From Stigmatella aurantiaca DW4/3-1 (GTDB lineage Bacteria; Myxococcota; Myxococcia; Myxococcales; Myxococcaceae), in assembly GCF_000165485.1 (NCBI RefSeq), contig NC_014623.1:6900893-6964892 (forward strand): a stretch of 64,000 nt of DNA, read 5' to 3'. The notes beneath the pieces were generated by a model. The model ran no database searches. It was not told where the DNA came from and worked only from the letters and a program-made list of their open reading frames with translations. The stretch's first letter is position 1; the number at the start of each line of letters is the position of its first letter. Below are positions 1 through 64,000 of this stretch, one piece after another. Both the position numbers and the translations under genes were made by a program.

Positions 1-154
1 CACGGCACTCGTCGCACCCGTCCAGGTGGCTGCGCACCGCCTGCGCCTGCGGCGGGGGCAGCTCCTCATCGGCGAGCGCGAAGAACAAGGCCTTCGCGTC
101 GCGGTGGCTCAGTCGCGGTTCCACGCCCCTCAGTCTGTGCTGATTCGCGCTCAT
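1..154 (-). CDS. Anti-sigma factor, zinc-finger type (partial)
   Basis: This is the N-terminal 51 residues of a gene that continues beyond base 1. The reading frame has an H-x3-C-x2-C motif (HLDGCDEC) preceded by LADEELP, the usual look of a zf-HC2 anti-sigma domain, which binds and holds an ECF sigma factor at the membrane. Its ATG overlaps the TGA of the upstream ECF sigma gene (ATGA, 151-154), so the two are probably translationally coupled, as in typical sigma/anti-sigma pairs. The membrane segment and sensor part lie outside the window, so the signal cannot be inferred. Confidence 0.75.
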   Translation of the reverse strand, partial: MSANQHRLRGVEPRLSHRDAKALFFALADEELPPPQAQAVRSHLDGCDECR

Positions 155-780
155 TCCTCAAGCCGTCCCAGGATGTCCGCCAACTTCTCCCGTGCCCGGT
201 GGAGGCGGCTCTTCACCGTCCCCTCGGGCAGCTCCGTGATGTCGACAATCTCCTCGTAGCTCAGCCCCTCGATTTCCCGGAGCGCCACCAGCAGCCGCGC
301 ATCGGGCTCGAGCTGGGAGATGGCCTGCTGCACCCGGGCCCGCTCCCGCGCCGCGTCCAACATCGCATCCGGCGTGGGCGGCGCCTCCAGCACCCCCGAG
401 AGCTCCCTCTCACCTACGTCCACATACTCGGCCGAGCGGCCCCGCCCCCGGCGGTTCAGGTACTTGAGCCGGTTGAGGCACTGGTTCTTGCTGATGCGGA
501 ACAGCCACGTGGAGAGCTTCGCGTCCTCGCGGAACTTGCGCAGGTTCTGGTGGACGCTGACGAAGATCTCCTGAACCAGGTCGTGCGCCTCTTCCCGGTC
601 CCCCAGCATCCGCACACAGAAGTCGTACACCCGGTCCTGGTGCTCCCGGACGAGCTCCTCGAAGGCCTCGGGCTCCCCTTGGCGCAGCCGTGCCAGCAGC
701 ACGCGCTCGGCCGCCGCCCCCGGGCTCCCGGGGGCTCCTGTGGGCTCCTGTCCGATGCCGAGCACTCCGCTCAAAAACAC
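151..780 (-). CDS. ECF-family RNA polymerase sigma factor (RpoE-like)
   Basis: Alternative sigma factor of about 209 residues. Sigma-70 region 2 spans roughly residues 27-92 (EAFEELV, DLVQEIFVSVHQNL, STWLFRISKNQCLN). Region 4, a helix-turn-helix that reads the -35 element, spans about 147-202 (LREIEGLSYEEIVDITELPEGTVKSR, quoted in part). I chose the GTG at 780 because a strong GGGAGG lies 7 bases upstream. A longer frame from a TTG at 819 has no such site. The stop overlaps the start of a zinc-finger anti-sigma gene. The target regulon is unknown, but the pair probably forms a stress-sensing unit. Confidence 0.9.
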   Translation of the reverse strand: MFLSGVLGIGQEPTGAPGSPGAAAERVLLARLRQGEPEAFEELVREHQDRVYDFCVRMLGDREEAHDLVQEIFVSVHQNLRKFREDAKLSTWLFRISKNQCLNRLKYLNRRGRGRSAEYVDVGERELSGVLEAPPTPDAMLDAARERARVQQAISQLEPDARLLVALREIEGLSYEEIVDITELPEGTVKSRLHRAREKLADILGRLEE

Positions 781-857
781 CCGAGACCTCCCGCGGCCTG
801 GCGCGCAGGGAATGTCCAAAGCCTACATCGGCCCTGGCCACCCTGCCCTCCGCTCCC

Positions 858-885
858 TTGGACACCGGGACCGCGTGGAGGTTCC
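858..885 (-). promoter_or_regulatory. Candidate autoregulatory ECF promoter
   Basis: Upstream of the sigma gene, on its strand, GGAACC (880-885) and GTCCAA (858-863) are separated by 16 bases. GGAAC-type -35 elements are typical of RpoE-like ECF promoters, and ECF genes are often autoregulated. The -10 match is loose, so this is only a suggestion. Confidence 0.25.
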
Positions 886-898
886 CGGTTTCTTCCGG

Positions 899-2021
899 TC
901 AGTCGATCGAGGCGCTGCGGTTGGGGTTTTTCACCCCCAAGAGCTGCGCGGTGACGAACTGCTCCAAGTCACCGTCCAGCACCGCGTCCACGTTGCCCGT
1001 CTCCACCCCGGTCCGCAGATCCTTCACCATCCGGTACGGGGCCAGGACGTAGCTGCGAATCTGGCTGCCGAAGCTGATGTCCTTCTTCTGAGCCTCCGCC
1101 GCGTCGCGCTCGGCCTCGCGCTTCTTGAGCTCCAGTTCGTAGAGCCGTGCGCGCAGAATCTTGAACGCCATGTCCTTGTTGGCCGACTGCGAGCGCTCCG
1201 TCTGGCAGGTGATGAGGATGTTGGTGGGCAGGTGGCGCAGCTGCGCCGTGGACGACGTCTTGTTCACCTTCTGCCCGCCCGCGCCGCCACCGCGGATGAA
1301 CTTCAGCTCGTAGTCCTTCTCCGGAATGTCGATGCGGATGGAGTCATCCACCTCCGGGTAGACGTCCACCGACGCGAAGGCCGTCTGCCGGCGCGCGTTG
1401 GCGTCAAAGGGGCTGATGCGCACCAGCCGGTGCACCCCCACCTCGGCCTTGAGGTAGCCGTAGGCATACTCGCCCCGGATGTGCAGCGAGACGTTCTTGA
1501 AGCCCGCCTCTTCGCCCGCGACCATGTCGCTGATCTCGACTTCCCAGCCCCGCTCCTCGCAGAAGCGGGTGTACATGCGCATCAGCATGGCGGCCCAATC
1601 CATGCTGTCGGTGCCGCCCGCCCCCGCGTTGATGTCCATGAAGCAGTTGCTGCGGTCGTTCTCGCCCGAGAGCATCCGCGCCAGCTCGAGCTTCGCGATG
1701 TCCCCCTCCAGCGTGGGCAGCAGGCCCTCCGCCTCCTGGGCGCTGGCCTCGTCGTTGGCCTCCCGGGCCAGCTCCATCAGGGTCTGCGCGTCGTCCAGGC
1801 CCCGGAGCGCCTTGTCGAAGGCGCCCACGCTGGCCTCCAGCGTGGACTTCTCCTTCAGCAGGGCCTGGGCCTTGGTGTTGTCGTCCCAGAAGTTGGGGAG
1901 CGTGGAGTCACGGTCGATCAGCGAGATGCGGGACCTCTTGCGGTCGAGGTCAAAGATGCCCCCGGAGCGCCAGCAGGCGCTCTCGCAAGCCGTTGATCTT
2001 CTCCATCGTGTCGTTCGCCAT
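899..2021 (-). CDS. prfB: Peptide chain release factor 2 (programmed +1 frameshift)
   Basis: Class I release factor recognising UGA and UAA. The product of 373 residues needs a frameshift: 23 codons from ATG at 2021 (MANDTMEKINGLRERL...) end in CTT TGA, and the rest is in the +1 frame beginning GAC CTC GAC. The RF2 stop-recognition tripeptide SPF lies in RISPFDANARRQ. The GGQ motif that triggers peptidyl-tRNA hydrolysis lies in GGGAGGQKVNKTSS. An uninterrupted frame extending upstream to 2041 is an artefact of reading the wrong frame before the shift site. The gene lies 32 bases after a DUF4105 gene on the same strand. Confidence 0.96.
1949..1963 (-). promoter_or_regulatory. prfB programmed +1 frameshift site
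   Basis: On the coding strand the sequence is GGGGG CAT CTT TGA C. The slippery CTT followed by an in-frame TGA (1950-1952) is the classical RF2 autoregulatory site. The Shine-Dalgarno-like GGGGG, 3 bases before CTT, is at the spacing known to stimulate the shift in E. coli. Low RF2 leads to slow termination at UGA, more shifting and more RF2. Confidence 0.95.
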
Positions 2022-2053
2022 GTCGCAATCCTCGTCAGCACGCAGCCCGCGCG

Positions 2054-3361
2054 CTAGGGGGTCTTCAGGGAAGACGAGAGGGACTGTTCACCGGGCTGCC
2101 GAAGCGTCGCGGGGGTCCTCGCCCGGTCCAGCAGGAAAGCGCCCGCGAAGCCCACCGAGATGGGCAGGAGCAGCGCGATGAGCCGCCAGTTGTCCTGGTT
2201 GAACAGGGGCAGGACCTTGAGCACCAGCCCAAGCCCCCCCAGGCCCGCCAGCCCATACCAGAGGACCCGAAGCCGCGCCCGGACCTTCACCGAGCCCCAC
2301 GCGAGTTGGATCCCCAGCGGCACCAGCAGCAACGTCGCCGGGTTGGCCAGGAAGAGGTTCTCGTTGCGGTACGTCACCGTGTGGTTGGTGACCAGCCACA
2401 TGACGAACAAGGCCGTGCCCGGCAAGCCGAACACCAGCCCCAGCACCACGTGCTCCAGTCCGAGCAGGACACGCGGCCACCGGCTTCCCCGGCGCCCCCA
2501 AGCCATCAGCCCCACGGCGCTCGCGCCCACGGCGAGCCCCAGGGCCAGCATCCAGGGAGCGTAGCGGGGCGGCTCCTCCGGAACCGCGGGCCGGTCCGAC
2601 TTGAAGTAGGTCCAACCCTTCTCCAGGAGGGGCACCTTCTGCCCATCCGGACGCTCCACCTGGAGCGCGGCCACCTGCCGCTCCAGCTCATCCGGAAGGA
2701 ACGCCTCCTCCCAGCGGGTGATCGGCCGGTCGATCTCGTCGTTCATCAAGAAGTCGAGCAGCACGCTCATGGGCGGGCTCACCGCGGTGTAGCGGCGCGT
2801 GTGCTCGCGCAGCGTCATCCGGGCGGGGGCGCGGTCGGACTGCCGGAGCTGCCCCCCAATGGCCCGGTCGATCATGTCGCGAAGCCGCGTGACGCAGTTG
2901 TCGTCGTAGTGGTGGTACAGGTACTCGCGGTTCTCCGGCAGCACGTTGTCCGCGAGCAGGCTGCCGATCAGCAGCCGCTGTTCCGGCGTCAGGTTCAGCA
3001 CCTGGACGCGCACATCGCGGTCGAGCGCCTCGTAGTGCCGGTAGGTCCCCGCCACGCTCGCCTCGTCCACCCAGAACTCAAGCCGCCCCATCGCGTAGCG
3101 GCTCAGCATGGTGCTGTCGAAGGAGAACATGCCGTAGTTGTAGAGGCGCTGCTTGCCCAGCCGCGTGTCCTCCACCACGAGGGAGCCGTGCCCCCACCAG
3201 GAGGCCACGTCGTCGCCTGGGCTGAAGGTCACCAGGGAGATGACCAGGTCCTCGCCCCGGCTCTCCCCCGTTCCCCACGGAGGGCGGGCGGCGGCGTGGA
3301 CAGGGGCCGCGAACAACAAGAGACCAATCAGGCTGATGAGCAGGGGCACGAGGCGAGGCAT
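2054..3361 (-). CDS. DUF4105 integral membrane protein
   Basis: Exported membrane protein of about 435 residues. ATG at 3361 gives a clean signal peptide (MPRLVPLLISLIGLLLF...VHA); an 18-codon upstream extension is unlikely. The periplasmic part has DUF4105 features: SWWGHGSLVVED and, later, DDNCVTRLRDMID, supplying a conserved His and Cys. About five hydrophobic segments follow in the C-terminal third, with the conserved TYRNENLFLANPATLL between them. DUF4105 proteins of Bacteroidota have been linked to lipoprotein N-acylation (Lnb). Whether that holds here is inference; the sequence shows only the family signature and topology. It is followed by prfB on the same strand. Confidence 0.8.
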   Translation of the reverse strand: MPRLVPLLISLIGLLLFAAPVHAAARPPWGTGESRGEDLVISLVTFSPGDDVASWWGHGSLVVEDTRLGKQRLYNYGMFSFDSTMLSRYAMGRLEFWVDEASVAGTYRHYEALDRDVRVQVLNLTPEQRLLIGSLLADNVLPENREYLYHHYDDNCVTRLRDMIDRAIGGQLRQSDRAPARMTLREHTRRYTAVSPPMSVLLDFLMNDEIDRPITRWEEAFLPDELERQVAALQVERPDGQKVPLLEKGWTYFKSDRPAVPEEPPRYAPWMLALGLAVGASAVGLMAWGRRGSRWPRVLLGLEHVVLGLVFGLPGTALFVMWLVTNHTVTYRNENLFLANPATLLLVPLGIQLAWGSVKVRARLRVLWYGLAGLGGLGLVLKVLPLFNQDNWRLIALLLPISVGFAGAFLLDRARTPATLRQPGEQSLSSSLKTP

Positions 3362-3436
3362 GTTCCGTCCAACACGCGGGAAGTGCCTACCTATCATGTG
3401 CCCCGGAGGGCACAACCGCGAGCTTCGTCCGTCCCG

Positions 3437-4285
3437 TCAGACGAGCCGCCGGACACGGTCGGCCCGGACCGCGTCCGCCACCATCCCCCGCTCCCCGAGC
3501 AGCTTCTCCTCCAGGGTCGCCATCTTCCGGGCGTCATAGGTGCGCTCGTGGTCGTGCCCAAGCAGGTGCAGCAGGCCGTGGGCCAGGTAGCGCGCCATCT
3601 CGGACTCCATCGTCCGGCCATACTCCTTGGCCTGACGCTTCGCGGTGTCGATGGAGATGACCACGTCCCCGAGCTGCCGCGGCCCGGGCGTCCCCTTGGG
3701 CAGCTCGCCGGCGGGAAAGCTCAGCACGTCCGTGGCCTTGTCCTTCTTGCGCCAGGTGCGGTTGAGCCTTCGGATGGCCCTGTCCCCCACCAGGGAGAGG
3801 GACAGCTCGCACCCGCGCAGCTCCAGCCGCTCCAGGAAGGTGCGCCCCAGCGACGCGAGCGGCCGGGCCAATCCCTCCCCCTGCGAGTGGGCCACCTGCA
3901 CCGTGACGCGGTTGTCCCGGGGCGGCGGGGCCACGGGAACCTCCACGTGCGCCAACTCCGGGCGAAACGCCGGCGCACAAACGGACCAGTAGTCGCAGGC
4001 CCCCTTCCCATCATTGCGGTAGAGGACGCGGCGGCCTCGCGGCACCAGCCCCACTTCGCCCGGCCCGATGCGCTCGCGCTTGCCGTCGATGACGATCGTC
4101 AGCTCGCCCTTCTGCACGAGCACCACCTCGTCGAACTCGGGCTTCTGCGCGGGCTCGGACCAGCCCGGCGGCGCCAGCATGCGCGCCACGGACGCGGCGG
4201 GGGTGTTCGTGGTGGCCGCGCCGACGAACTCTTCGATGCGCTTGCCGTCCTCACGGGGAATGAGCTTGCCCTTGCGCAGTCTCAC
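3437..4285 (-). CDS. ybeY: Cupin-YbeY fusion: endoribonuclease YbeY with N-terminal cupin domain
   Basis: A 282-residue protein in two parts. Residues ~35-105 look like a single cupin barrel (EFDEVVLVQKGELTIVIDGK, then GPGEVGLVPRG). Residues ~125-282 are YbeY, with LNRTWRKKDKATDVLSFP at 174-191 and the zinc motif HGLLHLLGHDH at 236-246 (H236, H240, H246). YbeY is a metallo-endoribonuclease in 16S rRNA 3' end maturation and ribosome quality control, usually ~150-170 residues and without a cupin. There is no stop or good internal start between the parts. The start is GTG. It lies 24 bases after pgpH in the conserved phoH-pgpH-ybeY order. Confidence 0.92.
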   Translation of the reverse strand: MRLRKGKLIPREDGKRIEEFVGAATTNTPAASVARMLAPPGWSEPAQKPEFDEVVLVQKGELTIVIDGKRERIGPGEVGLVPRGRRVLYRNDGKGACDYWSVCAPAFRPELAHVEVPVAPPPRDNRVTVQVAHSQGEGLARPLASLGRTFLERLELRGCELSLSLVGDRAIRRLNRTWRKKDKATDVLSFPAGELPKGTPGPRQLGDVVISIDTAKRQAKEYGRTMESEMARYLAHGLLHLLGHDHERTYDARKMATLEEKLLGERGMVADAVRADRVRRLV

Positions 4286-4309
4286 AGTGGTTTTCCTTGG
4301 GCGAATGCT

Positions 4310-6823
4310 TCAGGCGCTCCGGGCCTTGCCATCGCTCTTGCCGTCCGGTTTCACGGTGGAGGCCACCATCAACGGGGCTGTCTTCGGCCCTCCACCCATG
4401 GCGCCGGCCGGGTACTCAGGACGCGCATGGTAGATCCCCTCCAGCGTGTGGAGAAAGGAATCCGAGATCAGATTCAAATCCTTGAGTGTCAGATCGCACT
4501 CATCGAGCTGCCCCTCGGAGAAGATGATGTTGATCATCTTCTGCACCTGCGCATGCAGCTTCGCCTTCGTGGGCTCGGGCATGGCGCGCGTGGAGGCCTC
4601 CACCGCGTCGGCGATCATGACCAGCGCCGCCTCGCGGAACTGAGGCTTGGGGCCTGGGTAGCGGTAGATGCTCTCGTCGAGCGGCTGGGCGTTCTCCTTG
4701 CCCTCCTGCTCCTTGACGGCCTTGTGAAAGAAGTAGCCGACCAGCCGGGTGCCGTGGTGCTGGGGGATGGCATCCGCCACCAGCTTGGGCAACCGGTACT
4801 GGCGGGCCATCTCCAACCCTTCCGTCACGTGGCGCTTGATGATGACGGCGCTCATCGCCGGGGCCAGCGAATCATGCCGGTTCTCCCCCTTCTGATTCTC
4901 TCCGAAGAAGAGCGGGTTCCGGCCTTTTCCAATGTCGTGGTAGTAGGCGCACGAGCGCGCCAGCAGCGGGTTCGCGCCAATGGCCTCGGCCGCGTTCTCC
5001 ACCAGCGAGCCGATGATGATGGAGTGGTGGTAGGTGCCCGGCGCCTGGACGATGAGCTCCTTGAGCGCCGGGTGATTCAGGTTGGCCAGCTCCAGCAGCT
5101 TGATGTCCGAGGCGTAACCAAAGACGGACTCCAGCAGCGGCGTGAGCGCCATCACCATCACCGGGACCGCCAGGGCCGTGCCCACCGACGCGAACAGCGC
5201 GGTGAGCACCGTCTCCGTGGTGAGCCCCTTGCCCTCCACCAGGAAGAGGCAGAGCACGGCCACCAGCTCCACCATGCCGGTGATGAGGCCCGCCTTGAAG
5301 ATGCCCACGCGGTCGCGCGCCCGGGTGATGCGGTCCGCCGCCACCAGCGAGCCCACCAGCGTGTAGATGCCAAAGGACAGCGAGTTGCCCAGCATCACGC
5401 CCGCCAGGCATGCCAGCACCAGGGCGAAGAAGAGCGACAGCTCCTCGGAGAGCAGGAAGCGCACGAGCATCGCGCCGGCCGCCATCGGGAACGCGTAGTA
5501 GAGCGCCTCGAGGGGCAACGCCGTGTAGCGGTCCTGGATGGCGTCCGCGATGGACACCCAGAGCTGAAGAAGCCCCAGCACCCCCACCAGCAACAGGCCC
5601 AGCAGCATGCCGTCCTTGCGCGTGGGCCGGAAGCGCCGGAATGCCGTCCGGCAGAACACGAAGGAAGCGGCGATGAGCAGCGCGACCAGCCCCGTGCCCC
5701 CCACCTGAAGCTGGAGCAGATCCAACCGGTCGGTCTGCGCCCGCATCCCCTTGAGGATGACCAGGTGCGTCTCGTTGACCAGCTCCCCATCACCGATGAC
5801 GCGCTGGCCCTTCTTCATGGAGATGACGGCGTCCTTCACCGCATCCGAGGCCCTCAGGCGCCGGGCATTCGTCTCCGCGATGTTGATGGTGAGGTTGGGC
5901 CGCACCAGCCGCTTGGCCAGCCGCAGCACCGCCCGCCGCTGCGCACCCGGCGCATCCGGCAGCAGGTTTCCTGGAATGGAGGCGAAGCGGTCCAGCTCCG
6001 AATGCGCCTCGCGCACGTCCAGCACCCCGGGCGCGGTGCCCGGCAGGGTCTGCTCGCCCGAGTGGCGCACATCCCGGACGGTGATGCCCTGGGGGCCCTC
6101 TCGGGACAGCTCCTCCCGGGAGCCACCGATGAACAGAGGCCCTCGCTCCGAGCCGTAGGCGCGCTCCAGCAGCGAGAGGGTGGCCACCTCGGCCTCCTCG
6201 GAGAAACCGTTGGTCAACAGCGCCTGGAAATCCTCCATCTCCATGGCCGCGTCCCGCTGGCCAAACAGCTGCTCCTGGAAATCCGCCTGGAGCGTCTCGC
6301 GCTCCTTGCGCTGACGCTCGGCCTCCTGCGGTGTGAGGGTCGGCGTCTTGCGGGCGGGCTTTCCCGCCTCCCGGCGAAGTTCGGGCTCCTCTCCGGCTTG
6401 AGCGCTCTCCTCGGCGGCCTTGGCGGCCAGGCGGGCCCGCAGGTCCGCGAACGCGCTCTTCACGGCACTGCGCACATCCGCCCCAACGCCGGGGTTCAGG
6501 TCGTACACCGGCCGCACGGAGCCGCGGGCTTCCTGGCGCCGCTGCTCCGTCATGGCGCTGTGGCTGATTTCGTAGTCCCGCGCGGCCTTGAAGCCCGCCG
6601 GCGAGTTGGCTCGGAACGGCTTGCCCAGGTGCTCCTCGGCCAGGGCGGGGATCTGCTGGCTGTAGAGCCCCGGGGAGATCACGAAGCCCGCGGCCACGGA
6701 GACAACGAGCAGCATCAACACGAGCGTGACGCGCCTGCCCCACAGATCGCTGCTCAGCCTGAGCCGGCGGGTGAACGCGTCCAATGGACTGGGCCCGGCG
6801 GGCGAAGGTTCCGGTTCGGCCAT
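4310..6823 (-). CDS. pgpH: 7TM-HD family phosphohydrolase (PgpH-like)
   Basis: Membrane protein of ~837 residues. It has an N-terminal transmembrane segment, a long extracytoplasmic 7TMR-HDED region, about seven hydrophobic helices, then a cytoplasmic HD domain. That domain shows HHSIIIGSLVENAAEAIG, YYHDIGKG and PQHHGTRLV, which carry the metal-binding His and Asp residues. Firmicute PgpH hydrolyses c-di-AMP; the substrate here is inferred. ATG at 6823 has GAGGAA 6 bases upstream and is preferred over a GTG 12 bases earlier. It sits between phoH and the cupin-YbeY gene, the usual context. Confidence 0.9.
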   Translation of the reverse strand: MAEPEPSPAGPSPLDAFTRRLRLSSDLWGRRVTLVLMLLVVSVAAGFVISPGLYSQQIPALAEEHLGKPFRANSPAGFKAARDYEISHSAMTEQRRQEARGSVRPVYDLNPGVGADVRSAVKSAFADLRARLAAKAAEESAQAGEEPELRREAGKPARKTPTLTPQEAERQRKERETLQADFQEQLFGQRDAAMEMEDFQALLTNGFSEEAEVATLSLLERAYGSERGPLFIGGSREELSREGPQGITVRDVRHSGEQTLPGTAPGVLDVREAHSELDRFASIPGNLLPDAPGAQRRAVLRLAKRLVRPNLTINIAETNARRLRASDAVKDAVISMKKGQRVIGDGELVNETHLVILKGMRAQTDRLDLLQLQVGGTGLVALLIAASFVFCRTAFRRFRPTRKDGMLLGLLLVGVLGLLQLWVSIADAIQDRYTALPLEALYYAFPMAAGAMLVRFLLSEELSLFFALVLACLAGVMLGNSLSFGIYTLVGSLVAADRITRARDRVGIFKAGLITGMVELVAVLCLFLVEGKGLTTETVLTALFASVGTALAVPVMVMALTPLLESVFGYASDIKLLELANLNHPALKELIVQAPGTYHHSIIIGSLVENAAEAIGANPLLARSCAYYHDIGKGRNPLFFGENQKGENRHDSLAPAMSAVIIKRHVTEGLEMARQYRLPKLVADAIPQHHGTRLVGYFFHKAVKEQEGKENAQPLDESIYRYPGPKPQFREAALVMIADAVEASTRAMPEPTKAKLHAQVQKMINIIFSEGQLDECDLTLKDLNLISDSFLHTLEGIYHARPEYPAGAMGGGPKTAPLMVASTVKPDGKSDGKARSA

Positions 6824-6933
6824 GCGATTCCTCACCCTATGAGAGCCTGGGCGGCTACATCAAGGACGCAGGGCCCCGGAACATTCCTCCGGCGGCCCCC
6901 GTCATTGCCCGGCCGGCTGGCCAGGGACTGGGA

Positions 6934-8031
6934 TCATGTGGCGAGCGGCTCCTCGACTTCCGGGGTATTGGACGCCGAGGGATCCTGCGCTTCCTGGACT
7001 GCTTGCTCCTGAACGGCTTGCTCCCGGGCAACGGCTTCGGCCTTGGCGGCGTCGGCCTTGTCGTAGGCGCGGATAACCTCCTGCACCAGCGGATGGCGGA
7101 CCACATCCACCTCGGTGAACTCCGAGAAGCAGATGCCGTCGATGTTCTTGAGGATGGAGCGGGCATGGTTGAGGCCCGACATCTTGCCCACCGGCAGATC
7201 CACCTGCGTCACATCGCCGGTAATCACCGCCTTGCTGTTGTAGCCCAAGCGCGTGAGGAACATCTTCATCTGCTCGACGGTGGTGTTCTGCGCCTCGTCG
7301 AGGATGACGAAGGCGTCGTTGAGCGTCCGGCCTCGCATGAAGGCCAGCGGGGCCACCTCGACGACCCCCTGCTCCACCAACTGGGCCGCGCGCTCTCCCG
7401 CCATCATGTCGTTGAGCGCGTCATACAGAGGGCGCAGATACGGGTTCACCTTCTCGGCGATGTCGCCCGGCAGAAAGCCCAGCTTCTCTCCGGCTTCCAC
7501 CGCGGGCCGGGCCAGGATGATGCGCTTGACCTTCCGCTCCTGAAGGAAGGCCACCGCCATGGCCATGGCCAGGTACGTCTTGCCCGTGCCCGCGGGCCCG
7601 ATGCCGAAGACGATGTCGTTGGCGCGGATGGCCTCCACGTAGCGCTTCTGCGCCAAACTCTTGGGGGCGATCTGCCGGTTGCCCGAGCTCTTGAGCACCG
7701 GCCCCAGCATGACCTCCTGCAAGGACTCCGTGCCCCGTCCCAGGACCTTGATGGCCTGCTCCACATCCTCCCGGTACACGCTCCGGCCGGCCCGGATCAT
7801 TCCCTCCAGGTTCTCCACCAGACGCACGGCGAAGGCGACGGCGTCCGCGGGCCCCGACAGGTGCAATTCCGTGCCGCGCTGCCCCACTCGGACACCGAGG
7901 CGCCGCTCCATGAGCTTCAGGTTCTCGTTCTGATTGCCGCACAGCGCCAGGGCGGTCTCATTGTCGCGGACATCGACCTTGGCGGAGGTGGGACGGACAG
8001 CGGGAGCTTCCAGAGTGGAGGGGTTTCTCAA
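6934..8031 (-). CDS. phoH: PhoH family ATPase
   Basis: A ~365-residue PhoH-like protein. An N-terminal KH-like nucleic-acid-binding segment (residues ~20-85) is followed by the P-loop ATPase core: Walker A GPAGTGKT, then [18 protein letters not shown], Walker B VILDEAQN and a sensor motif [12 protein letters not shown]. PhoH proteins are thought to act in RNA metabolism, and the neighbour YbeY supports that. The start is TTG at 8031 with only a weak GGAA upstream. The C-terminal ~35 residues are low-complexity (repeated EQAVQE). It heads the phoH-pgpH-ybeY set. Confidence 0.93.
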
Positions 8032-8113
8032 TGCGTTCCGTGCCTCGCTTCAAGTTCCCGGAGTCAACGTAACGTCGCCCCCCAGGCCGGGAAAGGAGGC
8101 AGGCGTGAAATCG

Positions 8114-9286
8114 CTACTGTAACGGCGGAAGCAGAACAAACTCCCGTGAAGCCAAGCGCCGGTAATAGTACGGCTCGCGCCACGGGTAATGCAGTTCCTC
8201 TGGCTTTAACAAGCCTGCCTCCACCAGCGCATCCAAACGCTCCGGGACTTCCCCTTTTTCCAGGCGAAACACCTCCACGGCGGCCTCAATCCGCTTGAGC
8301 TGCGCGCGGGAGACGAAGCGCTGGGCGCCCGGGTCGTCGAACGAGGAGGCGGCCTTGGCCGTCGGTGACAGGAAGCCCACGATCTGGACCGCCAGGAACA
8401 GGATGGCCCCGAGCGCCGCCATGCTGGCCCCCACCCGCCCCAGGCTTCGGCCCACCTTGGCCAGCACCCCCGCGCCCCCCGCGGAGGGCGCCTGGCCCTC
8501 GGGGTAGAACGGCCGGACGTACTGCAGGTTGATGAGGTTGAGCAGCGCCTTGCACGTCTCGAACTCGCCCAGGCAGCTCACGTCGATGAGCTTGCGCACA
8601 TCCCGGTCCGGGGCAATCACCTCGTAGACCCGCCGCTCCGAGTCGCCCACCGACTTGAAGTCGCCCTTGTTCTCGTCCTTCTTCTTCTCGGCGAACGCAT
8701 CGTCGAACGCGGCGTCGAAGTCCGGCTCCGAATTGACGGGCGGAGGCAGGGGCTTGAGGCACTCGAACGTCATGTCCAGCCGGTTGATCTTCTTCCGGAT
8801 GACCGGCCACTCATCCACCATCCGGAAGCCTTCCATCAGCACCGACTCGGCGCGCAGCGGCGTGATGGCTTCCGTATCGGACTCGACGGGCTCGGCCTTG
8901 AAGGCGTAGGTGCCCGCGTCCCAGCTGAACAGGCGGTAGAGCGTCTCCGTGGCCTGCAGCTGCATCATCTTCTTGAAGCGATCGGCGGTGATGGCGCCGC
9001 TGGAGACGAGCACGTCGCCCAAGCGCTTGAGGGTGCGGCGCTGGGTCTCCAGCGAGTCCTCGAGCTGGGTCTCGGTGATGATCTCCGCGCGCACCAGCAT
9101 GTTGCCGATGAGGTCCTTCTTCTTGCGCGTGATGCTTTCGACCCGGACGATGTTGCCGTCCTTGAAGAAGACGTTGACCTCCTGCTCCTTGCTCTCCAGG
9201 TACAGCTGGCCGGTCTTCTGCTGCTGCCCGATGAGCTGGAGGATGTCCGCGATGCCGAAATCCTTGAGCGTTCCCTGAAGGGCCAT
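8114..9286 (-). CDS. DUF4388 domain protein
   Basis: 390 residues. The N-terminal ~100 residues are a DUF4388 (PATAN-like) domain: MALQGTLKDFGIADILQLIG, KTGQLYLES, then VFFKDGNIVRVES. An MshEN/GspE-N-like stretch follows (LGDVLVSSGAITADRFKKMM). One transmembrane segment lies around residues 290-310 (MAALGAILFLAVQIVGFL), and the C-terminus is extracytoplasmic. DUF4388 proteins are abundant in myxobacteria and linked to signalling and gliding; the exact role here is unknown. It lies 15 bases after the TPR/zinc-ribbon gene, so the two probably form an operon. Confidence 0.85.
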   Translation of the reverse strand: MALQGTLKDFGIADILQLIGQQQKTGQLYLESKEQEVNVFFKDGNIVRVESITRKKKDLIGNMLVRAEIITETQLEDSLETQRRTLKRLGDVLVSSGAITADRFKKMMQLQATETLYRLFSWDAGTYAFKAEPVESDTEAITPLRAESVLMEGFRMVDEWPVIRKKINRLDMTFECLKPLPPPVNSEPDFDAAFDDAFAEKKKDENKGDFKSVGDSERRVYEVIAPDRDVRKLIDVSCLGEFETCKALLNLINLQYVRPFYPEGQAPSAGGAGVLAKVGRSLGRVGASMAALGAILFLAVQIVGFLSPTAKAASSFDDPGAQRFVSRAQLKRIEAAVEVFRLEKGEVPERLDALVEAGLLKPEELHYPWREPYYYRRLASREFVLLPPLQ

Positions 9287-9301
9287 GATCGTCGTCCCGG
9301 A

Positions 9302-11470
9302 TTACTGCGCCCGCTGCTTGAACAACCCACGCAGCGACAGCAGGTAGAGAGGCAGGAGCACCAGCACCGCGGGTGCCATCTTGAGGTAGCTGGGTGCCCC
9401 ACCGTAGGGCGCGCGCAGCACCCCCTGGGTCATCAACAGGATGGCCACCGCCAGCAGGAACAGGAAACAGTAGAGCGCGCCCCGGATCGGAAATCCCGAG
9501 AAGACGTGGCCGGCCCCAGACACCAGGGCCCCGAGCGCCAGGGAGATCCGCCCCAGCCAGGTCTGATGGCGCTGGACCTCCGCCTGCTTGCGCGCCCGCA
9601 TCGGCTCGGGCACCACGCCCTTGCGGGCGAAGACGTTCGTGCACTGGCTGCACAGGAAGCTGCCCATGCCCAGATCCGGATCGCACCGCCGGCACACGGT
9701 CCGGCCGCACTTGTCGCAGCCCTTGGAGGCCCGGAGCCGATCCCTCGCCGTGCCCCACAGGAAGAGCAGCCCCGCGAGCACCAGCGGGTAGAACCGCGCC
9801 ACCGGCCCTGACACGCCCAGCAGCATGCGATCCAGCTGGGACTCCACGCGCTTGCCCGCGGCCGAGCCATCCGCCAGCGCCAGCATCTCCGCGGCGGGCA
9901 GCGCCGGCGAGAGCAACAGCAGGTTCGCCAGCAGCCGGTCATCCGGGGGAACATCCCGGCCCACGAGCGCGGCATCCAGCCGCTGCGCCACGGACATGGT
10001 CTCACTGGCCCGCTGGAGTTCGGCGCCGACCTTGTCGTCCGGCAGCTCCCGCGCCCGGCGCCGGTAGATCTGCGCCAGGTTGTAGGGGGCGGCCGCGAGC
10101 GTGTTGTCCGCCTGCGCCGCCTCCTGGTAGAGGCGCGTGGCGCCATCCACATCCCCTGCGGCCAGCAGCGCGTTTCCAAAATTGGTGAGCAGGAGCGCAT
10201 GGCGCTGGCGCAGGGCCGCCGCCGCCTTGAAGTGCGTGGCGGCCTCCTCGAGCTGCCCGCGGCGGGACTCGTAGCGCCCCAGGGCAAACAGCTCCGCGAA
10301 TCCGGCCTCCTTGGCCTCCTGGCGCGCCTGGACGCGGGCCGCCGCCTCATCCGCCGCGAAGCCTCCCCGCTCAAGGAGGTAGACATCCTCCGCCACCGTG
10401 CCCGCGAACGTGGTGGCCCGGGCCACCTGCCCCGCCACCAAGGGAATCAACCCCACCAGGGCCAGCAGCACGGCCGCCACGGCCCGCTCCGCCACGGTGA
10501 GGTAGAGCACCACCATGCCGAAGAGGACGAACAAGACGGGGACCACGCCCAGCCGCAGCAGCACGGGCATCAACAGGACGGCGATCACCACCATGATGGA
10601 CTGCCAGCGTCCCACGCCCCGCGGGAAGACATGGTGGACGTCGTGGAGGAAGTAGCGAATCCTCCGGATGAAGAGCACCCCCACCACCGCCGCCGCCGTG
10701 GCCAGCAGCGCCACCAGGGCCGTGGCCACCAGGTTGGCGACCGCGGGCCGCAGGTAGCGCGGATCCTTCACCACCGAGGAGAGGGCCGCCTGGAACTCTC
10801 CCACGTACTTGCCCACAGAGCCCGGGTCCCGCCGGGCATAGGCGTCCGCGAGCGCGAAGCGCGCATAGGGCAGGTTGGGCGAGAGCGCCGCGGCATCCTC
10901 CGCGAGGTGGACCGCCGAGGTGATGTCGTTGGCCTTGAGCCGGGATTGCGATTCGCGCAGCAGGCTGGCGCTGAAGGCATCGAAGTCCGAAGCGGCCACC
11001 TCGTCCCGGAGCTTCAGCAGGTCCTTCCGGGCCTGATCCGCGGCCGCCGTGTCTTTCGCGCCTCGCGCCTGGACCCACCGCTCCCAGACGGCCAGCAGGT
11101 CCGCATCCGACACCCGGGGCGCCAGCAAAGGCGGGGGCGGCGTCCGGACAGGCACCTCGGCCTTGGGCGGCGCGGGTTTCGCAGCCGCGGGGGCCGCAGG
11201 AGCGGTGGGCGCTACCGCCGGAGTCCGCTCTGGCTCCTCCTGGGGCTCGTCCTGCGGCGAGGGCCGCTTCGACTTGCCGGGACGGCGAACCTGGCCCCGG
11301 CCCTCGTCCTCGTACACCGAGTCATCCGGTTCGTCCTCGGCAGGAGGTGGATCAGGATCCACCTCCTGGAGCAGCGAAGGCGCATCGATGCCTTGAGCGG
11401 CCGCCGGTGCGGGGAGCACCAGCAGCGAGAGAATCACCGGGAGCAGGCGCAAACAAAAGGAGTAAGGCAT
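9302..11470 (-). CDS. TPR and zinc-ribbon membrane protein
   Basis: 722 residues starting at ATG 11470, which gives a signal peptide (MPYSFCLRLLPVILSLLVL). A Pro/Ala-rich linker follows (~residues 30-110), then an alpha-helical region, hydrophobic segments around 240-370, and TPR-like repeats (ALGRYESRRGQLEEAATHFK, then NFGNALLAAGDVDGATRLYQ). Next come another hydrophobic segment and a zinc finger of repeated C-x2-C pairs (CDKCGRTVCRRC...FLCSQC), and finally terminal transmembrane helices. I do not recognise a specific function. The multi-pass layout with a cytoplasmic zinc finger suggests a scaffold in the envelope. It is co-directional with the downstream DUF4388 gene. Confidence 0.8.
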   Translation of the reverse strand: MPYSFCLRLLPVILSLLVLPAPAAAQGIDAPSLLQEVDPDPPPAEDEPDDSVYEDEGRGQVRRPGKSKRPSPQDEPQEEPERTPAVAPTAPAAPAAAKPAPPKAEVPVRTPPPPLLAPRVSDADLLAVWERWVQARGAKDTAAADQARKDLLKLRDEVAASDFDAFSASLLRESQSRLKANDITSAVHLAEDAAALSPNLPYARFALADAYARRDPGSVGKYVGEFQAALSSVVKDPRYLRPAVANLVATALVALLATAAAVVGVLFIRRIRYFLHDVHHVFPRGVGRWQSIMVVIAVLLMPVLLRLGVVPVLFVLFGMVVLYLTVAERAVAAVLLALVGLIPLVAGQVARATTFAGTVAEDVYLLERGGFAADEAAARVQARQEAKEAGFAELFALGRYESRRGQLEEAATHFKAAAALRQRHALLLTNFGNALLAAGDVDGATRLYQEAAQADNTLAAAPYNLAQIYRRRARELPDDKVGAELQRASETMSVAQRLDAALVGRDVPPDDRLLANLLLLSPALPAAEMLALADGSAAGKRVESQLDRMLLGVSGPVARFYPLVLAGLLFLWGTARDRLRASKGCDKCGRTVCRRCDPDLGMGSFLCSQCTNVFARKGVVPEPMRARKQAEVQRHQTWLGRISLALGALVSGAGHVFSGFPIRGALYCFLFLLAVAILLMTQGVLRAPYGGAPSYLKMAPAVLVLLPLYLLSLRGLFKQRAQ

Positions 11471-11619
11471 CCGGAAGGTCGATGATAGGCGAGGGGCTGT
11501 CACGACGAAAGCAATAGCCCCCTCCCGCCTGCCCGCTTACCGGGTAAACAGCCCTTGACAGGCAGGAAGTCGTCCCAAAGCGGGAAGACCCTCGGGAGCG
11601 GCTGGAGGCGAATGAACAC

Positions 11620-12801
11620 ATGAGCACGATCGGGGCGGAGTTGGAGCGGCTGGTGGGGATCATGAACCGCTTGCGCGCGGACGGGGGGTGCCCCTGGGAC
11701 CGGGAGCAGGATCTGCGGTCCATGCGCCCCTACCTCGTCGAGGAGACCTTCGAGGTGCTCGACGAGATGGACCGGGTGGCCTACGGCGGCCCCTGGCGCT
11801 CGCTCTGCGAGGAGCTGGGGGATCTGCTCTTCCAGATCGTCTTCCACGCGCAACTGGCCACCGAGAAGGGCGAGTTCACGATGGCGGATGTGTGCCGCGC
11901 CGTGAGCGACAAGCTCGAGAGCCGCCATCCCCACGTCTTCGGAGAGCGGCAGGTCCGGGACTCCGCGGAGGTGCTCTTCAACTGGGCGCAGATCAAGGCC
12001 GAGGAGAAGAAGCGGAAGACGGGCCGGGTCGGCTCGGTGCTCGATGGCGTGCCCACCGCCGCCCCCGCCCTGGCCCGGGCCGAGCGGCTCACGGAGAAGG
12101 CCAGCCGCATGGGCTTCGATTGGCCGGATGTGGCGGGCGTGCGGGCCAAGCTGGACGAGGAGCTCGCCGAGTTGGACGAGGCCATCGCCTCCAAGGACCG
12201 GGATGCCCTGGAGCACGAGCTGGGAGACGTCCTCTTCTCCCTGGCCAACCTCGGGCGCTTCCTGCGCACCCCCCCCGAGGACGCCCTGCGCATGGCCATC
12301 CGCCGCTTCACCACCCGCTTCCAGCACATCGAATCCGCCCTCCAGGCCGAGGGGGTGCCCCTGGGAGGGGCTACCCTGGAACACATGGAGCGACATTGGC
12401 AGACAGCCAAGGCGGCAGAGAAAGCGCTCCCGCCTCCGGCCTCGCTGCCTCGCGCGCCGCTGACGGCCCTGCGCTTCTCCGTGCGCGACGTGGCGGCCCA
12501 GCGGGCTTTCTGGGATGCCGTCGCGCCGCTGATCGGCTGGCACGTCGTCCAGGCCCCCCCCGGAGAGGCCCGGTATGGCGATGGCGCCCTGCTGCTGGTC
12601 TTCTCTCCGGCCGAGGGCCCTGACGGAGCGAACCCTGAAGGCCCACGGGGAGAGCTCACCCTGGGGGCCCCCTCCTCCCGCTCGGTGGAGCGGCTTCGCG
12701 GCTTGCTGGAGGCCTCTCACCCCGGGGCCGTTCAGGGGGGCAAGCCCACCGGGGTCCGCTTCCAGGACCCGGCTGGCCTTGTCTGGGAATACACCGCTTA
12801 G
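11620..12801 (+). CDS. mazG: MazG nucleotide pyrophosphohydrolase fused to a glyoxalase-like (VOC) domain
   Basis: 393 residues. The first ~265 are a standard two-domain MazG: GGCPWDREQDLRSMRPYLVE, the metal-binding EExxE of EETFE and the EELGD helix, then a second copy (DEELAELDEAI, HELGDVLFSLANLGRF). MazG hydrolyses NTPs to NMP and PPi and modulates ppGpp stress in E. coli. The extra ~110 C-terminal residues (TALRFSVRDVAAQRAFWDAV...GVRFQDPAGLVWEYT) resemble a VOC/glyoxalase fold, probably a half-module. There is no stop between the parts. The gene is plus-strand between two minus-strand runs and is followed by rpsT. Confidence 0.92.
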   Translation: MSTIGAELERLVGIMNRLRADGGCPWDREQDLRSMRPYLVEETFEVLDEMDRVAYGGPWRSLCEELGDLLFQIVFHAQLATEKGEFTMADVCRAVSDKLESRHPHVFGERQVRDSAEVLFNWAQIKAEEKKRKTGRVGSVLDGVPTAAPALARAERLTEKASRMGFDWPDVAGVRAKLDEELAELDEAIASKDRDALEHELGDVLFSLANLGRFLRTPPEDALRMAIRRFTTRFQHIESALQAEGVPLGGATLEHMERHWQTAKAAEKALPPPASLPRAPLTALRFSVRDVAAQRAFWDAVAPLIGWHVVQAPPGEARYGDGALLLVFSPAEGPDGANPEGPRGELTLGAPSSRSVERLRGLLEASHPGAVQGGKPTGVRFQDPAGLVWEYTA

Positions 12802-12811
12802 CACGCGCGCC

Positions 12812-12840
12812 TTGACGCTCGCGGGGAGCCGCTGTAGGTA
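12812..12840 (+). promoter_or_regulatory. Candidate sigma-70-type promoter for rpsT
   Basis: TTGACG (12812-12817) and TAGGTA (12835-12840) are spaced by exactly 17 bases, ~40 bases before the rpsT start. The -35 is a near-perfect housekeeping match; the -10 is weaker. Confidence 0.5.
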
Positions 12841-12879
12841 CGGCCCTCTTTGTCCACAGCCGTCCGTTGGAGATGACCT

Positions 12880-13146
12880 TTGGCGAATACCAAGTCCGCA
12901 GAGAAGCGCAACCGTCAGACCCAGAAGCGCCGCGCCCGCAACGCCGCCGTGCGCACCACGGTGAAGAACGCCGTGAAGAAGGCGCGTGAGACCCTCGCCA
13001 CCAAGGACACCGCCAAGAGCGCGGACGCCGTGAAGGACGCGACCCGCACGCTCGCCAAGGCCGCCTCGAAGGGCATCCTGCACCCGCGCAACGCCGCCCG
13101 CCGCATCGCGCGCCTGGCGAAGGCCGCCAAGGCCGCCAAGGCTTAG
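12880..13146 (+). CDS. rpsT: 30S ribosomal protein S20 (TTG start)
   Basis: 88 residues, the usual S20 length. The basic sequence begins MANTKSAEKRNRQTQKRRAR and includes the conserved KGILHPRNAARRIARL. It binds 16S rRNA early in 30S assembly. The start is TTG at 12880 with GGAG 7 bases upstream. An ATG at 12873 is in another frame. E. coli rpsT also starts with UUG, which takes part in its autogenous control, so the rare start may be conserved for regulation. Confidence 0.96.
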   Translation: MANTKSAEKRNRQTQKRRARNAAVRTTVKNAVKKARETLATKDTAKSADAVKDATRTLAKAASKGILHPRNAARRIARLAKAAKAAKA

Positions 13147-13158
13147 TCCTCTGGTGTG

Positions 13159-13179
13159 AGCGCCCTCTTCCGGGGCGCT
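13159..13179. terminator. Hairpin between convergent rpsT and lptE
   Basis: AGCGCCC (13159-13165) and GGGCGCT (13173-13179) form a perfect 7-bp stem with a 7-base loop just after the rpsT stop and at the lptE stop. No T-tract is visible, so termination strength is uncertain. Confidence 0.45.
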
Positions 13180-13705
13180 ACCAGTTCTGAGCCAGCCGCT
13201 CGTAGCCCTCGCGCATCAGCGTCTCCGAGAGGCGGCGAAGCGCGGCGAGCCGGTTGGCTTCCGCTTCCAGCACATCACCGCTGCCGGGCAGATAATCCTC
13301 TGTCCCGGCGACGCCTGTTTCCGCGATCACCTGCCCGTCCTTCAGCAGCCGCAGGCGTGCCTCCGCATAGGCACGGTAGCTGGCCAGTTGGGGAGGGCGC
13401 GTCACCCCGTTCTCGATCGTGGGTTCGGTCACGATGGTGGGGACGCTGCTCACGTTCGTCACGGTCCCCTCCACCTGCCCCTCACACGCGCCGCGTGCTC
13501 CCAGCGTTCCCGCGCGCACCAGTTCCTGGCGGAAGGACTCGGTGAACAACGTCTCCAGTCCAGGCTCGGGCGTCTGGTTCAGGAACATGGGGGCGCAGAC
13601 GGAGCGCAGCCCCTGCGGCAGTGTCGAGTCGCGGGGCACGAAGCGATAGCCACACCCCAGCCCCATCGCCAGCAGACCCCACGCCACCACTCGGACCCGG
13701 ACCAT
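13178..13705 (-). CDS. lptE: LPS-assembly lipoprotein LptE
   Basis: About 175 residues from ATG 13705. A short hydrophobic signal (VVAWGLLAMGLGC) ends at a Cys followed by GYRF, the start expected for mature LptE, although the lipobox is not ideal. Later segments, SYRAYAEARLRLLKDGQVIAE and AALRRLSETLMREGYERL, fit the family. LptE plugs LptD and helps insert LPS in the outer membrane. The gene lies downstream of leuS, as in many Gram-negatives (leuS-lptE), with one unknown gene between them. Confidence 0.8.
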   Translation of the reverse strand: MVRVRVVAWGLLAMGLGCGYRFVPRDSTLPQGLRSVCAPMFLNQTPEPGLETLFTESFRQELVRAGTLGARGACEGQVEGTVTNVSSVPTIVTEPTIENGVTRPPQLASYRAYAEARLRLLKDGQVIAETGVAGTEDYLPGSGDVLEAEANRLAALRRLSETLMREGYERLAQNW

Positions 13706-13736
13706 GGCGGCCACAGTAACGGGCTGCGATCCCGGG

Positions 13737-14306
13737 TCAAGCGCGGCGCCAGAGGCCTCCCCTGGCGTCCTGGGCGTCCACCCCGTGCGCCACCAGCCCT
13801 TGGAGGGCCGCGGCACACCCCGCATCGATGCGGCGTGAGCGCTCCGAGCCGATGAGCGCCGTGCCCAGGGGCCACCGGACCTTCCGTCCATCGCGGAACT
13901 CCAGCACCAGGAAGGAGTGGCGCCACAACAAGGCCACCAGCAGTCCCAGTATCGACAGCGCCGCGGTGAGAGGCCGGGCGGAGGGCACCAGGAGCGTCAC
14001 GACCCCAGCGAGCGGCACGATGGCCAAGGGCTCCAGGAAGAAGCGCCGGCCCAGCCTCACAGAGCGGAGGCTGCTCAGCTCGACGAGGGTCGGCGGCACC
14101 GTGGCATCCGCCCGGTACGTCAGCCGACGCCCCACCCCCGCGAGGATGCGGCCACCCAGCTCGAGCAGGAAGAAGGGCGCCTCCGGTACCGAGGACCCGG
14201 GGCGCGGCGCCTCGGGCAGCACCACACCGCATGCCTCGCAGCGTCCGTCCCGGGCCTGCTGGGGTTGCCCGCACCCCGTGCACATGACGAGGACTTCGGT
14301 GGGCAC
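13737..14306 (-). CDS. Zinc-ribbon membrane protein of unknown function
   Basis: 189 residues. The N-terminus has two C-x2-C knuckles (CTGCG and CEACG, ~12 residues apart), a small zinc ribbon. One or two hydrophobic segments follow near residues 93-127 (FFLEPLAIVPLAGVVTLLV, ALSILGLLVALLW), then a soluble C-terminal tail. I chose the GTG at 14306 (GGAG upstream) over an ATG seven codons later. It lies 12 bases after leuS and 31 bases before lptE, so it is probably co-transcribed. I do not recognise the family. Confidence 0.65.
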   Translation of the reverse strand: MPTEVLVMCTGCGQPQQARDGRCEACGVVLPEAPRPGSSVPEAPFFLLELGGRILAGVGRRLTYRADATVPPTLVELSSLRSVRLGRRFFLEPLAIVPLAGVVTLLVPSARPLTAALSILGLLVALLWRHSFLVLEFRDGRKVRWPLGTALIGSERSRRIDAGCAAALQGLVAHGVDAQDARGGLWRRA

Positions 14307-14318
14307 CAGTCGCTCCGC

Positions 14319-16817
14319 TCAGCCGACGACGAAGTTCACCAACCGCTTCGGGACGAAGACGAACTTGCGAAGCGCCTTGCCCGCCATGGCGGCCTTCACC
14401 CGCTCATCCGCCTCCGCCACGGCCCTCACGTCCGCCTCGCTCGCCTCCGCCGACACCTTGATCTCCGCACGCAGCTTGCCGTTGACCTGCACCGCGTAGG
14501 GGATCTCGTCATCCACCACCAGCGCCGGATCGAAGTCAGGCCACGCCTCCTGCACGGTGAACGCCTTGGCACCGTAGGCCTCGGCCACCTCGTCGGCGAT
14601 GTGCGGGGTGAACGGCGTCAGCACCACGGCCAGCACCCGAATCGCCTCGGCCATGGCGGCCTTCTCCGCGGGGGTCTCGGCCGTGCCGAGCGCCTGGAGC
14701 GCGTTGAGATACTCCATGATGCCCGCGATGGCGGTGTTGAAGGACAGCCGCTCGATGGCCTCCCCCACCCGCTTCAGGCACTTGTGGGCGGCGCGGCGGA
14801 TCTCCAGTGCCTTGCCCTCGAAGGGGCCCGTGTAGACCGTGCCCGCCACGGACTCGTGCGAGACCGCCAGCGTCCACACCCGCTTCAGGAAGCGGAAGGC
14901 CCCTTCCACCTGGGCGTCGGACCAGTCGAAGTCTCGCTCGGGCGGGCCCGCGAACATCACGTAGGCGCGCGCCGTGTCCGCACCGTACTTCTTCACGATG
15001 GTGGCCGGGGCCACCACGTTGCCCCAGCGCTTGGACATCTTCCGTCCGTCCGAGCCGTTGACGATGCCCTGCGTCACCAGCCGCTTGACGGGCTCGTCCA
15101 CCGGAGACAGCCCCAGCTCCTTCATCACCCGCGTCCAGAACCGGAAGTACAGCAGGTGCATCACGGCGTGCTCGGGGCCGCCCACGTACACGTCCACGGG
15201 TAGCCAGCGCCGGGCCTCTGCCGCGTCGAACGGCGCCTCCGCATAGCGGGGCGACAGGTAGCGCGCGAAGTACCAGCAGGAGTCGACGAAGGTGTCCATC
15301 GTCTCTGCCTCCCGGCGCGCCGGGCCTCCACACCGGGGACAGGTGGTGTTCACCCACGAGGCCACCTTCGCCAGGGGCGGCTCTCCCTTGCCGGTCAACA
15401 CCGCCTGGGTGTCGATCTCTGGCAGGCGCACCGGCAGCTGCTCCACCGGCACGGGAATGCCGCGGCGGTCCGGATCACACTTCTCGCAGTAGACGATGGG
15501 GATGGGCGTGCCCCAGTAGCGCTGGCGGCTGAAGCCCCAGTCCTTCTGGCGGTACGTCACCGTGGCCTTGCCCCGGCCCTCGGCCTCCAGCTTCGCGGAC
15601 AGCCGGCGCCGGGCCTCCGCCGAGGCCTGGCCGGAGAACTCCCCGGAATCCGACAGCACCCCGTCCTCGGTGAAGGCGGCCTCCAGCGCCTCCCCCGCGG
15701 GCAGCTTCTCCCCGCTCGCTGGCTGCACCACCGGCTTCACGGGCAGGCCGTACTTGCGCGCGAAGTCAAAGTCGCGCTCATCGTGGGCCGGCACGCTCAT
15801 CACCGCCCCGGTGCCGTAGTCCGACAGCACGAAGTTGGCGATCCAGATGGGCACGGGCTGGCCCGTGAAGGGGTTGAGCGCGTACGCCCCGGTGAAGACA
15901 CCCTCCTTCACCGCGCCCTCCGCCAGCCGGTCCGTCTTGCTGGTGGCGGCCATCTTCGCCACGAAGGCACTCACCTCGGCCTGGCGCTCCGGCGCCGTCA
16001 CCTTCGCCACCAGCTTGTGGTCCGGCGCCAGCACCACGTAGGTGCAGCCGAACACGGTGTCGATGCGCGTGGTGAAGACCCGGATCTTCTCGCCGCTGCC
16101 CTGCACCGCGAAGTCGGCCTCGGCGCCTTCCGAGCGGCCGATCCAGTTGCGCTGCATGCTGGTGATGCGCTCGGGCCACTCCTTCAGGGTGTCCAGACCG
16201 TCCAGAAGCACCTGCGAGTACTTCGTGATGCGGAACGCCCACTCGGGCATCTCCTTGTCCAGCACCGGCGAGTCGCAGCGCTCGCACGTCCCATCCTTCA
16301 CCTGCTCGTTGGCGATGACGGTGAGACAGCCCGTACACCAGTTCACCTTGCTGAAGCGCCGGTAGACCAGCCCCCGCTCCAGCATCTGGATGAAAAACCA
16401 CTGGTTCCAGCGGTAGTACTCGGGCTGGCTGGTGTTCACCTCGCGCGCCCAGTCGTAGCAATAGCCCAGCGAGCGGATCTCCTCCTTGAAGGAGGTGATG
16501 TTCTCCTGGGTGCGGACCGCCGGATGCACGCCGTCCTTGATGGCCGCGTTCTCCGCCGGCAGACCGAAGGCGTCCCACCCCATGGGGTGCAGCACGTCGT
16601 AGCCCTTCATCTGGAAGTAGCGCGCGTACACGTCCCCGATGAGGTAGTTGCGCACATGCCCCATGTGCATCTTGCCGCTGGGGTACGGAAGCATCTCGAG
16701 GATGTACTTCTTGGGAGCCCCCGGCCGCATCCCGGCCCGGAACACGCCCGCCTCTTCCCAACGGGTCTGCCACTTACCTTCAATCGCCTGCGGCTCGTAA
16801 CGCTCGTTCATCGCCAT
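14319..16817 (-). CDS. leuS: Leucyl-tRNA synthetase
   Basis: Class I aminoacyl-tRNA synthetase of ~832 residues. The HIGH-type signature is HMGH in PYPSGKMHMGHVRNY near the N-terminus, and the KMSKS loop is KMSKR in GRKMSKRWGN. A CP1 editing domain and zinc-binding Cys pairs (CTGC...CERC and CPRC) are present. ATG at 16817 or 16811 (MNERYEPQ) is the likely start; the frame continues upstream for 56 residues without conservation. Downstream on the same strand are the zinc-ribbon gene and lptE. Confidence 0.97.
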   Translation of the reverse strand: MAMNERYEPQAIEGKWQTRWEEAGVFRAGMRPGAPKKYILEMLPYPSGKMHMGHVRNYLIGDVYARYFQMKGYDVLHPMGWDAFGLPAENAAIKDGVHPAVRTQENITSFKEEIRSLGYCYDWAREVNTSQPEYYRWNQWFFIQMLERGLVYRRFSKVNWCTGCLTVIANEQVKDGTCERCDSPVLDKEMPEWAFRITKYSQVLLDGLDTLKEWPERITSMQRNWIGRSEGAEADFAVQGSGEKIRVFTTRIDTVFGCTYVVLAPDHKLVAKVTAPERQAEVSAFVAKMAATSKTDRLAEGAVKEGVFTGAYALNPFTGQPVPIWIANFVLSDYGTGAVMSVPAHDERDFDFARKYGLPVKPVVQPASGEKLPAGEALEAAFTEDGVLSDSGEFSGQASAEARRRLSAKLEAEGRGKATVTYRQKDWGFSRQRYWGTPIPIVYCEKCDPDRRGIPVPVEQLPVRLPEIDTQAVLTGKGEPPLAKVASWVNTTCPRCGGPARREAETMDTFVDSCWYFARYLSPRYAEAPFDAAEARRWLPVDVYVGGPEHAVMHLLYFRFWTRVMKELGLSPVDEPVKRLVTQGIVNGSDGRKMSKRWGNVVAPATIVKKYGADTARAYVMFAGPPERDFDWSDAQVEGAFRFLKRVWTLAVSHESVAGTVYTGPFEGKALEIRRAAHKCLKRVGEAIERLSFNTAIAGIMEYLNALQALGTAETPAEKAAMAEAIRVLAVVLTPFTPHIADEVAEAYGAKAFTVQEAWPDFDPALVVDDEIPYAVQVNGKLRAEIKVSAEASEADVRAVAEADERVKAAMAGKALRKFVFVPKRLVNFVVG

Positions 16818-17017
16818 ATGGTCGTTGCGACTCTTATGAGAGGCCCGCGCCCCAAGCAACAAGCGAGCCGGCCCCTGCACCTGCCCGCCTGTCCGCCCCG
16901 GCGCCGGGAAAGACACACAAATATCACGGGAACCGTGCCGGACTGGCGTGGTAGCCCCCGCTCCGTTGCACTTTTCACCTTGCACGAGGGCAGACAGCCC
17001 ACGAAAGGCCTCTCTTC

Positions 17018-17785
17018 ATGACGTCTCTTTCCCTCAAGCCATTCCTGGGTGCCGTGGTCCTGCTCTCCGCGCCCGTATCCCTGGCCGACAGCACCACCAC
17101 CATTCCCGCCTTCGAGGCGCAGGTGGCCACGGCCCGGGGCGCCGCCAGCCCGGGGGAGTCCACCGTCGTCCGTGCGGAACTGTCCCAGGCGCTCAGCCTC
17201 TTTCTCTCCGATGACGGCACGGTGGACGCCCAGGAGCGCACTTACCTGGGGACCCGGCTCGGGGATGCCGCGTTTCTGACCGGCATCGATGCTTCCGCCT
17301 GGCAATACTTCACGGACTTCTACCACCTGAACGACGGCGCCACGGTCCCGGCCGTGCCGCACCTGTGGTGGCCTGGCAGCACTCCCGAGGAGCTTTATGG
17401 CGTCAGTGGCCCGCTCGCCGACGCATCCGAGATCCGGGATGGCTATGTCGAAGGGATCGCCAATCAGCTCACGCTGGTTCACGCGGCCTACACGTCCTTC
17501 GGCATCGACCGGCAGCCCAGCCACTTCGTCCCCATCGACACGAACGAACTCATCGCGCAACTCAGCGTCCGCTATGACGGCCAGACCGTGTCCGAGGAGG
17601 AAGTGAACGGCGCGGCGGCCTACATCACGTGGATCTCCCGCAACAGCCACCTGCTCTACAAGGCCACCTGGTTCTGTGCCCACTGCGGGGGCGGACCGGG
17701 CGACATGGGCGGCTCCATTTTCGCCGCGGTGAGCACGGATCGCCGCCGGGTGCGCATGGTGCGGGTCCGCACCTGGGTCGAGTAG
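17018..17785 (+). CDS. Secreted protein of unknown function
   Basis: 255 residues with a signal peptide (MTSLSLKPFLGAVVLLSAPVSLA). The mature part is acidic and mostly helical by inspection, with no transmembrane segment. Two close cysteines (CAHCGGG, ~residues 221-227) could form a disulphide or metal site. I recognise no family. It is divergent from leuS and convergent with glpD, from which it is separated by a strong hairpin. Codon use is host-like. Confidence 0.7.
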   Translation: MTSLSLKPFLGAVVLLSAPVSLADSTTTIPAFEAQVATARGAASPGESTVVRAELSQALSLFLSDDGTVDAQERTYLGTRLGDAAFLTGIDASAWQYFTDFYHLNDGATVPAVPHLWWPGSTPEELYGVSGPLADASEIRDGYVEGIANQLTLVHAAYTSFGIDRQPSHFVPIDTNELIAQLSVRYDGQTVSEEEVNGAAAYITWISRNSHLLYKATWFCAHCGGGPGDMGGSIFAAVSTDRRRVRMVRVRTWVE

Positions 17786-17803
17786 GCCACCCCCTGAAGC
17801 TCC

Positions 17804-17834
17804 GCCCCCTGCCAGGAACCCCCAGGCAGGGGGC
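17804..17834. terminator. Bidirectional hairpin between convergent genes
   Basis: GCCCCCTGCC (17804-17813) and GGCAGGGGGC (17825-17834) form a perfect 10-bp stem with an 11-base loop between the 17018 gene and glpD. It lacks a clear T-tract but is ideally placed. Confidence 0.6.
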
Positions 17835-17845
17835 CGGGCGTCGTC

Positions 17846-19537
17846 TCAGGCCGGAGCGCTGCCGGCGGCGAGTTCCGGGGCCCGGGGTTTCCAGGTCGCC
17901 TTGGACTGGGCGAGCATGACCCGCCAATCCGGAATGAGGGACGCCTCCGGGATGCTGTAGTGCTTGCGCCACCGCTCCAGGTAGTCCCCCTCCTCCCGCT
18001 GCCACCGCGCATCGTCCCAGCCCAGCTCGGCCTGGCAGATGGAGCGGATGCGGGGCAAGAAGGCCTGCGCCCCCGCCGGGACCAGCAGCCCCAGCCGGAC
18101 ACGCCGCAAGAGCAGGTCATCCAGGTGCACGACCCACTCGGACCGGGCCGCCCACCGCAGCTCGGCCCACAGCACGTTGCTGCCGGGAATGCGCTCCAGC
18201 TCACCCGGGACGGCGGCCTCGATCAGCGCGAGCGCGTCCGCGCCGTACTTGCCCGCCAACCGGCGGCGCTCCTCCTCCGGAACGCGCTCCCACACGCTGC
18301 CCGAGATGTCCATCCGGTTGAGGAGCGGCTGGTTGTGCTTGGGCATCTTGAAGCCAGGCAGACGCTGGCCAGCGGCCTTGAGCGCATCCCGGGCAATCAA
18401 CCGGAACGTCGTGAGCTTTCCGCCGGTCACCGTGATGAGGCCGTTCTCCTCCCAGACGACGTGGTCCCGCGTCTCCTTGGAGGGATCCGACTTGCCCGAG
18501 TTCACCACGGGCCGCACCCCGCTGTAGCTGGAGATGATGTCGTCCAGGGTGATCCCCAACGTGGGGAAGCGCGCCTCCACGGCGGCCATCAGGTAGGCCA
18601 CCTCCTGCGCGGAGATGGAGGGCTCCTGGTCAAGCGGCAGATCGTGATCGAGGTCCGTGGTGCCGACGACCGTCATCCCCTCCCACGGGAAGACGAACAT
18701 CACCCGGTGGTCGATGGGGTGCTGCAAGGTGAAGGCCTCCTTCACCGGCAGCCGCTCCGCGGAGAAGATGAGGTGGCTGCCCCGCAGGGGGCGCATCCGC
18801 GGTGGCGCCTTCACCTGCCGGCGGAGCTGATCCGCCCAGACACCGGTCGCGTTGATGACCACGCGCGCGCGGCACTCGGCCACCTGACCGCTTCCGGCCG
18901 CGTCCCGGACCCGGACCCCCACCACCTGCCCGTTCTCTTGGATCACCTCCGTGGCGGGAGCGTAGGTGAGCACCGTCCCCCCCGCCTCGACCGCCTCTCG
19001 CATGACCCGGAGCACCAGACGGGAGTCATCCGTCTGCGCGTCGTGGTAGCGGAATCCCCCCGCCAACCCATACCGGTCCAGCTGAGGGACCTGCTCTCCG
19101 AACTGCTTCGCGCCGTGGTACTCGTGGTCCCAGCAGCCCGCCAACAAGTCATACGCCAGCAGCCCCACCCCGAAGATCCAGATGCTGGGACGGTCACCCA
19201 CGTAGCTGGCCAACATGAAGTCCAGGCGATCGACGAGTCCCGGCCCTTCCCGGATCAGCCGCTCCCGCTCGCGCACGGCGTGGTAGGTCAGCAGCACGTG
19301 CCCTTGGGCCAAGTAGCGCAAGCCTCCGTGGACCAGCTTGGAGGAGCGGCTGGAGGTTCCCCAGGCGATGTCCTTCTGTTCGACCAGCAGCGCCTTGAGC
19401 CCCGCCCGGGTGGCCTCGCGCAGGATGCCCGCCCCGGTGATGCCCCCTCCCACCACGATGAGATCCCAGGATTGGGAGAGACGGGCCCACATCTCTGCAC
19501 GCGCTTGGCTGCTCGACATATTGCTCATTTTAACCAT
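17846..19537 (-). CDS. glpD: Aerobic glycerol-3-phosphate dehydrogenase
   Basis: FAD-dependent membrane-associated enzyme converting glycerol-3-phosphate to DHAP and feeding electrons to quinone; 563 residues. The N-terminal Rossmann FAD motif is VVGGGITGAGILREATRAG, followed by SSRSSKLVHGGLRYLAQG. FPWEGMTVVGTTD and TVTGGKLTTFR are further conserved GlpD blocks, and a C-terminal DAO-C domain is present. The start used is ATG 19537, but it lies in a palindrome; ATG 19519 is possible. There are no glpF or glpK neighbours, so its carbon source context is not evident. Confidence 0.93.
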   Translation of the reverse strand: MVKMSNMSSSQARAEMWARLSQSWDLIVVGGGITGAGILREATRAGLKALLVEQKDIAWGTSSRSSKLVHGGLRYLAQGHVLLTYHAVRERERLIREGPGLVDRLDFMLASYVGDRPSIWIFGVGLLAYDLLAGCWDHEYHGAKQFGEQVPQLDRYGLAGGFRYHDAQTDDSRLVLRVMREAVEAGGTVLTYAPATEVIQENGQVVGVRVRDAAGSGQVAECRARVVINATGVWADQLRRQVKAPPRMRPLRGSHLIFSAERLPVKEAFTLQHPIDHRVMFVFPWEGMTVVGTTDLDHDLPLDQEPSISAQEVAYLMAAVEARFPTLGITLDDIISSYSGVRPVVNSGKSDPSKETRDHVVWEENGLITVTGGKLTTFRLIARDALKAAGQRLPGFKMPKHNQPLLNRMDISGSVWERVPEEERRRLAGKYGADALALIEAAVPGELERIPGSNVLWAELRWAARSEWVVHLDDLLLRRVRLGLLVPAGAQAFLPRIRSICQAELGWDDARWQREEGDYLERWRKHYSIPEASLIPDWRVMLAQSKATWKPRAPELAAGSAPA

Positions 19538-19549
19538 CTGCCCAGATGG
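19534..19549. promoter_or_regulatory. Palindrome covering the glpD start codon
   Basis: CCATCTG-cc-CAGATGG is a perfect inverted repeat spanning the ATG of glpD (19535-19537). As DNA it could be a repressor operator; as RNA it would hide the start codon in a hairpin. If real translation starts at 19519, it may be a leader operator instead. Confidence 0.35.
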
Positions 19550-19632
19550 GCGTCATGCCGCCCGACAGATACATCGTTCCGCTGAAAATAGTGTGGAGAA
19601 GATGTGTTGCGCGCCGGTCGCTCCTGACCCGG

Positions 19633-21360
19633 TCAAGGCGCTCCCGGTCCTTCACTGGACACGTCCATCCGGTCGAATGCCCGGCCCAAGGCCATCACCC
19701 CCAGCCAGATCTCCAGGAGCAGTCCTCCGGCCGCCGTGAGCCCTGCCACGGGCAAGGCCCACACGCCCAGCCAAACCTCCAGCGTGAAGCCCACCAGGGC
19801 CGCCGCGATCGCCGCGGGCAGCAGCCCTCCGAGGAGCACCACCAACGTGCCGGCCAGCATCAGCAGCCGCTGGCCCAGGGCCTCGATTCCCCCTCGCGCC
19901 CGCTCTCCGTCCGCGGGCAGCCACGCCGGAAAGAGCACCACCGCGGCGTTCTGAACGAACAGCCCGCCCAGGCTCACCGCTGGCAGCAACAGCATCAGCC
20001 CCAACCCCGCCGCTACCCAAAGCTCGGTGCTCCAACGGCCGGGCATGTCCCCCGCCAGGACCAAGGCGAGCCCCAGCAGACCGATCTGCATGACCGCCAG
20101 CAACAAGCCGGGCGCGAGCAGCTCCGCCACCACCACTTGACGCCCGGTCAAGGGCATCGCCCGGAGCAAGTCGAGCTTCGGCAGGTCCATGCGCAGATCC
20201 GAGCGGAAGGAGCCCGGCCCGATGAACGTGAGCAAGACCGCGAGCCCCAGGTAGACGCTCGCCACCGTCTGGCGGGCCCCCGCGAGCGCTTCCGGCAGGA
20301 ATATCGCCACCCCCAAGGGAAACAGCAGGCCGAGCACGGCCAGGGTGAAGAGGATGTCGATGCCGCCCATTCGCCGCGCCGCGATGAGGTTCTTCCACAG
20401 CAGCGCCACCTCGGGACGCCCGGACGGCTTGAGGCGGAAGAAGGGCGCACGCAGGACGATGTGACCCACCCGGGCCAGCCGCTTGCCCCGCTGGAGCGAC
20501 AATTCCTCCGCGCGGGTGACCACCACCTCTTCGAAGGGAACGATGAGCGCCAAGATCCCGAGGTAGTGCACCCCGAGCAGCCCCAGCGCCAGGGGCAGCT
20601 CGTGGAGAAACGCACGGCCTCCCGCCGCCAGGGGCAGCGCGACCAACAACCTGCCCGGCCAGAAGGCGGCTTGGAGCGCCGAGCCCTCGAGCAAGGCGGA
20701 GAACCACTCCCGTAGCTGCTTCTCGCTGGTGACTTCCTCTGGGAACGGGTGGGCCAGGACCGCCGAATACACCGAGACCCCCAACGCCCCCAGCAGCACC
20801 GCCAGGACCGTCCATCGCAGCACGGCCCCCCGCCACCCCCACCGCGCCAGCCGCGTCCTCAAGAAGGAGACGGCCACCACGTGAAGGTTGACGGTCACGA
20901 ACGTCACCAGCGCCCCGAGAAAGAACAGCACGGGGGTTGGACTCACCCAGCGGCCCATGAAGAACGTGGAGAAGAAGGCCCCGACCACCGCCCCGAACAC
21001 CCCTCGCGCCAGCTTGTAGTGCACGAGCGCCCGCCGGCTGACGGGGGCGGGAAAGAGCTGCTGGATCTCCATCTCGGAGAAGGTGACCGCGGGCCGGTCC
21101 TGCCCCAGGGCCCACGCGGACACCAGCGTCACCATCATCATGCCCGCCAGCGAAAACTCCGCCAGCTCATGCGCCTCGGGCGAGAGCGCCTCCGAGCGCG
21201 AATCCAGGTTCAATCGCCGCAGGAAGAAGGAGTAGAGGTAGACGCCGCCCGCCACCAAGCCAAGCACGTATTTGGGCTGGCGCAGACGCTCCACCTGCTT
21301 GCGCACCCGGTTGCGCAAGGAGGCCCACCACAGAAACGCCACCGCGCGTGGAAAGCTCAC
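19633..21360 (-). CDS. ABC transporter permease (multi-pass exporter subunit)
   Basis: About 575 residues from a GTG at 21360 that overlaps the TGA of the ATPase gene (GTGA). There are many hydrophobic segments in two blocks, separated near the middle by a cytoplasmic region (GRPEVALLWKNLIAARR), typical of large ABC-2-like exporter subunits. Substrate is unknown. An upstream in-frame extension of 48 residues is a shadow of the ATPase gene. The pair ends the run of genes that begins with the chemosensory operon. Confidence 0.85.
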   Translation of the reverse strand: MSFPRAVAFLWWASLRNRVRKQVERLRQPKYVLGLVAGGVYLYSFFLRRLNLDSRSEALSPEAHELAEFSLAGMMMVTLVSAWALGQDRPAVTFSEMEIQQLFPAPVSRRALVHYKLARGVFGAVVGAFFSTFFMGRWVSPTPVLFFLGALVTFVTVNLHVVAVSFLRTRLARWGWRGAVLRWTVLAVLLGALGVSVYSAVLAHPFPEEVTSEKQLREWFSALLEGSALQAAFWPGRLLVALPLAAGGRAFLHELPLALGLLGVHYLGILALIVPFEEVVVTRAEELSLQRGKRLARVGHIVLRAPFFRLKPSGRPEVALLWKNLIAARRMGGIDILFTLAVLGLLFPLGVAIFLPEALAGARQTVASVYLGLAVLLTFIGPGSFRSDLRMDLPKLDLLRAMPLTGRQVVVAELLAPGLLLAVMQIGLLGLALVLAGDMPGRWSTELWVAAGLGLMLLLPAVSLGGLFVQNAAVVLFPAWLPADGERARGGIEALGQRLLMLAGTLVVLLGGLLPAAIAAALVGFTLEVWLGVWALPVAGLTAAGGLLLEIWLGVMALGRAFDRMDVSSEGPGAP

Positions 21361-22091
21361 GGCTTGGACGCGCTCGTGATGCGGATGAAGAGCTCCTCCA
21401 ACGAGGCGCTCCCGCCTTCCATCCCCGTGAGCTGCGCACGGATCTCCGCCAAGCTCCCCAGCGCCACCGCGCGCCCCCCCGCGATGACGAGGATGCGGTG
21501 GCACAGCTCCTCCACCAGCGGCAGCAGGTGCGAGGAGAGCACCAGCGCCGCCCCCCGCTCCGCCCGCTCGCGCAGGGAGATCTTCATGCGCCGGATGCCG
21601 AGCGGATCCAGCCCCGTGAGCGGCTCGTCCAGGAGAATGAGCCGAGGCTTGTGGAGAAAGCCGCAGGCAATGGACAGCTTCTGTTTCATGCCCCGGGAGA
21701 GCTCTCCGGGAAGCGCCCGCTCCTTGCCCTCGAGCTCCATCTCCGCCAGCAACGCCCGCGCCGGAGGCTCCCAGTCCTCCACGCCGTACAGCCGCGCCAC
21801 GAAGTTCAGATGCTCCCAGACGGTGAGGTACTCGAAGAGCCGCGGCTCGTCCGGCAGGAACGCCAAGGTCTGCTTGGCCTCCACGGGCGACTGCGCCATG
21901 TCATGGCCCGCCACCACCACGCGGCCAGAGGAGACAGGGAGAATGCCCGCCAGGCAGCGCAGCGTGGAGGTTTTTCCCGCCCCGTTGGGCCCCACCAGCC
22001 CCAGCACCTCCCCCGGCGCCACCCGGAAATTCAACCCCTGGACGGCCTTCACGGCGCCATAGGTCTTCTCCAGGGCCTCCACCTTCAACAT
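21357..22091 (-). CDS. ABC transporter ATP-binding protein
   Basis: 244 residues from ATG 22091. It has Walker A GPNGAGKTST, the Q-loop region QTLAFLPDEP, a signature helix LSRGMKQKLSIA, Walker B LILLDEPLTGLD and an H-loop SSHLL. The signature and short length fit exporter ATPases of the ABC-2 type. Coupled by a GTGA overlap to the permease gene downstream, and 80 bases after cheY. Confidence 0.93.
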   Translation of the reverse strand: MLKVEALEKTYGAVKAVQGLNFRVAPGEVLGLVGPNGAGKTSTLRCLAGILPVSSGRVVVAGHDMAQSPVEAKQTLAFLPDEPRLFEYLTVWEHLNFVARLYGVEDWEPPARALLAEMELEGKERALPGELSRGMKQKLSIACGFLHKPRLILLDEPLTGLDPLGIRRMKISLRERAERGAALVLSSHLLPLVEELCHRILVIAGGRAVALGSLAEIRAQLTGMEGGSASLEELFIRITSASKP

Positions 22092-22171
22092 GGCCACGGT
22101 GGGCCTTGATGGAGGAAGGACGGAGATGGGCCCTTCTTCTTGAAAATCGGACGAGGTCACCAGCATCCCGG

Positions 22172-22549
22172 TCAGTGCAGGTTGAGCAGCTCTTTCACCG
22201 TGTCGAGCACCACCTTCGACTGCACGGGCTTGACGAGGTACGCGCTCGCCCCCAGGGCCATGGCGCGCTCACGGTCCGCCACCGCCCCTTCCGTGGTGAT
22301 GACCACGATGGGCACCTTCCGGTTCTCCGCCGTCTGCCGGATGTGGCTGATCAGCTTGAGCCCGTCCATCAGCGGCATGTTGATGTCGGTGAGGATCAGG
22401 TCGAACTCGCCCTGAGTGAACTTCTTGAGCCCCTCGGCCCCGTCCTCGGCCTCGGTGCAGACGACGCCCCCCAGCCGCTGCAGCGCGTGCATCAGGCTGC
22501 GCCGCATCGCCAGGGAGTCATCGATCACCAGCGCCTTGATCTGCGTCAT
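22172..22549 (-). CDS. cheY: CheY-like response regulator (distal)
   Basis: Single receiver domain of 125 residues from ATG 22549 (MTQIKALVIDDSLAMRRSL). The acidic pocket is DD in VIDDS, the phospho-Asp is in LILTDINMP, the Thr is in VVITTEG and the Lys is in YLVKPV. No output domain, so it acts by protein contact. It is the last chemosensory gene, 42 bases after cheB, and one of two CheY proteins in the cluster. The target could be a motor, a kinase, or the ABC system next door. Confidence 0.92.
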   Translation of the reverse strand: MTQIKALVIDDSLAMRRSLMHALQRLGGVVCTEAEDGAEGLKKFTQGEFDLILTDINMPLMDGLKLISHIRQTAENRKVPIVVITTEGAVADRERAMALGASAYLVKPVQSKVVLDTVKELLNLH

Positions 22550-22591
22550 GGCCGTAATAATACCACCAGGCTCCCCCATGGGCGTGGCCGT

Positions 22592-23641
22592 TCACTCGGG
22601 CGCCGAGCGGCGGCGCCGGGCGCGCACCACCAGCGCCGGGCCGATCTTTCCCAGGGGAAGCACCCGCCGCACCACACCGGTGGCGATGACTTCCTGAGGC
22701 ATCCCGAAAACCACCGCCGTCTCCTCGGCCTCCGCCCAGACCTCTCCGCCCGCGCGGTGGATCTGCCGTGCCCCCTCGCTCCCATCCGAACCCATCCCCG
22801 TCAGCACCACCGCCAGGGACTTGTCCCCCAAGAACCGCGCGATGCTCGCGAAGAGCCGGTCCGCCGAAGGCGCATACCGGTCCCCCGGCCCCTGGGGCGG
22901 AACACTCAGCTCCAGCCGCCCCGCCCGCTCCTCGAGCACCATGTGCCGGCCTCCCGGGGCGATGTAGACGTGGCCGGGCAGGAGGCGGTCTCCCTCGCCG
23001 GCTTCCGTGACCGTGAATGGCCCGATGCGATCCAACCGCTCCGCGAAAGCCCGGGTGAACTGGGCGGGCATGTGCTGACAGACGAGCACACACGGCGTGG
23101 GCTCCACCGCGAGCGCCTCCAGCAGGCGCTGTACCGCGGGAGGCCCTCCCGTGGAGGCGGCCACCGCCACGACGAAGGGGGGTTGCTCGGTGGTGCCCAG
23201 GGCCCGCTGCACCGCCTCGCGCTGGGAGCTTCGCGAGCGGGCGAACCGCGAGGCCCGGACCTTCTCCAGCAATTCCACGCGCAGGCTCTCGAGGGCCTCG
23301 GCGGTGGCCTTCTGGGGCTTGGCGATGAAGTCGAAGGCCCCCAGCTCCAGCGCCTTGAAGACGTCCGTCTGGTGGGAATAGCTGGAGATGACGATGACCG
23401 GCGTGGGCGCCGTGCCGCGCAGCAGCCGCAGGAAGGTGTAGCCACCCAGCCGGGGCATCTCCAGATCCACCGTCACCACGTCCGGGTGCAGCTCCAGCAC
23501 CTTGCGCAGCCCCTCCTCGCCGTGCTCCGCCTCGCCCACGACCTCCACATCCAGCGCGGAGGCCAACAGCTGGGTCAGCGTCCGCCGGTTCTGTGCCGAA
23601 TCGTCGATGACGAGCACCCGGATGGGGGCGCGCGCGGTCAT
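22592..23641 (-). CDS. cheB: Chemotaxis methylesterase CheB
   Basis: 349 residues: N-terminal receiver (VIDDSAQNRR; phospho-Asp59 in VTVDLEMP), a linker, then a CheB catalytic domain with AASTGGPP (catalytic Ser), CQHMP (His) and LTGMGSDG (Asp). It removes methyl groups from, or deamidates, chemoreceptors when phosphorylated by CheA. Its ATG overlaps the cheR stop (ATGA, 23638-23641). It implies that a methylated receptor is encoded elsewhere, since none is in this cluster. Confidence 0.95.
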   Translation of the reverse strand: MTARAPIRVLVIDDSAQNRRTLTQLLASALDVEVVGEAEHGEEGLRKVLELHPDVVTVDLEMPRLGGYTFLRLLRGTAPTPVIVISSYSHQTDVFKALELGAFDFIAKPQKATAEALESLRVELLEKVRASRFARSRSSQREAVQRALGTTEQPPFVVAVAASTGGPPAVQRLLEALAVEPTPCVLVCQHMPAQFTRAFAERLDRIGPFTVTEAGEGDRLLPGHVYIAPGGRHMVLEERAGRLELSVPPQGPGDRYAPSADRLFASIARFLGDKSLAVVLTGMGSDGSEGARQIHRAGGEVWAEAEETAVVFGMPQEVIATGVVRRVLPLGKIGPALVVRARRRRSAPE

Positions 23642-24516
23642 CCGCCCACCTTCGAGGGCAGCATGGGCCGTCGGTACGCCAGGTCTCCCCGCAGGTGCAC
23701 CAGTTCGAAGTCCGCGCCCAGGTTGAGCAGGTTCTCCGAGTGCCCCAGCATCAAATAGCCCCCCGGCACCAGCCGCTCATTGAAGATGCGCAGCAGGCGC
23801 CGGCGCGCGGGAAGATCGAAGTAGATCATCACGTTGCGGCAGAAGATGACGTCCATGCGCGGCACCAACTGGTAGGACTCCTCGTCCAGCAGGTTCAGGT
23901 GCCCGAAGGAGACCCACGCGCGCACCTCATCGCGCACCCGGACCTTGTTGCCCGCCAGCGGCACGAAGAAGCGCGACACCATCTCCGGCGGCGTCGTCCG
24001 CAAAGAGGAGGGGCCGTACTCCGCGCGTCGCGCCGTGGTCAGCACGCGGCGGGAGATGTCCGTGCCGTAGACTTCCACATCCCAGCCCTCGAAGCGGCGG
24101 CTGTCGCGCAGCAGCATCGCGATGGTGTAGGCCTCCTCCCCGGTGGAGCACCCCGCCGACCAGATCCGCAGGCGCCGGACCGAGGCGTTGCGCTGCTGGA
24201 GCAGGGGCAGCAGCTCCTCGGTGAAGGCATTGAGCTGGGCCATCTCCCGGAAGAAATAGGTCTCGTGCGTGGTGAGCGCCTCGACGGCCGCCTCCAGCTC
24301 CGCGCGGCGCTGCGCGTCGTAGCGCAGGTAGCGGTGGTAGGCGGAGAAGTCGGAGATCCCCAGCGCCTCCAGCCTCGGCCACAAGCGCCGCTCCATCACG
24401 AACTTCATGTCCTCGCGCATGAGGATGCCGCAGTGGGCGTACACGTGGTCCCGAAGCAGCCGGAATTCCTCCGCGGTCATCTCAGGCCGGTCCTCGTCGT
24501 TGAAGTGTGGTGACAC
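23638..24516 (-). CDS. cheR: Chemotaxis methyltransferase CheR
   Basis: 292 residues from GTG 24516, 17 bases after the HEAT gene stop; the frame upstream is a shadow. It has the N-terminal CheR-N helical domain (MTAEEFRLLRDHVYAHCGI), THETYFFRE, the SAM-binding segment IWSAGCSTGEEAYTIAMLL, and FCRNVMIYFD. It methylates glutamates of chemoreceptors using S-adenosylmethionine. No TPR extension is visible. Confidence 0.95.
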   Translation of the reverse strand: MSPHFNDEDRPEMTAEEFRLLRDHVYAHCGILMREDMKFVMERRLWPRLEALGISDFSAYHRYLRYDAQRRAELEAAVEALTTHETYFFREMAQLNAFTEELLPLLQQRNASVRRLRIWSAGCSTGEEAYTIAMLLRDSRRFEGWDVEVYGTDISRRVLTTARRAEYGPSSLRTTPPEMVSRFFVPLAGNKVRVRDEVRAWVSFGHLNLLDEESYQLVPRMDVIFCRNVMIYFDLPARRRLLRIFNERLVPGGYLMLGHSENLLNLGADFELVHLRGDLAYRRPMLPSKVGG

Positions 24517-24533
24517 CCGAGCCCCCCGTCCCC

Positions 24534-26510
24534 TCAACGCCGTGACAGCCGGTCCGCCGCATCCGACAGCGCCCGACGGGCCAGTGTGTCCTGCTCGGCT
24601 TCGAGTGCGATCCGCACCGCGTTCAGACACTCTTTTCCTCCTGAATCTCCCAGGACCCTTGCCGCCGCGGCCCGCACGTCCCACCCCGAATGGCCGAGCA
24701 ACTCGATGGCCAAGGCCACCCCTTCCGCGGAGACCGCCCCCGCCTGGAGCGCGGCCTTGACCACCTCCGCGTCGGCGTGGTGCGCGGCCTCACGCAGAAC
24801 ATCCGGCCGGACGATGCTGATGCGCGCCAACGCCCGCACGGCCCGGCCCGCCAGCGCTCCATCCGGGTGAGTCACCAGAACCTCCAGGTCGGGTACACGC
24901 TCGGTGGTTCCACACTCGCCCAGCGCCTCCACTGCGGCCAGTTGGACTGCGATGTCTTCGTCTTGAAGCGCCCTCTTGAGCAGCGCGCTGGCGAGCTTGT
25001 CCCCCACCCGCCCCACCGCCCGCGCCCCGGCCGCCCGAACCCGGGAAGACTCGTCCACCAGCGCTCCGCGCGCCAGCTCCAGTCCCACGGACGGGTCCAC
25101 ATCCACCGCGGCATCCAGGGCCGCGGCGCGCAGCAAAGGCTCCGCGTCGCGCGCCAGCCGCCGCAGCGTGGGCAGCGCCGTCACGCCTCCCGCATGGGCG
25201 AAGGCCGCCACCGCCGCTGGTGAGGGGTGCCGCTCCATCGCCTCTTCCAATCCCCGGAGGACGGCCTCGCGGCAGCCCCCGGACAGAACGCCCAGCGCCC
25301 GGACCGCGGCCCCCGCCAGCGCGGGCTCATCGAGCAACATGACCAGCGGCCTCACCGCATCCTGCGACTGCGTGCGGCCCAGCGCCTTCACCGCCACCGC
25401 GCGCAGGTCGTCCTCGGCCCACTCCAAGAGCGCGCTCAGCGCGGGGACATACGAGGGATCCGCCAGCTCCAGCAAAGCCTGGGCGGCGGCGGCCCGCGCG
25501 GGCAGGGACAGCTCCGCCATGCGCCCGAGCAGCTCCCGGCCCGCGTCGGAGCCCAACCGGGACAGGGTGCGGATGACTTCGCGCAGCAGCCGGTCCTCGC
25601 GCGCCGCCTCCGCCACCTGGACGGCGAGCGAGGCCTCTCGCAGGGCTCCCGCGGCCACCAGCGCCCCCGCGCGCAAGGAGACCTCTTCGGCCTCGAAGGC
25701 CTTGGACACGAACGCCACGGCCTCCGGGAGCCGCTTGAGCGCGGTGCGCACCTCGATGTCGATCTCCGAGCGCAGGGAGGCATCCACCACCCCCACCTGG
25801 GTGCCGAGCGCCGAGAGCGCCGCCTCCCGGGTGGCGCGGGACTCGTGGCTCAACCCCCGGATGATGAGCTCCGTGGCGGCCATCTGGGGAATGAGCCCCA
25901 GGACCCGGTAAGCACTGCGGCGCAGCTGGGGCTCCGTGAGCATCGGCACCACGACCGGCAGCGGCGGGGGCCACTGGAGCTGCGCGAGCGCCTCCAGCGC
26001 GGCCAGCCGCAGCAGCGCCGAGGGCTCCTTCAGCAGGTGCTCCACGGCACGGGCCCCCACCTCGGAGCCCACGTGTCCCAGGGCCTCCACCGCGGAGACG
26101 CGGACGTTGAGGTCCGGATCCGCCAGCGCCCCCACCAGCGCCCCCTCCGCGCTGCGGCGCCCCAACTGGCCGAGGATGTCCGCGGCGAACTTGCGCTGGT
26201 CCGGATCGGCATGGGCGAGCAGCCGGACCAACGGCGCCACCGAAGCGTCTCCCAGCCCCACCAGCGCCTCGGCCGCCGCGTTGCGCGCGCCCGTCTCCCC
26301 GCGCTCTCCCAGGACGGACACCAGCCGGCTGGCCACCTCTCCCGGCGCAGGCAACCGCCGGAGGCCTTCCGCGGCGGCGCGGCGCACGCGCCAACTCTCG
26401 TCGTGCAAGCCCGTGATGAGCGCCTCGAGCGTGCCCTTCCCCGCCGGGTCCAGCCCCAGCACCGTCTGGTAGCGCACTTCCTCTTCTTGAAGAGAGTGGG
26501 CGTTGGTCAC
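24534..26510 (-). CDS. HEAT-repeat protein of the chemosensory operon
   Basis: 658 residues from GTG 26510, which overlaps the cheW stop (GTGA). Nearly the whole protein is HEAT/PBS-lyase-like helical repeats (e.g. LITGLHDESWRVRRAAAEGL, LVGALADPDLNVRVSAVEAL), about 20 units of ~31 residues. Such solenoids are protein-binding scaffolds. HEAT-repeat proteins accompany some other myxobacterial Che systems, so it may tether the signalling array or an output partner. The exact role is unknown. Confidence 0.88.
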   Translation of the reverse strand: MTNAHSLQEEEVRYQTVLGLDPAGKGTLEALITGLHDESWRVRRAAAEGLRRLPAPGEVASRLVSVLGERGETGARNAAAEALVGLGDASVAPLVRLLAHADPDQRKFAADILGQLGRRSAEGALVGALADPDLNVRVSAVEALGHVGSEVGARAVEHLLKEPSALLRLAALEALAQLQWPPPLPVVVPMLTEPQLRRSAYRVLGLIPQMAATELIIRGLSHESRATREAALSALGTQVGVVDASLRSEIDIEVRTALKRLPEAVAFVSKAFEAEEVSLRAGALVAAGALREASLAVQVAEAAREDRLLREVIRTLSRLGSDAGRELLGRMAELSLPARAAAAQALLELADPSYVPALSALLEWAEDDLRAVAVKALGRTQSQDAVRPLVMLLDEPALAGAAVRALGVLSGGCREAVLRGLEEAMERHPSPAAVAAFAHAGGVTALPTLRRLARDAEPLLRAAALDAAVDVDPSVGLELARGALVDESSRVRAAGARAVGRVGDKLASALLKRALQDEDIAVQLAAVEALGECGTTERVPDLEVLVTHPDGALAGRAVRALARISIVRPDVLREAAHHADAEVVKAALQAGAVSAEGVALAIELLGHSGWDVRAAAARVLGDSGGKECLNAVRIALEAEQDTLARRALSDAADRLSRR

Positions 26511-27028
26511 GCGACCCCTCCCGGTCTCAACGCTTCGCGCTCGACCTCCATGCGCAGCAGGGCCTTGATGTCCAGCAGCAACCGGGCGCGCTCCGGCGGA
26601 CCGCAGACGCCCACCACGAACGGCGCCCGTCCTGGAGACAGCAGCGCGGGGGCGGGTTTGATGTCGCTGCGGCGCACCCGCATCACCTCCGTCACGCGAT
26701 CCACCCTCAACGCCAGCCTCCGCTTGCCCAGCAAGCAGACCAGCAGCCGCGTCCGCTCGGACAGCGGCCCCGCCGAGAGGCTCAGCCGCTGCCTCAAATC
26801 CACCACCGGCAACAAGGCCCCCCTCACGTGCAGCATGCCCTCCACGAACGCGGGGGCATGCGGAACGGCGATGACCCGCTGAGGTGGGAGAATCTCCTCC
26901 ACGCGCATGATGTCGACGGCGTACTCCTCTTTGCCCACCAGGAAGGAGCACAGCTGGACGATGGGATCCTTCCCCACGGCGCCTTCCGGCAGCAGCCTTC
27001 GGGAGGACAGGTTCGCGGGCTCCCTCAT
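26507..27028 (-). CDS. cheW: CheW coupling protein (second copy)
   Basis: 173 residues from ATG 27028, overlapping the previous cheW stop (ATGA). CheW fold features: IVQLCSFLVGKEEYAVDIMR, VPHAPAFVEGMLHVRGALLP, VVDLRQRL and later VGVCGPPERARLLLDI. It links receptors to CheA. Two different CheW paralogues suggest coupling to two receptor types or an enlarged array. Confidence 0.92.
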   Translation of the reverse strand: MREPANLSSRRLLPEGAVGKDPIVQLCSFLVGKEEYAVDIMRVEEILPPQRVIAVPHAPAFVEGMLHVRGALLPVVDLRQRLSLSAGPLSERTRLLVCLLGKRRLALRVDRVTEVMRVRRSDIKPAPALLSPGRAPFVVGVCGPPERARLLLDIKALLRMEVEREALRPGGVA

Positions 27029-27594
27029 GCGAGGGCCTGCTGGACATCCAGGAGAATGAAGAGCTGCGAGTTGCGCCGCCCGATGCCCACCACGCAATCG
27101 CGCTCGTTGCCCATCCCCGGCAGAGGGGGTTCCAGCATGGAAGGTTTCAACCGCACCACATCCCTCACGGAATCCACCCATATCCCCGCTGGGCCTTCGT
27201 CGGTCCGGGCCACCAGGATGCGCGCTGCCCGGGGAGGAGGCACCGCGTCCGGACCCGCCACTTTCGGAGGCTTGTCCGTCAACTTCAACCGAAGCTTGAT
27301 GTCATACACGGGGATGACGTCTCCGCGCAGGTTCATCACCCCCAGCAGGGAGGGCTCGGCACGGGGAATCTCCGTCAAGGGCGGCACCTTGCCAATCTCC
27401 TGCACGGCGCGGATGGGAACGGCGTAGCACTGCCCCTCCAGGGAGAAGGCAAGGTACTCCTCGGGAATCTCCTCCGGAACGGGTGGCAGGACCTCGTCGC
27501 TGCCAGCGGCGAATTCCAGCAACCCTCCGACGTCCTCGTCCGGGCGGTAGAAGAAGTCATCGAGCAATTCAGCGAAACGGGACACGCGACACAC
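27025..27594 (-). CDS. cheW: CheW coupling protein (first copy)
   Basis: 189 residues from GTG 27594 (a second GTG at 27585 is possible), 28 bases after cheA. An acidic N-terminal extension of ~45 residues (FYRPDEDVGG...PPVPEEIPEEY) precedes the CheW domain (YLAFSLEGQCYAVPIRAVQE, LLGVMNLRGDVIPVYDIKLRL, DCVVGIG). The extension is not usual for CheW and may mediate an extra contact. Confidence 0.92.
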   Translation of the reverse strand: MCRVSRFAELLDDFFYRPDEDVGGLLEFAAGSDEVLPPVPEEIPEEYLAFSLEGQCYAVPIRAVQEIGKVPPLTEIPRAEPSLLGVMNLRGDVIPVYDIKLRLKLTDKPPKVAGPDAVPPPRAARILVARTDEGPAGIWVDSVRDVVRLKPSMLEPPLPGMGNERDCVVGIGRRNSQLFILLDVQQALA

Positions 27595-27621
27595 AGAATA
27601 GCAGCCCCGGCGGCCCGGACG

Positions 27622-29829
27622 TCACGCCCAGCGTCGCTCTGGATTCATTCCCTCCTCCAGCAGGGCGGCCACATCCAGCACCAGGACCGTCCGGCGGTTG
27701 CCCAGATCGGTGGCCCCCGAAATGCCCCGGATGGACTGGAGCCGCCCTCCCAGAGGCTTGGTGACGATGTCCTGCTGGCCGAACAGCTCGTCCACGGCGA
27801 TGCCCAGCCGCTCCTGGGCCAGGCCCACCACCACCACGAAGTACCGGCTGACGGGGCGCTCGGGCAGCGCGAACATCCGCGCCAGCCGGGTAAAGGGCAG
27901 CGTCTGGCCGCGCAGGTCCAGCACCTCCCGGCGCTCCACGGTCCGGATGTCCTGGGGCTGGACGGAGAGGATCTCGAGCACGCTGTTGATGGGGACGGCA
28001 TAGGTGCGGCCGCTCACCCCCACCACCAGCGCCCGGATGATGGCGAGCGTCAGCGGCAGGGTGAGCTGGAAGGAGGAGCCCCGCCCCCGCTCGCTCCAGA
28101 CGTCGATGAGGCCCGAGAGGTTGCTCAGGTTGTTCTTCACCACATCCAGCCCCACGCCCCGGCCGGACAGCTCCGAGACGCTCCGGGCGGTGGAGAAGCC
28201 CGGGAGGAAGATCAGGTTGAGCATCTCCCGCCGGCTCATCTCCGCCGCCTGCGCTTCGGTGATGAGGCCCCGCTGCAGGGCCACCTCCCGGACGCGAAAC
28301 TCGTCGATGCCGCCTCCGTCATCGCTCACCTCGATGATGACGTGGTTGCCCTTCTGCTCCGCCCGCAGCGACACCGAGGCCCGCCGGGGCTTGCCCACGG
28401 CCACCCGTGCCTCGGGCTTCTCCACGCCGTGATCGATGGCGTTGTGGATGATGTGCATCAGCGGATCGCTCAGCTCCTCGACGATGAGCTTGTCCAGCTC
28501 CACCTCGCCGCCGCTGATGATGAAGTCCAGCTCCTTGCCTGCCTCGCGGGCGATCCGGCGCACCAGCCGCGCCAGCTTGTCGAAGACCTGGCCCACGGGC
28601 ACCATGCGCGCCTCGAGCAAGCCGTTCTGAAGCGAGTCCAGCTTGCGCTCGAGCTGCCGCGCCTCCCGCGCCAGCTCCTGGCCCCACACCTTGGAGAGCG
28701 GCTGCGTGCCGTCATGCCGCGCCCCCTCGGCGATGCGCTGGAGGTTGGCCTTGATGAGCAGCAGTTCGCCCACCGTGTTCATCAACCCGTCCAACCGGCG
28801 GATGTCCACCCGCACCGTCTGCGTGAGCGAGCGCAAGGACATGTCCGCGTCCACGCGAGGGGCGCGGGGGGCCGCCCCAGCACTGGGCTCGCTCACCTCG
28901 GGGAGCACCGGAACAGGCGTGGCGGGGACGGCCGGCGCCGCGGACACCACGGCCTGGGAGGCCCGGGACGCCTTGCCCTTCCGGGAGCCCGAGCGCCGCG
29001 GCGTGGGCGCGGGGGACGCCGGGGCGGACTCGGGCGCGCCGAGCGCGGTGGGAGGAGGAGGTGCCGCAGCCGGGGCGGTCGCGTTCACCACGAGCCGGAA
29101 GAGCTGGGCGGGGGTTCCCTCCAGGGCCTTGGCCAGCTCCTGCTCGGACACCTTCGCGCCAAAGATGAGATCAAACGCGATGCCGCTCGCGCTGCTGGGC
29201 TGCGCGGAGGGCAGCGTGCTGATGGTTTCGCCCAGGGGCTTGAGGCGCAGGTTGAGCTCGGAGAGCCCCTTGTCGAAGTCGGACAGGTCAAAGTCCGCGC
29301 GCACCCGCCACAGCGTCACCCCCCGCCGGACGTTCTCGCGAAGGCGGTGTTCCTCATATTCGGTGAAGACGGCGCGGATCTGGGGATCCAGCTCCAGCCG
29401 GTCGAGTGGGTCCCCGTCCACCACGGAGGCCGGGGTGCCCAGCCGGGTGAACCGCTCGGCGAGCCCATCCGAGCGGGCGGCCAGCGCGGGAGACGTGTCC
29501 CCCTTGGAGGCCTCCACGAGCAGCGCCTGGAAGACGTCCAGCGATTCGATCAACGTGTCGAGGATCGTTCCGTCCAGCAGCATCTTGCCCAGGCGCAGCC
29601 GGTCCAGCAGGTCCTCCGCGCCGTGGGCGAGCCGGGCAATGCGATCCTGGCTGAACAGGCCCGCGAGCCCCTTGAGCGAGTGCGCCGCGCGGAAGATGCC
29701 GTTGATGAGGTCGGGATCCGGCTCCTGCCCACGGTGCTCATCGAGCGTGAGCAGATCCTTGCCCAGCGTGTCGAGGATCTCCGTCGCCTCGGCGACGAAC
29801 TCCGCCAGCGCTTTTCCTCCGGGATTCAA
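27622..29829 (-). CDS. cheA: Chemotaxis histidine kinase CheA
   Basis: 735 residues. An HPt domain holds phospho-His50 (RAAHSLKG). A middle region contains a P2-like segment and a Pro/Ala-rich linker (~250-340). Then come a dimerisation helix pair (RRLDGLMNTVGELLLIKANL) and the HATPase domain (N box HNAIDHGVEKPEAR, G1 DDGGGID, F box FLPGFSTA, G2 GRGVGLDVV). A C-terminal CheW-like regulatory domain is present. It carries no fused receiver domain, in contrast to FrzE. It starts 19 bases after the proximal cheY. Confidence 0.96.
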   Translation of the reverse strand: MNPGGKALAEFVAEATEILDTLGKDLLTLDEHRGQEPDPDLINGIFRAAHSLKGLAGLFSQDRIARLAHGAEDLLDRLRLGKMLLDGTILDTLIESLDVFQALLVEASKGDTSPALAARSDGLAERFTRLGTPASVVDGDPLDRLELDPQIRAVFTEYEEHRLRENVRRGVTLWRVRADFDLSDFDKGLSELNLRLKPLGETISTLPSAQPSSASGIAFDLIFGAKVSEQELAKALEGTPAQLFRLVVNATAPAAAPPPPTALGAPESAPASPAPTPRRSGSRKGKASRASQAVVSAAPAVPATPVPVLPEVSEPSAGAAPRAPRVDADMSLRSLTQTVRVDIRRLDGLMNTVGELLLIKANLQRIAEGARHDGTQPLSKVWGQELAREARQLERKLDSLQNGLLEARMVPVGQVFDKLARLVRRIAREAGKELDFIISGGEVELDKLIVEELSDPLMHIIHNAIDHGVEKPEARVAVGKPRRASVSLRAEQKGNHVIIEVSDDGGGIDEFRVREVALQRGLITEAQAAEMSRREMLNLIFLPGFSTARSVSELSGRGVGLDVVKNNLSNLSGLIDVWSERGRGSSFQLTLPLTLAIIRALVVGVSGRTYAVPINSVLEILSVQPQDIRTVERREVLDLRGQTLPFTRLARMFALPERPVSRYFVVVVGLAQERLGIAVDELFGQQDIVTKPLGGRLQSIRGISGATDLGNRRTVLVLDVAALLEEGMNPERRWA

Positions 29830-29848
29830 GACGGCGGCGATTCCTGAC

Positions 29849-30223
29849 TCATGCCAGCTTCAGATAGTGCCGCAGGAGCCGCTCCAGGCTCGCCGGCTGA
29901 AAGGGCTTCACCAGATACTCCACCGCCCCCAGCTTCATGCCCCGCTCCCGGTCCTGGTCACGCCCCTCGGTGGTGATGATGAAGAGCGGCGTGTCGCAGT
30001 GCTGGGGGGTCTTCTTGACGAAGTGGATCAACTCCAGCCCGTTGATGTCGGGCATGTTGATGTCGGTGATGATGAGATCAAAACGATGCCGGGGCAGCAA
30101 CCGGAGCGCCTCGAACCCACTGGCCGTGGTGATGGCTTCCACTCCAGAAATGGACTCCACGGCCGCCGCGATGAACTCGCGCGATGCCTTGGAATCCTCA
30201 ACGATCAGGACCTTGAATCCCAT
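29849..30223 (-). CDS. cheY: CheY-like response regulator (proximal)
   Basis: Receiver domain only, 124 residues. It has the acidic pair in LIVEDSKASREF, phospho-Asp in LIITDINMPDING, IITTEG and YLVKPF. First gene of the chemosensory run; a promoter should lie in the ~70 bases upstream, but I see no clear match. It differs clearly from the distal CheY, so the two may have different targets or one may act as a phosphate sink. Confidence 0.92.
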   Translation of the reverse strand: MGFKVLIVEDSKASREFIAAAVESISGVEAITTASGFEALRLLPRHRFDLIITDINMPDINGLELIHFVKKTPQHCDTPLFIITTEGRDQDRERGMKLGAVEYLVKPFQPASLERLLRHYLKLA

Positions 30224-30293
30224 AGCGCGCGCCTCGGTCTGGGAATGCTAGCAGAAGCCCGCCCGGCCGGTGAGTGCTCAGCGGGTGACTCAC

Positions 30294-30782
30294 TCAGGAT
30301 TTGCGGTTGGACAACAGCTTCGCCAGCGCCTTGTCCGCCAGGATCGAAACGTTCTTCCCTTTGAAGCCTGGCAGGAAGTGCTCCCGGAGGGCCGTGGCCT
30401 GGGCGGCCTCGTCCACGGGGCCTCCGCCGGGAATCTCCAGGGCCACCGACTCCACCTTGGCCTTGGTCAGCACCCGGGCCGCGCCGGCCAGGGACTGCGC
30501 CAGGGACTCCGTCCCGAGGCCCCTGCGGCGCCCGAGCCCCACCGCGAAGATGCGCGGGAAGGGAAGCCGCCCATCCGAGGGCAGCAGCAGCCAGTCGTCC
30601 TTGGCCCCCACGAAGAAGCCCTGCTGCAACACCCGCGAGAGGGCGCCACACAGCCGCCAGTCCACGTAGCCAGCGGTGCCGGTCAACGGCCGGTCATCCT
30701 CGGCCACGAAGAGGCAGAGGGCGTCCACCCCCGCGAGCGCATCCAGGCCATCGAGGCCGATGTCATGGGCCGAGACGCTCAC
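30294..30782 (-). CDS. Stand-alone M17 leucyl-aminopeptidase N-domain-like protein
   Basis: 162 residues from a GTG that overlaps the nusB stop (GTGA). The sequence resembles the non-catalytic N-terminal domain of M17 aminopeptidases (PepA): ALCLFVAEDD, then FPRIFAVGLGRRR, LAQSLAGAARVLTKAKVESV. The metal-binding C-terminal catalytic domain is absent. In E. coli the PepA N-domain takes part in DNA binding, so a regulatory or binding role is possible. It is the last gene of the glyA-rib-nusB run. Confidence 0.7.
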   Translation of the reverse strand: MSVSAHDIGLDGLDALAGVDALCLFVAEDDRPLTGTAGYVDWRLCGALSRVLQQGFFVGAKDDWLLLPSDGRLPFPRIFAVGLGRRRGLGTESLAQSLAGAARVLTKAKVESVALEIPGGGPVDEAAQATALREHFLPGFKGKNVSILADKALAKLLSNRKS

Positions 30783-31204
30783 GGCTTTCCAAGGGCCAGG
30801 GCGACCCGGTCGAGCAGTCCGTTGACGAAGGCGCTGGACTCTTCGGTGCCGAAGTTCTTGCCCAGCTCCACGGCCTCGTTGATGGAGACCTTCTTGGGAA
30901 TGTCCGGGCGGTACTTCAGCTCGAAGACGCCCAGGCGCAGCACGTTGCGGTCGATCCGGGACATGCGGTCGAGCCGCCAGTTGTGGCTGTGCTTCTCGAT
31001 GAGCTGGTCCACCTCCGCCCGGCGGGTCTGCACGCCCTCGACGAGTTCCTGGGCGAACCGGACGGCCTCGGGGTCGGGCTTGCCCTCCTCGGAGGAGGCA
31101 GCCCAGGCGGACGCGAGCGCCTCGTGCACGGAGGTACTCGGCGTCATCTCCAACTGGTAGAGCGCCTGGAGCGCACGCTCACGCCCCGTTCTGCGAGCAC
31201 CCAT
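30779..31204 (-). CDS. nusB: Transcription antitermination factor NusB
   Basis: 141 residues from ATG 31204 (MGARRTGRERALQALYQLEM). Conserved NusB segments include WRLDRMSRIDRNVLRLGVFEL, IPKKVSINEAVELGKNFGTE and SSAFVNGLLDRVA. With NusE it binds boxA RNA for rRNA antitermination. It follows ribH by two bases, the conserved ribH-nusB pairing. A longer upstream frame is a shadow of ribH. Confidence 0.95.
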   Translation of the reverse strand: MGARRTGRERALQALYQLEMTPSTSVHEALASAWAASSEEGKPDPEAVRFAQELVEGVQTRRAEVDQLIEKHSHNWRLDRMSRIDRNVLRLGVFELKYRPDIPKKVSINEAVELGKNFGTEESSAFVNGLLDRVALALGKP

Positions 31205-31206
31205 GC

Positions 31207-31704
31207 TTAGCCCCGCTTCCCTTCCGGCATCTTCGCGTACAGGTTGACCATCTCCAGGCACGCCATGGCCGCATCGGCCCCTTTGTTGCCCGCCTTCACG
31301 CCCGCCCGGTCGATCGCCTGCTCCACCGTATCGCACGTCAGCACGCCGAAGGTGACGGAGACGGGCTTGGCGAGGGCGGCGGCGCTGAAAGCCACCGAAC
31401 CAATGCCCTTGGAGCACTCCCCCGCCACGTAATCGAAGTGGGGCGTGCCCCCTCGGATGACGGCCCCCAGGGTGATGACGCCCACGTAGCCCTGGGACTC
31501 GGTGACCCGGCGCGTCAGGCCCGGCAGCTCATAGGTGCCCGGGCAGCGGTAGACGTCAATGTCCGCGTCCGCCACCCCGTGGCGGACCAACGTGTCCACG
31601 GCCCCCTTGACCAGCTCCTCGGTAATGAACGCATTGAAGCGGGCCACGCAGATGGCAAAACGCCCCTTGGGCGGCAGGAAATCACCTTCGATGTAACGAG
31701 GCAT
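31207..31704 (-). CDS. ribH: 6,7-dimethyl-8-ribityllumazine synthase
   Basis: 165 residues. It condenses 3,4-dihydroxy-2-butanone 4-phosphate with the ribityl-pyrimidine, the penultimate riboflavin step. Conserved blocks: ICVARFNAFITEELVKGAVD, RCPGTYELP, LGAVIRGGTPHFDYVAGE (catalytic His region), VTFGVLTCDTVEQAIDRAG and NKGADAAMACLEM. Length is normal. It lies 36 bases after ribBA. Confidence 0.96.
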   Translation of the reverse strand: MPRYIEGDFLPPKGRFAICVARFNAFITEELVKGAVDTLVRHGVADADIDVYRCPGTYELPGLTRRVTESQGYVGVITLGAVIRGGTPHFDYVAGECSKGIGSVAFSAAALAKPVSVTFGVLTCDTVEQAIDRAGVKAGNKGADAAMACLEMVNLYAKMPEGKRG

Positions 31705-31739
31705 GTGCGCTTCCTACACCAGCGGCCCGCTCCGCGTCT

Positions 31740-32930
31740 TCACGACTTGTCACGCCGGCGGCGCGGGGTGCGCGCGGCCATCCGGCGGGGCGCCTCCCCG
31801 TCCGTCAGGGGGATCTGCTCCACCACTTCCAGCGAGTAGCTCTCCAGACCCACGATCTTCTTGGGGTTGTTGGTCAGAAGCTTCAGCCGGGCCAGGCCCA
31901 GGTCCTTGAGGATCTGCGCCCCCACCCCGAACTCCCGCAGGCGTGTCTGGTCCGGCTTGCCCTGGACCACCTCCTCGTTGGAGGTGTGCGTACATTGGAG
32001 CCGGGCCTTCGCGGGGACCTCCTTCTGGATGTAGATGATGACCCCCTTGCCCTCCTCCTGGATGCGCTGGAAGGCCTGGTCGAGCTGGCTGCCGCAGTCA
32101 CACTGGCTGCTGCCCAGCTGATCGCCCACCAGGCAGCCCCGGTGGACGCGGGTCAGCACCGGCTCCTTGCCACGCACATCGCCCTTGACCAGCGCCACAT
32201 GAACGGACGCGTCCACCTCGCTGCCGTAGGTATAGGCCTGGAAGGACCCTCCTCCCCGGCGCTCGAAGGGGGCCGTGCTGATGCGCTTGATGAGCCGTTC
32301 GCGCTCCAGCCGGTAGCGGATGATGTCCGCCACCGAGAGCAGCACCATCTTGTGTTTCCGGGCGAACTTCACCAGGTCCGGCCTTCGGGCCATGGTGCCA
32401 TCGGGGTTCATGATTTCGCAGATGACGCCGGCCGGGGAGAGCCCAGCCATCCGCGCCAGATCCACGCTGCCCTCGGTCTGCCCGGTGCGCACCAGCACCC
32501 CGCCCTCCCGGGCGCGCAGGGGGAAGATGTGGCCGGGCCGGACCAGGTCTCCCGGCTTGGCGTTGGGGGCCACCGCCGCCTGGATGGTCCGGGCCCGGTC
32601 CGCGGCGGAGATGCCCGTCGTCACGCCCCGGGCCGCCTCGATGGAGACGGTGAAGGCCGTCTGAAAAGGCGAGCTGTTGTCCTGCACCATCAGCGGCAGG
32701 TTCAACCGGCGCAGCCGCTCCTCGGTGAGCGACAGGCAGATGAGCCCACGCCCATGGAGGGCCATGAAGTTGACGGCCTCCGGGGTCACCTTCTCGGCGG
32801 CCATCACGAGGTCTCCCTCGTTCTCGCGATCCTCGTCATCGGTGAGGATGACCATGCGGCCCTTGCGGATCTCCGCCAGCGCCCGCTCCACCAACTGGAT
32901 GACCGCCGACCCCTGCGTCCCGCGCTCCAT
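31740..32930 (-). CDS. ribBA: RibBA: DHBP synthase with atypical GTP cyclohydrolase II domain
   Basis: 396 residues from ATG 32930. The N-terminal ~200 residues are a normal 3,4-dihydroxy-2-butanone 4-phosphate synthase ([40 protein letters not shown]). The C-terminal half resembles GTP cyclohydrolase II and keeps the zinc ligands ([14 protein letters not shown]) and LLTNNPKK. The segment after IYIQKE lacks the usual QEGRGIGL and DTVEAN blocks and is ~15-20 residues short. GTP cyclohydrolase II activity is therefore doubtful. It lies in the operon ribD-ribE-ribBA-ribH. Confidence 0.9.
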
Positions 32931-32941
32931 GCTGCCGTCCC

Positions 32942-33592
32942 TCACCCTTTCACCCCGAAGCCGGCCGCCCTGAGGGCCTCCTCGGTCAGCCCGCTCACCG
33001 GGCCCTGGCGCAGCGAGAACAGCCGCGCCACGTACTTGCCAATCATGTCCGCTTCCAGGTTCACCCGGGCGCCCACGGCCTTGGCGCGCAAGGTGGTGCG
33101 CTCCTGCGTCTCCGGAATGAGCTGCACGGTGAACCGGTCGGAGAGCACCGCGTTGACGGTGAGGCTGATGCCATCCACCGCCACCGAGCCCTTGTCGATG
33201 AAGTAGGGCGCCAGCTCCTGCGGCAGCCGGAACGCCATCACCCACGAGCCGCCCTCGGGCCGCGTCTCCAGGACTTCACTCACCGCGTCCACGTGGCCCG
33301 CCACCAGGTGGCCGCCCAACCGGTCTCCCAGCGCCATGGCCCGCTCCAGGTTCACCCGGGTGCCGGGGCGCAGCTCGCCCATCGTGGTCCTGCGCAGCGT
33401 CTCCGGGGCGGCCTGGACCTTGAACGTGTCCCCACCGCGCTCCACCACGGTGAGGCAGGCGCCATCCACCGCGATGGATTCGCCCAGGGCAAAGCTGCCC
33501 GCGCCCAGCGACGTCCGGAGCCACAGGTCCGTCATCCCACCTGTGACGACACGCTCGACGACACCCACATCCTGAATGAGGCCGGTGAACAT
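32942..33592 (-). CDS. ribE: Riboflavin synthase alpha chain
   Basis: 216 residues: two similar lumazine-binding halves. The N-terminus [13 protein letters not shown] and the repeated [12 protein letters not shown] / [11 protein letters not shown] motifs mark the duplication. It dismutates two lumazines into riboflavin plus the pyrimidine. It starts 24 bases after ribD and ends 11 bases before ribBA. No FMN riboswitch was recognised upstream. Confidence 0.96.
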
Positions 33593-33615
33593 CGGCGGGG
33601 CTTATAACGGATTCT

Positions 33616-34779
33616 TCACAGGCGCGCCTGGAGGAGCAAGTCCTCGCCCAGCTGCTGGAAAGTGAGGTCCTTCAAGGAGAAAGCGTTGGCCATGAGCTTC
33701 ACCCCCAGGTCTCCCGACCAGGAGAGCCCCTGGCTGCCAATCAGCTTGGGCGCCAGGAAGAGGGCCAAGGAGTCCGCGAGCCGTTCGCGCAAGAAGGACC
33801 CGTAGATTTCGGCGCCCCCCTCGACGAGCACATGGTTGAAGCCCTCCTGCGCCACCCGGCCCAGCAGGGCCTTCAGGGCCACCTGCCCCTGCCGGGACGG
33901 CATCTGCCACACTTCCACACCCAACCGGGTGAAGCGGCGCGCCTTCGCGCCCTGGGGATCCTCCAAGGTGGCCAGAATCACCCGGGCGGGGGAGCGCTGG
34001 GTGAAGACCGTGTGCGTGGACTTCAGGCGCAGGTGCGAATCCACCACCACGCGCACCGGGTCCTTGCCCCCACCGCCGGGAAGCCGGGTGGTGAGCTGTG
34101 GATTGTCCCGCCGCACCGTGTTGGCCCCTACCAGGATGACGTCCACCTTGTCGCGCAGTTGGTGGACCCAGTGCCGGGCAGCCTCGCCCGTGACCCAGCG
34201 CGAGTCTCCCGTGGCCGTGGCCAGCTTGCCATCCAGCGTCACCGCCGCCTTGAGGGTGACGTACGGCAAGCCGGTGGTCATGACCTTGAAGAAGGGCTGG
34301 TTGAGCTGGTCCGCGTCCTTCTGGAGGACGCCGGTGAGCACCTCGACGCCCGCTTTCTTCAACCGGGCGACGCCCTTGCCATTCACCTTGGGGTTGGGGT
34401 CCGAGGAGCCGCAGATGACCCGGCGCACCCCAGCGTCGATGATGGCCTGGCTGCACGGCCCTGTCCGGCCGTAATGGTCACAGGGCTCCAGCGTCGTGTA
34501 GAGGTCCGCGCCCCGGGCCCGGGGGCCCGCGGCTTCCAGCGCCACCACCTCCGCATGCGCCGTGCCGGCTTTCTTGTGGTAGCCGCGCGCGATGATGCGG
34601 CCGCCCTTGACCAGCACCGCCCCCACGGCGGGATTGGGACTGGTGCGCCCCAGCCCCTTGGCGGCCTCTTCCAGCGCGATGCGCATGAAGAACTCGGCCA
34701 CCGCACGGTCGAAGTCCGCTGCCCGCTTGGCGCGCGGCGTGCTGGCCGCCCTCAGATGCGCCCGCGTCAGCAACCTCAT
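33616..34779 (-). CDS. ribD: Bifunctional riboflavin deaminase/reductase RibD
   Basis: 387 residues. The N-terminal deaminase domain has the zinc motif HAEVVAL and a [11 protein letters not shown] cluster; the C-terminal reductase domain has [18 protein letters not shown] and [14 protein letters not shown]. It performs the second and third steps of the pyrimidine branch. An N-terminal extension of ~30 residues precedes the family start ([20 protein letters not shown]), so a later start is possible. Its ATG overlaps the nrdR stop (ATGA). Confidence 0.95.
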
Positions 34780-35279
34780 GACGGCTGACCATCCTCCCCC
34801 GTCTGTGGCTTGGCCCCCCCTGCCTTCGACTGGCCGGCGAGTTCCTTGAGCTCCTTCATGAACTCATCGACGTCGCGGAAGCTCCGGTACACCGAGGCGA
34901 ACCGCACGTAGGCCACCACATCCAGCGCCTGCAGCCGCCGCATCACCTCTTCCCCGATGACACGGGAGGGCACTTCCTTCTCGCCCGTGCCCTGGAGAAG
35001 CCGCTCGATGGCGCCCACCGTCTCTTCGATCTGATCGGCGGAGACGGGCCGCTTCTCGCAGGCCTTCTTCAGGCCGGTGAGGATCTTCTCCCGGTCAAAA
35101 GCCTCCCGGCGGCCGTCCTTCTTCACGATGAGGGGGTAGAGTTCCTCCACCCGCTCGTAGGTGGTGAAGCGCCGCTTGCACTGCAAGCACTCGCGGCGCC
35201 GGCGGATGACGGTCCCCTCGTGCGACTCGCGCGAGTCGATGACCTTGTTCTCGGCGTCCTGGCAAAAGGGGCAACGCAC
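34776..35279 (-). CDS. nrdR: Transcriptional repressor NrdR
   Basis: 167 residues. Zinc ribbon C3-x2-C6 and C31-x2-C34 (MRCPFC, CLQC), followed by an ATP-cone ([17 protein letters not shown]-like segment, then [15 protein letters not shown]). It senses ATP/dATP and represses ribonucleotide reductase genes. It sits between glyA (10 bases upstream) and ribD (overlapping), a common arrangement in Proteobacteria. No NrdR box pair was seen in the window. Confidence 0.96.
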
Positions 35280-35289
35280 GAAGGAGAGG

Positions 35290-36546
35290 TTACCTCAAGC
35301 GCGAGGCGTAGAGCGGAAAGGACTTCGTCAGCTCCTTCACCTGTCCATGGATGCGGGAGAGCCGAGCCTCGTCCGAGGCATGGTCCAGCGCCTCGCCGAT
35401 GAGCTGACCGATGATGGCCATCTCCGGCTCCTTCATTCCCCGCGTGGTGACGGCCGGCGTGCCCACCCGGATGCCCGAGGTCGTCACCGGCTTCTCGGGA
35501 TCGAACGGAATCATGTTCTTGTTCACGGTGAAGCCCGCCTTGCCCATCACCGCCTCGGCGTCCTTGCCGGTGATCTTCTTGGCGCGCAGGTCCACCAGCA
35601 TCAGGTGGTTGTCCGTCCCGCCGGAGCACAGGCGCAGCCCTGCCCGCAGGAGCGCCTCCGCCAGCGCCTGGGCATTGGAGACGATCTGCCGCTGGTACAC
35701 CTTGAATTCAGGGGTGAGGGCCTCCTTGAACGCCACGGCCTTGGCGGCGATGACGTGCATCAGCGGCCCGCCCTGGATGCCGGGGAAGATCTGGCTGTTG
35801 AGCGGCTTGGCGAACTGCTCACGGCACAGGACGAGCCCGCCCCGAGGCCCCCGGAGCGTCTTGTGCGTGGTGGAGGTGACGAACTCCGCCAGGGGCACGG
35901 GCGACGGGTGAACCCCCGCGGCCACCAGGCCGGCGATGTGCGCCATGTCCACCATCATCGCCGCGCCCACGCTGTCGGCGATCTCGCGGAACTTGCCGAA
36001 ATCGAGCGTGCGCGGGTAGGCGCTCGCGCCCACGACGATGACCTTGGGCTTGTGCTCCTTGGCCAAGCTCGCCACCTGGGCGAAGTCGATGGTCTCCGTG
36101 TCCCGGGTGAGCCCATAGTGGACCACCTTGTAGAGCTTGCCGGAGAAGTTGAAGGCCGCGCCGTGGGTGAGGTGGCCGCCCGAGTTGAGGTCCAGGGACA
36201 AGAGGGTGTCCCCCGGCTTCATCAGGGCCATGTAGGCGGCCATGTTGGCCTGGCTGCCGGAGTGGGCCTGGACGTTGGCGGCCTCGGCCCCGAACAGATC
36301 CCGGGCGCGCTGGATCGCCAGCGACTCCGCCACGTCGACCACCTCGCACCCGCCGTAGTAGCGCTTGCCGGGGTAGCCCTCGGCGTACTTGTTCGTCAGC
36401 GTGGAACCCACTGCCTCGAGCACGGCGGGGCTGACGAAGTTCTCCGAGGCAATCAGCTCGATGCCTTCCTCCTGGCGCTGCGTCTCCTGGCGGATGACCT
36501 GGGCGATCTCGGGATCGACCTCGGCCAGCGTGCGGGTATTTTCCAT
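35290..36546 (-). CDS. glyA: Serine hydroxymethyltransferase
   Basis: 418 residues from ATG 36546. PLP enzyme interconverting serine and glycine with transfer of the one-carbon unit to tetrahydrofolate. Conserved blocks: [30 protein letters not shown], the PLP lysine in [15 protein letters not shown], and [15 protein letters not shown]. It opens the glyA-nrdR-rib-nusB transcription unit and lies ~137 bases after rpiB. Confidence 0.97.
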
Positions 36547-36683
36547 GGTTCCCTCGGAAGTAGACAGGTGCGGCGAAGGCTCACGAGGAGACTTCCGCCT
36601 CCAGACTGGAACGCCGGCCTGTCCTGGGACAAGCACGGCGAGACGGCAAGGCACAGAAACCTACTTTGCGCTCCAAGCGAGCG

Positions 36684-37127
36684 TCAGCGCTCCGCCTCGG
36701 CGTCGCGGATCTTCTGCACGCGCTTCTCGTGCCGTCCGCCCTCGAAGGGCGTGGCCAGGAAGGCGTCGAGAATGGACCGGGCCACGCCCGCGCCCACCAC
36801 CCGCTGCCCCAGGCAGAGCACATTGGCGTCATTGTGCGCGCGGGCCATGCGGGCCTCGAACTCGGTGGAGCACAGGGCCGCGCGAACCCCTCGCTGCTTG
36901 TTGGCGGCGATGCTCATGCCGATGCCGGTGCCGCACACCAGCACCCCGAGCGCGTACTCTCCACTGGCCACGGCGCGGGCCACCTTCAACGCGAAGTCCG
37001 GATAGTCCACGGACTCGCGCGAGGGGGGACCCGCATCCTCGAAGGAGGCGCCTCGCTCCCGAAGCGCGGCCACGAGCTCCTGGCGCAACTCAAAACCCGC
37101 ATGATCAGACGCGAGGATGATCTTCAC
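36684..37127 (-). CDS. rpiB: Ribose-5-phosphate isomerase B
   Basis: 147 residues from GTG 37127, chosen for its strong GGAGG 7-8 bases upstream. RpiB/LacAB family: ILASDHAGFELRQEL at the N-terminus and the catalytic Cys in VCGTGIGMSIAANKQRGVRA; NDANVLCLGQRVVG follows. It interconverts ribose-5-P and ribulose-5-P, so it supplies the ribulose-5-P used by RibB nearby. The fabF-rpiB-glyA arrangement is co-directional. Confidence 0.95.
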   Translation of the reverse strand: MKIILASDHAGFELRQELVAALRERGASFEDAGPPSRESVDYPDFALKVARAVASGEYALGVLVCGTGIGMSIAANKQRGVRAALCSTEFEARMARAHNDANVLCLGQRVVGAGVARSILDAFLATPFEGGRHEKRVQKIRDAEAER

Positions 37128-37147
37128 GCCAGCACCTCCCTGAGCCG

Positions 37148-37175
37148 CTCCTCTCCTTCGCGAGAAGGAGAGGAG
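37148..37175. terminator. Strong hairpin between fabF and rpiB
   Basis: CTCCTCTCCTTC (37148-37159) and GAAGGAGAGGAG (37164-37175) form a perfect 12-bp stem with a 4-base loop, 8 bases after the fabF stop. There is no T-tract. It could terminate or protect the 3' end of the fab transcript. Confidence 0.55.
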
Positions 37176-37182
37176 GGACGGC

Positions 37183-38439
37183 TTACTTGAAGCGGCGGAA
37201 CAACAACACCACGTTGGTGCCGCCAAAGCCGAACGAGTTACTCATGGCAGCATCCACCCGGACCTCGCGGGGCTGGTTCGGGACGTAGTCCAGATCGCAG
37301 TCCGGATCGGGCGAGGTGAGGTTGATGGTCGGGGGCAAGACCCCGCGCGTCAGCGCCAGGACGCTGATGACAGCCTCCGCGCCGCCGGCCGCGCCCAGCA
37401 TGTGGCCCGTCATCGACTTGGTGGAGGAGACCGCCACCTTGCGGGCGTGATCGCCGAAGACCGTCTTGATGGCCTTCGTCTCGTTCGCGTCGTTGTAGGG
37501 CGTGGACGTGCCGTGCGCGTTGATGTAGCCCACCTCGTCCGGCCGCATCCCGGCGGAGGCCAGGGCCAAGCGGATACACCGCGTGGCGCCCTCTCCCTCG
37601 GGAGCCGGGGCCGTCACATGGTGGGCATCGGAGTTGGCCCCGTAGCCCACCAGTTCCGCCAGGATGTTGGCGCCGCGCTTCTTCGCGTGCTCCAACTCCT
37701 CCAGGATGACGATGCCGGCGCCCTCGCCCATGACGAAGCCATCCCGCTCCTTGTCGAACGGCCGGCTGGCGGCCGCCGGATCTCCATTGCGGGAGGACAG
37801 CGCCTTCATCACCGAGAAGCCACCCATGCCCAGCGGGGTGATGGCGGCCTCGGCACCGCCGGCGATGACCGCGTCACACTCGTTCAGCCGAATGGACTTC
37901 CACGCCTCGCCGATGGCGTGGGCGCTGGTGGCGCAGGCCGACACGGGAGACCAGTTGGGGCCCTTGGCGCCGTACCGGATGGAGATGAGCCCGGGCGCCA
38001 TGTTGATGATCATCTGGATGATGAAGAAGGGCGACAGACGGTCGAACCCCTTCTCCAGCCCCTTCTTGTGCTGCTCCTCGAGCGAGGAGATGCCACCGAT
38101 GCCGGAGCCCACGATGACGCCCACGCGCTCGGGCTCGTAGCCGTTCGCCTTGTCGGCCCCGACGGGCAGACCGCTCTCCTGCATCGCCAGTTCCGCGGCA
38201 GCCATGGCGTACTGAGCGAACAGATCCATCCGGCGCGCCTCGCGCCGGTCGAGGAACTTCTCAACCTCGAAGTCCTTCACCTCACCCGCAAAACGGGTGT
38301 CGAGCTTCGCGGTATCGAAGCGCGTGATGGGGGCGATTCCCGACTTGCCGGCGAGCAGCGCCTGCCAATTTTTCTCGGTGCCGGTGCCCAGGGCGGTAAT
38401 CAACCCAGTCCCGGTGATGACGACTCGACGGTTTGACAC
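37183..38439 (-). CDS. fabF: Beta-ketoacyl-ACP synthase II
   Basis: 418 residues from GTG 38439, with GGAGAGGATC just upstream. Thiolase-fold condensing enzyme that elongates acyl-ACP with malonyl-ACP. The catalytic Cys is in [14 protein letters not shown], and the two His are in [12 protein letters not shown] and [12 protein letters not shown]. Phe in NSFGFGGTN completes the family signature. It follows acpP, as usual. Confidence 0.97.
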
Positions 38440-38511
38440 GATCCTCTCCAACAGGGGCGCGGCCACGGAACGCTGAACCAGCGCTCCACCCACTCGGCCG
38501 CGCCTGCTGCC

Positions 38512-38754
38512 TTACTTCTTGTGAGTATTGATGTAGTTGATGGCGTCGCCGACAGTCTTGATGTTCTCGGCCTCCTCGTCGGGAATCTCGACCTCGAACT
38601 CCTCTTCCATCGCCATCACGAGCTCTACGATGTCGAGGCTGTCGGCACCCAGATCTTCAATGAACTGGGACTCAGGCTTGATCTCATCCTCCCCCACCCC
38701 GAGCTGGTCGGCGATGATGGACTTGATCTTGGCTTCGATGGGTGAGGTCGACAT
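38512..38754 (-). CDS. acpP: Acyl carrier protein
   Basis: 80 residues, very acidic. The phosphopantetheine site is Ser in [19 protein letters not shown]. It carries growing acyl chains for the fatty acid synthase and for lipid A and sphingolipid precursors. It is preceded by a terminator-like hairpin after fabG, so it probably has its own promoter for high expression. Confidence 0.98.
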
Positions 38755-38813
38755 ACGTTCACTATCCTCCAGGGAACCATGTGGGGGCCCAGCGTACTTC
38801 CCAGGGCGCGGTC

Positions 38814-38842
38814 AGAAACGGGCGCGGTATATCCCACGCCCG
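38814..38842 (-). terminator. Terminator after fabG
   Basis: On the minus strand CGGGCGTGG-GATATA-CCGCGCCCG (with one G-U pair) makes a 9-bp stem and 6-base loop followed by TTTCTG, 20 bases after the fabG stop. It would separate fabG from acpP or attenuate read-through. Confidence 0.55.
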
Positions 38843-38861
38843 GCGGCAATCCAACCGTGGG

Positions 38862-39611
38862 CTACATGTACATGCCGCCATTTACCTTCAGAACTTCTCC
38901 GGTAATGTAGGACGCTGCGTCACTGGCCAGGAAAAGCACGGATTGGGCCACCTCTTCGGGGGCCCCTAGCCGAGCCAGGGGGATGCTGTCCACCATGCGC
39001 TTGCGCATCTCCTCATTCAGGGTGGCCGTCATGTCCGTGCCAATGAAGCCCGGAGACACGGCGTTGACGCGGATATTCCGGCTGGCCAGCTCCTTGGCCA
39101 CGGACTTCGTCAAGCCGATGAGGCCTGCCTTGGAGGCGGAGTAGGCAACTTGCCCACCATTGCCGGTCTCACCCACGATGGAGGTGAGGTTGATGATGGC
39201 CCCGCCCCGCTGCTTCATCATCGGGCGGCTGACGGCCCGGATGAGGGCAAAGGCCCCCTTGAGGTTGGTGTCCAGCTGCTTGTCCCAGTCCTCGTCCTTC
39301 ACCCGCATGACGAGGGCATCGACCGCCACGCCCGCATTGTTGACGAGCACGTCCAGCCGGCCATGCGCCTTGATAAGGCCCTCGATGGCGCTGGAGCACG
39401 CCTCACTGTCCGACACGTCGAACCGGATGGCCTCGCCCTTGGCGCCCGCGGCCTGAATGAGCCCCAGGGTCTCTTGGGCGGCGCCCTCGTTGCCCGCGTA
39501 GCTGATGACGACCGTGGACGCGCCGGCCTTGGCGAACGCCACCGCGCACGCCCGGCCGATTCCGCGCGACCCACCCGTGACCAACACCACCTTGTCCTTG
39601 AACCCGCTCAT
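38862..39611 (-). CDS. fabG: 3-oxoacyl-ACP reductase
   Basis: 249 residues from ATG 39611, overlapping the fabD stop (ATGA). SDR fold: TGGSRGIGRACAVAFAKAG binds NADPH, NNAGVAVDALV, the catalytic Ser in NLTSIVGETG, and Y-x3-K in VAYSASKAGL. It reduces beta-ketoacyl-ACP. A longer upstream frame is a shadow of fabD. Confidence 0.97.
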   Translation of the reverse strand: MSGFKDKVVLVTGGSRGIGRACAVAFAKAGASTVVISYAGNEGAAQETLGLIQAAGAKGEAIRFDVSDSEACSSAIEGLIKAHGRLDVLVNNAGVAVDALVMRVKDEDWDKQLDTNLKGAFALIRAVSRPMMKQRGGAIINLTSIVGETGNGGQVAYSASKAGLIGLTKSVAKELASRNIRVNAVSPGFIGTDMTATLNEEMRKRMVDSIPLARLGAPEEVAQSVLFLASDAASYITGEVLKVNGGMYM

Positions 39612-40546
39612 GCGGCCCCCAGCGCCGCGAGCGTCTTCTCCAGGCTCGCGGAATCCTCGATGTTGAACGTCTCGATGCCCTTGTTGATGCGCTTGACGAG
39701 CCCTGCGAGCACCTTGCCCGGCCCCAGCTCCACCACGCGCGTGACGCCTTCTGCGTGGAGGGCCTCGACACACTCGAGCCAACGGACCGGCGCGCTCACC
39801 TGCTCGACCAGAAGCGGGACCACGCGGGCGGCCTCGCTGTTGGGGCGGGCCTCCACGTTGGACACCACGGGAATCCGGGGCGCGGACACCTTCATCTTGC
39901 CCAGCACATCCAAGAGCAGCGGCTTCACCGGATCCATCAGCGTGCAGTGAAACGGGGCGGAGACCGGCAGGTGCATGACGCGCTTGGCACCTGCCTCCTT
40001 GAGCTTCGCCTCGGCCCGCTTCACCGCCGCGGTATGGCCGGCGATGACCGTCTGCTCGGGAGAGTTGTAGTTGGCGGGAGCCAGCACTTCTCCCTCGGCC
40101 ACGGCGTCACAAACGGCCTTCACCTGGCCCGGCTCCAGGCCGAGCACCGCCGCCATGGCGCCCGTCCCCACCGGGACAGCCTCCTGCATGAACGTCCCCC
40201 GCTTTCGGACAGCCTGGGCCGCGTCTCCCAGGGCCAGGGCCCCCGCGGCCACCAGGGCGGAGTACTCCCCCAGCGAGTGCCCCGCGACAAAGGCTGGGGC
40301 GGGCCCCCGCTGGGAGAACACCGCGTGCACCGCCAGGGACATCGTGAGGATGGCGGGCTGGGTGTTGGCCGTCAGCTTCAGCTCATCCTCTGGCCCGTCA
40401 AAGCAACGGGCAGACAGCTTGTCGCCCAATACATCGTCCACCGCCTCGAAGACGGCCCGGGCCTCGGGGAACTTCTCGAAAAGGTCCTTCCCCATACCCA
40501 CCTTCTGACTGCCCTGCCCGGGGAAGACAAACGCGACCTTCGACAT
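39608..40546 (-). CDS. fabD: Malonyl-CoA:ACP transacylase
   Basis: 312 residues. N-terminal FPGQGSQKVGMGKDL, nucleophile Ser in AGHSLGEYSALVAAG, and a catalytic His in LPVSAPFHCTLM. It loads malonate onto ACP for FabH and FabF. It lies 19 bases after fabH and overlaps fabG. Confidence 0.97.
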   Translation of the reverse strand: MSKVAFVFPGQGSQKVGMGKDLFEKFPEARAVFEAVDDVLGDKLSARCFDGPEDELKLTANTQPAILTMSLAVHAVFSQRGPAPAFVAGHSLGEYSALVAAGALALGDAAQAVRKRGTFMQEAVPVGTGAMAAVLGLEPGQVKAVCDAVAEGEVLAPANYNSPEQTVIAGHTAAVKRAEAKLKEAGAKRVMHLPVSAPFHCTLMDPVKPLLLDVLGKMKVSAPRIPVVSNVEARPNSEAARVVPLLVEQVSAPVRWLECVEALHAEGVTRVVELGPGKVLAGLVKRINKGIETFNIEDSASLEKTLAALGAA

Positions 40547-40565
40547 GGATCTCTACTCCCTCCGT

Positions 40566-41549
40566 TTACCAGCGCACCATCGAGCAACCCCACGTCATGC
40601 CGGCCCCAATGGCCATCATGGCGATGACGTCTCCTCGCTTGAACCGGCCGGCCCGATGCGCCTCGTCCAAGGCCAACGGCACCGAGGCAGCCGACGTGTT
40701 GCCGTATTTGTCGAGGTTGAGCCAGCACTTCTCGATCGGAATCTCCAACCGGTGCATCACCGATTCGAGGATGCGGATGTTGGCCTGGTGGGCGATGACA
40801 TGGTCCACCTGCGAGGGGGTGAGCCCATTGGCGCTCAGCGCTTCCAAGGTCACTTCCGTCAACGTGCGCACCGCGCACTTGAAGACCTCGCGGCCGTTCA
40901 TGGTCACGGTCTGCCGGCGGGCCCGGACCCCTTCCTCCGTCATCGGCTCACGCGAGCCGCCTCCGGGAATCGCGAGGATCTCCGACAGCGTGCCATCCGT
41001 CTTCAGATGGGTGGAGAGAATGCCTCGCCCCTCCTCCTGCGCGGGGGCCAGCACCATCGCGCCCGCCCCGTCCCCAAAGAGGATGCAGGTGTTGCGGTCC
41101 TCCCAGTTCAGGATACGGGTGAAGAGGTCGGCACCGATGACGAGCGCCCGGCGGACCTTCCCGGTGCGAAGGAACTGCTCCGCCACGGACATGGCATACA
41201 GCGCCCCGGCACAGGCCGCGCCCACATCGAAGGCGAAGGCGTTGACCGCCCCCAGCTTCGCCTGCACCAGCGCGGCGCAGGAGGGCATGGGCATGTCCGC
41301 CGTCACGGTCCCCACGACGATGAGGTCGAGTTCCTCGGGACGCGTCCCCGCCATGGCCAAGGCTTCCCGGGCAGCGACAAGCGCCATGTCGCTCGTCGCC
41401 TCGCCCGGCGCAGCCCGCCGTCTTTGCCTGATGCCTGTCCTCTCGACGATCCAGGCATCGGAGGTATCAACAATCTTCTCGAGCTCCTGATTGGTGATGA
41501 CCTGGGTCGGAGCGTATGAACCGGTTCCAATGATCTGCGCGAGCGCCAC
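40566..41549 (-). CDS. fabH: Beta-ketoacyl-ACP synthase III
   Basis: 327 residues from GTG 41549, with GGGAG ~6 bases upstream. It starts fatty acid synthesis by condensing an acyl-CoA with malonyl-ACP. Catalytic Cys in DVGAACAGALYAMSVA, His in IAHQANIRI, and Asn in KYGNTSAASV. In myxobacteria the starter may be isovaleryl-CoA for iso-branched acids (known of the group, not visible here). First gene of the fab run; no plsX lies upstream. Confidence 0.97.
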   Translation of the reverse strand: MALAQIIGTGSYAPTQVITNQELEKIVDTSDAWIVERTGIRQRRRAAPGEATSDMALVAAREALAMAGTRPEELDLIVVGTVTADMPMPSCAALVQAKLGAVNAFAFDVGAACAGALYAMSVAEQFLRTGKVRRALVIGADLFTRILNWEDRNTCILFGDGAGAMVLAPAQEEGRGILSTHLKTDGTLSEILAIPGGGSREPMTEEGVRARRQTVTMNGREVFKCAVRTLTEVTLEALSANGLTPSQVDHVIAHQANIRILESVMHRLEIPIEKCWLNLDKYGNTSAASVPLALDEAHRAGRFKRGDVIAMMAIGAGMTWGCSMVRW

Positions 41550-41869
41550 GGGAGACTCCCAAAGTGTCGTCGGACCCCAACGCACCGCAGGCGGTGTCTA
41601 ATCGGAAATCTTGTTTCCTGTCGCCCTTTTTCCTCTCTGCCGAGCGGGCGTCCAGGCTCAGCGTCCGCTGGTGCGGCGCGTCAACTCCGCCCTTCACCGC
41701 ATCCTCAAGACGCACGCCTCCCGTGGCCACCTGCATCGTGGCCCTCGGAAAGACGGCGTCACCCCAAGGTCAGCACCCCAGCCCTCAGCACAGGACGCAC
41801 GGATCGTATCTCGGACGAGCCCATGGCTCGCCCGGAACGGCGGCATGCACTGGAGGCGAGAGCCCCCGG
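41550..41869. other. 320-base intergenic region without plsX
   Basis: This stretch separates rpmF from fabH, where many bacteria have plsX. No frame on either strand shows PlsX motifs or convincing coding. It probably holds the fabH promoter; a small CACCG-cctg-CGGTG hairpin lies near 41584-41597. Nothing else is evident. Confidence 0.6.
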
Positions 41870-42052
41870 CTACTGCGTGGCAATGACCTCACGGCCGCTG
41901 TAGTTGCCACACGCGGCACAGGCGCGGTGCGGCAACACGGGCTCCTTGCACTTGGAGCACTTGATGACCTGCACAGCCGTCCGCAGGTTGCTGTTGGCCG
42001 CGCGGCGGCGGTCCCGGCGCATCTTCGACGTCCGCTTCTTGGGAACTCCCAC
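41870..42052 (-). CDS. rpmF: 50S ribosomal protein L32
   Basis: 60 residues from GTG 42052 with GAGGTGA upstream. Typical L32: MGVPKKRTSKMRRDRRRA, then a zinc ribbon C-x2-C (CSKC) and C-x2-C (CAAC), NYSGREVI at the end. It follows the DUF177 gene, the conserved yceD-rpmF pair. Confidence 0.97.
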   Translation of the reverse strand: MGVPKKRTSKMRRDRRRAANSNLRTAVQVIKCSKCKEPVLPHRACAACGNYSGREVIATQ

Positions 42053-42113
42053 GACTCACCTCGTCATCGTCGGCTCCGTCCGCCCTCGCGGGGTGCGAGG
42101 GACATAGGAGCCG

Positions 42114-42701
42114 TCAGTTCAGCTTGATGTTCATCAACGGCGCCAACCGAGGGTCAACGGCCTTCGGCTGACAGCCACACGGCTTCTCGTTGAGGTTCTG
42201 GCCACACTGCGCACAGAGCCCCTTGCAGTCCTCACGGCAGACCGCATTCATGGGCAGGGCGAGCAATACCTGCTCCCGGACGATCGGATCCAGATCGATC
42301 GTCTTCCCGTCGAACACTTCCTCGTCCGTGTCCTCCAGTTCGAAGGATCCTCCCCGCTCCCCGGGGTGACGGTCGTCCGAGGCCTCGTCGTCCTTGCCGC
42401 CAGCCATCTCGCCTCGGGCGAGGGACTCGGGCACCAGGTTGAGCGTAAAGGACACCGGGATGTCCAGCGTCACATCCGTCAGGCAGCGCTTGCACGGCGC
42501 CGCCACCTGGGCGGTGAAGTTCGCCTTCAGCAGCACCCCACCGCTCACCTTCCGGAAGGAAGCGTGCAAGGTCGAAGGCTGGGTTGCCCGGAAGCCGGTG
42601 TCTTGACCGGCCCCTCCCAGTGCCTCCTGAAGGAGCTGGAGACCGATGGGCTCATCCAGCTTCAGCCCCGTCTCTAGAATTTGTTCAATCTTTACGACCA
42701 T
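42114..42701 (-). CDS. DUF177 (YceD-like) protein
   Basis: 195 residues. The DUF177 core is CKRCLTDVTLDIPVSFTLN and IDLDPIVREQVLLALPMNAVC, ending in zinc-like cysteines (CREDCKGLCAQCGQNL). An acidic insert (~95-120) is present. YceD proteins are needed for normal 23S rRNA accumulation and nearly always precede rpmF, as here. Confidence 0.9.
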   Translation of the reverse strand: MVVKIEQILETGLKLDEPIGLQLLQEALGGAGQDTGFRATQPSTLHASFRKVSGGVLLKANFTAQVAAPCKRCLTDVTLDIPVSFTLNLVPESLARGEMAGGKDDEASDDRHPGERGGSFELEDTDEEVFDGKTIDLDPIVREQVLLALPMNAVCREDCKGLCAQCGQNLNEKPCGCQPKAVDPRLAPLMNIKLN

Positions 42702-43024
42702 CTACAAGGCTTCCAGGCAAAAGGGCGCGCAACATAGAGGGGGGTCCCCCAAAAGTCAACGCGCCGTCGTTTCCACTCCCTCCTCTCTAACGCCGGAAGC
42801 GGCCCTCTTCTGGCGGAGGTCTCCTCCCGAAAGAGGGCGCCTCCCGGCAAGCAACCCCCAGGGCCTCTCCCTCCACCCCCGGCATGCCGGGTTCCACGAG
42901 GCGCCTTCTGGAGGGCGCGCTCCCCCGGGAGCGCGTTTCACATCACTGTCACAATGGGATCTGCTAGTGCTCCCGCGCCGGGGCCATCCATGGCCCCCCC
43001 TCCTCTTTGCAGAGCGGAGCCCCT
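42702..43024. other. Intergenic region between the DUF177 gene and the pho cluster
   Basis: Divergent promoter region of 323 bases. It contains a 14-bp perfect palindrome CCCGGCATGCCGGG (42878-42891), an inverted repeat CGCGCTCCC/GGGAGCGCG (42916-42935), and an abutting Pho-box-like repeat (42935-42952). No gene is evident. Confidence 0.6.
42935..42952 (+). promoter_or_regulatory. Pho box upstream of the first PhoB-like gene
   Basis: GTTTCAC-atca-CTGTCAC: two 7-mers with an 11-bp period, the geometry of the E. coli Pho box (CTGTCAT repeats with 4-bp spacers). It lies 73 bases before the regulator ATG, suggesting positive autoregulation. Confidence 0.75.
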
Positions 43025-43705
43025 ATGGCGCGAATCCTGATCATCGAAGACGAGCAGGACCTCGCCGGACTCATTGAGTACAACCTGCGGGCCGCGGGGT
43101 TCGACCCCGAGGTGGCCAACAGCGGCGCGGGCGGGCTGGCCAAGGCCCGGACCCGGCTGCCGGACCTCGTTCTCTTGGATTTGATGCTTCCGGACATCTC
43201 GGGCCACGAGGTGCTCCGGATGTTGAAGAACGACCCCGGGCTGAGAGCGGCGCCGGTGGTCATCGTCAGCGCCAAGGGCCAGGAGGCCGACCGCATCCAG
43301 GGCTTGGAGATGGGGGCGGACGACTATGTGGTGAAGCCCTTCTCCGTCCGGGAGCTGATGCTCCGGGTCAAGGCGGTGCTGCGCCGGGCGGACGCGGATG
43401 AAGGGCCCTCCACCCAGCTCACCGCGGGAGAGATCCAGCTGGACACCTCGCGGCACCAGGTGCGTGTCAAGGGCGAAGAAGTCGTCCTGACCGCGCTGGA
43501 ATTCCGCCTGCTGCACACCCTGCTGGAGCGCGGGGGCCGGGTGCAGACGCGCGAGGTCCTCCTCTCGGATGTCTGGGGCATCCAGGCGGAGATTCACACC
43601 CGCACCGTGGACACGCACATCAAGCGCCTGCGCGAGAAGCTGGGGCCCGCGGGGGACATCATCGAGACGGTCCGCGGCGTGGGCTACAAGCTCAACCCTC
43701 CATGA
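43025..43705 (+). CDS. phoB: PhoB-like response regulator (first)
   Basis: 226 residues from ATG 43025 with GGAG upstream. A receiver domain (ILIIEDEQDLAGL; phospho-Asp in LVLLDLMLPDISG; Lys in YVVKPFSVREL) is fused to a winged-helix DNA-binding domain (LTALEFRLLHTLLERGGRV, RTVDTHIKRLREKLG). It is followed 10 bases later by a PhoR-like kinase, its likely partner, and is preceded by a Pho box. It is similar in layout to a second regulator at 46167. Confidence 0.92.
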   Translation: MARILIIEDEQDLAGLIEYNLRAAGFDPEVANSGAGGLAKARTRLPDLVLLDLMLPDISGHEVLRMLKNDPGLRAAPVVIVSAKGQEADRIQGLEMGADDYVVKPFSVRELMLRVKAVLRRADADEGPSTQLTAGEIQLDTSRHQVRVKGEEVVLTALEFRLLHTLLERGGRVQTREVLLSDVWGIQAEIHTRTVDTHIKRLREKLGPAGDIIETVRGVGYKLNPP

Positions 43706-43715
43706 GGCGCCTGCC

Positions 43716-45074
43716 ATGACCCTGCGCGCCGTGCTGCTCTCCCTCCTGCTGCCCGCAGCCGTGGTCATGCTCTTGCTCGTCGTGCTGGGGCAGCCTGGCA
43801 CCGCGGTGGGCGCGGCCCTGGTCACGCTGGCCGGCTCCATCGCGGCCCACGTGGCCAACCGGGATCAGGTCCATCGCCAGATTCAAGCCCTCGTGAGCAA
43901 GACCCGGGATCGCGTCGAGGGAACCGCCGTGAGCCCCTCACCGGACTCGGAGCGGATGGACGAGATGGCCAGCCTGGAGGGTGCGATCGACTCCCTCCAC
44001 TCCCGGCTCACCACCCAGAACGTCCTGCGGACCCAGGAGGCTCGCACCCTCACCGCCGTGCTGGACGGCATGGTCGAAGGCATCTGGATCACCGATGCCG
44101 AAGGCACCGTCATCCGGCACAACGACGCCCTCCGGGTGATGCTCCAACCGGGCAGAGGGGCCATCGTGGGCCAGCGTCCGCTGGCCCTCATTCGGGACGA
44201 GGCCCTCAACGACGCGGTGGCGCGCGCCTGCCGGGAAGGCACCTCCTCGCGCCTGGAGCTGACCCTGGAGGGGCTCTTCCCCCTCACGCTCGCCATCCGG
44301 GTGACGCCGCTCGGCAGGGACCTGCCGGGCAGCGCCGCCGTCTTCAATGACGTCACCGAACTGCGCCGGCTGGAAAATGTGCGCAAGGACTTCGTGGCCA
44401 ACGTCTCCCACGAGCTGCGCACCCCCATCACCGCCATCCGCGGCTATGCGGAGACACTTCAAACCGGGGCCCTGCAAGACCCCACCGTGGCCCCCAAGAT
44501 GGTGGAGATCATCCACCGCCAGTCCGAGCGCCTCTCCGAGCTCGTCGAGGACCTGCTGGAGCTGTCCCGGCTCGAATCGCGCGAGATGAAGCTCCGGTTC
44601 GCCGACGTGTCCCTCGCGGTCGCGGCCTCCCGGGCCGCCGACACGGTCAAACCGAAGGCCGAGGGCAAGAACATTCGCCTGGAGCTGCATGTGCCTTCGG
44701 ACCTGCGCGCCCGGGGCGATGAGCGGGCCGTCGAGCAGGTGCTCCTCAACCTGCTCGACAACGCCGTCAAATACACCCCGGCCGGTGGGCGGGTGGACGT
44801 CCGGGGGACCCAGGAGAACGGGCGCTGCGTGGTGCGCGTCAAGGACACGGGCGTGGGCATCGAGCCCAAGCACCTGTCCCGCATCTTCGAGCGCTTCTAC
44901 CGGGTGGACAAAGGTCGCAGCCGGGACATGGGGGGAACCGGCCTGGGCCTGTCCATCGTCAAGCACCTCCTGGGCGCCATGGAGGGCGAAGTAAAGGTGG
45001 AAAGCCAGCCTAATGTAGGCAGTGTTTTCGTAATTTTTCTTCCATCCACCCCCTCGGAGGCCGCATCTGGGTAG
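43716..45074 (+). CDS. phoR: PhoR-like sensor histidine kinase
   Basis: 452 residues from ATG 43716. Two N-terminal membrane helices with almost no periplasmic loop, as in E. coli PhoR; a PAS domain (~115-220, GMVEGIWITDAEGTVIRHND); HisKA with phospho-His in FVANVSHELRTPITAIRG; and an ATPase domain (LLDNAVKYTPAGG, DTGVGIEPKHL, GGTGLGLSIVKHL). The missing sensor loop fits sensing through PstSCAB-PhoU, which are encoded downstream. Confidence 0.92.
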   Translation: MTLRAVLLSLLLPAAVVMLLLVVLGQPGTAVGAALVTLAGSIAAHVANRDQVHRQIQALVSKTRDRVEGTAVSPSPDSERMDEMASLEGAIDSLHSRLTTQNVLRTQEARTLTAVLDGMVEGIWITDAEGTVIRHNDALRVMLQPGRGAIVGQRPLALIRDEALNDAVARACREGTSSRLELTLEGLFPLTLAIRVTPLGRDLPGSAAVFNDVTELRRLENVRKDFVANVSHELRTPITAIRGYAETLQTGALQDPTVAPKMVEIIHRQSERLSELVEDLLELSRLESREMKLRFADVSLAVAASRAADTVKPKAEGKNIRLELHVPSDLRARGDERAVEQVLLNLLDNAVKYTPAGGRVDVRGTQENGRCVVRVKDTGVGIEPKHLSRIFERFYRVDKGRSRDMGGTGLGLSIVKHLLGAMEGEVKVESQPNVGSVFVIFLPSTPSEAASG

Positions 45075-45086
45075 GATGGGGTAACC

Positions 45087-46085
45087 ATGCGGGTCGCGAT
45101 CCTCGCGGACATTCACGGCAACCTCCCCGCCTGCGAGGCCGTCCTCGAGGACATCGACAGGATGGCGCCCGACTATGTCGTGGCCGCGGGCGACCTCGCG
45201 TTGCGCGGCGCCCACCCTCGCGAGACGGTGGAACTGCTGCTCGACCGCTGCGACTCCGTCTTGATGGGCAACACCGACTGCTACCTCGCGGGCAACTACC
45301 TGGGCGGCGCCTACCGGGAGCGGGACCACTGGAAGACGGAGCTGCTGCGCTGGACCCGGGACCAGCTGGGCGAAGCCCACCTCAAGACGCTGGGTGCCCT
45401 GCCCTTCTCCATGCGCTACACGCCGCGCAAGGGGCAGGACCTCTTCATCTGCCACGCCAACCCGAAGAACCTCGAGGAGTCGCTGGATCCCACCCTCGAT
45501 GAGATGTCGATCCGCCGCTTTTTCATGCACCTGGACGCGGCCGCCTGCGCCTTTGGCCACCTGCACTTCCCCTACCGCCGCCGGGTAGGCCGCATGCTCA
45601 TCGCGGACGTGGCCAGCGCGGGCATCCCCCGGGACGGAGACCTGCGCCCCGCCTACGGCATCTTCACCTACACGCCGAAGGGCTGGCGCGTGCAGATCCG
45701 CCGGGTGCGCTATCCCGTGCGCAAAGCCACCCAGGCCCTCACCGCGCGCCGGGTCCCGGGCGGCCCCATCCTCATCCACAAGTTGGTGGAGGCGCGCTAC
45801 CGCCACCACCACTCCTTGCTCGAGGCGGCGCGCCGTCATTCCGGCCTGCCCCCACCGGGCCCCGTGCTGCGTCCGCCCCCTGGAGCGCCGCCCCGCCGCC
45901 TGCCGGCGCCTGGGGTGCCCCCTCCAGGAGACCTGGAAACGGAGCTGCCCGTGCCCCGTCAAGACGAGCTGGAGGCCGTGGCCCTGCGCATGGAAGCGCT
46001 GGGCTCCGTCGAGCTCCCTCCCGCCCAAGAGATGTCGGCAGAGGAGTCCTCCCTGTCCACTGGCACGACAGATCTCGACGGCTGA
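45087..46085 (+). CDS. Calcineurin-like metallophosphoesterase
   Basis: 332 residues. The metallophosphoesterase signature is complete: D-x-H in ILADIHGNLPA, GD in VAAGDLALRG, GNTD in LMGNTDCYL, His in FICHANPKN, and GHLH in AFGHLHFPYRR. A Pro-rich C-terminal tail (~residues 245-332) is unusual. No signal peptide, so cytosolic; the substrate is unknown. It lies 12 bases after phoR, inside the pho cluster, suggesting phosphate scavenging or signalling. Confidence 0.9.
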   Translation: MRVAILADIHGNLPACEAVLEDIDRMAPDYVVAAGDLALRGAHPRETVELLLDRCDSVLMGNTDCYLAGNYLGGAYRERDHWKTELLRWTRDQLGEAHLKTLGALPFSMRYTPRKGQDLFICHANPKNLEESLDPTLDEMSIRRFFMHLDAAACAFGHLHFPYRRRVGRMLIADVASAGIPRDGDLRPAYGIFTYTPKGWRVQIRRVRYPVRKATQALTARRVPGGPILIHKLVEARYRHHHSLLEAARRHSGLPPPGPVLRPPPGAPPRRLPAPGVPPPGDLETELPVPRQDELEAVALRMEALGSVELPPAQEMSAEESSLSTGTTDLDG

Positions 46086-46100
46086 CGGAACGAGCCCAGC

Positions 46101-46129
46101 CCGTCACGCACTTGTTTCCAGTGAGTCAC
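46101..46129 (+). promoter_or_regulatory. Degenerate triple Pho-box-like array
   Basis: CCGTCAC (46101), TTGTTTC (46112) and GAGTCAC (46123) recur with an 11-bp period, ~38 bases before the second regulator gene. The middle unit is poor. It may be a weaker PhoB site. Confidence 0.4.
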
Positions 46130-46166
46130 GCAAGCGCAAGCAGAGACGTGGAGATTGGGGCGTGCC

Positions 46167-46856
46167 ATGTCCCATGTCCTCATCGTCGACGACGAGCGTG
46201 ACCTCGCCGAGCTCATCGACTTCAATCTCCAGGCGGCCGGATTCTCCACCCGCGTCGCGGCCACGGGCGAGGCCGCCCTCACCGCCGCCAGCGAGCACCC
46301 CCCCCATCTCGTCCTGCTCGACCTGATGCTGCCCGATATCTCCGGGACGGAGGTGTGCCGGCAGCTGCGCTCGAACGCGCTCACCCGGGACGTCCTCGTC
46401 GTCATGCTCACCGCCAAGGGAGAGGAAGCCGACCGTGTGCGCGGCTTCGAGGTGGGGGCGGATGACTACGTCACCAAGCCCTTCAGCGTCCGGGAGCTGG
46501 TCCTGCGCATCAAGGCCATCCTGCGCCGGGGCACACCCGCCAAGGAGGGCGCGGCCCCGCTCACGCTGGGACCGCTCACGCTCGATGTGGCCACGCACCG
46601 CTTCTACGTGGAGGGCAAGGAGGTTTTGCTCACCGCGCTCGAGTTCCGGCTCCTGGAACACATGATGACACGGCTGGGCCGCGTGCAGACCCGGGAGCAG
46701 CTGCTCGAGGAAGTCTGGGGGCTCTCCAGCAACCTCGAGACGCGCACCATCGACACGCACGTGATGCGGCTGCGCGACAAGCTCGGTCCTGCACGGGCAC
46801 ACCTGGAGACCGTGCGAGGCGTGGGCTATCGCATCGTCGGCCCTTCGCTGTCCTGA
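46167..46856 (+). CDS. PhoB-like response regulator (second)
   Basis: 229 residues from ATG 46167. Receiver (VLIVDDERDLAEL; phospho-Asp in LVLLDLMLPDISG; YVTKPFSVREL) and winged helix (LTALEFRLLEHMMTRLGRVQ, RTIDTHVMRLRDKLG). Close paralogue of the 43025 regulator in layout. No kinase gene accompanies it; it may share the one PhoR. It sits directly before pstS, separated by a Pho box. Confidence 0.9.
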   Translation: MSHVLIVDDERDLAELIDFNLQAAGFSTRVAATGEAALTAASEHPPHLVLLDLMLPDISGTEVCRQLRSNALTRDVLVVMLTAKGEEADRVRGFEVGADDYVTKPFSVRELVLRIKAILRRGTPAKEGAAPLTLGPLTLDVATHRFYVEGKEVLLTALEFRLLEHMMTRLGRVQTREQLLEEVWGLSSNLETRTIDTHVMRLRDKLGPARAHLETVRGVGYRIVGPSLS

Positions 46857-46857
46857 G

Positions 46858-46875
46858 CCGTCACCCATTTGTCAC
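46858..46875 (+). promoter_or_regulatory. Pho box upstream of pstS
   Basis: CCGTCAC-ccat-TTGTCAC: two 7-mers with an 11-bp period, 82 bases before the pstS ATG. The best-placed Pho box in the window. Confidence 0.8.
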
Positions 46876-46956
46876 CACGCAGTCGTGAAATGGCCACAGG
46901 GCTCCCATAAGCGGCCCTTGCAGTTGCCTAGGCCACTTCAAGGAGCGCCTCTCCCC

Positions 46957-47778
46957 ATGAAGAAGTACATCGCGTCACTCCTCGTTCTGTTCCCCTTCGT
47001 CCTTCCCACCGAGGCCCAGGCAGGCACGCTCTCCGTCAAGGGATCGGACACCATGGTCATTCTGAGCCAGCGGTGGGCCGAGGAGTTCATGAAGAAGAAC
47101 GCGGCCACCAAGGTTCAGGTGACAGGCGGTGGCTCGGGCACGGGCCTGGCCGCGCTCATCAACGGCACCACCGACATCGCCATGTCCAGCCGCCCCATCA
47201 AGGAGGCCGAGACCGAGAAAATCCGCACCCAGTTCAAGGCGACCGCGGAGCAGGTCGCCGTCGCCAAGGACGGCGTCACCTTCTACGTGAACGAGAAGAA
47301 TCCCTTGAACGCGCTGACGGTCGAGCAGCTCAAGGGCATCTACCTGGGCGACATCACCAACTGGAAGGAAGTGGGCGGCGCCGATGCTTCCATCGTCCTC
47401 TACTCGCGCGAGAACTCCTCGGGCACCTACGTCTTCGTGAAGGACCACCTGCTCAACGGCGAGGACTACGCCGCCCAAGCCCAGACGCTGCCCGGCACCG
47501 CCGCGGTGGTGAACGCCATCACCCAGGAAAAGAACGGCATCGGCTACGGGGGCGCGGCCTACGCCAAGGGCATCAAGGAGCTGAAGATCAAGACCAGCAG
47601 CGGCGAGGTCGCCCCGACGGCCGAGAACATCAAGAGCGGCAAGTACCCCCTGTCCCGGGACTTGTACTTCTACCTGCGTGGCAAGCCTACCGGTGAGGTC
47701 AAAACCTTCATCGACTTCGCCCTGTCCGACGAGGGGCAGCAGATCGTCAACAAGGTGGGCTACTTCCCGGTGAAGTGA
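46957..47778 (+). CDS. pstS: Phosphate-binding protein PstS
   Basis: 273 residues from ATG 46957. Signal peptide (MKKYIASLLVLFPFVLPTEA). Phosphate-binding motifs include VKGSDTM near the mature start, GGGSGTGLAALINGTTDIA, SSRPIKEAE and RENSSGTYVFVKDHLL. It delivers phosphate to PstCA in the periplasm. There is no lipobox, so it is a soluble periplasmic form. Confidence 0.95.
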   Translation: MKKYIASLLVLFPFVLPTEAQAGTLSVKGSDTMVILSQRWAEEFMKKNAATKVQVTGGGSGTGLAALINGTTDIAMSSRPIKEAETEKIRTQFKATAEQVAVAKDGVTFYVNEKNPLNALTVEQLKGIYLGDITNWKEVGGADASIVLYSRENSSGTYVFVKDHLLNGEDYAAQAQTLPGTAAVVNAITQEKNGIGYGGAAYAKGIKELKIKTSSGEVAPTAENIKSGKYPLSRDLYFYLRGKPTGEVKTFIDFALSDEGQQIVNKVGYFPVK

Positions 47779-47781
47779 CCG

Positions 47782-47799
47782 CCGTCACACGATTGTCAC
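47782..47799 (+). promoter_or_regulatory. Pho box between pstS and pstC
   Basis: CCGTCAC-acga-TTGTCAC with an 11-bp period, just after the pstS stop and 36 bases before the pstC ATG. It suggests a second, internal PhoB-dependent promoter for pstCAB-phoU. Confidence 0.7.
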
Positions 47800-47834
47800 G
47801 CGAGGCTCCAGCGCAGATGGATAGAGAGGCCCTC

Positions 47835-48827
47835 ATGCAGCAGAGTCTCGCGGAAACCGTGGTGGTCCCGCAGTTGTCGCCCACGGCCCGGCGGCGGCAG
47901 ATCCGGGAGAAGGCCATCGCGGGCATCATCACGCTCATGGCCTTCACCGGCATCGCCGCCCTGGTGCTGATCATCGTCTTCGTCGCCAAAGAGGCGCTGG
48001 CGCTCTTCACGGACGCCCACGCCCGCGAGGAGGCGAGCTTCTCCAAGATGTTCCTGCCCCAGGTGGCCCGTCAGGGGCGGCCCCCCACGTTCACCTGGCA
48101 GCCGGTGTCCTCGATCCCGAAGGTGAGCATGATTCCGCTCTTCATCGGGACGCTGAAGACGACGTTCGTCTCCATGCTGGTGGCCGTTCCGCTGGGGGTG
48201 GCCGGCGCGCTGTTCGCGGCGGAGTTCGCCCCGCGGCGGCTGCGCGAGTTTCTCAAGCCCATCATCGAGCTGCTGGCGGGCATTCCCTCGGTGGTGCTCG
48301 GCTTCTTCGCGCTGATGGTGCTGGCCACCCTTCTTCAGGACACCTTCGGCTTCACCTACCGGCTCAACGCGGTGGTGGCGGGCCTGGGGTTGGCGCTGGC
48401 CATCGTGCCCGTCATCTTCACCGTGGCGGAGGATGCGCTCACGGCGGTGCCCCGCAGCTACCGGGAAGCCTCCCTGGCCCTGGGCGCCACCCCTTGGGAG
48501 ACCGCCTGGAAGGTCGTGCTGCCCGCGGCGGCCCCTGGAATCCTCGCCGCCTGCGTGCTGGGCTTCGGCCGCGCCATCGGCGAGACGATGATCATCCTGA
48601 TGGCCTCCGGCAACGCCGCCATCGTCTCCTCCAGCCTGGGGGACTCGGTCCGCTCGCTGTCCGCGACCATCGCGGCGGAGATGGGCGAGGTGGTGGTCGG
48701 CAGCCCTCACTATTCGCTGCTGTTCTTCATCGGCGTGGAGCTGTTCGTCTTCACCTTCGTCCTGAACATGGTGGCGTCCGTCTGGACGAAGAAAGTCCTC
48801 AAGCGGCTCACCGGGGGCGCGTCATGA
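47835..48827 (+). CDS. pstC: Phosphate ABC transporter permease PstC
   Basis: 330 residues from ATG 47835 with GAGAGG upstream; an upstream in-frame GTG overlapping the pstS stop is less likely because it crosses the Pho box. About six membrane helices and the binding-protein-dependent permease EAA loop ([20 protein letters not shown]). A large periplasmic loop follows the first helix. It overlaps pstA (ATGA). Confidence 0.93.
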   Translation: MQQSLAETVVVPQLSPTARRRQIREKAIAGIITLMAFTGIAALVLIIVFVAKEALALFTDAHAREEASFSKMFLPQVARQGRPPTFTWQPVSSIPKVSMIPLFIGTLKTTFVSMLVAVPLGVAGALFAAEFAPRRLREFLKPIIELLAGIPSVVLGFFALMVLATLLQDTFGFTYRLNAVVAGLGLALAIVPVIFTVAEDALTAVPRSYREASLALGATPWETAWKVVLPAAAPGILAACVLGFGRAIGETMIILMASGNAAIVSSSLGDSVRSLSATIAAEMGEVVVGSPHYSLLFFIGVELFVFTFVLNMVASVWTKKVLKRLTGGAS

Positions 48828-49735
48828 AGCACGCCACGCGCCGAACGGTCGGGGCGGCCCTCACCTCGCTCACGGGTCTTGCCGCGCTGCTCATCGTGAC
48901 CATGCTCGCCCTCATCCTCCTGGATGTGCTCCGGGGCGGAGCGGGCCACGTCACCTGGGAGTTCCTCTCCCAGCCGCCCAGCGATGGAATGATGCGTGGC
49001 GGCATCTTCCCGGCGCTCTATGGCACGGCGGCCCTGACGTTGCTGATGACCCTGGCCGTGATGCCCGTGGGCGTGCTCACCGCGGTCTACCTGCACGAGT
49101 ACGCTTCGCCCGACTCGCGGCTGGCGCGCTGGGTGCGGGTGGCGATCGTCAACCTCGCGGGCGTGCCCTCCATCGTCTTTGGGCTGTTCGGCCTGGGCTT
49201 CTTCATCCACTTCGTCGGTGGCGGAATGGACCGCATGATGGGCTACCAGACCATGCACTGGGCCCAGCCCAGCATCCTCTGGGCTTCGCTCACCCTGGCG
49301 GTGTTGACCCTGCCGGTGGTCATCGTCTCCACGGAGGAGGCCCTGCGCGCGGTGCCCATGGACCACCGCACCGCCAGCCTGGCGTTGGGGGCCACCCAGT
49401 CCCAGACCCTCATGCGGGTGGTGCTGCCGGGTGCGCTGCCAGGCATCCTCACGGGGGCGGTGCTGGCGGTCTCCCGAGGCGCGGGAGAAGTCGCCCCCAT
49501 CCTCTTCACCGGCGCGGCCTACTTCCTGCCAGATCTCCCCACATCGTTGAGCTCCCAGTTCATGCACCTGGGGTATCACACGTACGTGCTCGCCACACAG
49601 TCGCCCGACATCGAGGCCACCCGCCCGCTGCTGTACGCCACGGTGCTGGTGCTGCTGATGCTCACCTTTGCCCTCAACCTCGTCGCGGTCGTCATCCGCA
49701 CCCGGACCCGCCGGCGTGCCGCGAACGCCCACTGA
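48824..49735 (+). CDS. pstA: Phosphate ABC transporter permease PstA
   Basis: 303 residues; its ATG overlaps the pstC stop. About six membrane helices and the EAA loop [39 protein letters not shown] is characteristic of PstA. It forms the channel with PstC. Confidence 0.94.
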
Positions 49736-49745
49736 GACGCCGTTC

Positions 49746-50522
49746 ATGACCTTCCAGCCGAACAGCCCGCGCATCAAGATGGAGGCGCGGGCGCTGACCC
49801 TCCGCTACGGCTCCAAGGTGGCCATCCGTGAAGTGAGCCTCGCCATCCCCGAGCACCGGGTCACGGCGATGATCGGCCCGTCGGGATGTGGCAAGTCCAC
49901 CTTCCTGCGCTCGCTCAACCGGATGAATGACCTCATCCCCCATACCCACCACACGGGGACCATCTCTCTGGATGGCATGAGCATCCACGACCGGAACGTG
50001 GACGTGGTGGACCTGCGCCGCCGCGTGGGCATGGTGTTCCAGAAGTCCAACCCCTTCCCCAAGTCCATCTTCGAGAACGTCGCCTATGGCCTGCGGGTGG
50101 GGGGGCTGAAAAACAAGGCGGAGCTTGCCGTCCGGGTGGAGAAGTCGCTCCGGGGCGCGGCGCTCTGGGACGAGGTGAAGGACCGGCTCGATGACAGCGC
50201 CCTGGGGCTCTCGGGTGGCCAACAGCAGCGCTTATGCATCGCGCGCGCCATGGCCGTAGAACCCGAAGTGCTCCTCATGGATGAGCCGGCCAGCGCCTTG
50301 GATCCGATTGCCACCGCGAAGATCGAAGAGCTCATCTACGTGCTGAAGGCCACCTACACCATCGCCATCGTCACCCACAACATGCAGCAAGCCGCCCGGG
50401 TCAGCGACCGGACCGCTTTCTTCTACATGGGGGAATTGGTGGAATGCGGCCCGACAGAGCAGATCTTCACGAACCCGCACGAGAAGCGCACCGAGGACTA
50501 CGTCACCGGGAAGTTCGGGTAG
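49746..50522 (+). CDS. pstB: Phosphate ABC transporter ATPase PstB
   Basis: 258 residues from ATG 49746. Walker [10 protein letters not shown], signature [14 protein letters not shown], Walker [13 protein letters not shown] and H-loop [23 protein letters not shown] is PstB-specific. It powers phosphate uptake and relays phosphate status to PhoR with PhoU. Confidence 0.97.
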
Positions 50523-50537
50523 GATCGAGGGACACGA

Positions 50538-51227
50538 ATGCCGGCGACCCATACCGACAAGGCGTTTGAGCAGGATCTGCGTGACTTGCGTGAGCGGCTG
50601 CTGGCCATGGGCGCCAAGGTGGAGGCGCTCATCGCCGGCAGCGTGCGCGCGCTCACCGAGCGGGATTCCACGCTCGCCGAGAAAGTCATCCAGTCGGACA
50701 AGGACGTGAACCGCCTGGAGGTGGAGATCGACGATCTCTGCCGCCGCATCCTCGCCTTGCGCCAGCCCGCGGCCAGCGATCTGCGGTTGATCACCACGGC
50801 CCTGAAGATCGTCACCGACCTGGAGCGCATCGGTGACTTGGCGGTGAACATCGCCGAGCGCGCCCACGACCTCAACCAGGTGCCGCCCCTGGCCCCCTAC
50901 GTGGACACGCCGAAGCTGGCGGAGCTGGCCCAGCAGCAGGTGAAGAAGGCGCTGGATGCCTTCGTCTCCGACGATGTGGCGAAGGCCGAGGAAGTGCTGA
51001 AGGGCGACGACCTGCTGGATGCCCTCTTCTTGAAGATCTTCAACGAGCTGCTCGCCTACATGATGGAGGACTCGAAGAACATCCGGCGGGCCACCGCGTT
51101 GATGTTCATCGCCAAGCACCTGGAGCGCATCGGCGACCACGCGCTGAACGTGGCGGAGATGGTCGTCTACATGGTGCGGGGCAAGGACATCCGCCACCCA
51201 CTGAGCCGAAACCTGACCATGGAGTAA
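50538..51227 (+). CDS. phoU: Phosphate transport regulator PhoU
   Basis: 229 residues: two three-helix bundles with the repeated metal-binding motif (LITTALKIVTDLERIGDLAVNI; MFIAKHLERIGDHALNVAEM, quoted as parts). It damps PhoR and Pst when phosphate is sufficient. It follows pstB by 15 bases, the standard order. Confidence 0.97.
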   Translation: MPATHTDKAFEQDLRDLRERLLAMGAKVEALIAGSVRALTERDSTLAEKVIQSDKDVNRLEVEIDDLCRRILALRQPAASDLRLITTALKIVTDLERIGDLAVNIAERAHDLNQVPPLAPYVDTPKLAELAQQQVKKALDAFVSDDVAKAEEVLKGDDLLDALFLKIFNELLAYMMEDSKNIRRATALMFIAKHLERIGDHALNVAEMVVYMVRGKDIRHPLSRNLTME

Positions 51228-51237
51228 GGGACGCGGC

Positions 51238-51255
51238 GCGTCACCCCGCCGTCAC
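51238..51255 (+). promoter_or_regulatory. Pho box upstream of the glycosyltransferase gene
   Basis: GCGTCAC-cccg-CCGTCAC: two 7-mers with an 11-bp period, 11 bases after the phoU stop and 85 bases before the glycosyltransferase ATG. It is in the same position relative to its gene as the pstS box, so it probably makes that gene PhoB-responsive. Confidence 0.7.
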
Positions 51256-51322
51256 CCCGTTTTTCCGTGGCCGCCGTCAGCAGGTCGCGGGGCTGTCGCT
51301 GGGCTCTTCTAGCGTTTCGCGC

Positions 51323-52534
51323 ATGCCCGTTGCCGCCCTGCTGCTGTTCTCCGCCGCCTTTCTGGGACTTCTCGCCCTGGCCGTGCAGCTCGCCCTCGTC
51401 CTGCGCCACCGGCCCCGCTCCGGCCAGTCCCACCCCAAGCCCGAGACGTCCCCTGGCATCTCCATCCTCAAGCCCCTGTGCGGCGTGGATGACGATCTGG
51501 AGGCCAACCTGGAGCAGTTCGCCACGCTGGACTACCCCCGCTATGAGGTCATCCTGGGGGTGAAGGACATGAGGGACCCGGCCTACGCCCTGGCCCGGAT
51601 GGCCGTTGCCCGCTGGCCCCACGTCATGAAGCTGGCGCTGCAAGAGGGCGAGCCAGGACTCAACCCGAAGGTGAACCAGCTCGTCACGCTCTCGGCAGAG
51701 GCGCGGTACGGCCTTTGGGTCATCAGCGACTCGAACGTGCGTGTGGCCCCAGGCTACCTGCGGGAGATCGCCGAGGGGTTCGAGGATCCCGAAGTGGGCT
51801 GTGTCACGCACCCCATCGCCGGCATCGGCGAGAGGACGGTGGGCTCCCTGATGGACAACCTGCACCTGGCCTCCAGCGCCGCGGCGGGGGTGATCGCCGC
51901 CAAGCGCCTGGTGGACAAGGACATCGTGGTGGGCAAGTCCATGGCCATGCGGCGAGAGGACGTGGAGGCGCTGGGGGGCTTCTTTTCCGTCAAGGACGTG
52001 CTCGCGGAGGACTTCGTCATTGGCCAGTGGATCACCCACAAGCTGGGCAAGCGCGTGGTGATTGCCCGGACGCCAGTCTTCAACGTCTCCCTGAACAAGC
52101 GCGTGGGAGACTTCTTCAAGCGCTATGTGCGCTGGAGCGTCATCCACCACATGTCGGTGTCCACGCCCACCTATATGGCCCAGGCCCTGCTCAACCCGGC
52201 GCCCCTGGCCTTGCTTGCCGCGCTGTTGGCGCCCTCCTGGGAGTCCTTCGCGGCAGCGGGGACCGTAGCGCTCGTGAAGGCACTGCTGGACCTCACGGTG
52301 TTCCGAGCCCTGCGCCCGGAGCCCGTCTCCTGGAGCGCGGTGCCCGTGGTTCTCCTCAAGGACGCACTGCTCTTCGTGGCCTGGTGCAACGGCCTGTTCA
52401 GCCGGACGGTCCAGTGGCGCGGCACGCGGCTTCGGGTTCTCGCGGGTACACGACTGGCAGCGTCCACAGCCCCCAGCACCCCACCCCTCTCCACGAGCGA
52501 CGTGGCGGGACACGAGGAGCTGCTCGCGGGCTGA
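51323..52534 (+). CDS. Ceramide-glucosyltransferase-like glycosyltransferase (GT21)
   Basis: 403 residues. An N-terminal membrane anchor is followed by a GT-A domain with the GT21 pattern: SILKPLCGVDDDLEANLEQF (D1), WVISDSNVRVAPGYL (D2), VLAEDFVIGQW (D3) and R-x2-R-W in FKRYVRWSVI; then C-terminal membrane helices. GT21 enzymes transfer sugars from UDP-sugars to ceramide or, in HpnI, to hopanoid precursors. Myxobacteria make ceramides, and the Pho box and phoU neighbour point to a phosphate-sparing glycolipid. The substrate is inference. Confidence 0.8.
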   Translation: MPVAALLLFSAAFLGLLALAVQLALVLRHRPRSGQSHPKPETSPGISILKPLCGVDDDLEANLEQFATLDYPRYEVILGVKDMRDPAYALARMAVARWPHVMKLALQEGEPGLNPKVNQLVTLSAEARYGLWVISDSNVRVAPGYLREIAEGFEDPEVGCVTHPIAGIGERTVGSLMDNLHLASSAAAGVIAAKRLVDKDIVVGKSMAMRREDVEALGGFFSVKDVLAEDFVIGQWITHKLGKRVVIARTPVFNVSLNKRVGDFFKRYVRWSVIHHMSVSTPTYMAQALLNPAPLALLAALLAPSWESFAAAGTVALVKALLDLTVFRALRPEPVSWSAVPVVLLKDALLFVAWCNGLFSRTVQWRGTRLRVLAGTRLAASTAPSTPPLSTSDVAGHEELLAG

Positions 52535-52607
52535 CCTTGGCAACGGCCGCCTCGACGCCCGGCTGCTCCACGGCCAGCCAGGACGCCCCGGTAGGAGGAC
52601 GCCTGCT

Positions 52608-52663
52608 CTCCGGACCAGCACTCCCCATTCTCATGGGACGAATGAGAGGAGGACAGTCCGGAG
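52608..52663. repeat. Nested inverted repeat upstream of a receiver gene
   Basis: CTCCGGAC (52608-52615) pairs with GTCCGGAG (52656-52663), and inside it TCTCAT (52629-52634) pairs with ATGAGA (52642-52647). It could be an RNA structure ending the glycosyltransferase transcript or regulating the next gene. Confidence 0.35.
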
Positions 52664-52689
52664 TTCACCTCTTGTCCAGGGGAGGTTCT

Positions 52690-53064
52690 TTGAGTCGACC
52701 GATGGCGGACGATGCACGCAAGGTCCTGGTCGTGGACGACGACGCGGACTGGCGAGAGTTCCTCAAGCTCTGCCTCGAAGAGCTTGGTTACGAGACCATT
52801 GAAGCCGCCGATGGGCCCGAGGCCCTGGCCTCCCTCTCTCGTGAGCGGTGCGGCGTCATGCTCCTGGACCTGAACATGCCGGGAATGAGCGGGCTGGAGG
52901 TCGTCGAGCGGATGCCTCGAAACGCCTCGCCCCGCATCGTCTTCCTGACCTCTGCGGCGGCCCAAGACGTGGGCAGCGCGCTGCTGTCCGGGCCGCATTA
53001 CTACCTCCCCAAGGGAGCCAGCCGGGACGAGCTGTCACTCCTGCTCCAATCTCTGGACGCCTGA
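52690..53064 (+). CDS. Stand-alone receiver-domain protein
   Basis: 124 residues; single REC domain (VLVVDDDADWREFLKLCLEE; phospho-Asp in VMLLDLNMPGMSG; Thr/Ser in VFLTSAAA; Lys in YLPKGA). TTG 52690 has GGGGAGG directly upstream at good spacing; ATG 52702 is the alternative but is far from it. No partner kinase is adjacent. The longer upstream frame is a shadow of the glycosyltransferase. Confidence 0.85.
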   Translation: MSRPMADDARKVLVVDDDADWREFLKLCLEELGYETIEAADGPEALASLSRERCGVMLLDLNMPGMSGLEVVERMPRNASPRIVFLTSAAAQDVGSALLSGPHYYLPKGASRDELSLLLQSLDA

Positions 53065-53407
53065 GGCCCCCCCGCGGCCGCCTTCGCCCACGGAAGGCGG
53101 GCGCCAGGGCCTCTTCGAGGGTTGTGGAAAGTCCTTTGGGCGAGTACTTTCTCCAAAGGCACTTGGAGGCGTTTTGTCCCGATTCATCCTCTCGTTCAGA
53201 GCATCGATGCCCAGGCGCGGCGCTCCGGGAAGGTGTCTCCGGAAAACGCCTTGCCCTGGGTTCTGCGCCTCGACGGTGACGGGTTAACCCCACCGCCGAC
53301 GGCGCCTCCCTGCTTCGCGGCCAGCAGGACTGCATCTCTTCCTCCCACCATTCGCTGCTGAAGGGCTCCAGGCCACCGAAAGTGCGCCAGGAGCACCGGG
53401 GTTCATC
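53065..53407. other. 343-base intergenic region with a terminator-like hairpin
   Basis: CCGCCTTC (53078-53085) and GAAGGCGG (53093-53100) form an 8-bp stem with a 7-base loop shortly after the receiver gene. The rest shows no convincing gene. I see no confident promoter for the downstream gene. Confidence 0.5.
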
Positions 53408-53857
53408 ATGAGTTCACGTTCCGTGCACGAGCCGCGCTTCGCGGCAACCGTTCCGTCCTTGCAAATCACCGCCGAGGACATGATCCGCCTGCGGGCGGTG
53501 GTCGAACGGCATCTGGAGGGCACCAAGGCGGCTGCGGCCGAGCAACTGGAACTGGAACTGGACCGTGCCCGGGTGGTGCGGCAGGAGCAGATCCCTCCCG
53601 ACATCGTCACCATGAGGTCGCGCGTTCTCTTCGAGGACCTGGACACGGGCCGCCGCCGGGAGGCGTCGCTGGTCTATCCAGAAGAGGCGAACATCGATCA
53701 GTCGAGGGTCTCGATCCTGGCGCCGGTGGGGCTGGCCGTATTGGGCCTTCAGGTGGGTGACATCATCGAGTGGCCGTTGCCCAACGAGCGCCTTGGCAAA
53801 CTCCGCATTCTGGAGGTTCTCTACCAGCCGGAGGCGGCAGGCGACTTCCACCTGTGA
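53408..53857 (+). CDS. Rnk/GreA-C-terminal-domain protein
   Basis: 149 residues. The N-terminal helical segment (ITAEDMIRLRAVVERHLEG) and the C-terminal GreA/GreB-like barrel (IPPDIVTMRSRVLFEDLDTG, ILAPVGLAVLGLQVGDIIEW, YQPEAAGD) match Rnk, regulator of nucleoside diphosphate kinase. Rnk binds RNA polymerase and can compete with Gre factors. Length is close to E. coli Rnk (136). Confidence 0.85.
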   Translation: MSSRSVHEPRFAATVPSLQITAEDMIRLRAVVERHLEGTKAAAAEQLELELDRARVVRQEQIPPDIVTMRSRVLFEDLDTGRRREASLVYPEEANIDQSRVSILAPVGLAVLGLQVGDIIEWPLPNERLGKLRILEVLYQPEAAGDFHL

Positions 53858-53861
53858 ACAC

Positions 53862-54104
53862 ATGGACCGCCAAGAGATGGCACACGACAACCGCTGGGCA
53901 AATCTCGTGAACACAGCCTTTCTCCTGGACCAGGCGCCAAGGCGTCCAGGACCAGAGGGCCTCCGGCCAACGCTCGAGATGCTCGAGAGCGCGCTGGAGG
54001 TGTTCCCTTCGGCCGTGGATCCCGTGGAAGACTTTGAAGGCTATGCCGTGCGCCGGTTGCTCTTGGCGCTCAAGGCGGTCTTGTCGGAGCAAGTCTCCCC
54101 GTAA
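53862..54104 (+). CDS. Small protein of unknown function
   Basis: 80 residues from ATG 53862, 4 bases after the Rnk-like gene, so probably co-transcribed. Sequence is amphipathic and acidic in the centre (TLEMLESALEVFPSAVDPVED). No family recognised. Its last 64 bases overlap the 3' end of the opposing acyltransferase gene, so one of the two ends may be mis-called. Confidence 0.45.
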   Translation: MDRQEMAHDNRWANLVNTAFLLDQAPRRPGPEGLRPTLEMLESALEVFPSAVDPVEDFEGYAVRRLLLALKAVLSEQVSP

Positions 54105-54748
54105 TCGATGAGTCTCCGAAGTGGCTCAAGGATCACGTCGAGGAGTCGCCCCGCAACGCGCCCGCTCGACGGGTCAGTCTTCAGAGCGCTCGCGAGCCGC
54201 GAAAAGTCACAGAGCATCACACGGTACAGACCGGCGTCGGGCCCGGTCGGGTCACCGCGCAGCGTCGAGTGCTCGAAAGCCGGACCGTACGTCTCGAAAC
54301 CCAGCTTTTCGTAGAGCGGGACATGCATGGGCAGGCAGGAGAGCGCGATGCGCGTCTGCCGGAGACGTGACAGGACATCGAGAAATCCGATTTGCAGCAT
54401 CGCGAGCGCGATGGTCGTCTTGCGGGGCAACGCGACGAGCGACGAGTCGGTGAACCAGATGGAGCGCTGGAACTCGTCATCGACCATCAGCCTGCCTGCA
54501 CATGCGATCCCGACGGGGATGGAGGCCCCATCGAGCAGGCCCGACGAAGGCCAGACCCGAATGGTCGCGACACAGACTCCGTCGCGCCAGGCAACCCACC
54601 AACCGTCGTCGGCTTGAGCCAGCGGCGCTCTCAGTCTTCGCTCGCGCTCCGCGTAGATTCGCGTGACGAGCCCATGTGCCGCAGCGACCTCGTGCTCGCT
54701 CTCAGCAGCACGAATGACGACTTCGCCAGCACGAGCAGACCGCAGCAC
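54041..54748 (-). CDS. GNAT-like acyltransferase
   Basis: About 235 residues with GTG 54748 (GGAG ~11 bases upstream) or TTG 54751 as start. It resembles GNAT/N-acyl-amino-acid-synthase-like folds: HGLVTRIYAERERRLRAPL, WWVAWRDGVCVATIRVWPSS, AGRLMVDDEFQRS, then CLPMHVPLYEKLGFETYGPA. Substrate unknown. It is convergent with the small 53862 gene. Further upstream codons are non-conserved. Confidence 0.65.
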   Translation of the reverse strand: MLRSARAGEVVIRAAESEHEVAAAHGLVTRIYAERERRLRAPLAQADDGWWVAWRDGVCVATIRVWPSSGLLDGASIPVGIACAGRLMVDDEFQRSIWFTDSSLVALPRKTTIALAMLQIGFLDVLSRLRQTRIALSCLPMHVPLYEKLGFETYGPAFEHSTLRGDPTGPDAGLYRVMLCDFSRLASALKTDPSSGRVAGRLLDVILEPLRRLIDYGETCSDKTALSAKSNRRTA

Positions 54749-54973
54749 CAACTGGGTTTGCTCCGATTGGATGGACAGAGGAATGATGCTGACAACTGAA
54801 CAAGTCGTGCAGCTTGTTCGAACCCCACGGCCGAAGAAGGGACGCCGGCGAGGTCCCACTGCTCGCAATGCGCTCAAGCAGGCCCCTCTCAATCCCCGAG
54901 GAAGACGTACCGCACGCGGAGCCAGTCCCCATCCGCTTGCTGCACCCTTGCTGTAAGCCCCTCCAGAAAAGCG

Positions 54974-55020
54974 AAGGGCCCGGAATCGGCGGGAAGCATC
55001 CCCATCGATTCCGGGCCCTT
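54974..55020 (-). terminator. Rho-independent terminator after tRNA-Arg
   Basis: A perfect 15-bp inverted repeat (AAGGGCCCGGAATCG, 54974-54988, and its complement 55006-55020) with a 17-base loop, followed on the minus strand by TTTTCT. It ends the tRNA-Arg transcript. Confidence 0.85.
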
Positions 55021-55026
55021 GTGTCT

Positions 55027-55100
<74 letters not shown>

Positions 55101-55121
55101 CAGGAGGCCGACGACGGGGGG

Positions 55122-55150
55122 ACAACTAGCCGAGATCCTGGGCTGACGCA
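55122..55150 (-). promoter_or_regulatory. Candidate promoter of tRNA-Arg
   Basis: On the minus strand TTGCGT (55145-55150) and TAGTTG (55122-55127) are spaced by 17 bases and lie ~22 bases before the tRNA 5' end. Moderate match to a housekeeping promoter. Confidence 0.4.
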
Positions 55151-55457
55151 AGCACGCACTCCTACAACCGCGGACAAGGCAACGCCCCTTCCTGGGACCG
55201 TCCCCTCCTCACTCCCAGGGTGAACCGCCTGCTCTCTCGAGGGATGAGCGCCCACCGGCAGCTTCCACGGAACGCCCTGCCCAGGCCCTCCTCCAGGTTC
55301 TGCGGACACTGCAATTGTGCAGATGCCCTCGGAGGAAACTGGAGAGCCGAAACTCGAAGAAACAGGCCAGAAGCCGCCTCGATGCCGCCTGGGAGGCAGA
55401 GGGGGGAGCCCCTGGGGTCATGGTCCCGTTCCGGAGCGTGACCGAACACTGAGCCCC
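55151..55457. other. Intergenic region before the NodB-like gene
   Basis: About 300 bases with no convincing gene. It should contain the promoter of the lipoprotein gene at 55458, but I see no clear match. Confidence 0.4.
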
Positions 55458-56918
55458 ATGCATCTTCCTTCTCTTGCGTTCCTCTGGCACCGCAACCCTC
55501 CGCTGCACGCCGCCCTCCTGACCGGGCTGCTTCTCACGGCCGCGTGTACCACCGCCTGGACGGAACCTTCCTCGGAGGAACAGAAACCCTCGGATGTGAG
55601 TCGACTGCTCCCCCCGGGCTCGACAGCCGTCACCCTCATCTTCTCGGACACACTGAAGAGCCAGACGCGTGTCGGCCCGCTGTTCGCGAAGTACGGACTG
55701 CACGCCACCCTGTACGTCAGCAGCGGGCGCATCGGGTTCGGCAGCGGCTACCTCTCCCTGGGGGACCTAAGAGCCCTCGCGGAGGCCGGGCACGAGGTGG
55801 GCAGCCACACCCTGGATCACGAGGAGCTGGAGGATCTACCACCCGCGGAGGTGCGAAGACAGGTATGTGATGACCGTGTCGCCCTGATGGGACTGGGATT
55901 CTCCGTCACGTCGTTTTCCTACCCCTTCAGCTCGGACACGCCCCCCGTGCGGCAGATCGTCAGCGACTGCGCATTCAACAGCGCCAGCGCCACAGGCCTG
56001 ATCCGCAACCCCACCGGCTGTCCGAACTGCCCGCTCGCGGAGACCCTTCCCCCGCTGGACCCTTTCCGCATCCGCGCGGTCACCTCCATCAAGGCAGACT
56101 GGACGCTGGAGAATTTGCAGAGCCTGGTGCTCCAAGCCGAGGGGGTGGGGGGAGGATGGATCATGCTCTCCTTTCACCAGATCTGTGAGGGGTGCGCGAC
56201 GTACAGCATCTCCGAGGCGAAGCTGGACGCGTTCCTCGCATGGCTCGCACCCCGCGCTTCACGGGGCACGTATGTGATGACCACGCACGAGCTCGTTGGC
56301 GGGCCCGTGAAGCCCCCCATCCAGAGTGATGGCGGAGTCGCCGACGCGGGCCCCTTCGATGCGGGCGTGCCGGACGCGGGCTCACCGGACGCAGGCATCC
56401 CGGACGGAGGTCCCCCGGGAGAGTCCCTCCCCCTGCCCAACCCCTCGCTGGAGACCGACAGCGACGAGGACAACGTGCCCGACTGCTGGAAGCGGCAAAA
56501 CCCGGGCGCCTCCCTGGGAGGCTGGTTGCGGACATCGGAGTCCCGAGCTGGGAAATGGGCGCAGCGGGCACGCATCGGCAGCGGCCCTCCCGGGGAGCGG
56601 CGGCTGGTGGTCCTCCAGGACAGCGGCGCCTGCGCGCTGGCGGTGACGCCCGGGCGCTCCTACCGGCTCTCCGCCTGGTACAAAACCGACTCCCAGGCTG
56701 GATTCGTTGCCGATTACCGCACCTCCACCGGCAACTGGGTGTCCTGGACAACGGGGCCAGACCTCCGGTTGAACGCCACCTCATACGCCCACGGAACGTG
56801 GACCACCCCCCCGTTGCCCGCGGATGCCACGCACCTCAGCATCGGACTGGCGTTGAGGGCCGCGGGCTTCCTCCTGATGGAGGACTTCGCACTCGAAGCG
56901 CTCGCGCCTCCACCGTGA
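55458..56918 (+). CDS. Lipoprotein with NodB-like deacetylase and C-terminal module
   Basis: 486 residues from ATG 55458. A signal with lipobox LTAAC predicts an outer-membrane or surface lipoprotein. The NodB-like domain (~55-280) keeps the metal motif H-x3-H (GSHTLDHEEL) and later LSFHQ, but the usual TFDDG is FSDT: the catalytic-base Asp is Ser while the metal Asp remains. A linker of repeated DAG (VPDAGSPDAGIPDGG) joins a beta-rich C-terminal domain (~350-486), probably carbohydrate-binding. It may bind, rather than deacetylate, a polysaccharide. Confidence 0.8.
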   Translation: MHLPSLAFLWHRNPPLHAALLTGLLLTAACTTAWTEPSSEEQKPSDVSRLLPPGSTAVTLIFSDTLKSQTRVGPLFAKYGLHATLYVSSGRIGFGSGYLSLGDLRALAEAGHEVGSHTLDHEELEDLPPAEVRRQVCDDRVALMGLGFSVTSFSYPFSSDTPPVRQIVSDCAFNSASATGLIRNPTGCPNCPLAETLPPLDPFRIRAVTSIKADWTLENLQSLVLQAEGVGGGWIMLSFHQICEGCATYSISEAKLDAFLAWLAPRASRGTYVMTTHELVGGPVKPPIQSDGGVADAGPFDAGVPDAGSPDAGIPDGGPPGESLPLPNPSLETDSDEDNVPDCWKRQNPGASLGGWLRTSESRAGKWAQRARIGSGPPGERRLVVLQDSGACALAVTPGRSYRLSAWYKTDSQAGFVADYRTSTGNWVSWTTGPDLRLNATSYAHGTWTTPPLPADATHLSIGLALRAAGFLLMEDFALEALAPPP

Positions 56919-57004
56919 GTGCATGCACAGGAAGCCTCTGCCCCTCCCCTCTCATGCCAGCGCTGCCAGGACAGCCTTCCCAATAAATTCAGGCAGTTAA
57001 GAGA

Positions 57005-57090
57005 TGCACGAGCCGGGAGTCGAACCCGGACGGTCCTTTCGGACCAACGGATTTTAAGTCCGCTGCGTCTACCTGTTCCGCCACTCGTGC
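57005..57090 (-). tRNA. tRNA-Leu (anticodon UAA)
   Basis: Class II tRNA: acceptor GCACGAG/CUCGUGC, anticodon arm GCGGA-CUUAAAA-UCCGU giving UAA (reads UUA), a long variable arm GGUCCGAAAGGACC, and TPsiC arm CCGGGUUCGACUCCCGG. CCA is not encoded. It is divergent from ffh. UUA is rare in such GC-rich genomes, so this tRNA decodes few codons. Confidence 0.95.
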
Positions 57091-57172
57091 GCGAAGTTGT
57101 CGGCGTCGGGACCTTCTCTCAACTGCTGGACGGCCGCAATGCGCGCGACGGTCGATTCTGTCCCGCCCCTGG

Positions 57173-57178
57173 TATAAA
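57173..57178 (+). promoter_or_regulatory. Candidate -10 box of ffh
   Basis: TATAAA begins 15 bases before the ffh ATG, so transcription could begin at or next to the start codon. The -35 region is weak. No Shine-Dalgarno sequence precedes the ATG. Confidence 0.4.
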
Positions 57179-57187
57179 GCGCCCGCC

Positions 57188-58822
57188 ATGCTAGAGACCG
57201 TCACCAAGGGATTCCGTTCCGCCAAGAACCGCCTCGCGGGCAAGAGCGAGCTCACCCCAGAGTTGGTGGATGAGTCCCTCCGCGACATCCGCGTCTCCCT
57301 TCTCGAGGCGGACGTCTCGTTCGACGTGGTGAAGAAGTTCGTCTCCCGCGTCCGCGAGAAGGCGGTGGGAGAAGTGGTGCAGACGACCATCACCGACAAG
57401 AGCGGCCAGAAGCGCAAGGTCAGCCCCGCGGACTACTTCGTCAAGGTGTGCCACGACGAACTCGAGGCCCTCATGGGGCCGGTGGACACCAGCCTCAAGC
57501 TCAAGCCCCGGGGCCAGCTGAGCGGCATCATGATGGTGGGCCTGCAAGGCTCCGGAAAGACGACCACGACGGGCAAGCTGGCCAACCGGCTGCTCCAGGA
57601 AGGACGCAAGCCCCTGCTGGTGGCCGCCGACATCTACCGTCCCGCGGCCGTGGACCAGCTCAAGGTGTTGGGGGAACGGCTCAAGGTCCCCGTGTACTTC
57701 GAGCCCGGCGTGGCGCCCCCGGAGTTGGCCGTGCGCGGGTACGCCGCGGCGCGGGAGCAGAAGTGCGATGTGGTGCTCATCGACACGGCCGGCCGGCTCG
57801 CGATCGACGAGTCCTTGATGGCCGAGTTGGAGTCCATCAAGGGCAACGTCCACCCGGACAACATCCTACTCGTCTGCGACGCGATGATCGGCCAGGACGC
57901 CGTGCGGACGGCGGCCGAGTTCGATCGGCGGTTGACGCTCGACGGCTTCATCCTCACGAAGCTGGACGGCGATGCGCGCGGTGGCGCGGCGCTGTCCATC
58001 AAGGAGGTCACCGGCAAGCCCATCAAGTTCCTGGGCATGGGCGAGTCGATGGACAAGCTCGAGGAGTTCCGGCCGGAAGGGCTTGCGGGCCGCATCCTGG
58101 GCTTTGGCGACATCGTCGGCCTGATGAAGGACTTCGAGAAGGTCGTCGACGAGAAGCGGGCCGAGGAGGACGCGCTCAAGCTGCTGTCCGGCAACTTCTC
58201 GATGAAGGACTTCGTCGAGCAGATCCGCATGGTGCGGAAGATGGGCCCGCTGAAGGATCTGCTGGAGAAGTTCCCGTTGTTCGGGGAACTGACCGAGCAG
58301 CTCAACCCTGATGAGAAGGAACTCACGAAGATCGAGGCGATGTACGACTCGATGACGGAAAAGGAGCGCCTGCGTCCGGATCTGATCAACGCCAGCCGGA
58401 TCAACCGCATCTCGAAGGGCAGCGGGCGCAAGCCAGAGGACGTGCGCGACCTGCTGCAGAAGTTCGGGATGATGCAGCAGGTGATGGGGACGATTGGCCA
58501 GAACCCAGGACTGCTCGGACGCATCCCCGGCTTCAAGCAGTTGGGCCAGCTCTCCCAGCTCAAGAACATGGACCTGTCGGGCGTGCTGGGGAAGGACAAG
58601 ATGCTGCAACAGGCCATGAGCGGGATGGGGGGCATGCCCATGCAACTGCCGCAGATCGCGCCTGGGTACACGGCCCCCATGGGACAAGCCGCGATGGCCA
58701 AGGCCCGCCTGATGGGCTACGCGCCGCCTGCGTCGAGCGGCAAGACCGAGGACCGCGACGCCATCAAGGAACGGCGCAAGCGCGAAAAGGCCAACAAGAA
58801 GAAGAACCGCAAGAAGAAGTAG
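57188..58822 (+). CDS. ffh: Signal recognition particle protein Ffh
   Basis: 544 residues. The N domain (ELTPELVDESLRDIRVSLLE) and GTPase G domain (GLQGSGKTTTTGKLA; DIYRPAAVDQLKV; DTAGRL; TKLDGDARGG) are followed by the Met-rich M domain (FGMMQQVMGTIGQNPG, MSGMGGMPMQ) that binds 4.5S RNA and signal peptides. A Lys-rich tail of ~25 residues is longer than usual. It targets nascent membrane proteins to FtsY. Confidence 0.97.
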   Translation: MLETVTKGFRSAKNRLAGKSELTPELVDESLRDIRVSLLEADVSFDVVKKFVSRVREKAVGEVVQTTITDKSGQKRKVSPADYFVKVCHDELEALMGPVDTSLKLKPRGQLSGIMMVGLQGSGKTTTTGKLANRLLQEGRKPLLVAADIYRPAAVDQLKVLGERLKVPVYFEPGVAPPELAVRGYAAAREQKCDVVLIDTAGRLAIDESLMAELESIKGNVHPDNILLVCDAMIGQDAVRTAAEFDRRLTLDGFILTKLDGDARGGAALSIKEVTGKPIKFLGMGESMDKLEEFRPEGLAGRILGFGDIVGLMKDFEKVVDEKRAEEDALKLLSGNFSMKDFVEQIRMVRKMGPLKDLLEKFPLFGELTEQLNPDEKELTKIEAMYDSMTEKERLRPDLINASRINRISKGSGRKPEDVRDLLQKFGMMQQVMGTIGQNPGLLGRIPGFKQLGQLSQLKNMDLSGVLGKDKMLQQAMSGMGGMPMQLPQIAPGYTAPMGQAAMAKARLMGYAPPASSGKTEDRDAIKERRKREKANKKKNRKKK

Positions 58823-58854
58823 CCATCCCTGAACACAGTCCAAAACACAGACGG

Positions 58855-58877
58855 GCCCGTCCATATATTGGACGGGC
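58855..58877 (+). terminator. Hairpin downstream of ffh
   Basis: GCCCGTCCA-tatat-TGGACGGGC is a perfect 9-bp stem with a 5-base loop, 32 bases after the ffh stop. No T-tract follows, so function is tentative. Confidence 0.5.
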
Positions 58878-59011
58878 GCACGGTGAACCTGGACCCCAAT
58901 CCCTTGGGATCCAAGGCCCGAAAGCCTCTCCTGCCGCTATTCTGGCTCCATGATGGAGACGGGCTGGCTCCACGCAAAGCGATGGAACGGCTCTTGCCAG
59001 GGAGCAGCGGC

Positions 59012-60358
59012 ATGACCCTTCTCAGACGTCTCATTCCCCTTCTGCTGCTGGTCCTCCACTCCGCCTGCATCCAACTGCCCGAGGTGGGCAACGCGGCACC
59101 GCCCTCCGACGCGGGGCCATCTCCCGAGACGCCTGACGGAGGGTCTCCGGCCGATACGGAATCGCCGACAATCACGGCGATATCCCCGCGGCACGATTCG
59201 ACCCAGGTCGCCATCGACAGCCAGATCCGGCTCACCTTCTCGGAGCCGATGGATATCAGCTCGGTCCAGATCAGCATTGCGCCCCTGGTGTTGTTCAGCG
59301 CATTGGCATGGTCGAACGGCAATGCCGTCGTGACCTTTCAACCTGCCTCACCGTTCGCCCAGAACACTGCATACACGATCCTCGTCGACGGCAAGGATCG
59401 AAGCGGAAACCCGCTTGCCGAGCGCAAAGCCTTTTCATTCAGCACGACAGGTCCAGCCCCCGACACCACACCGCCCACCGTGCTTCAGGCAACCCCGGGC
59501 CATGGCGCTCTCGGTATCGCCAGAGCCGCATCCATCACCGTGATGTTCTCGGAGCCCATGGACAAAGCCGCTGCGCAGACGGCCTTTGCAATCATCTCCC
59601 CGCCCGGCTTCAACTCAGGGGTTTTCGACTGGAACGGTGCAGGGACAGAAATGACATTCAACCCTGATGTGGATTTTCCCTACGGAACGGATGTGACGTG
59701 GCGCGTGTCCACAACAGCGAAAGACCTCTCGCACAACGCGCTTGAGACAACCGTGACGAGTACCTTCCGTGTCATTCGGACAAACACCGTCACAATTGAC
59801 TTCGATCCAATGACCAGCGGCTCAGCGGCTTCACCGGACTATTGGAGACAAACCCACTATTACAGCATTGAGACGGTGGGAGATAACGCCCTCAACGCAC
59901 AATACCGTCTCCTCATTGGCTTCAAAACAGATATTCTGCCAGAGAGTTTGACAACCATCACCCACGGTGCCTTGAAGTGGCACATCACGGGACAGCGTGG
60001 AATCCCTTTTTCAGCGTTGGGAAAGCTTCTACTTGAACGCGTCTACATCGGAGATGAGATCGCACTCTCACCTGCTGACGGGACAATCCCCGCGAGCAAA
60101 GTTCAATACGAATCTGCTCCTATCGGCCTACCTATTATCATTACAGACAGCAGTCCCATCGCTACACGGATTTCCGACGTAACCTCATTCGTCAATCTCG
60201 ACTGGAAAGACAGGCATAGCCGAGGCAGTAAGCGCTCTCAGTTCAGACTTCGATTTGAATTTCCGAGCAACAACAACAATGCAAATGATTGTTTGCAGAC
60301 AGATGAATCGGCTGCCCCCAAACTGGCAGAGCTTGAAGTCTCATATGAGTACCCATAA
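59012..60358 (+). CDS. Ig-like-domain lipoprotein
   Basis: 448 residues from ATG 59012 with GGAG upstream. The lipobox LHSAC gives a surface lipoprotein. Two Big_5/SbsA-type Ig-like repeats follow (ITAISPRHDSTQVAIDSQIR...TFSEPMD and VLQATPGHGALGIARAASIT...MFSEPMD), up to ~residue 260. The C-terminal ~190 residues look like a DNRLRE/CBM96-type beta module (RISDVTSFVNLDWKDR, FRLRFEF). From ~59,750 the base composition becomes clearly less GC-rich, suggesting a chimeric or acquired 3' half. Confidence 0.75.
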   Translation: MTLLRRLIPLLLLVLHSACIQLPEVGNAAPPSDAGPSPETPDGGSPADTESPTITAISPRHDSTQVAIDSQIRLTFSEPMDISSVQISIAPLVLFSALAWSNGNAVVTFQPASPFAQNTAYTILVDGKDRSGNPLAERKAFSFSTTGPAPDTTPPTVLQATPGHGALGIARAASITVMFSEPMDKAAAQTAFAIISPPGFNSGVFDWNGAGTEMTFNPDVDFPYGTDVTWRVSTTAKDLSHNALETTVTSTFRVIRTNTVTIDFDPMTSGSAASPDYWRQTHYYSIETVGDNALNAQYRLLIGFKTDILPESLTTITHGALKWHITGQRGIPFSALGKLLLERVYIGDEIALSPADGTIPASKVQYESAPIGLPIIITDSSPIATRISDVTSFVNLDWKDRHSRGSKRSQFRLRFEFPSNNNNANDCLQTDESAAPKLAELEVSYEYP

Positions 60359-60390
60359 ATAACTGCAAGATCTGGCCTCTTTCGGAGCCA

Positions 60391-61488
60391 CTATTTCCTC
60401 TTCGGCACAACCAATCCTCTAGCTAAGCGCCGAAGGACCCGGCGTTTCTGACGGCGCTTGTACAGTTTATGGGCGTTCTCTCCCTCCTCATTGAGGAGGG
60501 AAGTCTCTTCATCAACGATCTGAAATTCCACTAATGTAAAGACAATACGACCCTTCCTTGGGCGGGCGTCTTCTTCAGGTGCAGGAAGGTATCCATCCAT
60601 TCTCAAAGGCATATCCACAACGAAGTTGAGCGCCCGGTAGGTGTTGCCTGAGAACTGATTCATCGATGGGTCTTCGCGAGCTTCATAATCTCTATCAAGA
60701 TGGAGTTGTGTCGCAAAATGCTCGAAATGCGGATTCTCCGCTAGCACCGTCTTGAACGGCATGAGCGAGTTATCAGTCTGACCAGGAACCACAAAGTTGA
60801 ATGGAAACAACCGCTGCACCAAGAGATACAAGATAGGAAGGATGTCCGCCCTGCTCTTCGTGATAATCCGGAAGCGAGTGCGGTCATAAACCTGTGCCGC
60901 AACTGTCTCCTTCTTGGCTATCAGCTTGGTTACAAGCGAGTCACGCGTCTTGATGGAGTGAGCAAACTCTACAACGGGCAACCCTTTAGCTTTGATTTCT
61001 TGAGCGACTCCCAACACCTTGGATGTGACCAATTCAGCCAATTCAGCCTCGGATACCGCCAGCCGGAAGAGCAAGTCCCGCCCTTCAATATGCTGGATGA
61101 CGTGCATAACCTTCAGCACGATGCAGGCAATCCGGCGGTACTTAGGCGGCCCCTTTATGCCAGAGGCGAACAAGAAGAGATCGTGAATCTCTTCTGGCTG
61201 AGCCACGACTTCCGCGACGCGGTAGTTGAAGGTTTTCCGGAGGTACTCGACCGCCTCGGCCAATACGGTCCGGGCCCACTCTTCATCATACGAGCGCGAG
61301 GTGTCGATCTGGCACAATCGTAGAAAGTGATCGACCTCCTCGCGCGACTGGAAGTGCATCCTCCTCCAATCGATGACCGAGCCTCCCCGAAGAATCAGCC
61401 GGAGACGCTCCAGTTCTCGAAGACCCATCTCTCCCACGGTGCAAACAGGGAGTTCAGGGAGTTGGGGGATGAGGGACTTGACCTTCAC
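60391..61488 (-). CDS. Conserved protein of unknown function (weak RelA/SpoT-like segment)
   Basis: 365 residues from GTG 61488, without a clear Shine-Dalgarno site. It seems to belong to a conserved myxobacterial family of unknown function. A central stretch (VYDRTRFRIITKSRADILPI, then LFPFNFVVPGQTDN) loosely recalls the nucleotidyltransferase fold of RelA/SpoT, but the similarity is by eye only. The C-terminus is basic. The gene is less GC-rich than the main chromosome, and its start abuts the end of a decayed insertion sequence, which may have replaced its promoter. Confidence 0.7.
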   Translation of the reverse strand: MKVKSLIPQLPELPVCTVGEMGLRELERLRLILRGGSVIDWRRMHFQSREEVDHFLRLCQIDTSRSYDEEWARTVLAEAVEYLRKTFNYRVAEVVAQPEEIHDLFLFASGIKGPPKYRRIACIVLKVMHVIQHIEGRDLLFRLAVSEAELAELVTSKVLGVAQEIKAKGLPVVEFAHSIKTRDSLVTKLIAKKETVAAQVYDRTRFRIITKSRADILPILYLLVQRLFPFNFVVPGQTDNSLMPFKTVLAENPHFEHFATQLHLDRDYEAREDPSMNQFSGNTYRALNFVVDMPLRMDGYLPAPEEDARPRKGRIVFTLVEFQIVDEETSLLNEEGENAHKLYKRRQKRRVLRRLARGLVVPKRK

Positions 61489-61498
61489 AACGGCGCTT

Positions 61499-62394
61499 CT
61501 AGTCGAGCCTGGGCCGGGAGAGCAATGCGCGGAGTTCGAAAGCAGTTCCCCCTTGGGGGGTGTTGAGCCAAGGTACGCAAGAAAGGCGGCCCAGCATCAA
61601 CCGGATCATCCCCAGGTAGACGAACGCTTCGCAGGAGCCCTCTTTTCGCTCGTAGTCTCTGGCCTGGCGACGTTCTCGGCTCAACCACCCGATCGTCCGC
61701 TCCATTATCCAACGCTTGGCTTGAACCACGAACCCGAGGGCGGTGTTCATGCGTTTCGCGATCTCCACCTCGACTCCAGCTTGCTAGGCAATGCTCTCAG
61801 CTCGCGGTCCTTCATAAGCCGAATCCGCCCACACCTTCAGGAGTGAAGGGAATTGCTCGGTAGCCTGTGGCAACATGGCACCGGTTGCATCCCGATCCTG
61901 TACATCTGCCGAGCTGATCCACGCCACCAGCAGCAAGCCCAGGTGTCCACCGGCAGGTGGTGCTTCTTGCCCTTAATCTTCTTGTTGGCGTCGTAGCCTC
62001 GCGTCTCTGCGTGCACGTCCGACTTGACGCTCTGGCTGCCGAGGATAGCAGAGGTGGGCTGTGGCGAGCGGTCCCGCCTTCTGTCGAACTTTGCCGCGCA
62101 GCACGTCGAGGAGGAGTTTAAGCGTGCCGTTTTTCTTCTATTGGAGGAAGTACGAGTAGACGCTCTGCCAATCAGGAAAGTCATGCGTCAGGTAGCGCCA
62201 CTGCACGACCGTGCGCGACACGTAGAGTTGACCACCTCGCATCGTGAGGGCACCACGGGCTGCGGACCGACGAGGTTGCCGCGAACGAACAGTTCGACCA
62301 GTCTCCACTGGGCATCGTTCAAATCCGAGAGTAGCGCTCTCGGGCAGCCATCTGTGGGATAGGGCTCATGGCCCTGGCCATAGAACAAGCGCAT
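61499..62394 (-). pseudogene. Decayed IS5-type transposase
   Basis: Reading the minus strand across frames gives an IS5-family DDE transposase in pieces: YPTD...LSDLNDAQWRLVE (N-term), WRYLTHDFPDWQSVYSYF then an in-frame TAG where Trp is expected, GSQSVKSDVHAETRGYDANK plus KKIKGKKHHLPVDT, and finally VVQAKRWIMERTIGWLSRER with GMIRLMLGRL. Several frameshifts and at least one stop separate them. The element is inactive. Terminal inverted repeats and target duplication were not identified by eye. Confidence 0.85.
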
Positions 62395-62562
62395 ACGTAG
62401 GGCAACCTGGCAGGTAGTACCCTATGTGTCCCATCAGGCAGGGTAACCTTCCAGGCAAGCGGCTGCTCGGCTGAGCACTGCATCGTTGCGCTGGGCAGGA
62501 TGCTCGTAGAGCGCTACATCTTGGGCCTACTCCCTTCTCTTCAACATCCTCTGCATGCCAGC

Positions 62563-62603
62563 ACCAAAAACAAAGAGCCCTCTCCTGCTGAGGAGAGAGC
62601 CCT
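62563..62603 (-). terminator. Rho-independent terminator of the MORN-repeat gene
   Basis: On the minus strand AGGGCTCTCTCCT-cagc-AGGAGAGGGCTCT forms a 13-bp stem with two G-U pairs, followed by TTTGTTTTTGG, 23 bases after the gene end. A strong intrinsic terminator. Confidence 0.85.
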
Positions 62604-62625
62604 ACCGGCTTGACCTGGGAGGCGA

Positions 62626-63126
62626 TTACTTCGCGGCTACCTCTTGGTCATTGTGGTAGCGCACCTGGCGTATGACCTTCCCGTCTTCGGAGAACTCTTG
62701 GGTGAGCCCTTGCCTCTTACCACCCACGTACTCCTCCACGAGACGCAGTTTGCCATTAGTGAAGTACTGCTCCCGCCTACCGTTGTAGTTCTCCCTGCCG
62801 AACTGGATCTTCTCGGTGACATTCCCAGACTTGTCGTAATAGACCCATGTACCGCTGCGAAAGCCTTCAACGTACTGGCCTTCGACACTCTTCTTGCCGC
62901 CTGGATGGTACGCTGTATACGGTCCATGTGGGACGCTGTATCCGTCCGTCGACACCGACTTGCGGCAGTAGAGCCCATCGTCAGGGTTACCGAACTGGCT
63001 GCTTCCCGCCGGGCAATTCAACTTGATGTTCAGCCCTGCCTTGTTTGCCAGATCACCCGCGAATGCGGTCGACCCTCCCAGGCTCATTCCCAAAAACAGG
63101 ACACCAATCAGCTTCGAAGACTGCAT
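62626..63126 (-). CDS. Secreted MORN-repeat protein
   Basis: 166 residues with a signal peptide (MQSSKLIGVLFLGMSLGGSTAFA). The mature part has MORN_2-like repeats: HGPYTAYHPGGKKSVEGQYV, GTWVYYDKSGNVTEKIQF, GRREQYFTNGKLRLVEEYVG and GLTQEFSEDGKVIRQVRY. Two Cys (~residues 38 and 54) may be disulphide-linked. Similar repeats are found in YwqK-like proteins. ATG 63126 has AAGGGGA upstream. Function unknown. Confidence 0.8.
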   Translation of the reverse strand: MQSSKLIGVLFLGMSLGGSTAFAGDLANKAGLNIKLNCPAGSSQFGNPDDGLYCRKSVSTDGYSVPHGPYTAYHPGGKKSVEGQYVEGFRSGTWVYYDKSGNVTEKIQFGRENYNGRREQYFTNGKLRLVEEYVGGKRQGLTQEFSEDGKVIRQVRYHNDQEVAAK

Positions 63127-63454
63127 GGATTCCCCTTTGTTGTAGGCCGCCCAGGCTTCCCTGTGCTCGTAAAGGAAGACGCCATCGCTTCGATAAAATT
63201 CATCGAGCGCTTACAATGCGTACTCGCCCAAGCTCGGCTGCATACAAACAACGCCGCAGTGACGGCTCCGCTTCCATCCACGAGCGACAGACCTTGACCC
63301 GCAGATGCAAGCCAAGGTCTGCCACTAATCCCGAAGCACCTGACACACCTACCGCCAGATGCGCTGCGCTAAGCCAGGGAAGGCAATTCCGTTCAGGGCT
63401 CCTTGCACCTAAATTGAACGAAAATTTACCCCCGTAGATTAGCGTCTCATCAGC
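63127..63454. other. 328-base intergenic region
   Basis: No coding frame is convincing on either strand. The region is less GC-rich than the core and probably contains the promoter of the MORN-repeat gene. No repeats or RNA genes were recognised. Confidence 0.4.
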
Positions 63455-64000
63455 TTACGGATGATTGGCCTGGTAACAGTAGAAGTTACCACTCGTGAAG
63501 TAGAAGCCGGTCGAGGTCGTCGTGCTGCCGCTGGGGCGGCAGAGGTTCACGATAATCTGCGCGTTCTCACGGTTCGCACCCGTTACGGTGTAGTTCCCTG
63601 CAGAGCTGCTCACAGTGGCAGCCCCAGACGATGCCGTTCCATTCACAATAACATAGAAGAACCCGTTCAACTGGTCCTTGTTGTCAGGGAATGGAGTGCT
63701 GGAATAGGCAGACAGCGCGACCTTCACACGTTGCGGATTGGCCGCACCGCAAAAGGTCGAATCGTTCGCTGAACTCTCGACCCGCGCGGAGTAAATGATT
63801 GTGCCGGTCGTGCCGAGCTGGCTCTTGCCCGAGAAATTCTGATAGTTCTCACAGGTAGGAGCAGGGACAGCCGTGCACTTGCTGGCGCTGCAGAACTGAC
63901 CGTACGCGCAAGTAGACTGACCCGTGCCCGTGCAAGAGCCGCCCGGATCGGGATTGGGATTGGTGTCATCCTTATCGGTGCAAACGCGAGTGGTGGCCGA
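63455..64000 (-). CDS. Cys-rich secreted protein (partial, C-terminus)
   Basis: The last 181 codons of a gene whose start is beyond base 64000; the frame is open to the edge. Near the edge is an Asp/Asn/Pro linker (DDTNPNPDPGGS), then a Cys-rich module (CTGTGQSTCAYGQFCSASKC) like those in myxobacterial surface proteins, then a Ser/Thr-rich beta domain ending CYQANHP. It is probably exported and disulphide-bonded. The apparent separate frames in this stretch are pieces of this one gene or shadows. Function unknown. Confidence 0.75.
   Translation of the reverse strand, partial: SATTRVCTDKDDTNPNPDPGGSCTGTGQSTCAYGQFCSASKCTAVPAPTCENYQNFSGKSQLGTTGTIIYSARVESSANDSTFCGAANPQRVKVALSAYSSTPFPDNKDQLNGFFYVIVNGTASSGAATVSSSAGNYTVTGANRENAQIIVNLCRPSGSTTTSTGFYFTSGNFYCYQANHP

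Follow-up and report, generated by a model that had tools for sequence, protein, structure and literature searches.

The phoU–glycosyltransferase locus

The window, by which we mean the whole 64-kb stretch of DNA analysed here, contains a pho cluster in which phoU is followed by the gene for a GT21-type membrane glycosyltransferase (GT). A predicted PhoB box lies in the gap between the two, 10 bp past the phoU stop codon (51227) and 67 bp ahead of the ATG of the GT gene (Table 1). The gene, its box, their conservation, the linkage to pho genes and the catalytic motifs are all read directly from sequence. Reference boxes of the same kind precede phoB1, pstS and pstC; that of pstC coincides in part with the opening codons of the longest reading frame for pstC, yet it stands 17–18 bp ahead of the conserved ATG.

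Table 1. Features of the pho cluster and of the GT gene, in window coordinates.
Feature	Position	Strand	Details
Reference Pho box before phoB1, GTTTCACATCACTGTCAC	42935..42952	+	pattern search
Reference Pho box before pstS, CCGTCACCCATTTGTCAC	46858..46875	+	pattern search
Reference Pho box before pstC, CCGTCACACGATTGTCAC	47782..47799	+	pattern search, matrix
phoU	50538..51227	+	TIGR02135, 232.6 bits; adjoins the GT gene in loci L009-L043
Strong PhoB box (predicted)	51238..51255	+	units GCGTCAC and CCGTCAC, spacer CCCG, 11 bp apart
Weak second repeat pair, AGGTCGC-GGGG-CTGTCGC	51282..51299	+	exactly 44 bp (4 x 11) past the first pair
Probable -10 element, TAGCGT	51310..51315	+	10 bp past the weak repeat pair
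GT21-type membrane glycosyltransferase, 403 aa	51323..52534	+	D85, D136, D230, R267-x-x-R270-W271

Several other genes of the cluster deserve mention. The cluster has two PhoB-type regulator genes, at 43007-43705 and 46155-46856, and upstream of the second the nearest match is a poorer box. A YfcE-type metallophosphoesterase gene (45087-46085, + strand), kept in the pho clusters of several relatives, is situated between phoR and the second phoB. On the 3' side of the GT gene is a single-domain response regulator (52702-53064, + strand), whose position is conserved in Myxococcaceae.

A predicted Pho box conserved across myxobacteria

A Pho box is defined as two 7-bp direct repeats (PMC4415409), and the phoU–GT gap contains two such repeats 11 bp apart, like the pst boxes of the same genome. 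This confirms the sequence-only reading, which had claimed a GCGTCAC-N4-CCGTCAC repeat that shares its 11-bp period with the boxes before pstS, pstC and phoB1. GCGTCAC-CCCG-CCGTCAC is also the sole zero-mismatch match to SYGTCAY-N4-SYGTCAY in the window. When two mismatches were allowed, the same pattern was found 21 times against 19.7 expected, which is no excess over shuffled sequence, and it was dropped as evidence. Since the loose pattern is uninformative, we used an independent matrix, trained on 18 distinct pstS, pstC, phoB1 and phoB2 boxes from 16 genomes, with the site at 51238-51255 excluded. Of the 127,966 18-mers that the two strands of the window contain, this matrix places the site fourth, and the three ranked above it have scores equal to those of training sites at other promoters. 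The best matrix match lies on the same strand and inside the phoU–GT gap in all 35 relatives in which phoU adjoins the GT gene. Across 17 non-redundant relatives, mean information is 1.77 bits per column in the two TCAC cores, 0.69 in the spacer and 0.79 in the flanks, a distribution that would be typical of a footprint.

Application of a different strict pattern to the whole 10.26-Mb genome produced 12 matches, two of them in the pho cluster, against eight in a reversed control, and with several of these matches intragenic the pattern was rejected as a means of finding the regulon. A Pho-box-like repeat was observed beside a gene that looks like a glycerophosphodiester phosphodiesterase (L176, G000:C1:4016085), a plausible second member of the regulon.

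The strong box is followed by further repeats in phase with it. When the matrix was slid downstream, offsets 44, 33 and 22 were the best three of 44, all of them multiples of 11, and the mean score at phase 0 (mod 11) was -9.4, compared to -21.0 (sd 2.7) in column shuffles, with none of 2,000 shuffles reaching the observed value. The weak pair at offset 44 has no clear match in Corallococcus. Nearly all of the 35 relatives have a TAG-type element 72 bp from the start of their box; in L041, where the box has three repeats, the distance is 39 bp, which once more leaves about 10 bp between the last pair and the element. No sigma-70 consensus promoter was found before the GT gene. In Streptomyces, Pho operators of a complex build, in which the repeat unit occurs several times, have been described, as have GTTCACC-type units (PMC4415409). 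The arrangement here is probably an extended PhoB-binding array that ends at the -10 element.

Linkage to pho genes and probable phosphate control

A scan of the genome collection defined the enzyme clade as 61 loci at 44.5% identity or above, and 19 more distant loci served as comparison. Genes of the pho or pst systems occur within about 5 kb in approximately 40 of the 61 clade loci, one of these linkages depending on a weak ABC-ATPase match, compared to none of the 19 more distant homologues. In 28 of the 61, phoU is immediately upstream of the GT gene; elsewhere the GT gene follows phoB (L140, L144), precedes phoB (L141) or is placed further down the pst–phoU cluster (L129, L132-L134, L136). 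Because the linkage recurs in differing orders, function is favoured over inherited order as its explanation. The earlier claim that the gene follows phoU and is wired into the pho cluster has therefore withstood the neighbourhood comparison, in its frequency of linkage as in the presence of a box in every phoU-linked relative compared.

Two observations from this survey stand apart. In Anaeromyxobacter-like genomes and in G006, a protein weakly resembling diglucosyl-diacylglycerol synthase is encoded beside or near the GT gene (L049:1266-2558, - strand; L050, L052, L056 and L057). Locus L113 comes from a record titled Comamonas sp. KCTC 72670, but its placement within Myxococcus makes a wrong label on that record probable.

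Given the rank of the box, its conservation in the 35 relatives, the phased repeats and the linkage to pho and pst genes, PhoB control of the GT gene is very likely, and sequence comparison across myxobacteria thus lends support to the PhoB-type operator that the sequence-only reading had placed before a GT21 gene. Alternatively, the repeats could be fortuitous, and the gene either lack phosphate control or be expressed only by read-through from the pst–phoU operon. This idea draws on the loose patterns that match as often in shuffled sequence and on the phoU–GT interval, in which no terminator was found, but we consider it very improbable; chance is contradicted by the rank under an independent matrix, the footprint in 35 relatives, the phased repeats and the TAG-type element at a fixed distance, and read-through would itself still confer phosphate control because the pst genes carry boxes.

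The glycosyltransferase

The product of the GT gene scored 148 bits against the Pfam model Glyco_transf_21 (PF13506; cut-off 21.7). No variation occurs at D85, D136, D230 or R270 in 61 homologues, and the window protein contains R267-x-x-R270-W271, so that the GT21 motifs previously claimed (D1, D2, D3 and R-x2-R-W) are indeed present. When the sequences of solved structures were searched, the only relatives were entries for ceramide glucosyltransferase (UGCG; PDB 26qf and others), with E 2e-30 over 349 residues and the same catalytic motifs; we take these entries to be human, having read their source species from their sequence. UGCG is a eukaryotic enzyme; the acceptor of the bacterial protein is a prediction. 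An AlphaFold2 model of the GT (mean pLDDT 94) matched membrane GT2 synthases, including PcManGT and hyaluronan synthase, with Z of about 22, the match covering the catalytic domain as well as the membrane helices. The UGCG structures, although matched by sequence, were absent from the structure-search matches (structure library to April 2026).

Together these comparisons suggest that the protein is probably an inner-membrane glycosyltransferase of GT21 type, with a predicted role in transfer to lipid. A fold broadly like that of the GT2 membrane synthases would also suit an enzyme acting on some other carrier, such as polyprenyl phosphate, with a glycan or lipid-linked sugar as its product and not a bulk membrane lipid; this is improbable, however, as ceramide glucosyltransferase alone among solved structures is matched by sequence and the GT21 Pfam model is the best.

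The proposed acceptor lipid

In our preferred interpretation, to which we assign a probability of roughly 0.6, the GT glycosylates diacylglycerol as its main acceptor under PhoB control. From the sequence evidence we infer its induction, acceptor, sugar and membrane role as follows. When phosphate is scarce, phosphorylated PhoB would switch on the GT gene from the gene's own promoter, binding to the strong repeat pair and probably also to the weaker 11-bp-phased repeats towards the -10 element. The GT would then use a nucleotide sugar, probably a UDP sugar, as donor and a neutral lipid with two chains as acceptor, for which diacylglycerol or an ether analogue of it is the likeliest candidate. 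The phosphorus-free glycolipid so formed would take the place of phospholipid and spare phosphate. Diacylglycerol is a universal lipid. It is favoured here because the enzyme clade occurs in genomes without ceramide genes and because the GT gene mostly has a phosphodiesterase-type partner.

The partner gene encodes a calcineurin-type phosphoesterase and is located no more than 600 bp from the GT gene in 39 of the 61 clade loci. Its product is CpdA/Rv0805-like by sequence, and phospholipase activity would be a guess. A similar pair of phosphoesterase and glycosyltransferase genes is found on a Gemmobacter plasmid, and marine bacteria possess plcP–glycosyltransferase operons, one such transferase making glycosyl-diacylglycerols (PMC4796936). 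The myxobacterial clade likewise has a phosphoesterase beside a glycosyltransferase, with Pho boxes, as in the PlcP–Agt system (PMC4796936). It differs in that the partner is missing from the genome under study, as it is from three of the four other genomes of the genus that were tested and from some members of genus g6, the genus to which Myxococcus belongs; furthermore, a PlcP search with an alphaproteobacterial PlcP-like query, run with no positive control and therefore uninformative, returned no match in 117 myxobacterial genomes. The missing partner, along with the presence of ceramide genes in the same genome, counts against diacylglycerol.

In the enzyme tree, the clade of the window protein is separate from both HpnI and the Pgt-like sequences, and it is not monophyletic with the sampled Pgt-like sequences, a further point against diacylglycerol. 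Pgt is itself a member of GT21, and the Agrobacterium enzyme is the nearest precedent for the GT. In Agrobacterium tumefaciens and Mesorhizobium loti, Pgt is a lipid glycosyltransferase of phosphate deprivation with a predicted Pho box (PMC3972451), and a Pho box is likewise predicted ahead of the GT gene. The Agrobacterium enzyme is processive and is reported to prefer diacylglycerol over ceramide (PMC3972451). The tree covered plasmid-borne Pgt-like sequences rather than characterised Pgt, and these form their own distant clade (support 100/100), at about 28–30% identity to the window protein.

The sequence-only reading had proposed ceramide as a substrate. In the same genome, genes for an SPT-like protein, a GNAT-type ceramide-synthase-like protein and an epimerase-type reductase are side by side (G000:C1, 5.177-5.181 Mb), which we take to be a ceramide-synthesis cluster from family matches and from what is known of the Caulobacter genes. 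The organism probably makes ceramide, although the SPT-like protein, at 515 bits, stays below the cut-off of its model (640). A PhoB-controlled enzyme with ceramide as its main acceptor, producing glycosphingolipids in phosphate limitation, would accord with this cluster, with the ceramide glucosyltransferase, presumably human, that is the nearest enzyme of solved structure, and with the ability of Pgt to take ceramide in heterologous tests (PMC3972451). Nevertheless, five genomes that are 95–100% complete (G008, G026, G029, G035 and G050) carry the enzyme while lacking both SPT and ceramide synthase, other genomes have ceramide synthase without the enzyme, and a long distance separates the ceramide and pho clusters in the genome under study. 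Barring an unrelated route to ceramide, the five genomes imply that the clade is independent of it. We regard ceramide as a less likely main acceptor than diacylglycerol. The parallel with Caulobacter is one of function: its ceramide glycosyltransferases Sgt1 and Sgt2 also represent PhoB-regulated lipid glycosylation in phosphate starvation, but they come from GT4 candidates and not from GT21 (PMC6445935).

It is unlikely, although conceivable, that a separate, PhoB-controlled GT21 branch glycosylates both diacylglycerol and ceramide in phosphate-starved myxobacteria; if so, a single enzyme would supply starved social bacteria with both glycerolipids and glycosphingolipids, free of phosphorus, for the rebuilding of their membranes. 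Systems of the general kind favoured here, with diacylglycerol as main acceptor, are already known, while the enzyme branch, the lineage and the tie to pst–phoU appear to be undescribed in the part of the literature that was searched. In the literature examined, phosphate-driven membrane remodelling is reported mainly from alphaproteobacteria and marine bacteria. Should the diacylglycerol interpretation be correct, remodelling would extend to myxobacteria, which are predatory, multicellular and live in soil, and candidates for its enzyme, operator and partner gene would be at hand.

Hopanoids as an improbable substrate

Hopanoids had been named as another possible substrate, and a role for the GT as HpnI or some other triterpenoid glycosyltransferase has some initial appeal, in that the HpnI model TIGR03472 is its top NCBIfam match and a squalene-cyclase-type gene adjoins a squalene-synthase-type gene in the genome. 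HpnI, too, has the GT21 domain. Yet the match scores 252 bits, below the cut-off of 310, compared to 452 and 471 for two annotated HpnI proteins, and HpnI sequences form a separate, well-supported clade in the tree. HpnI works on bacteriohopanetetrol, downstream of HpnH (PMC12583986), and of 117 genomes from the order 15 have an HpnH that reaches the cut-off, none of them in the family, the genome under study included. The only squalene-cyclase homologue of that genome reaches 272 bits against a cut-off of 431, many genomes have the GT gene with no cyclase match, and G063 has a separate HpnI-like gene inside a hopanoid cluster. With HpnH missing, the cyclase score weak and the tree position apart, the hopanoid substrate was rejected, such a function being extremely improbable; an HpnI label for the GT is likely to be an annotation error. 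Several relatives have a distant GT21-like paralogue, at about 29% identity, with a squalene-cyclase-type gene no more than a few kb away (G046:C7:158918-160078, G028:C2:228346-229500 and G051:C6:619183-620325).
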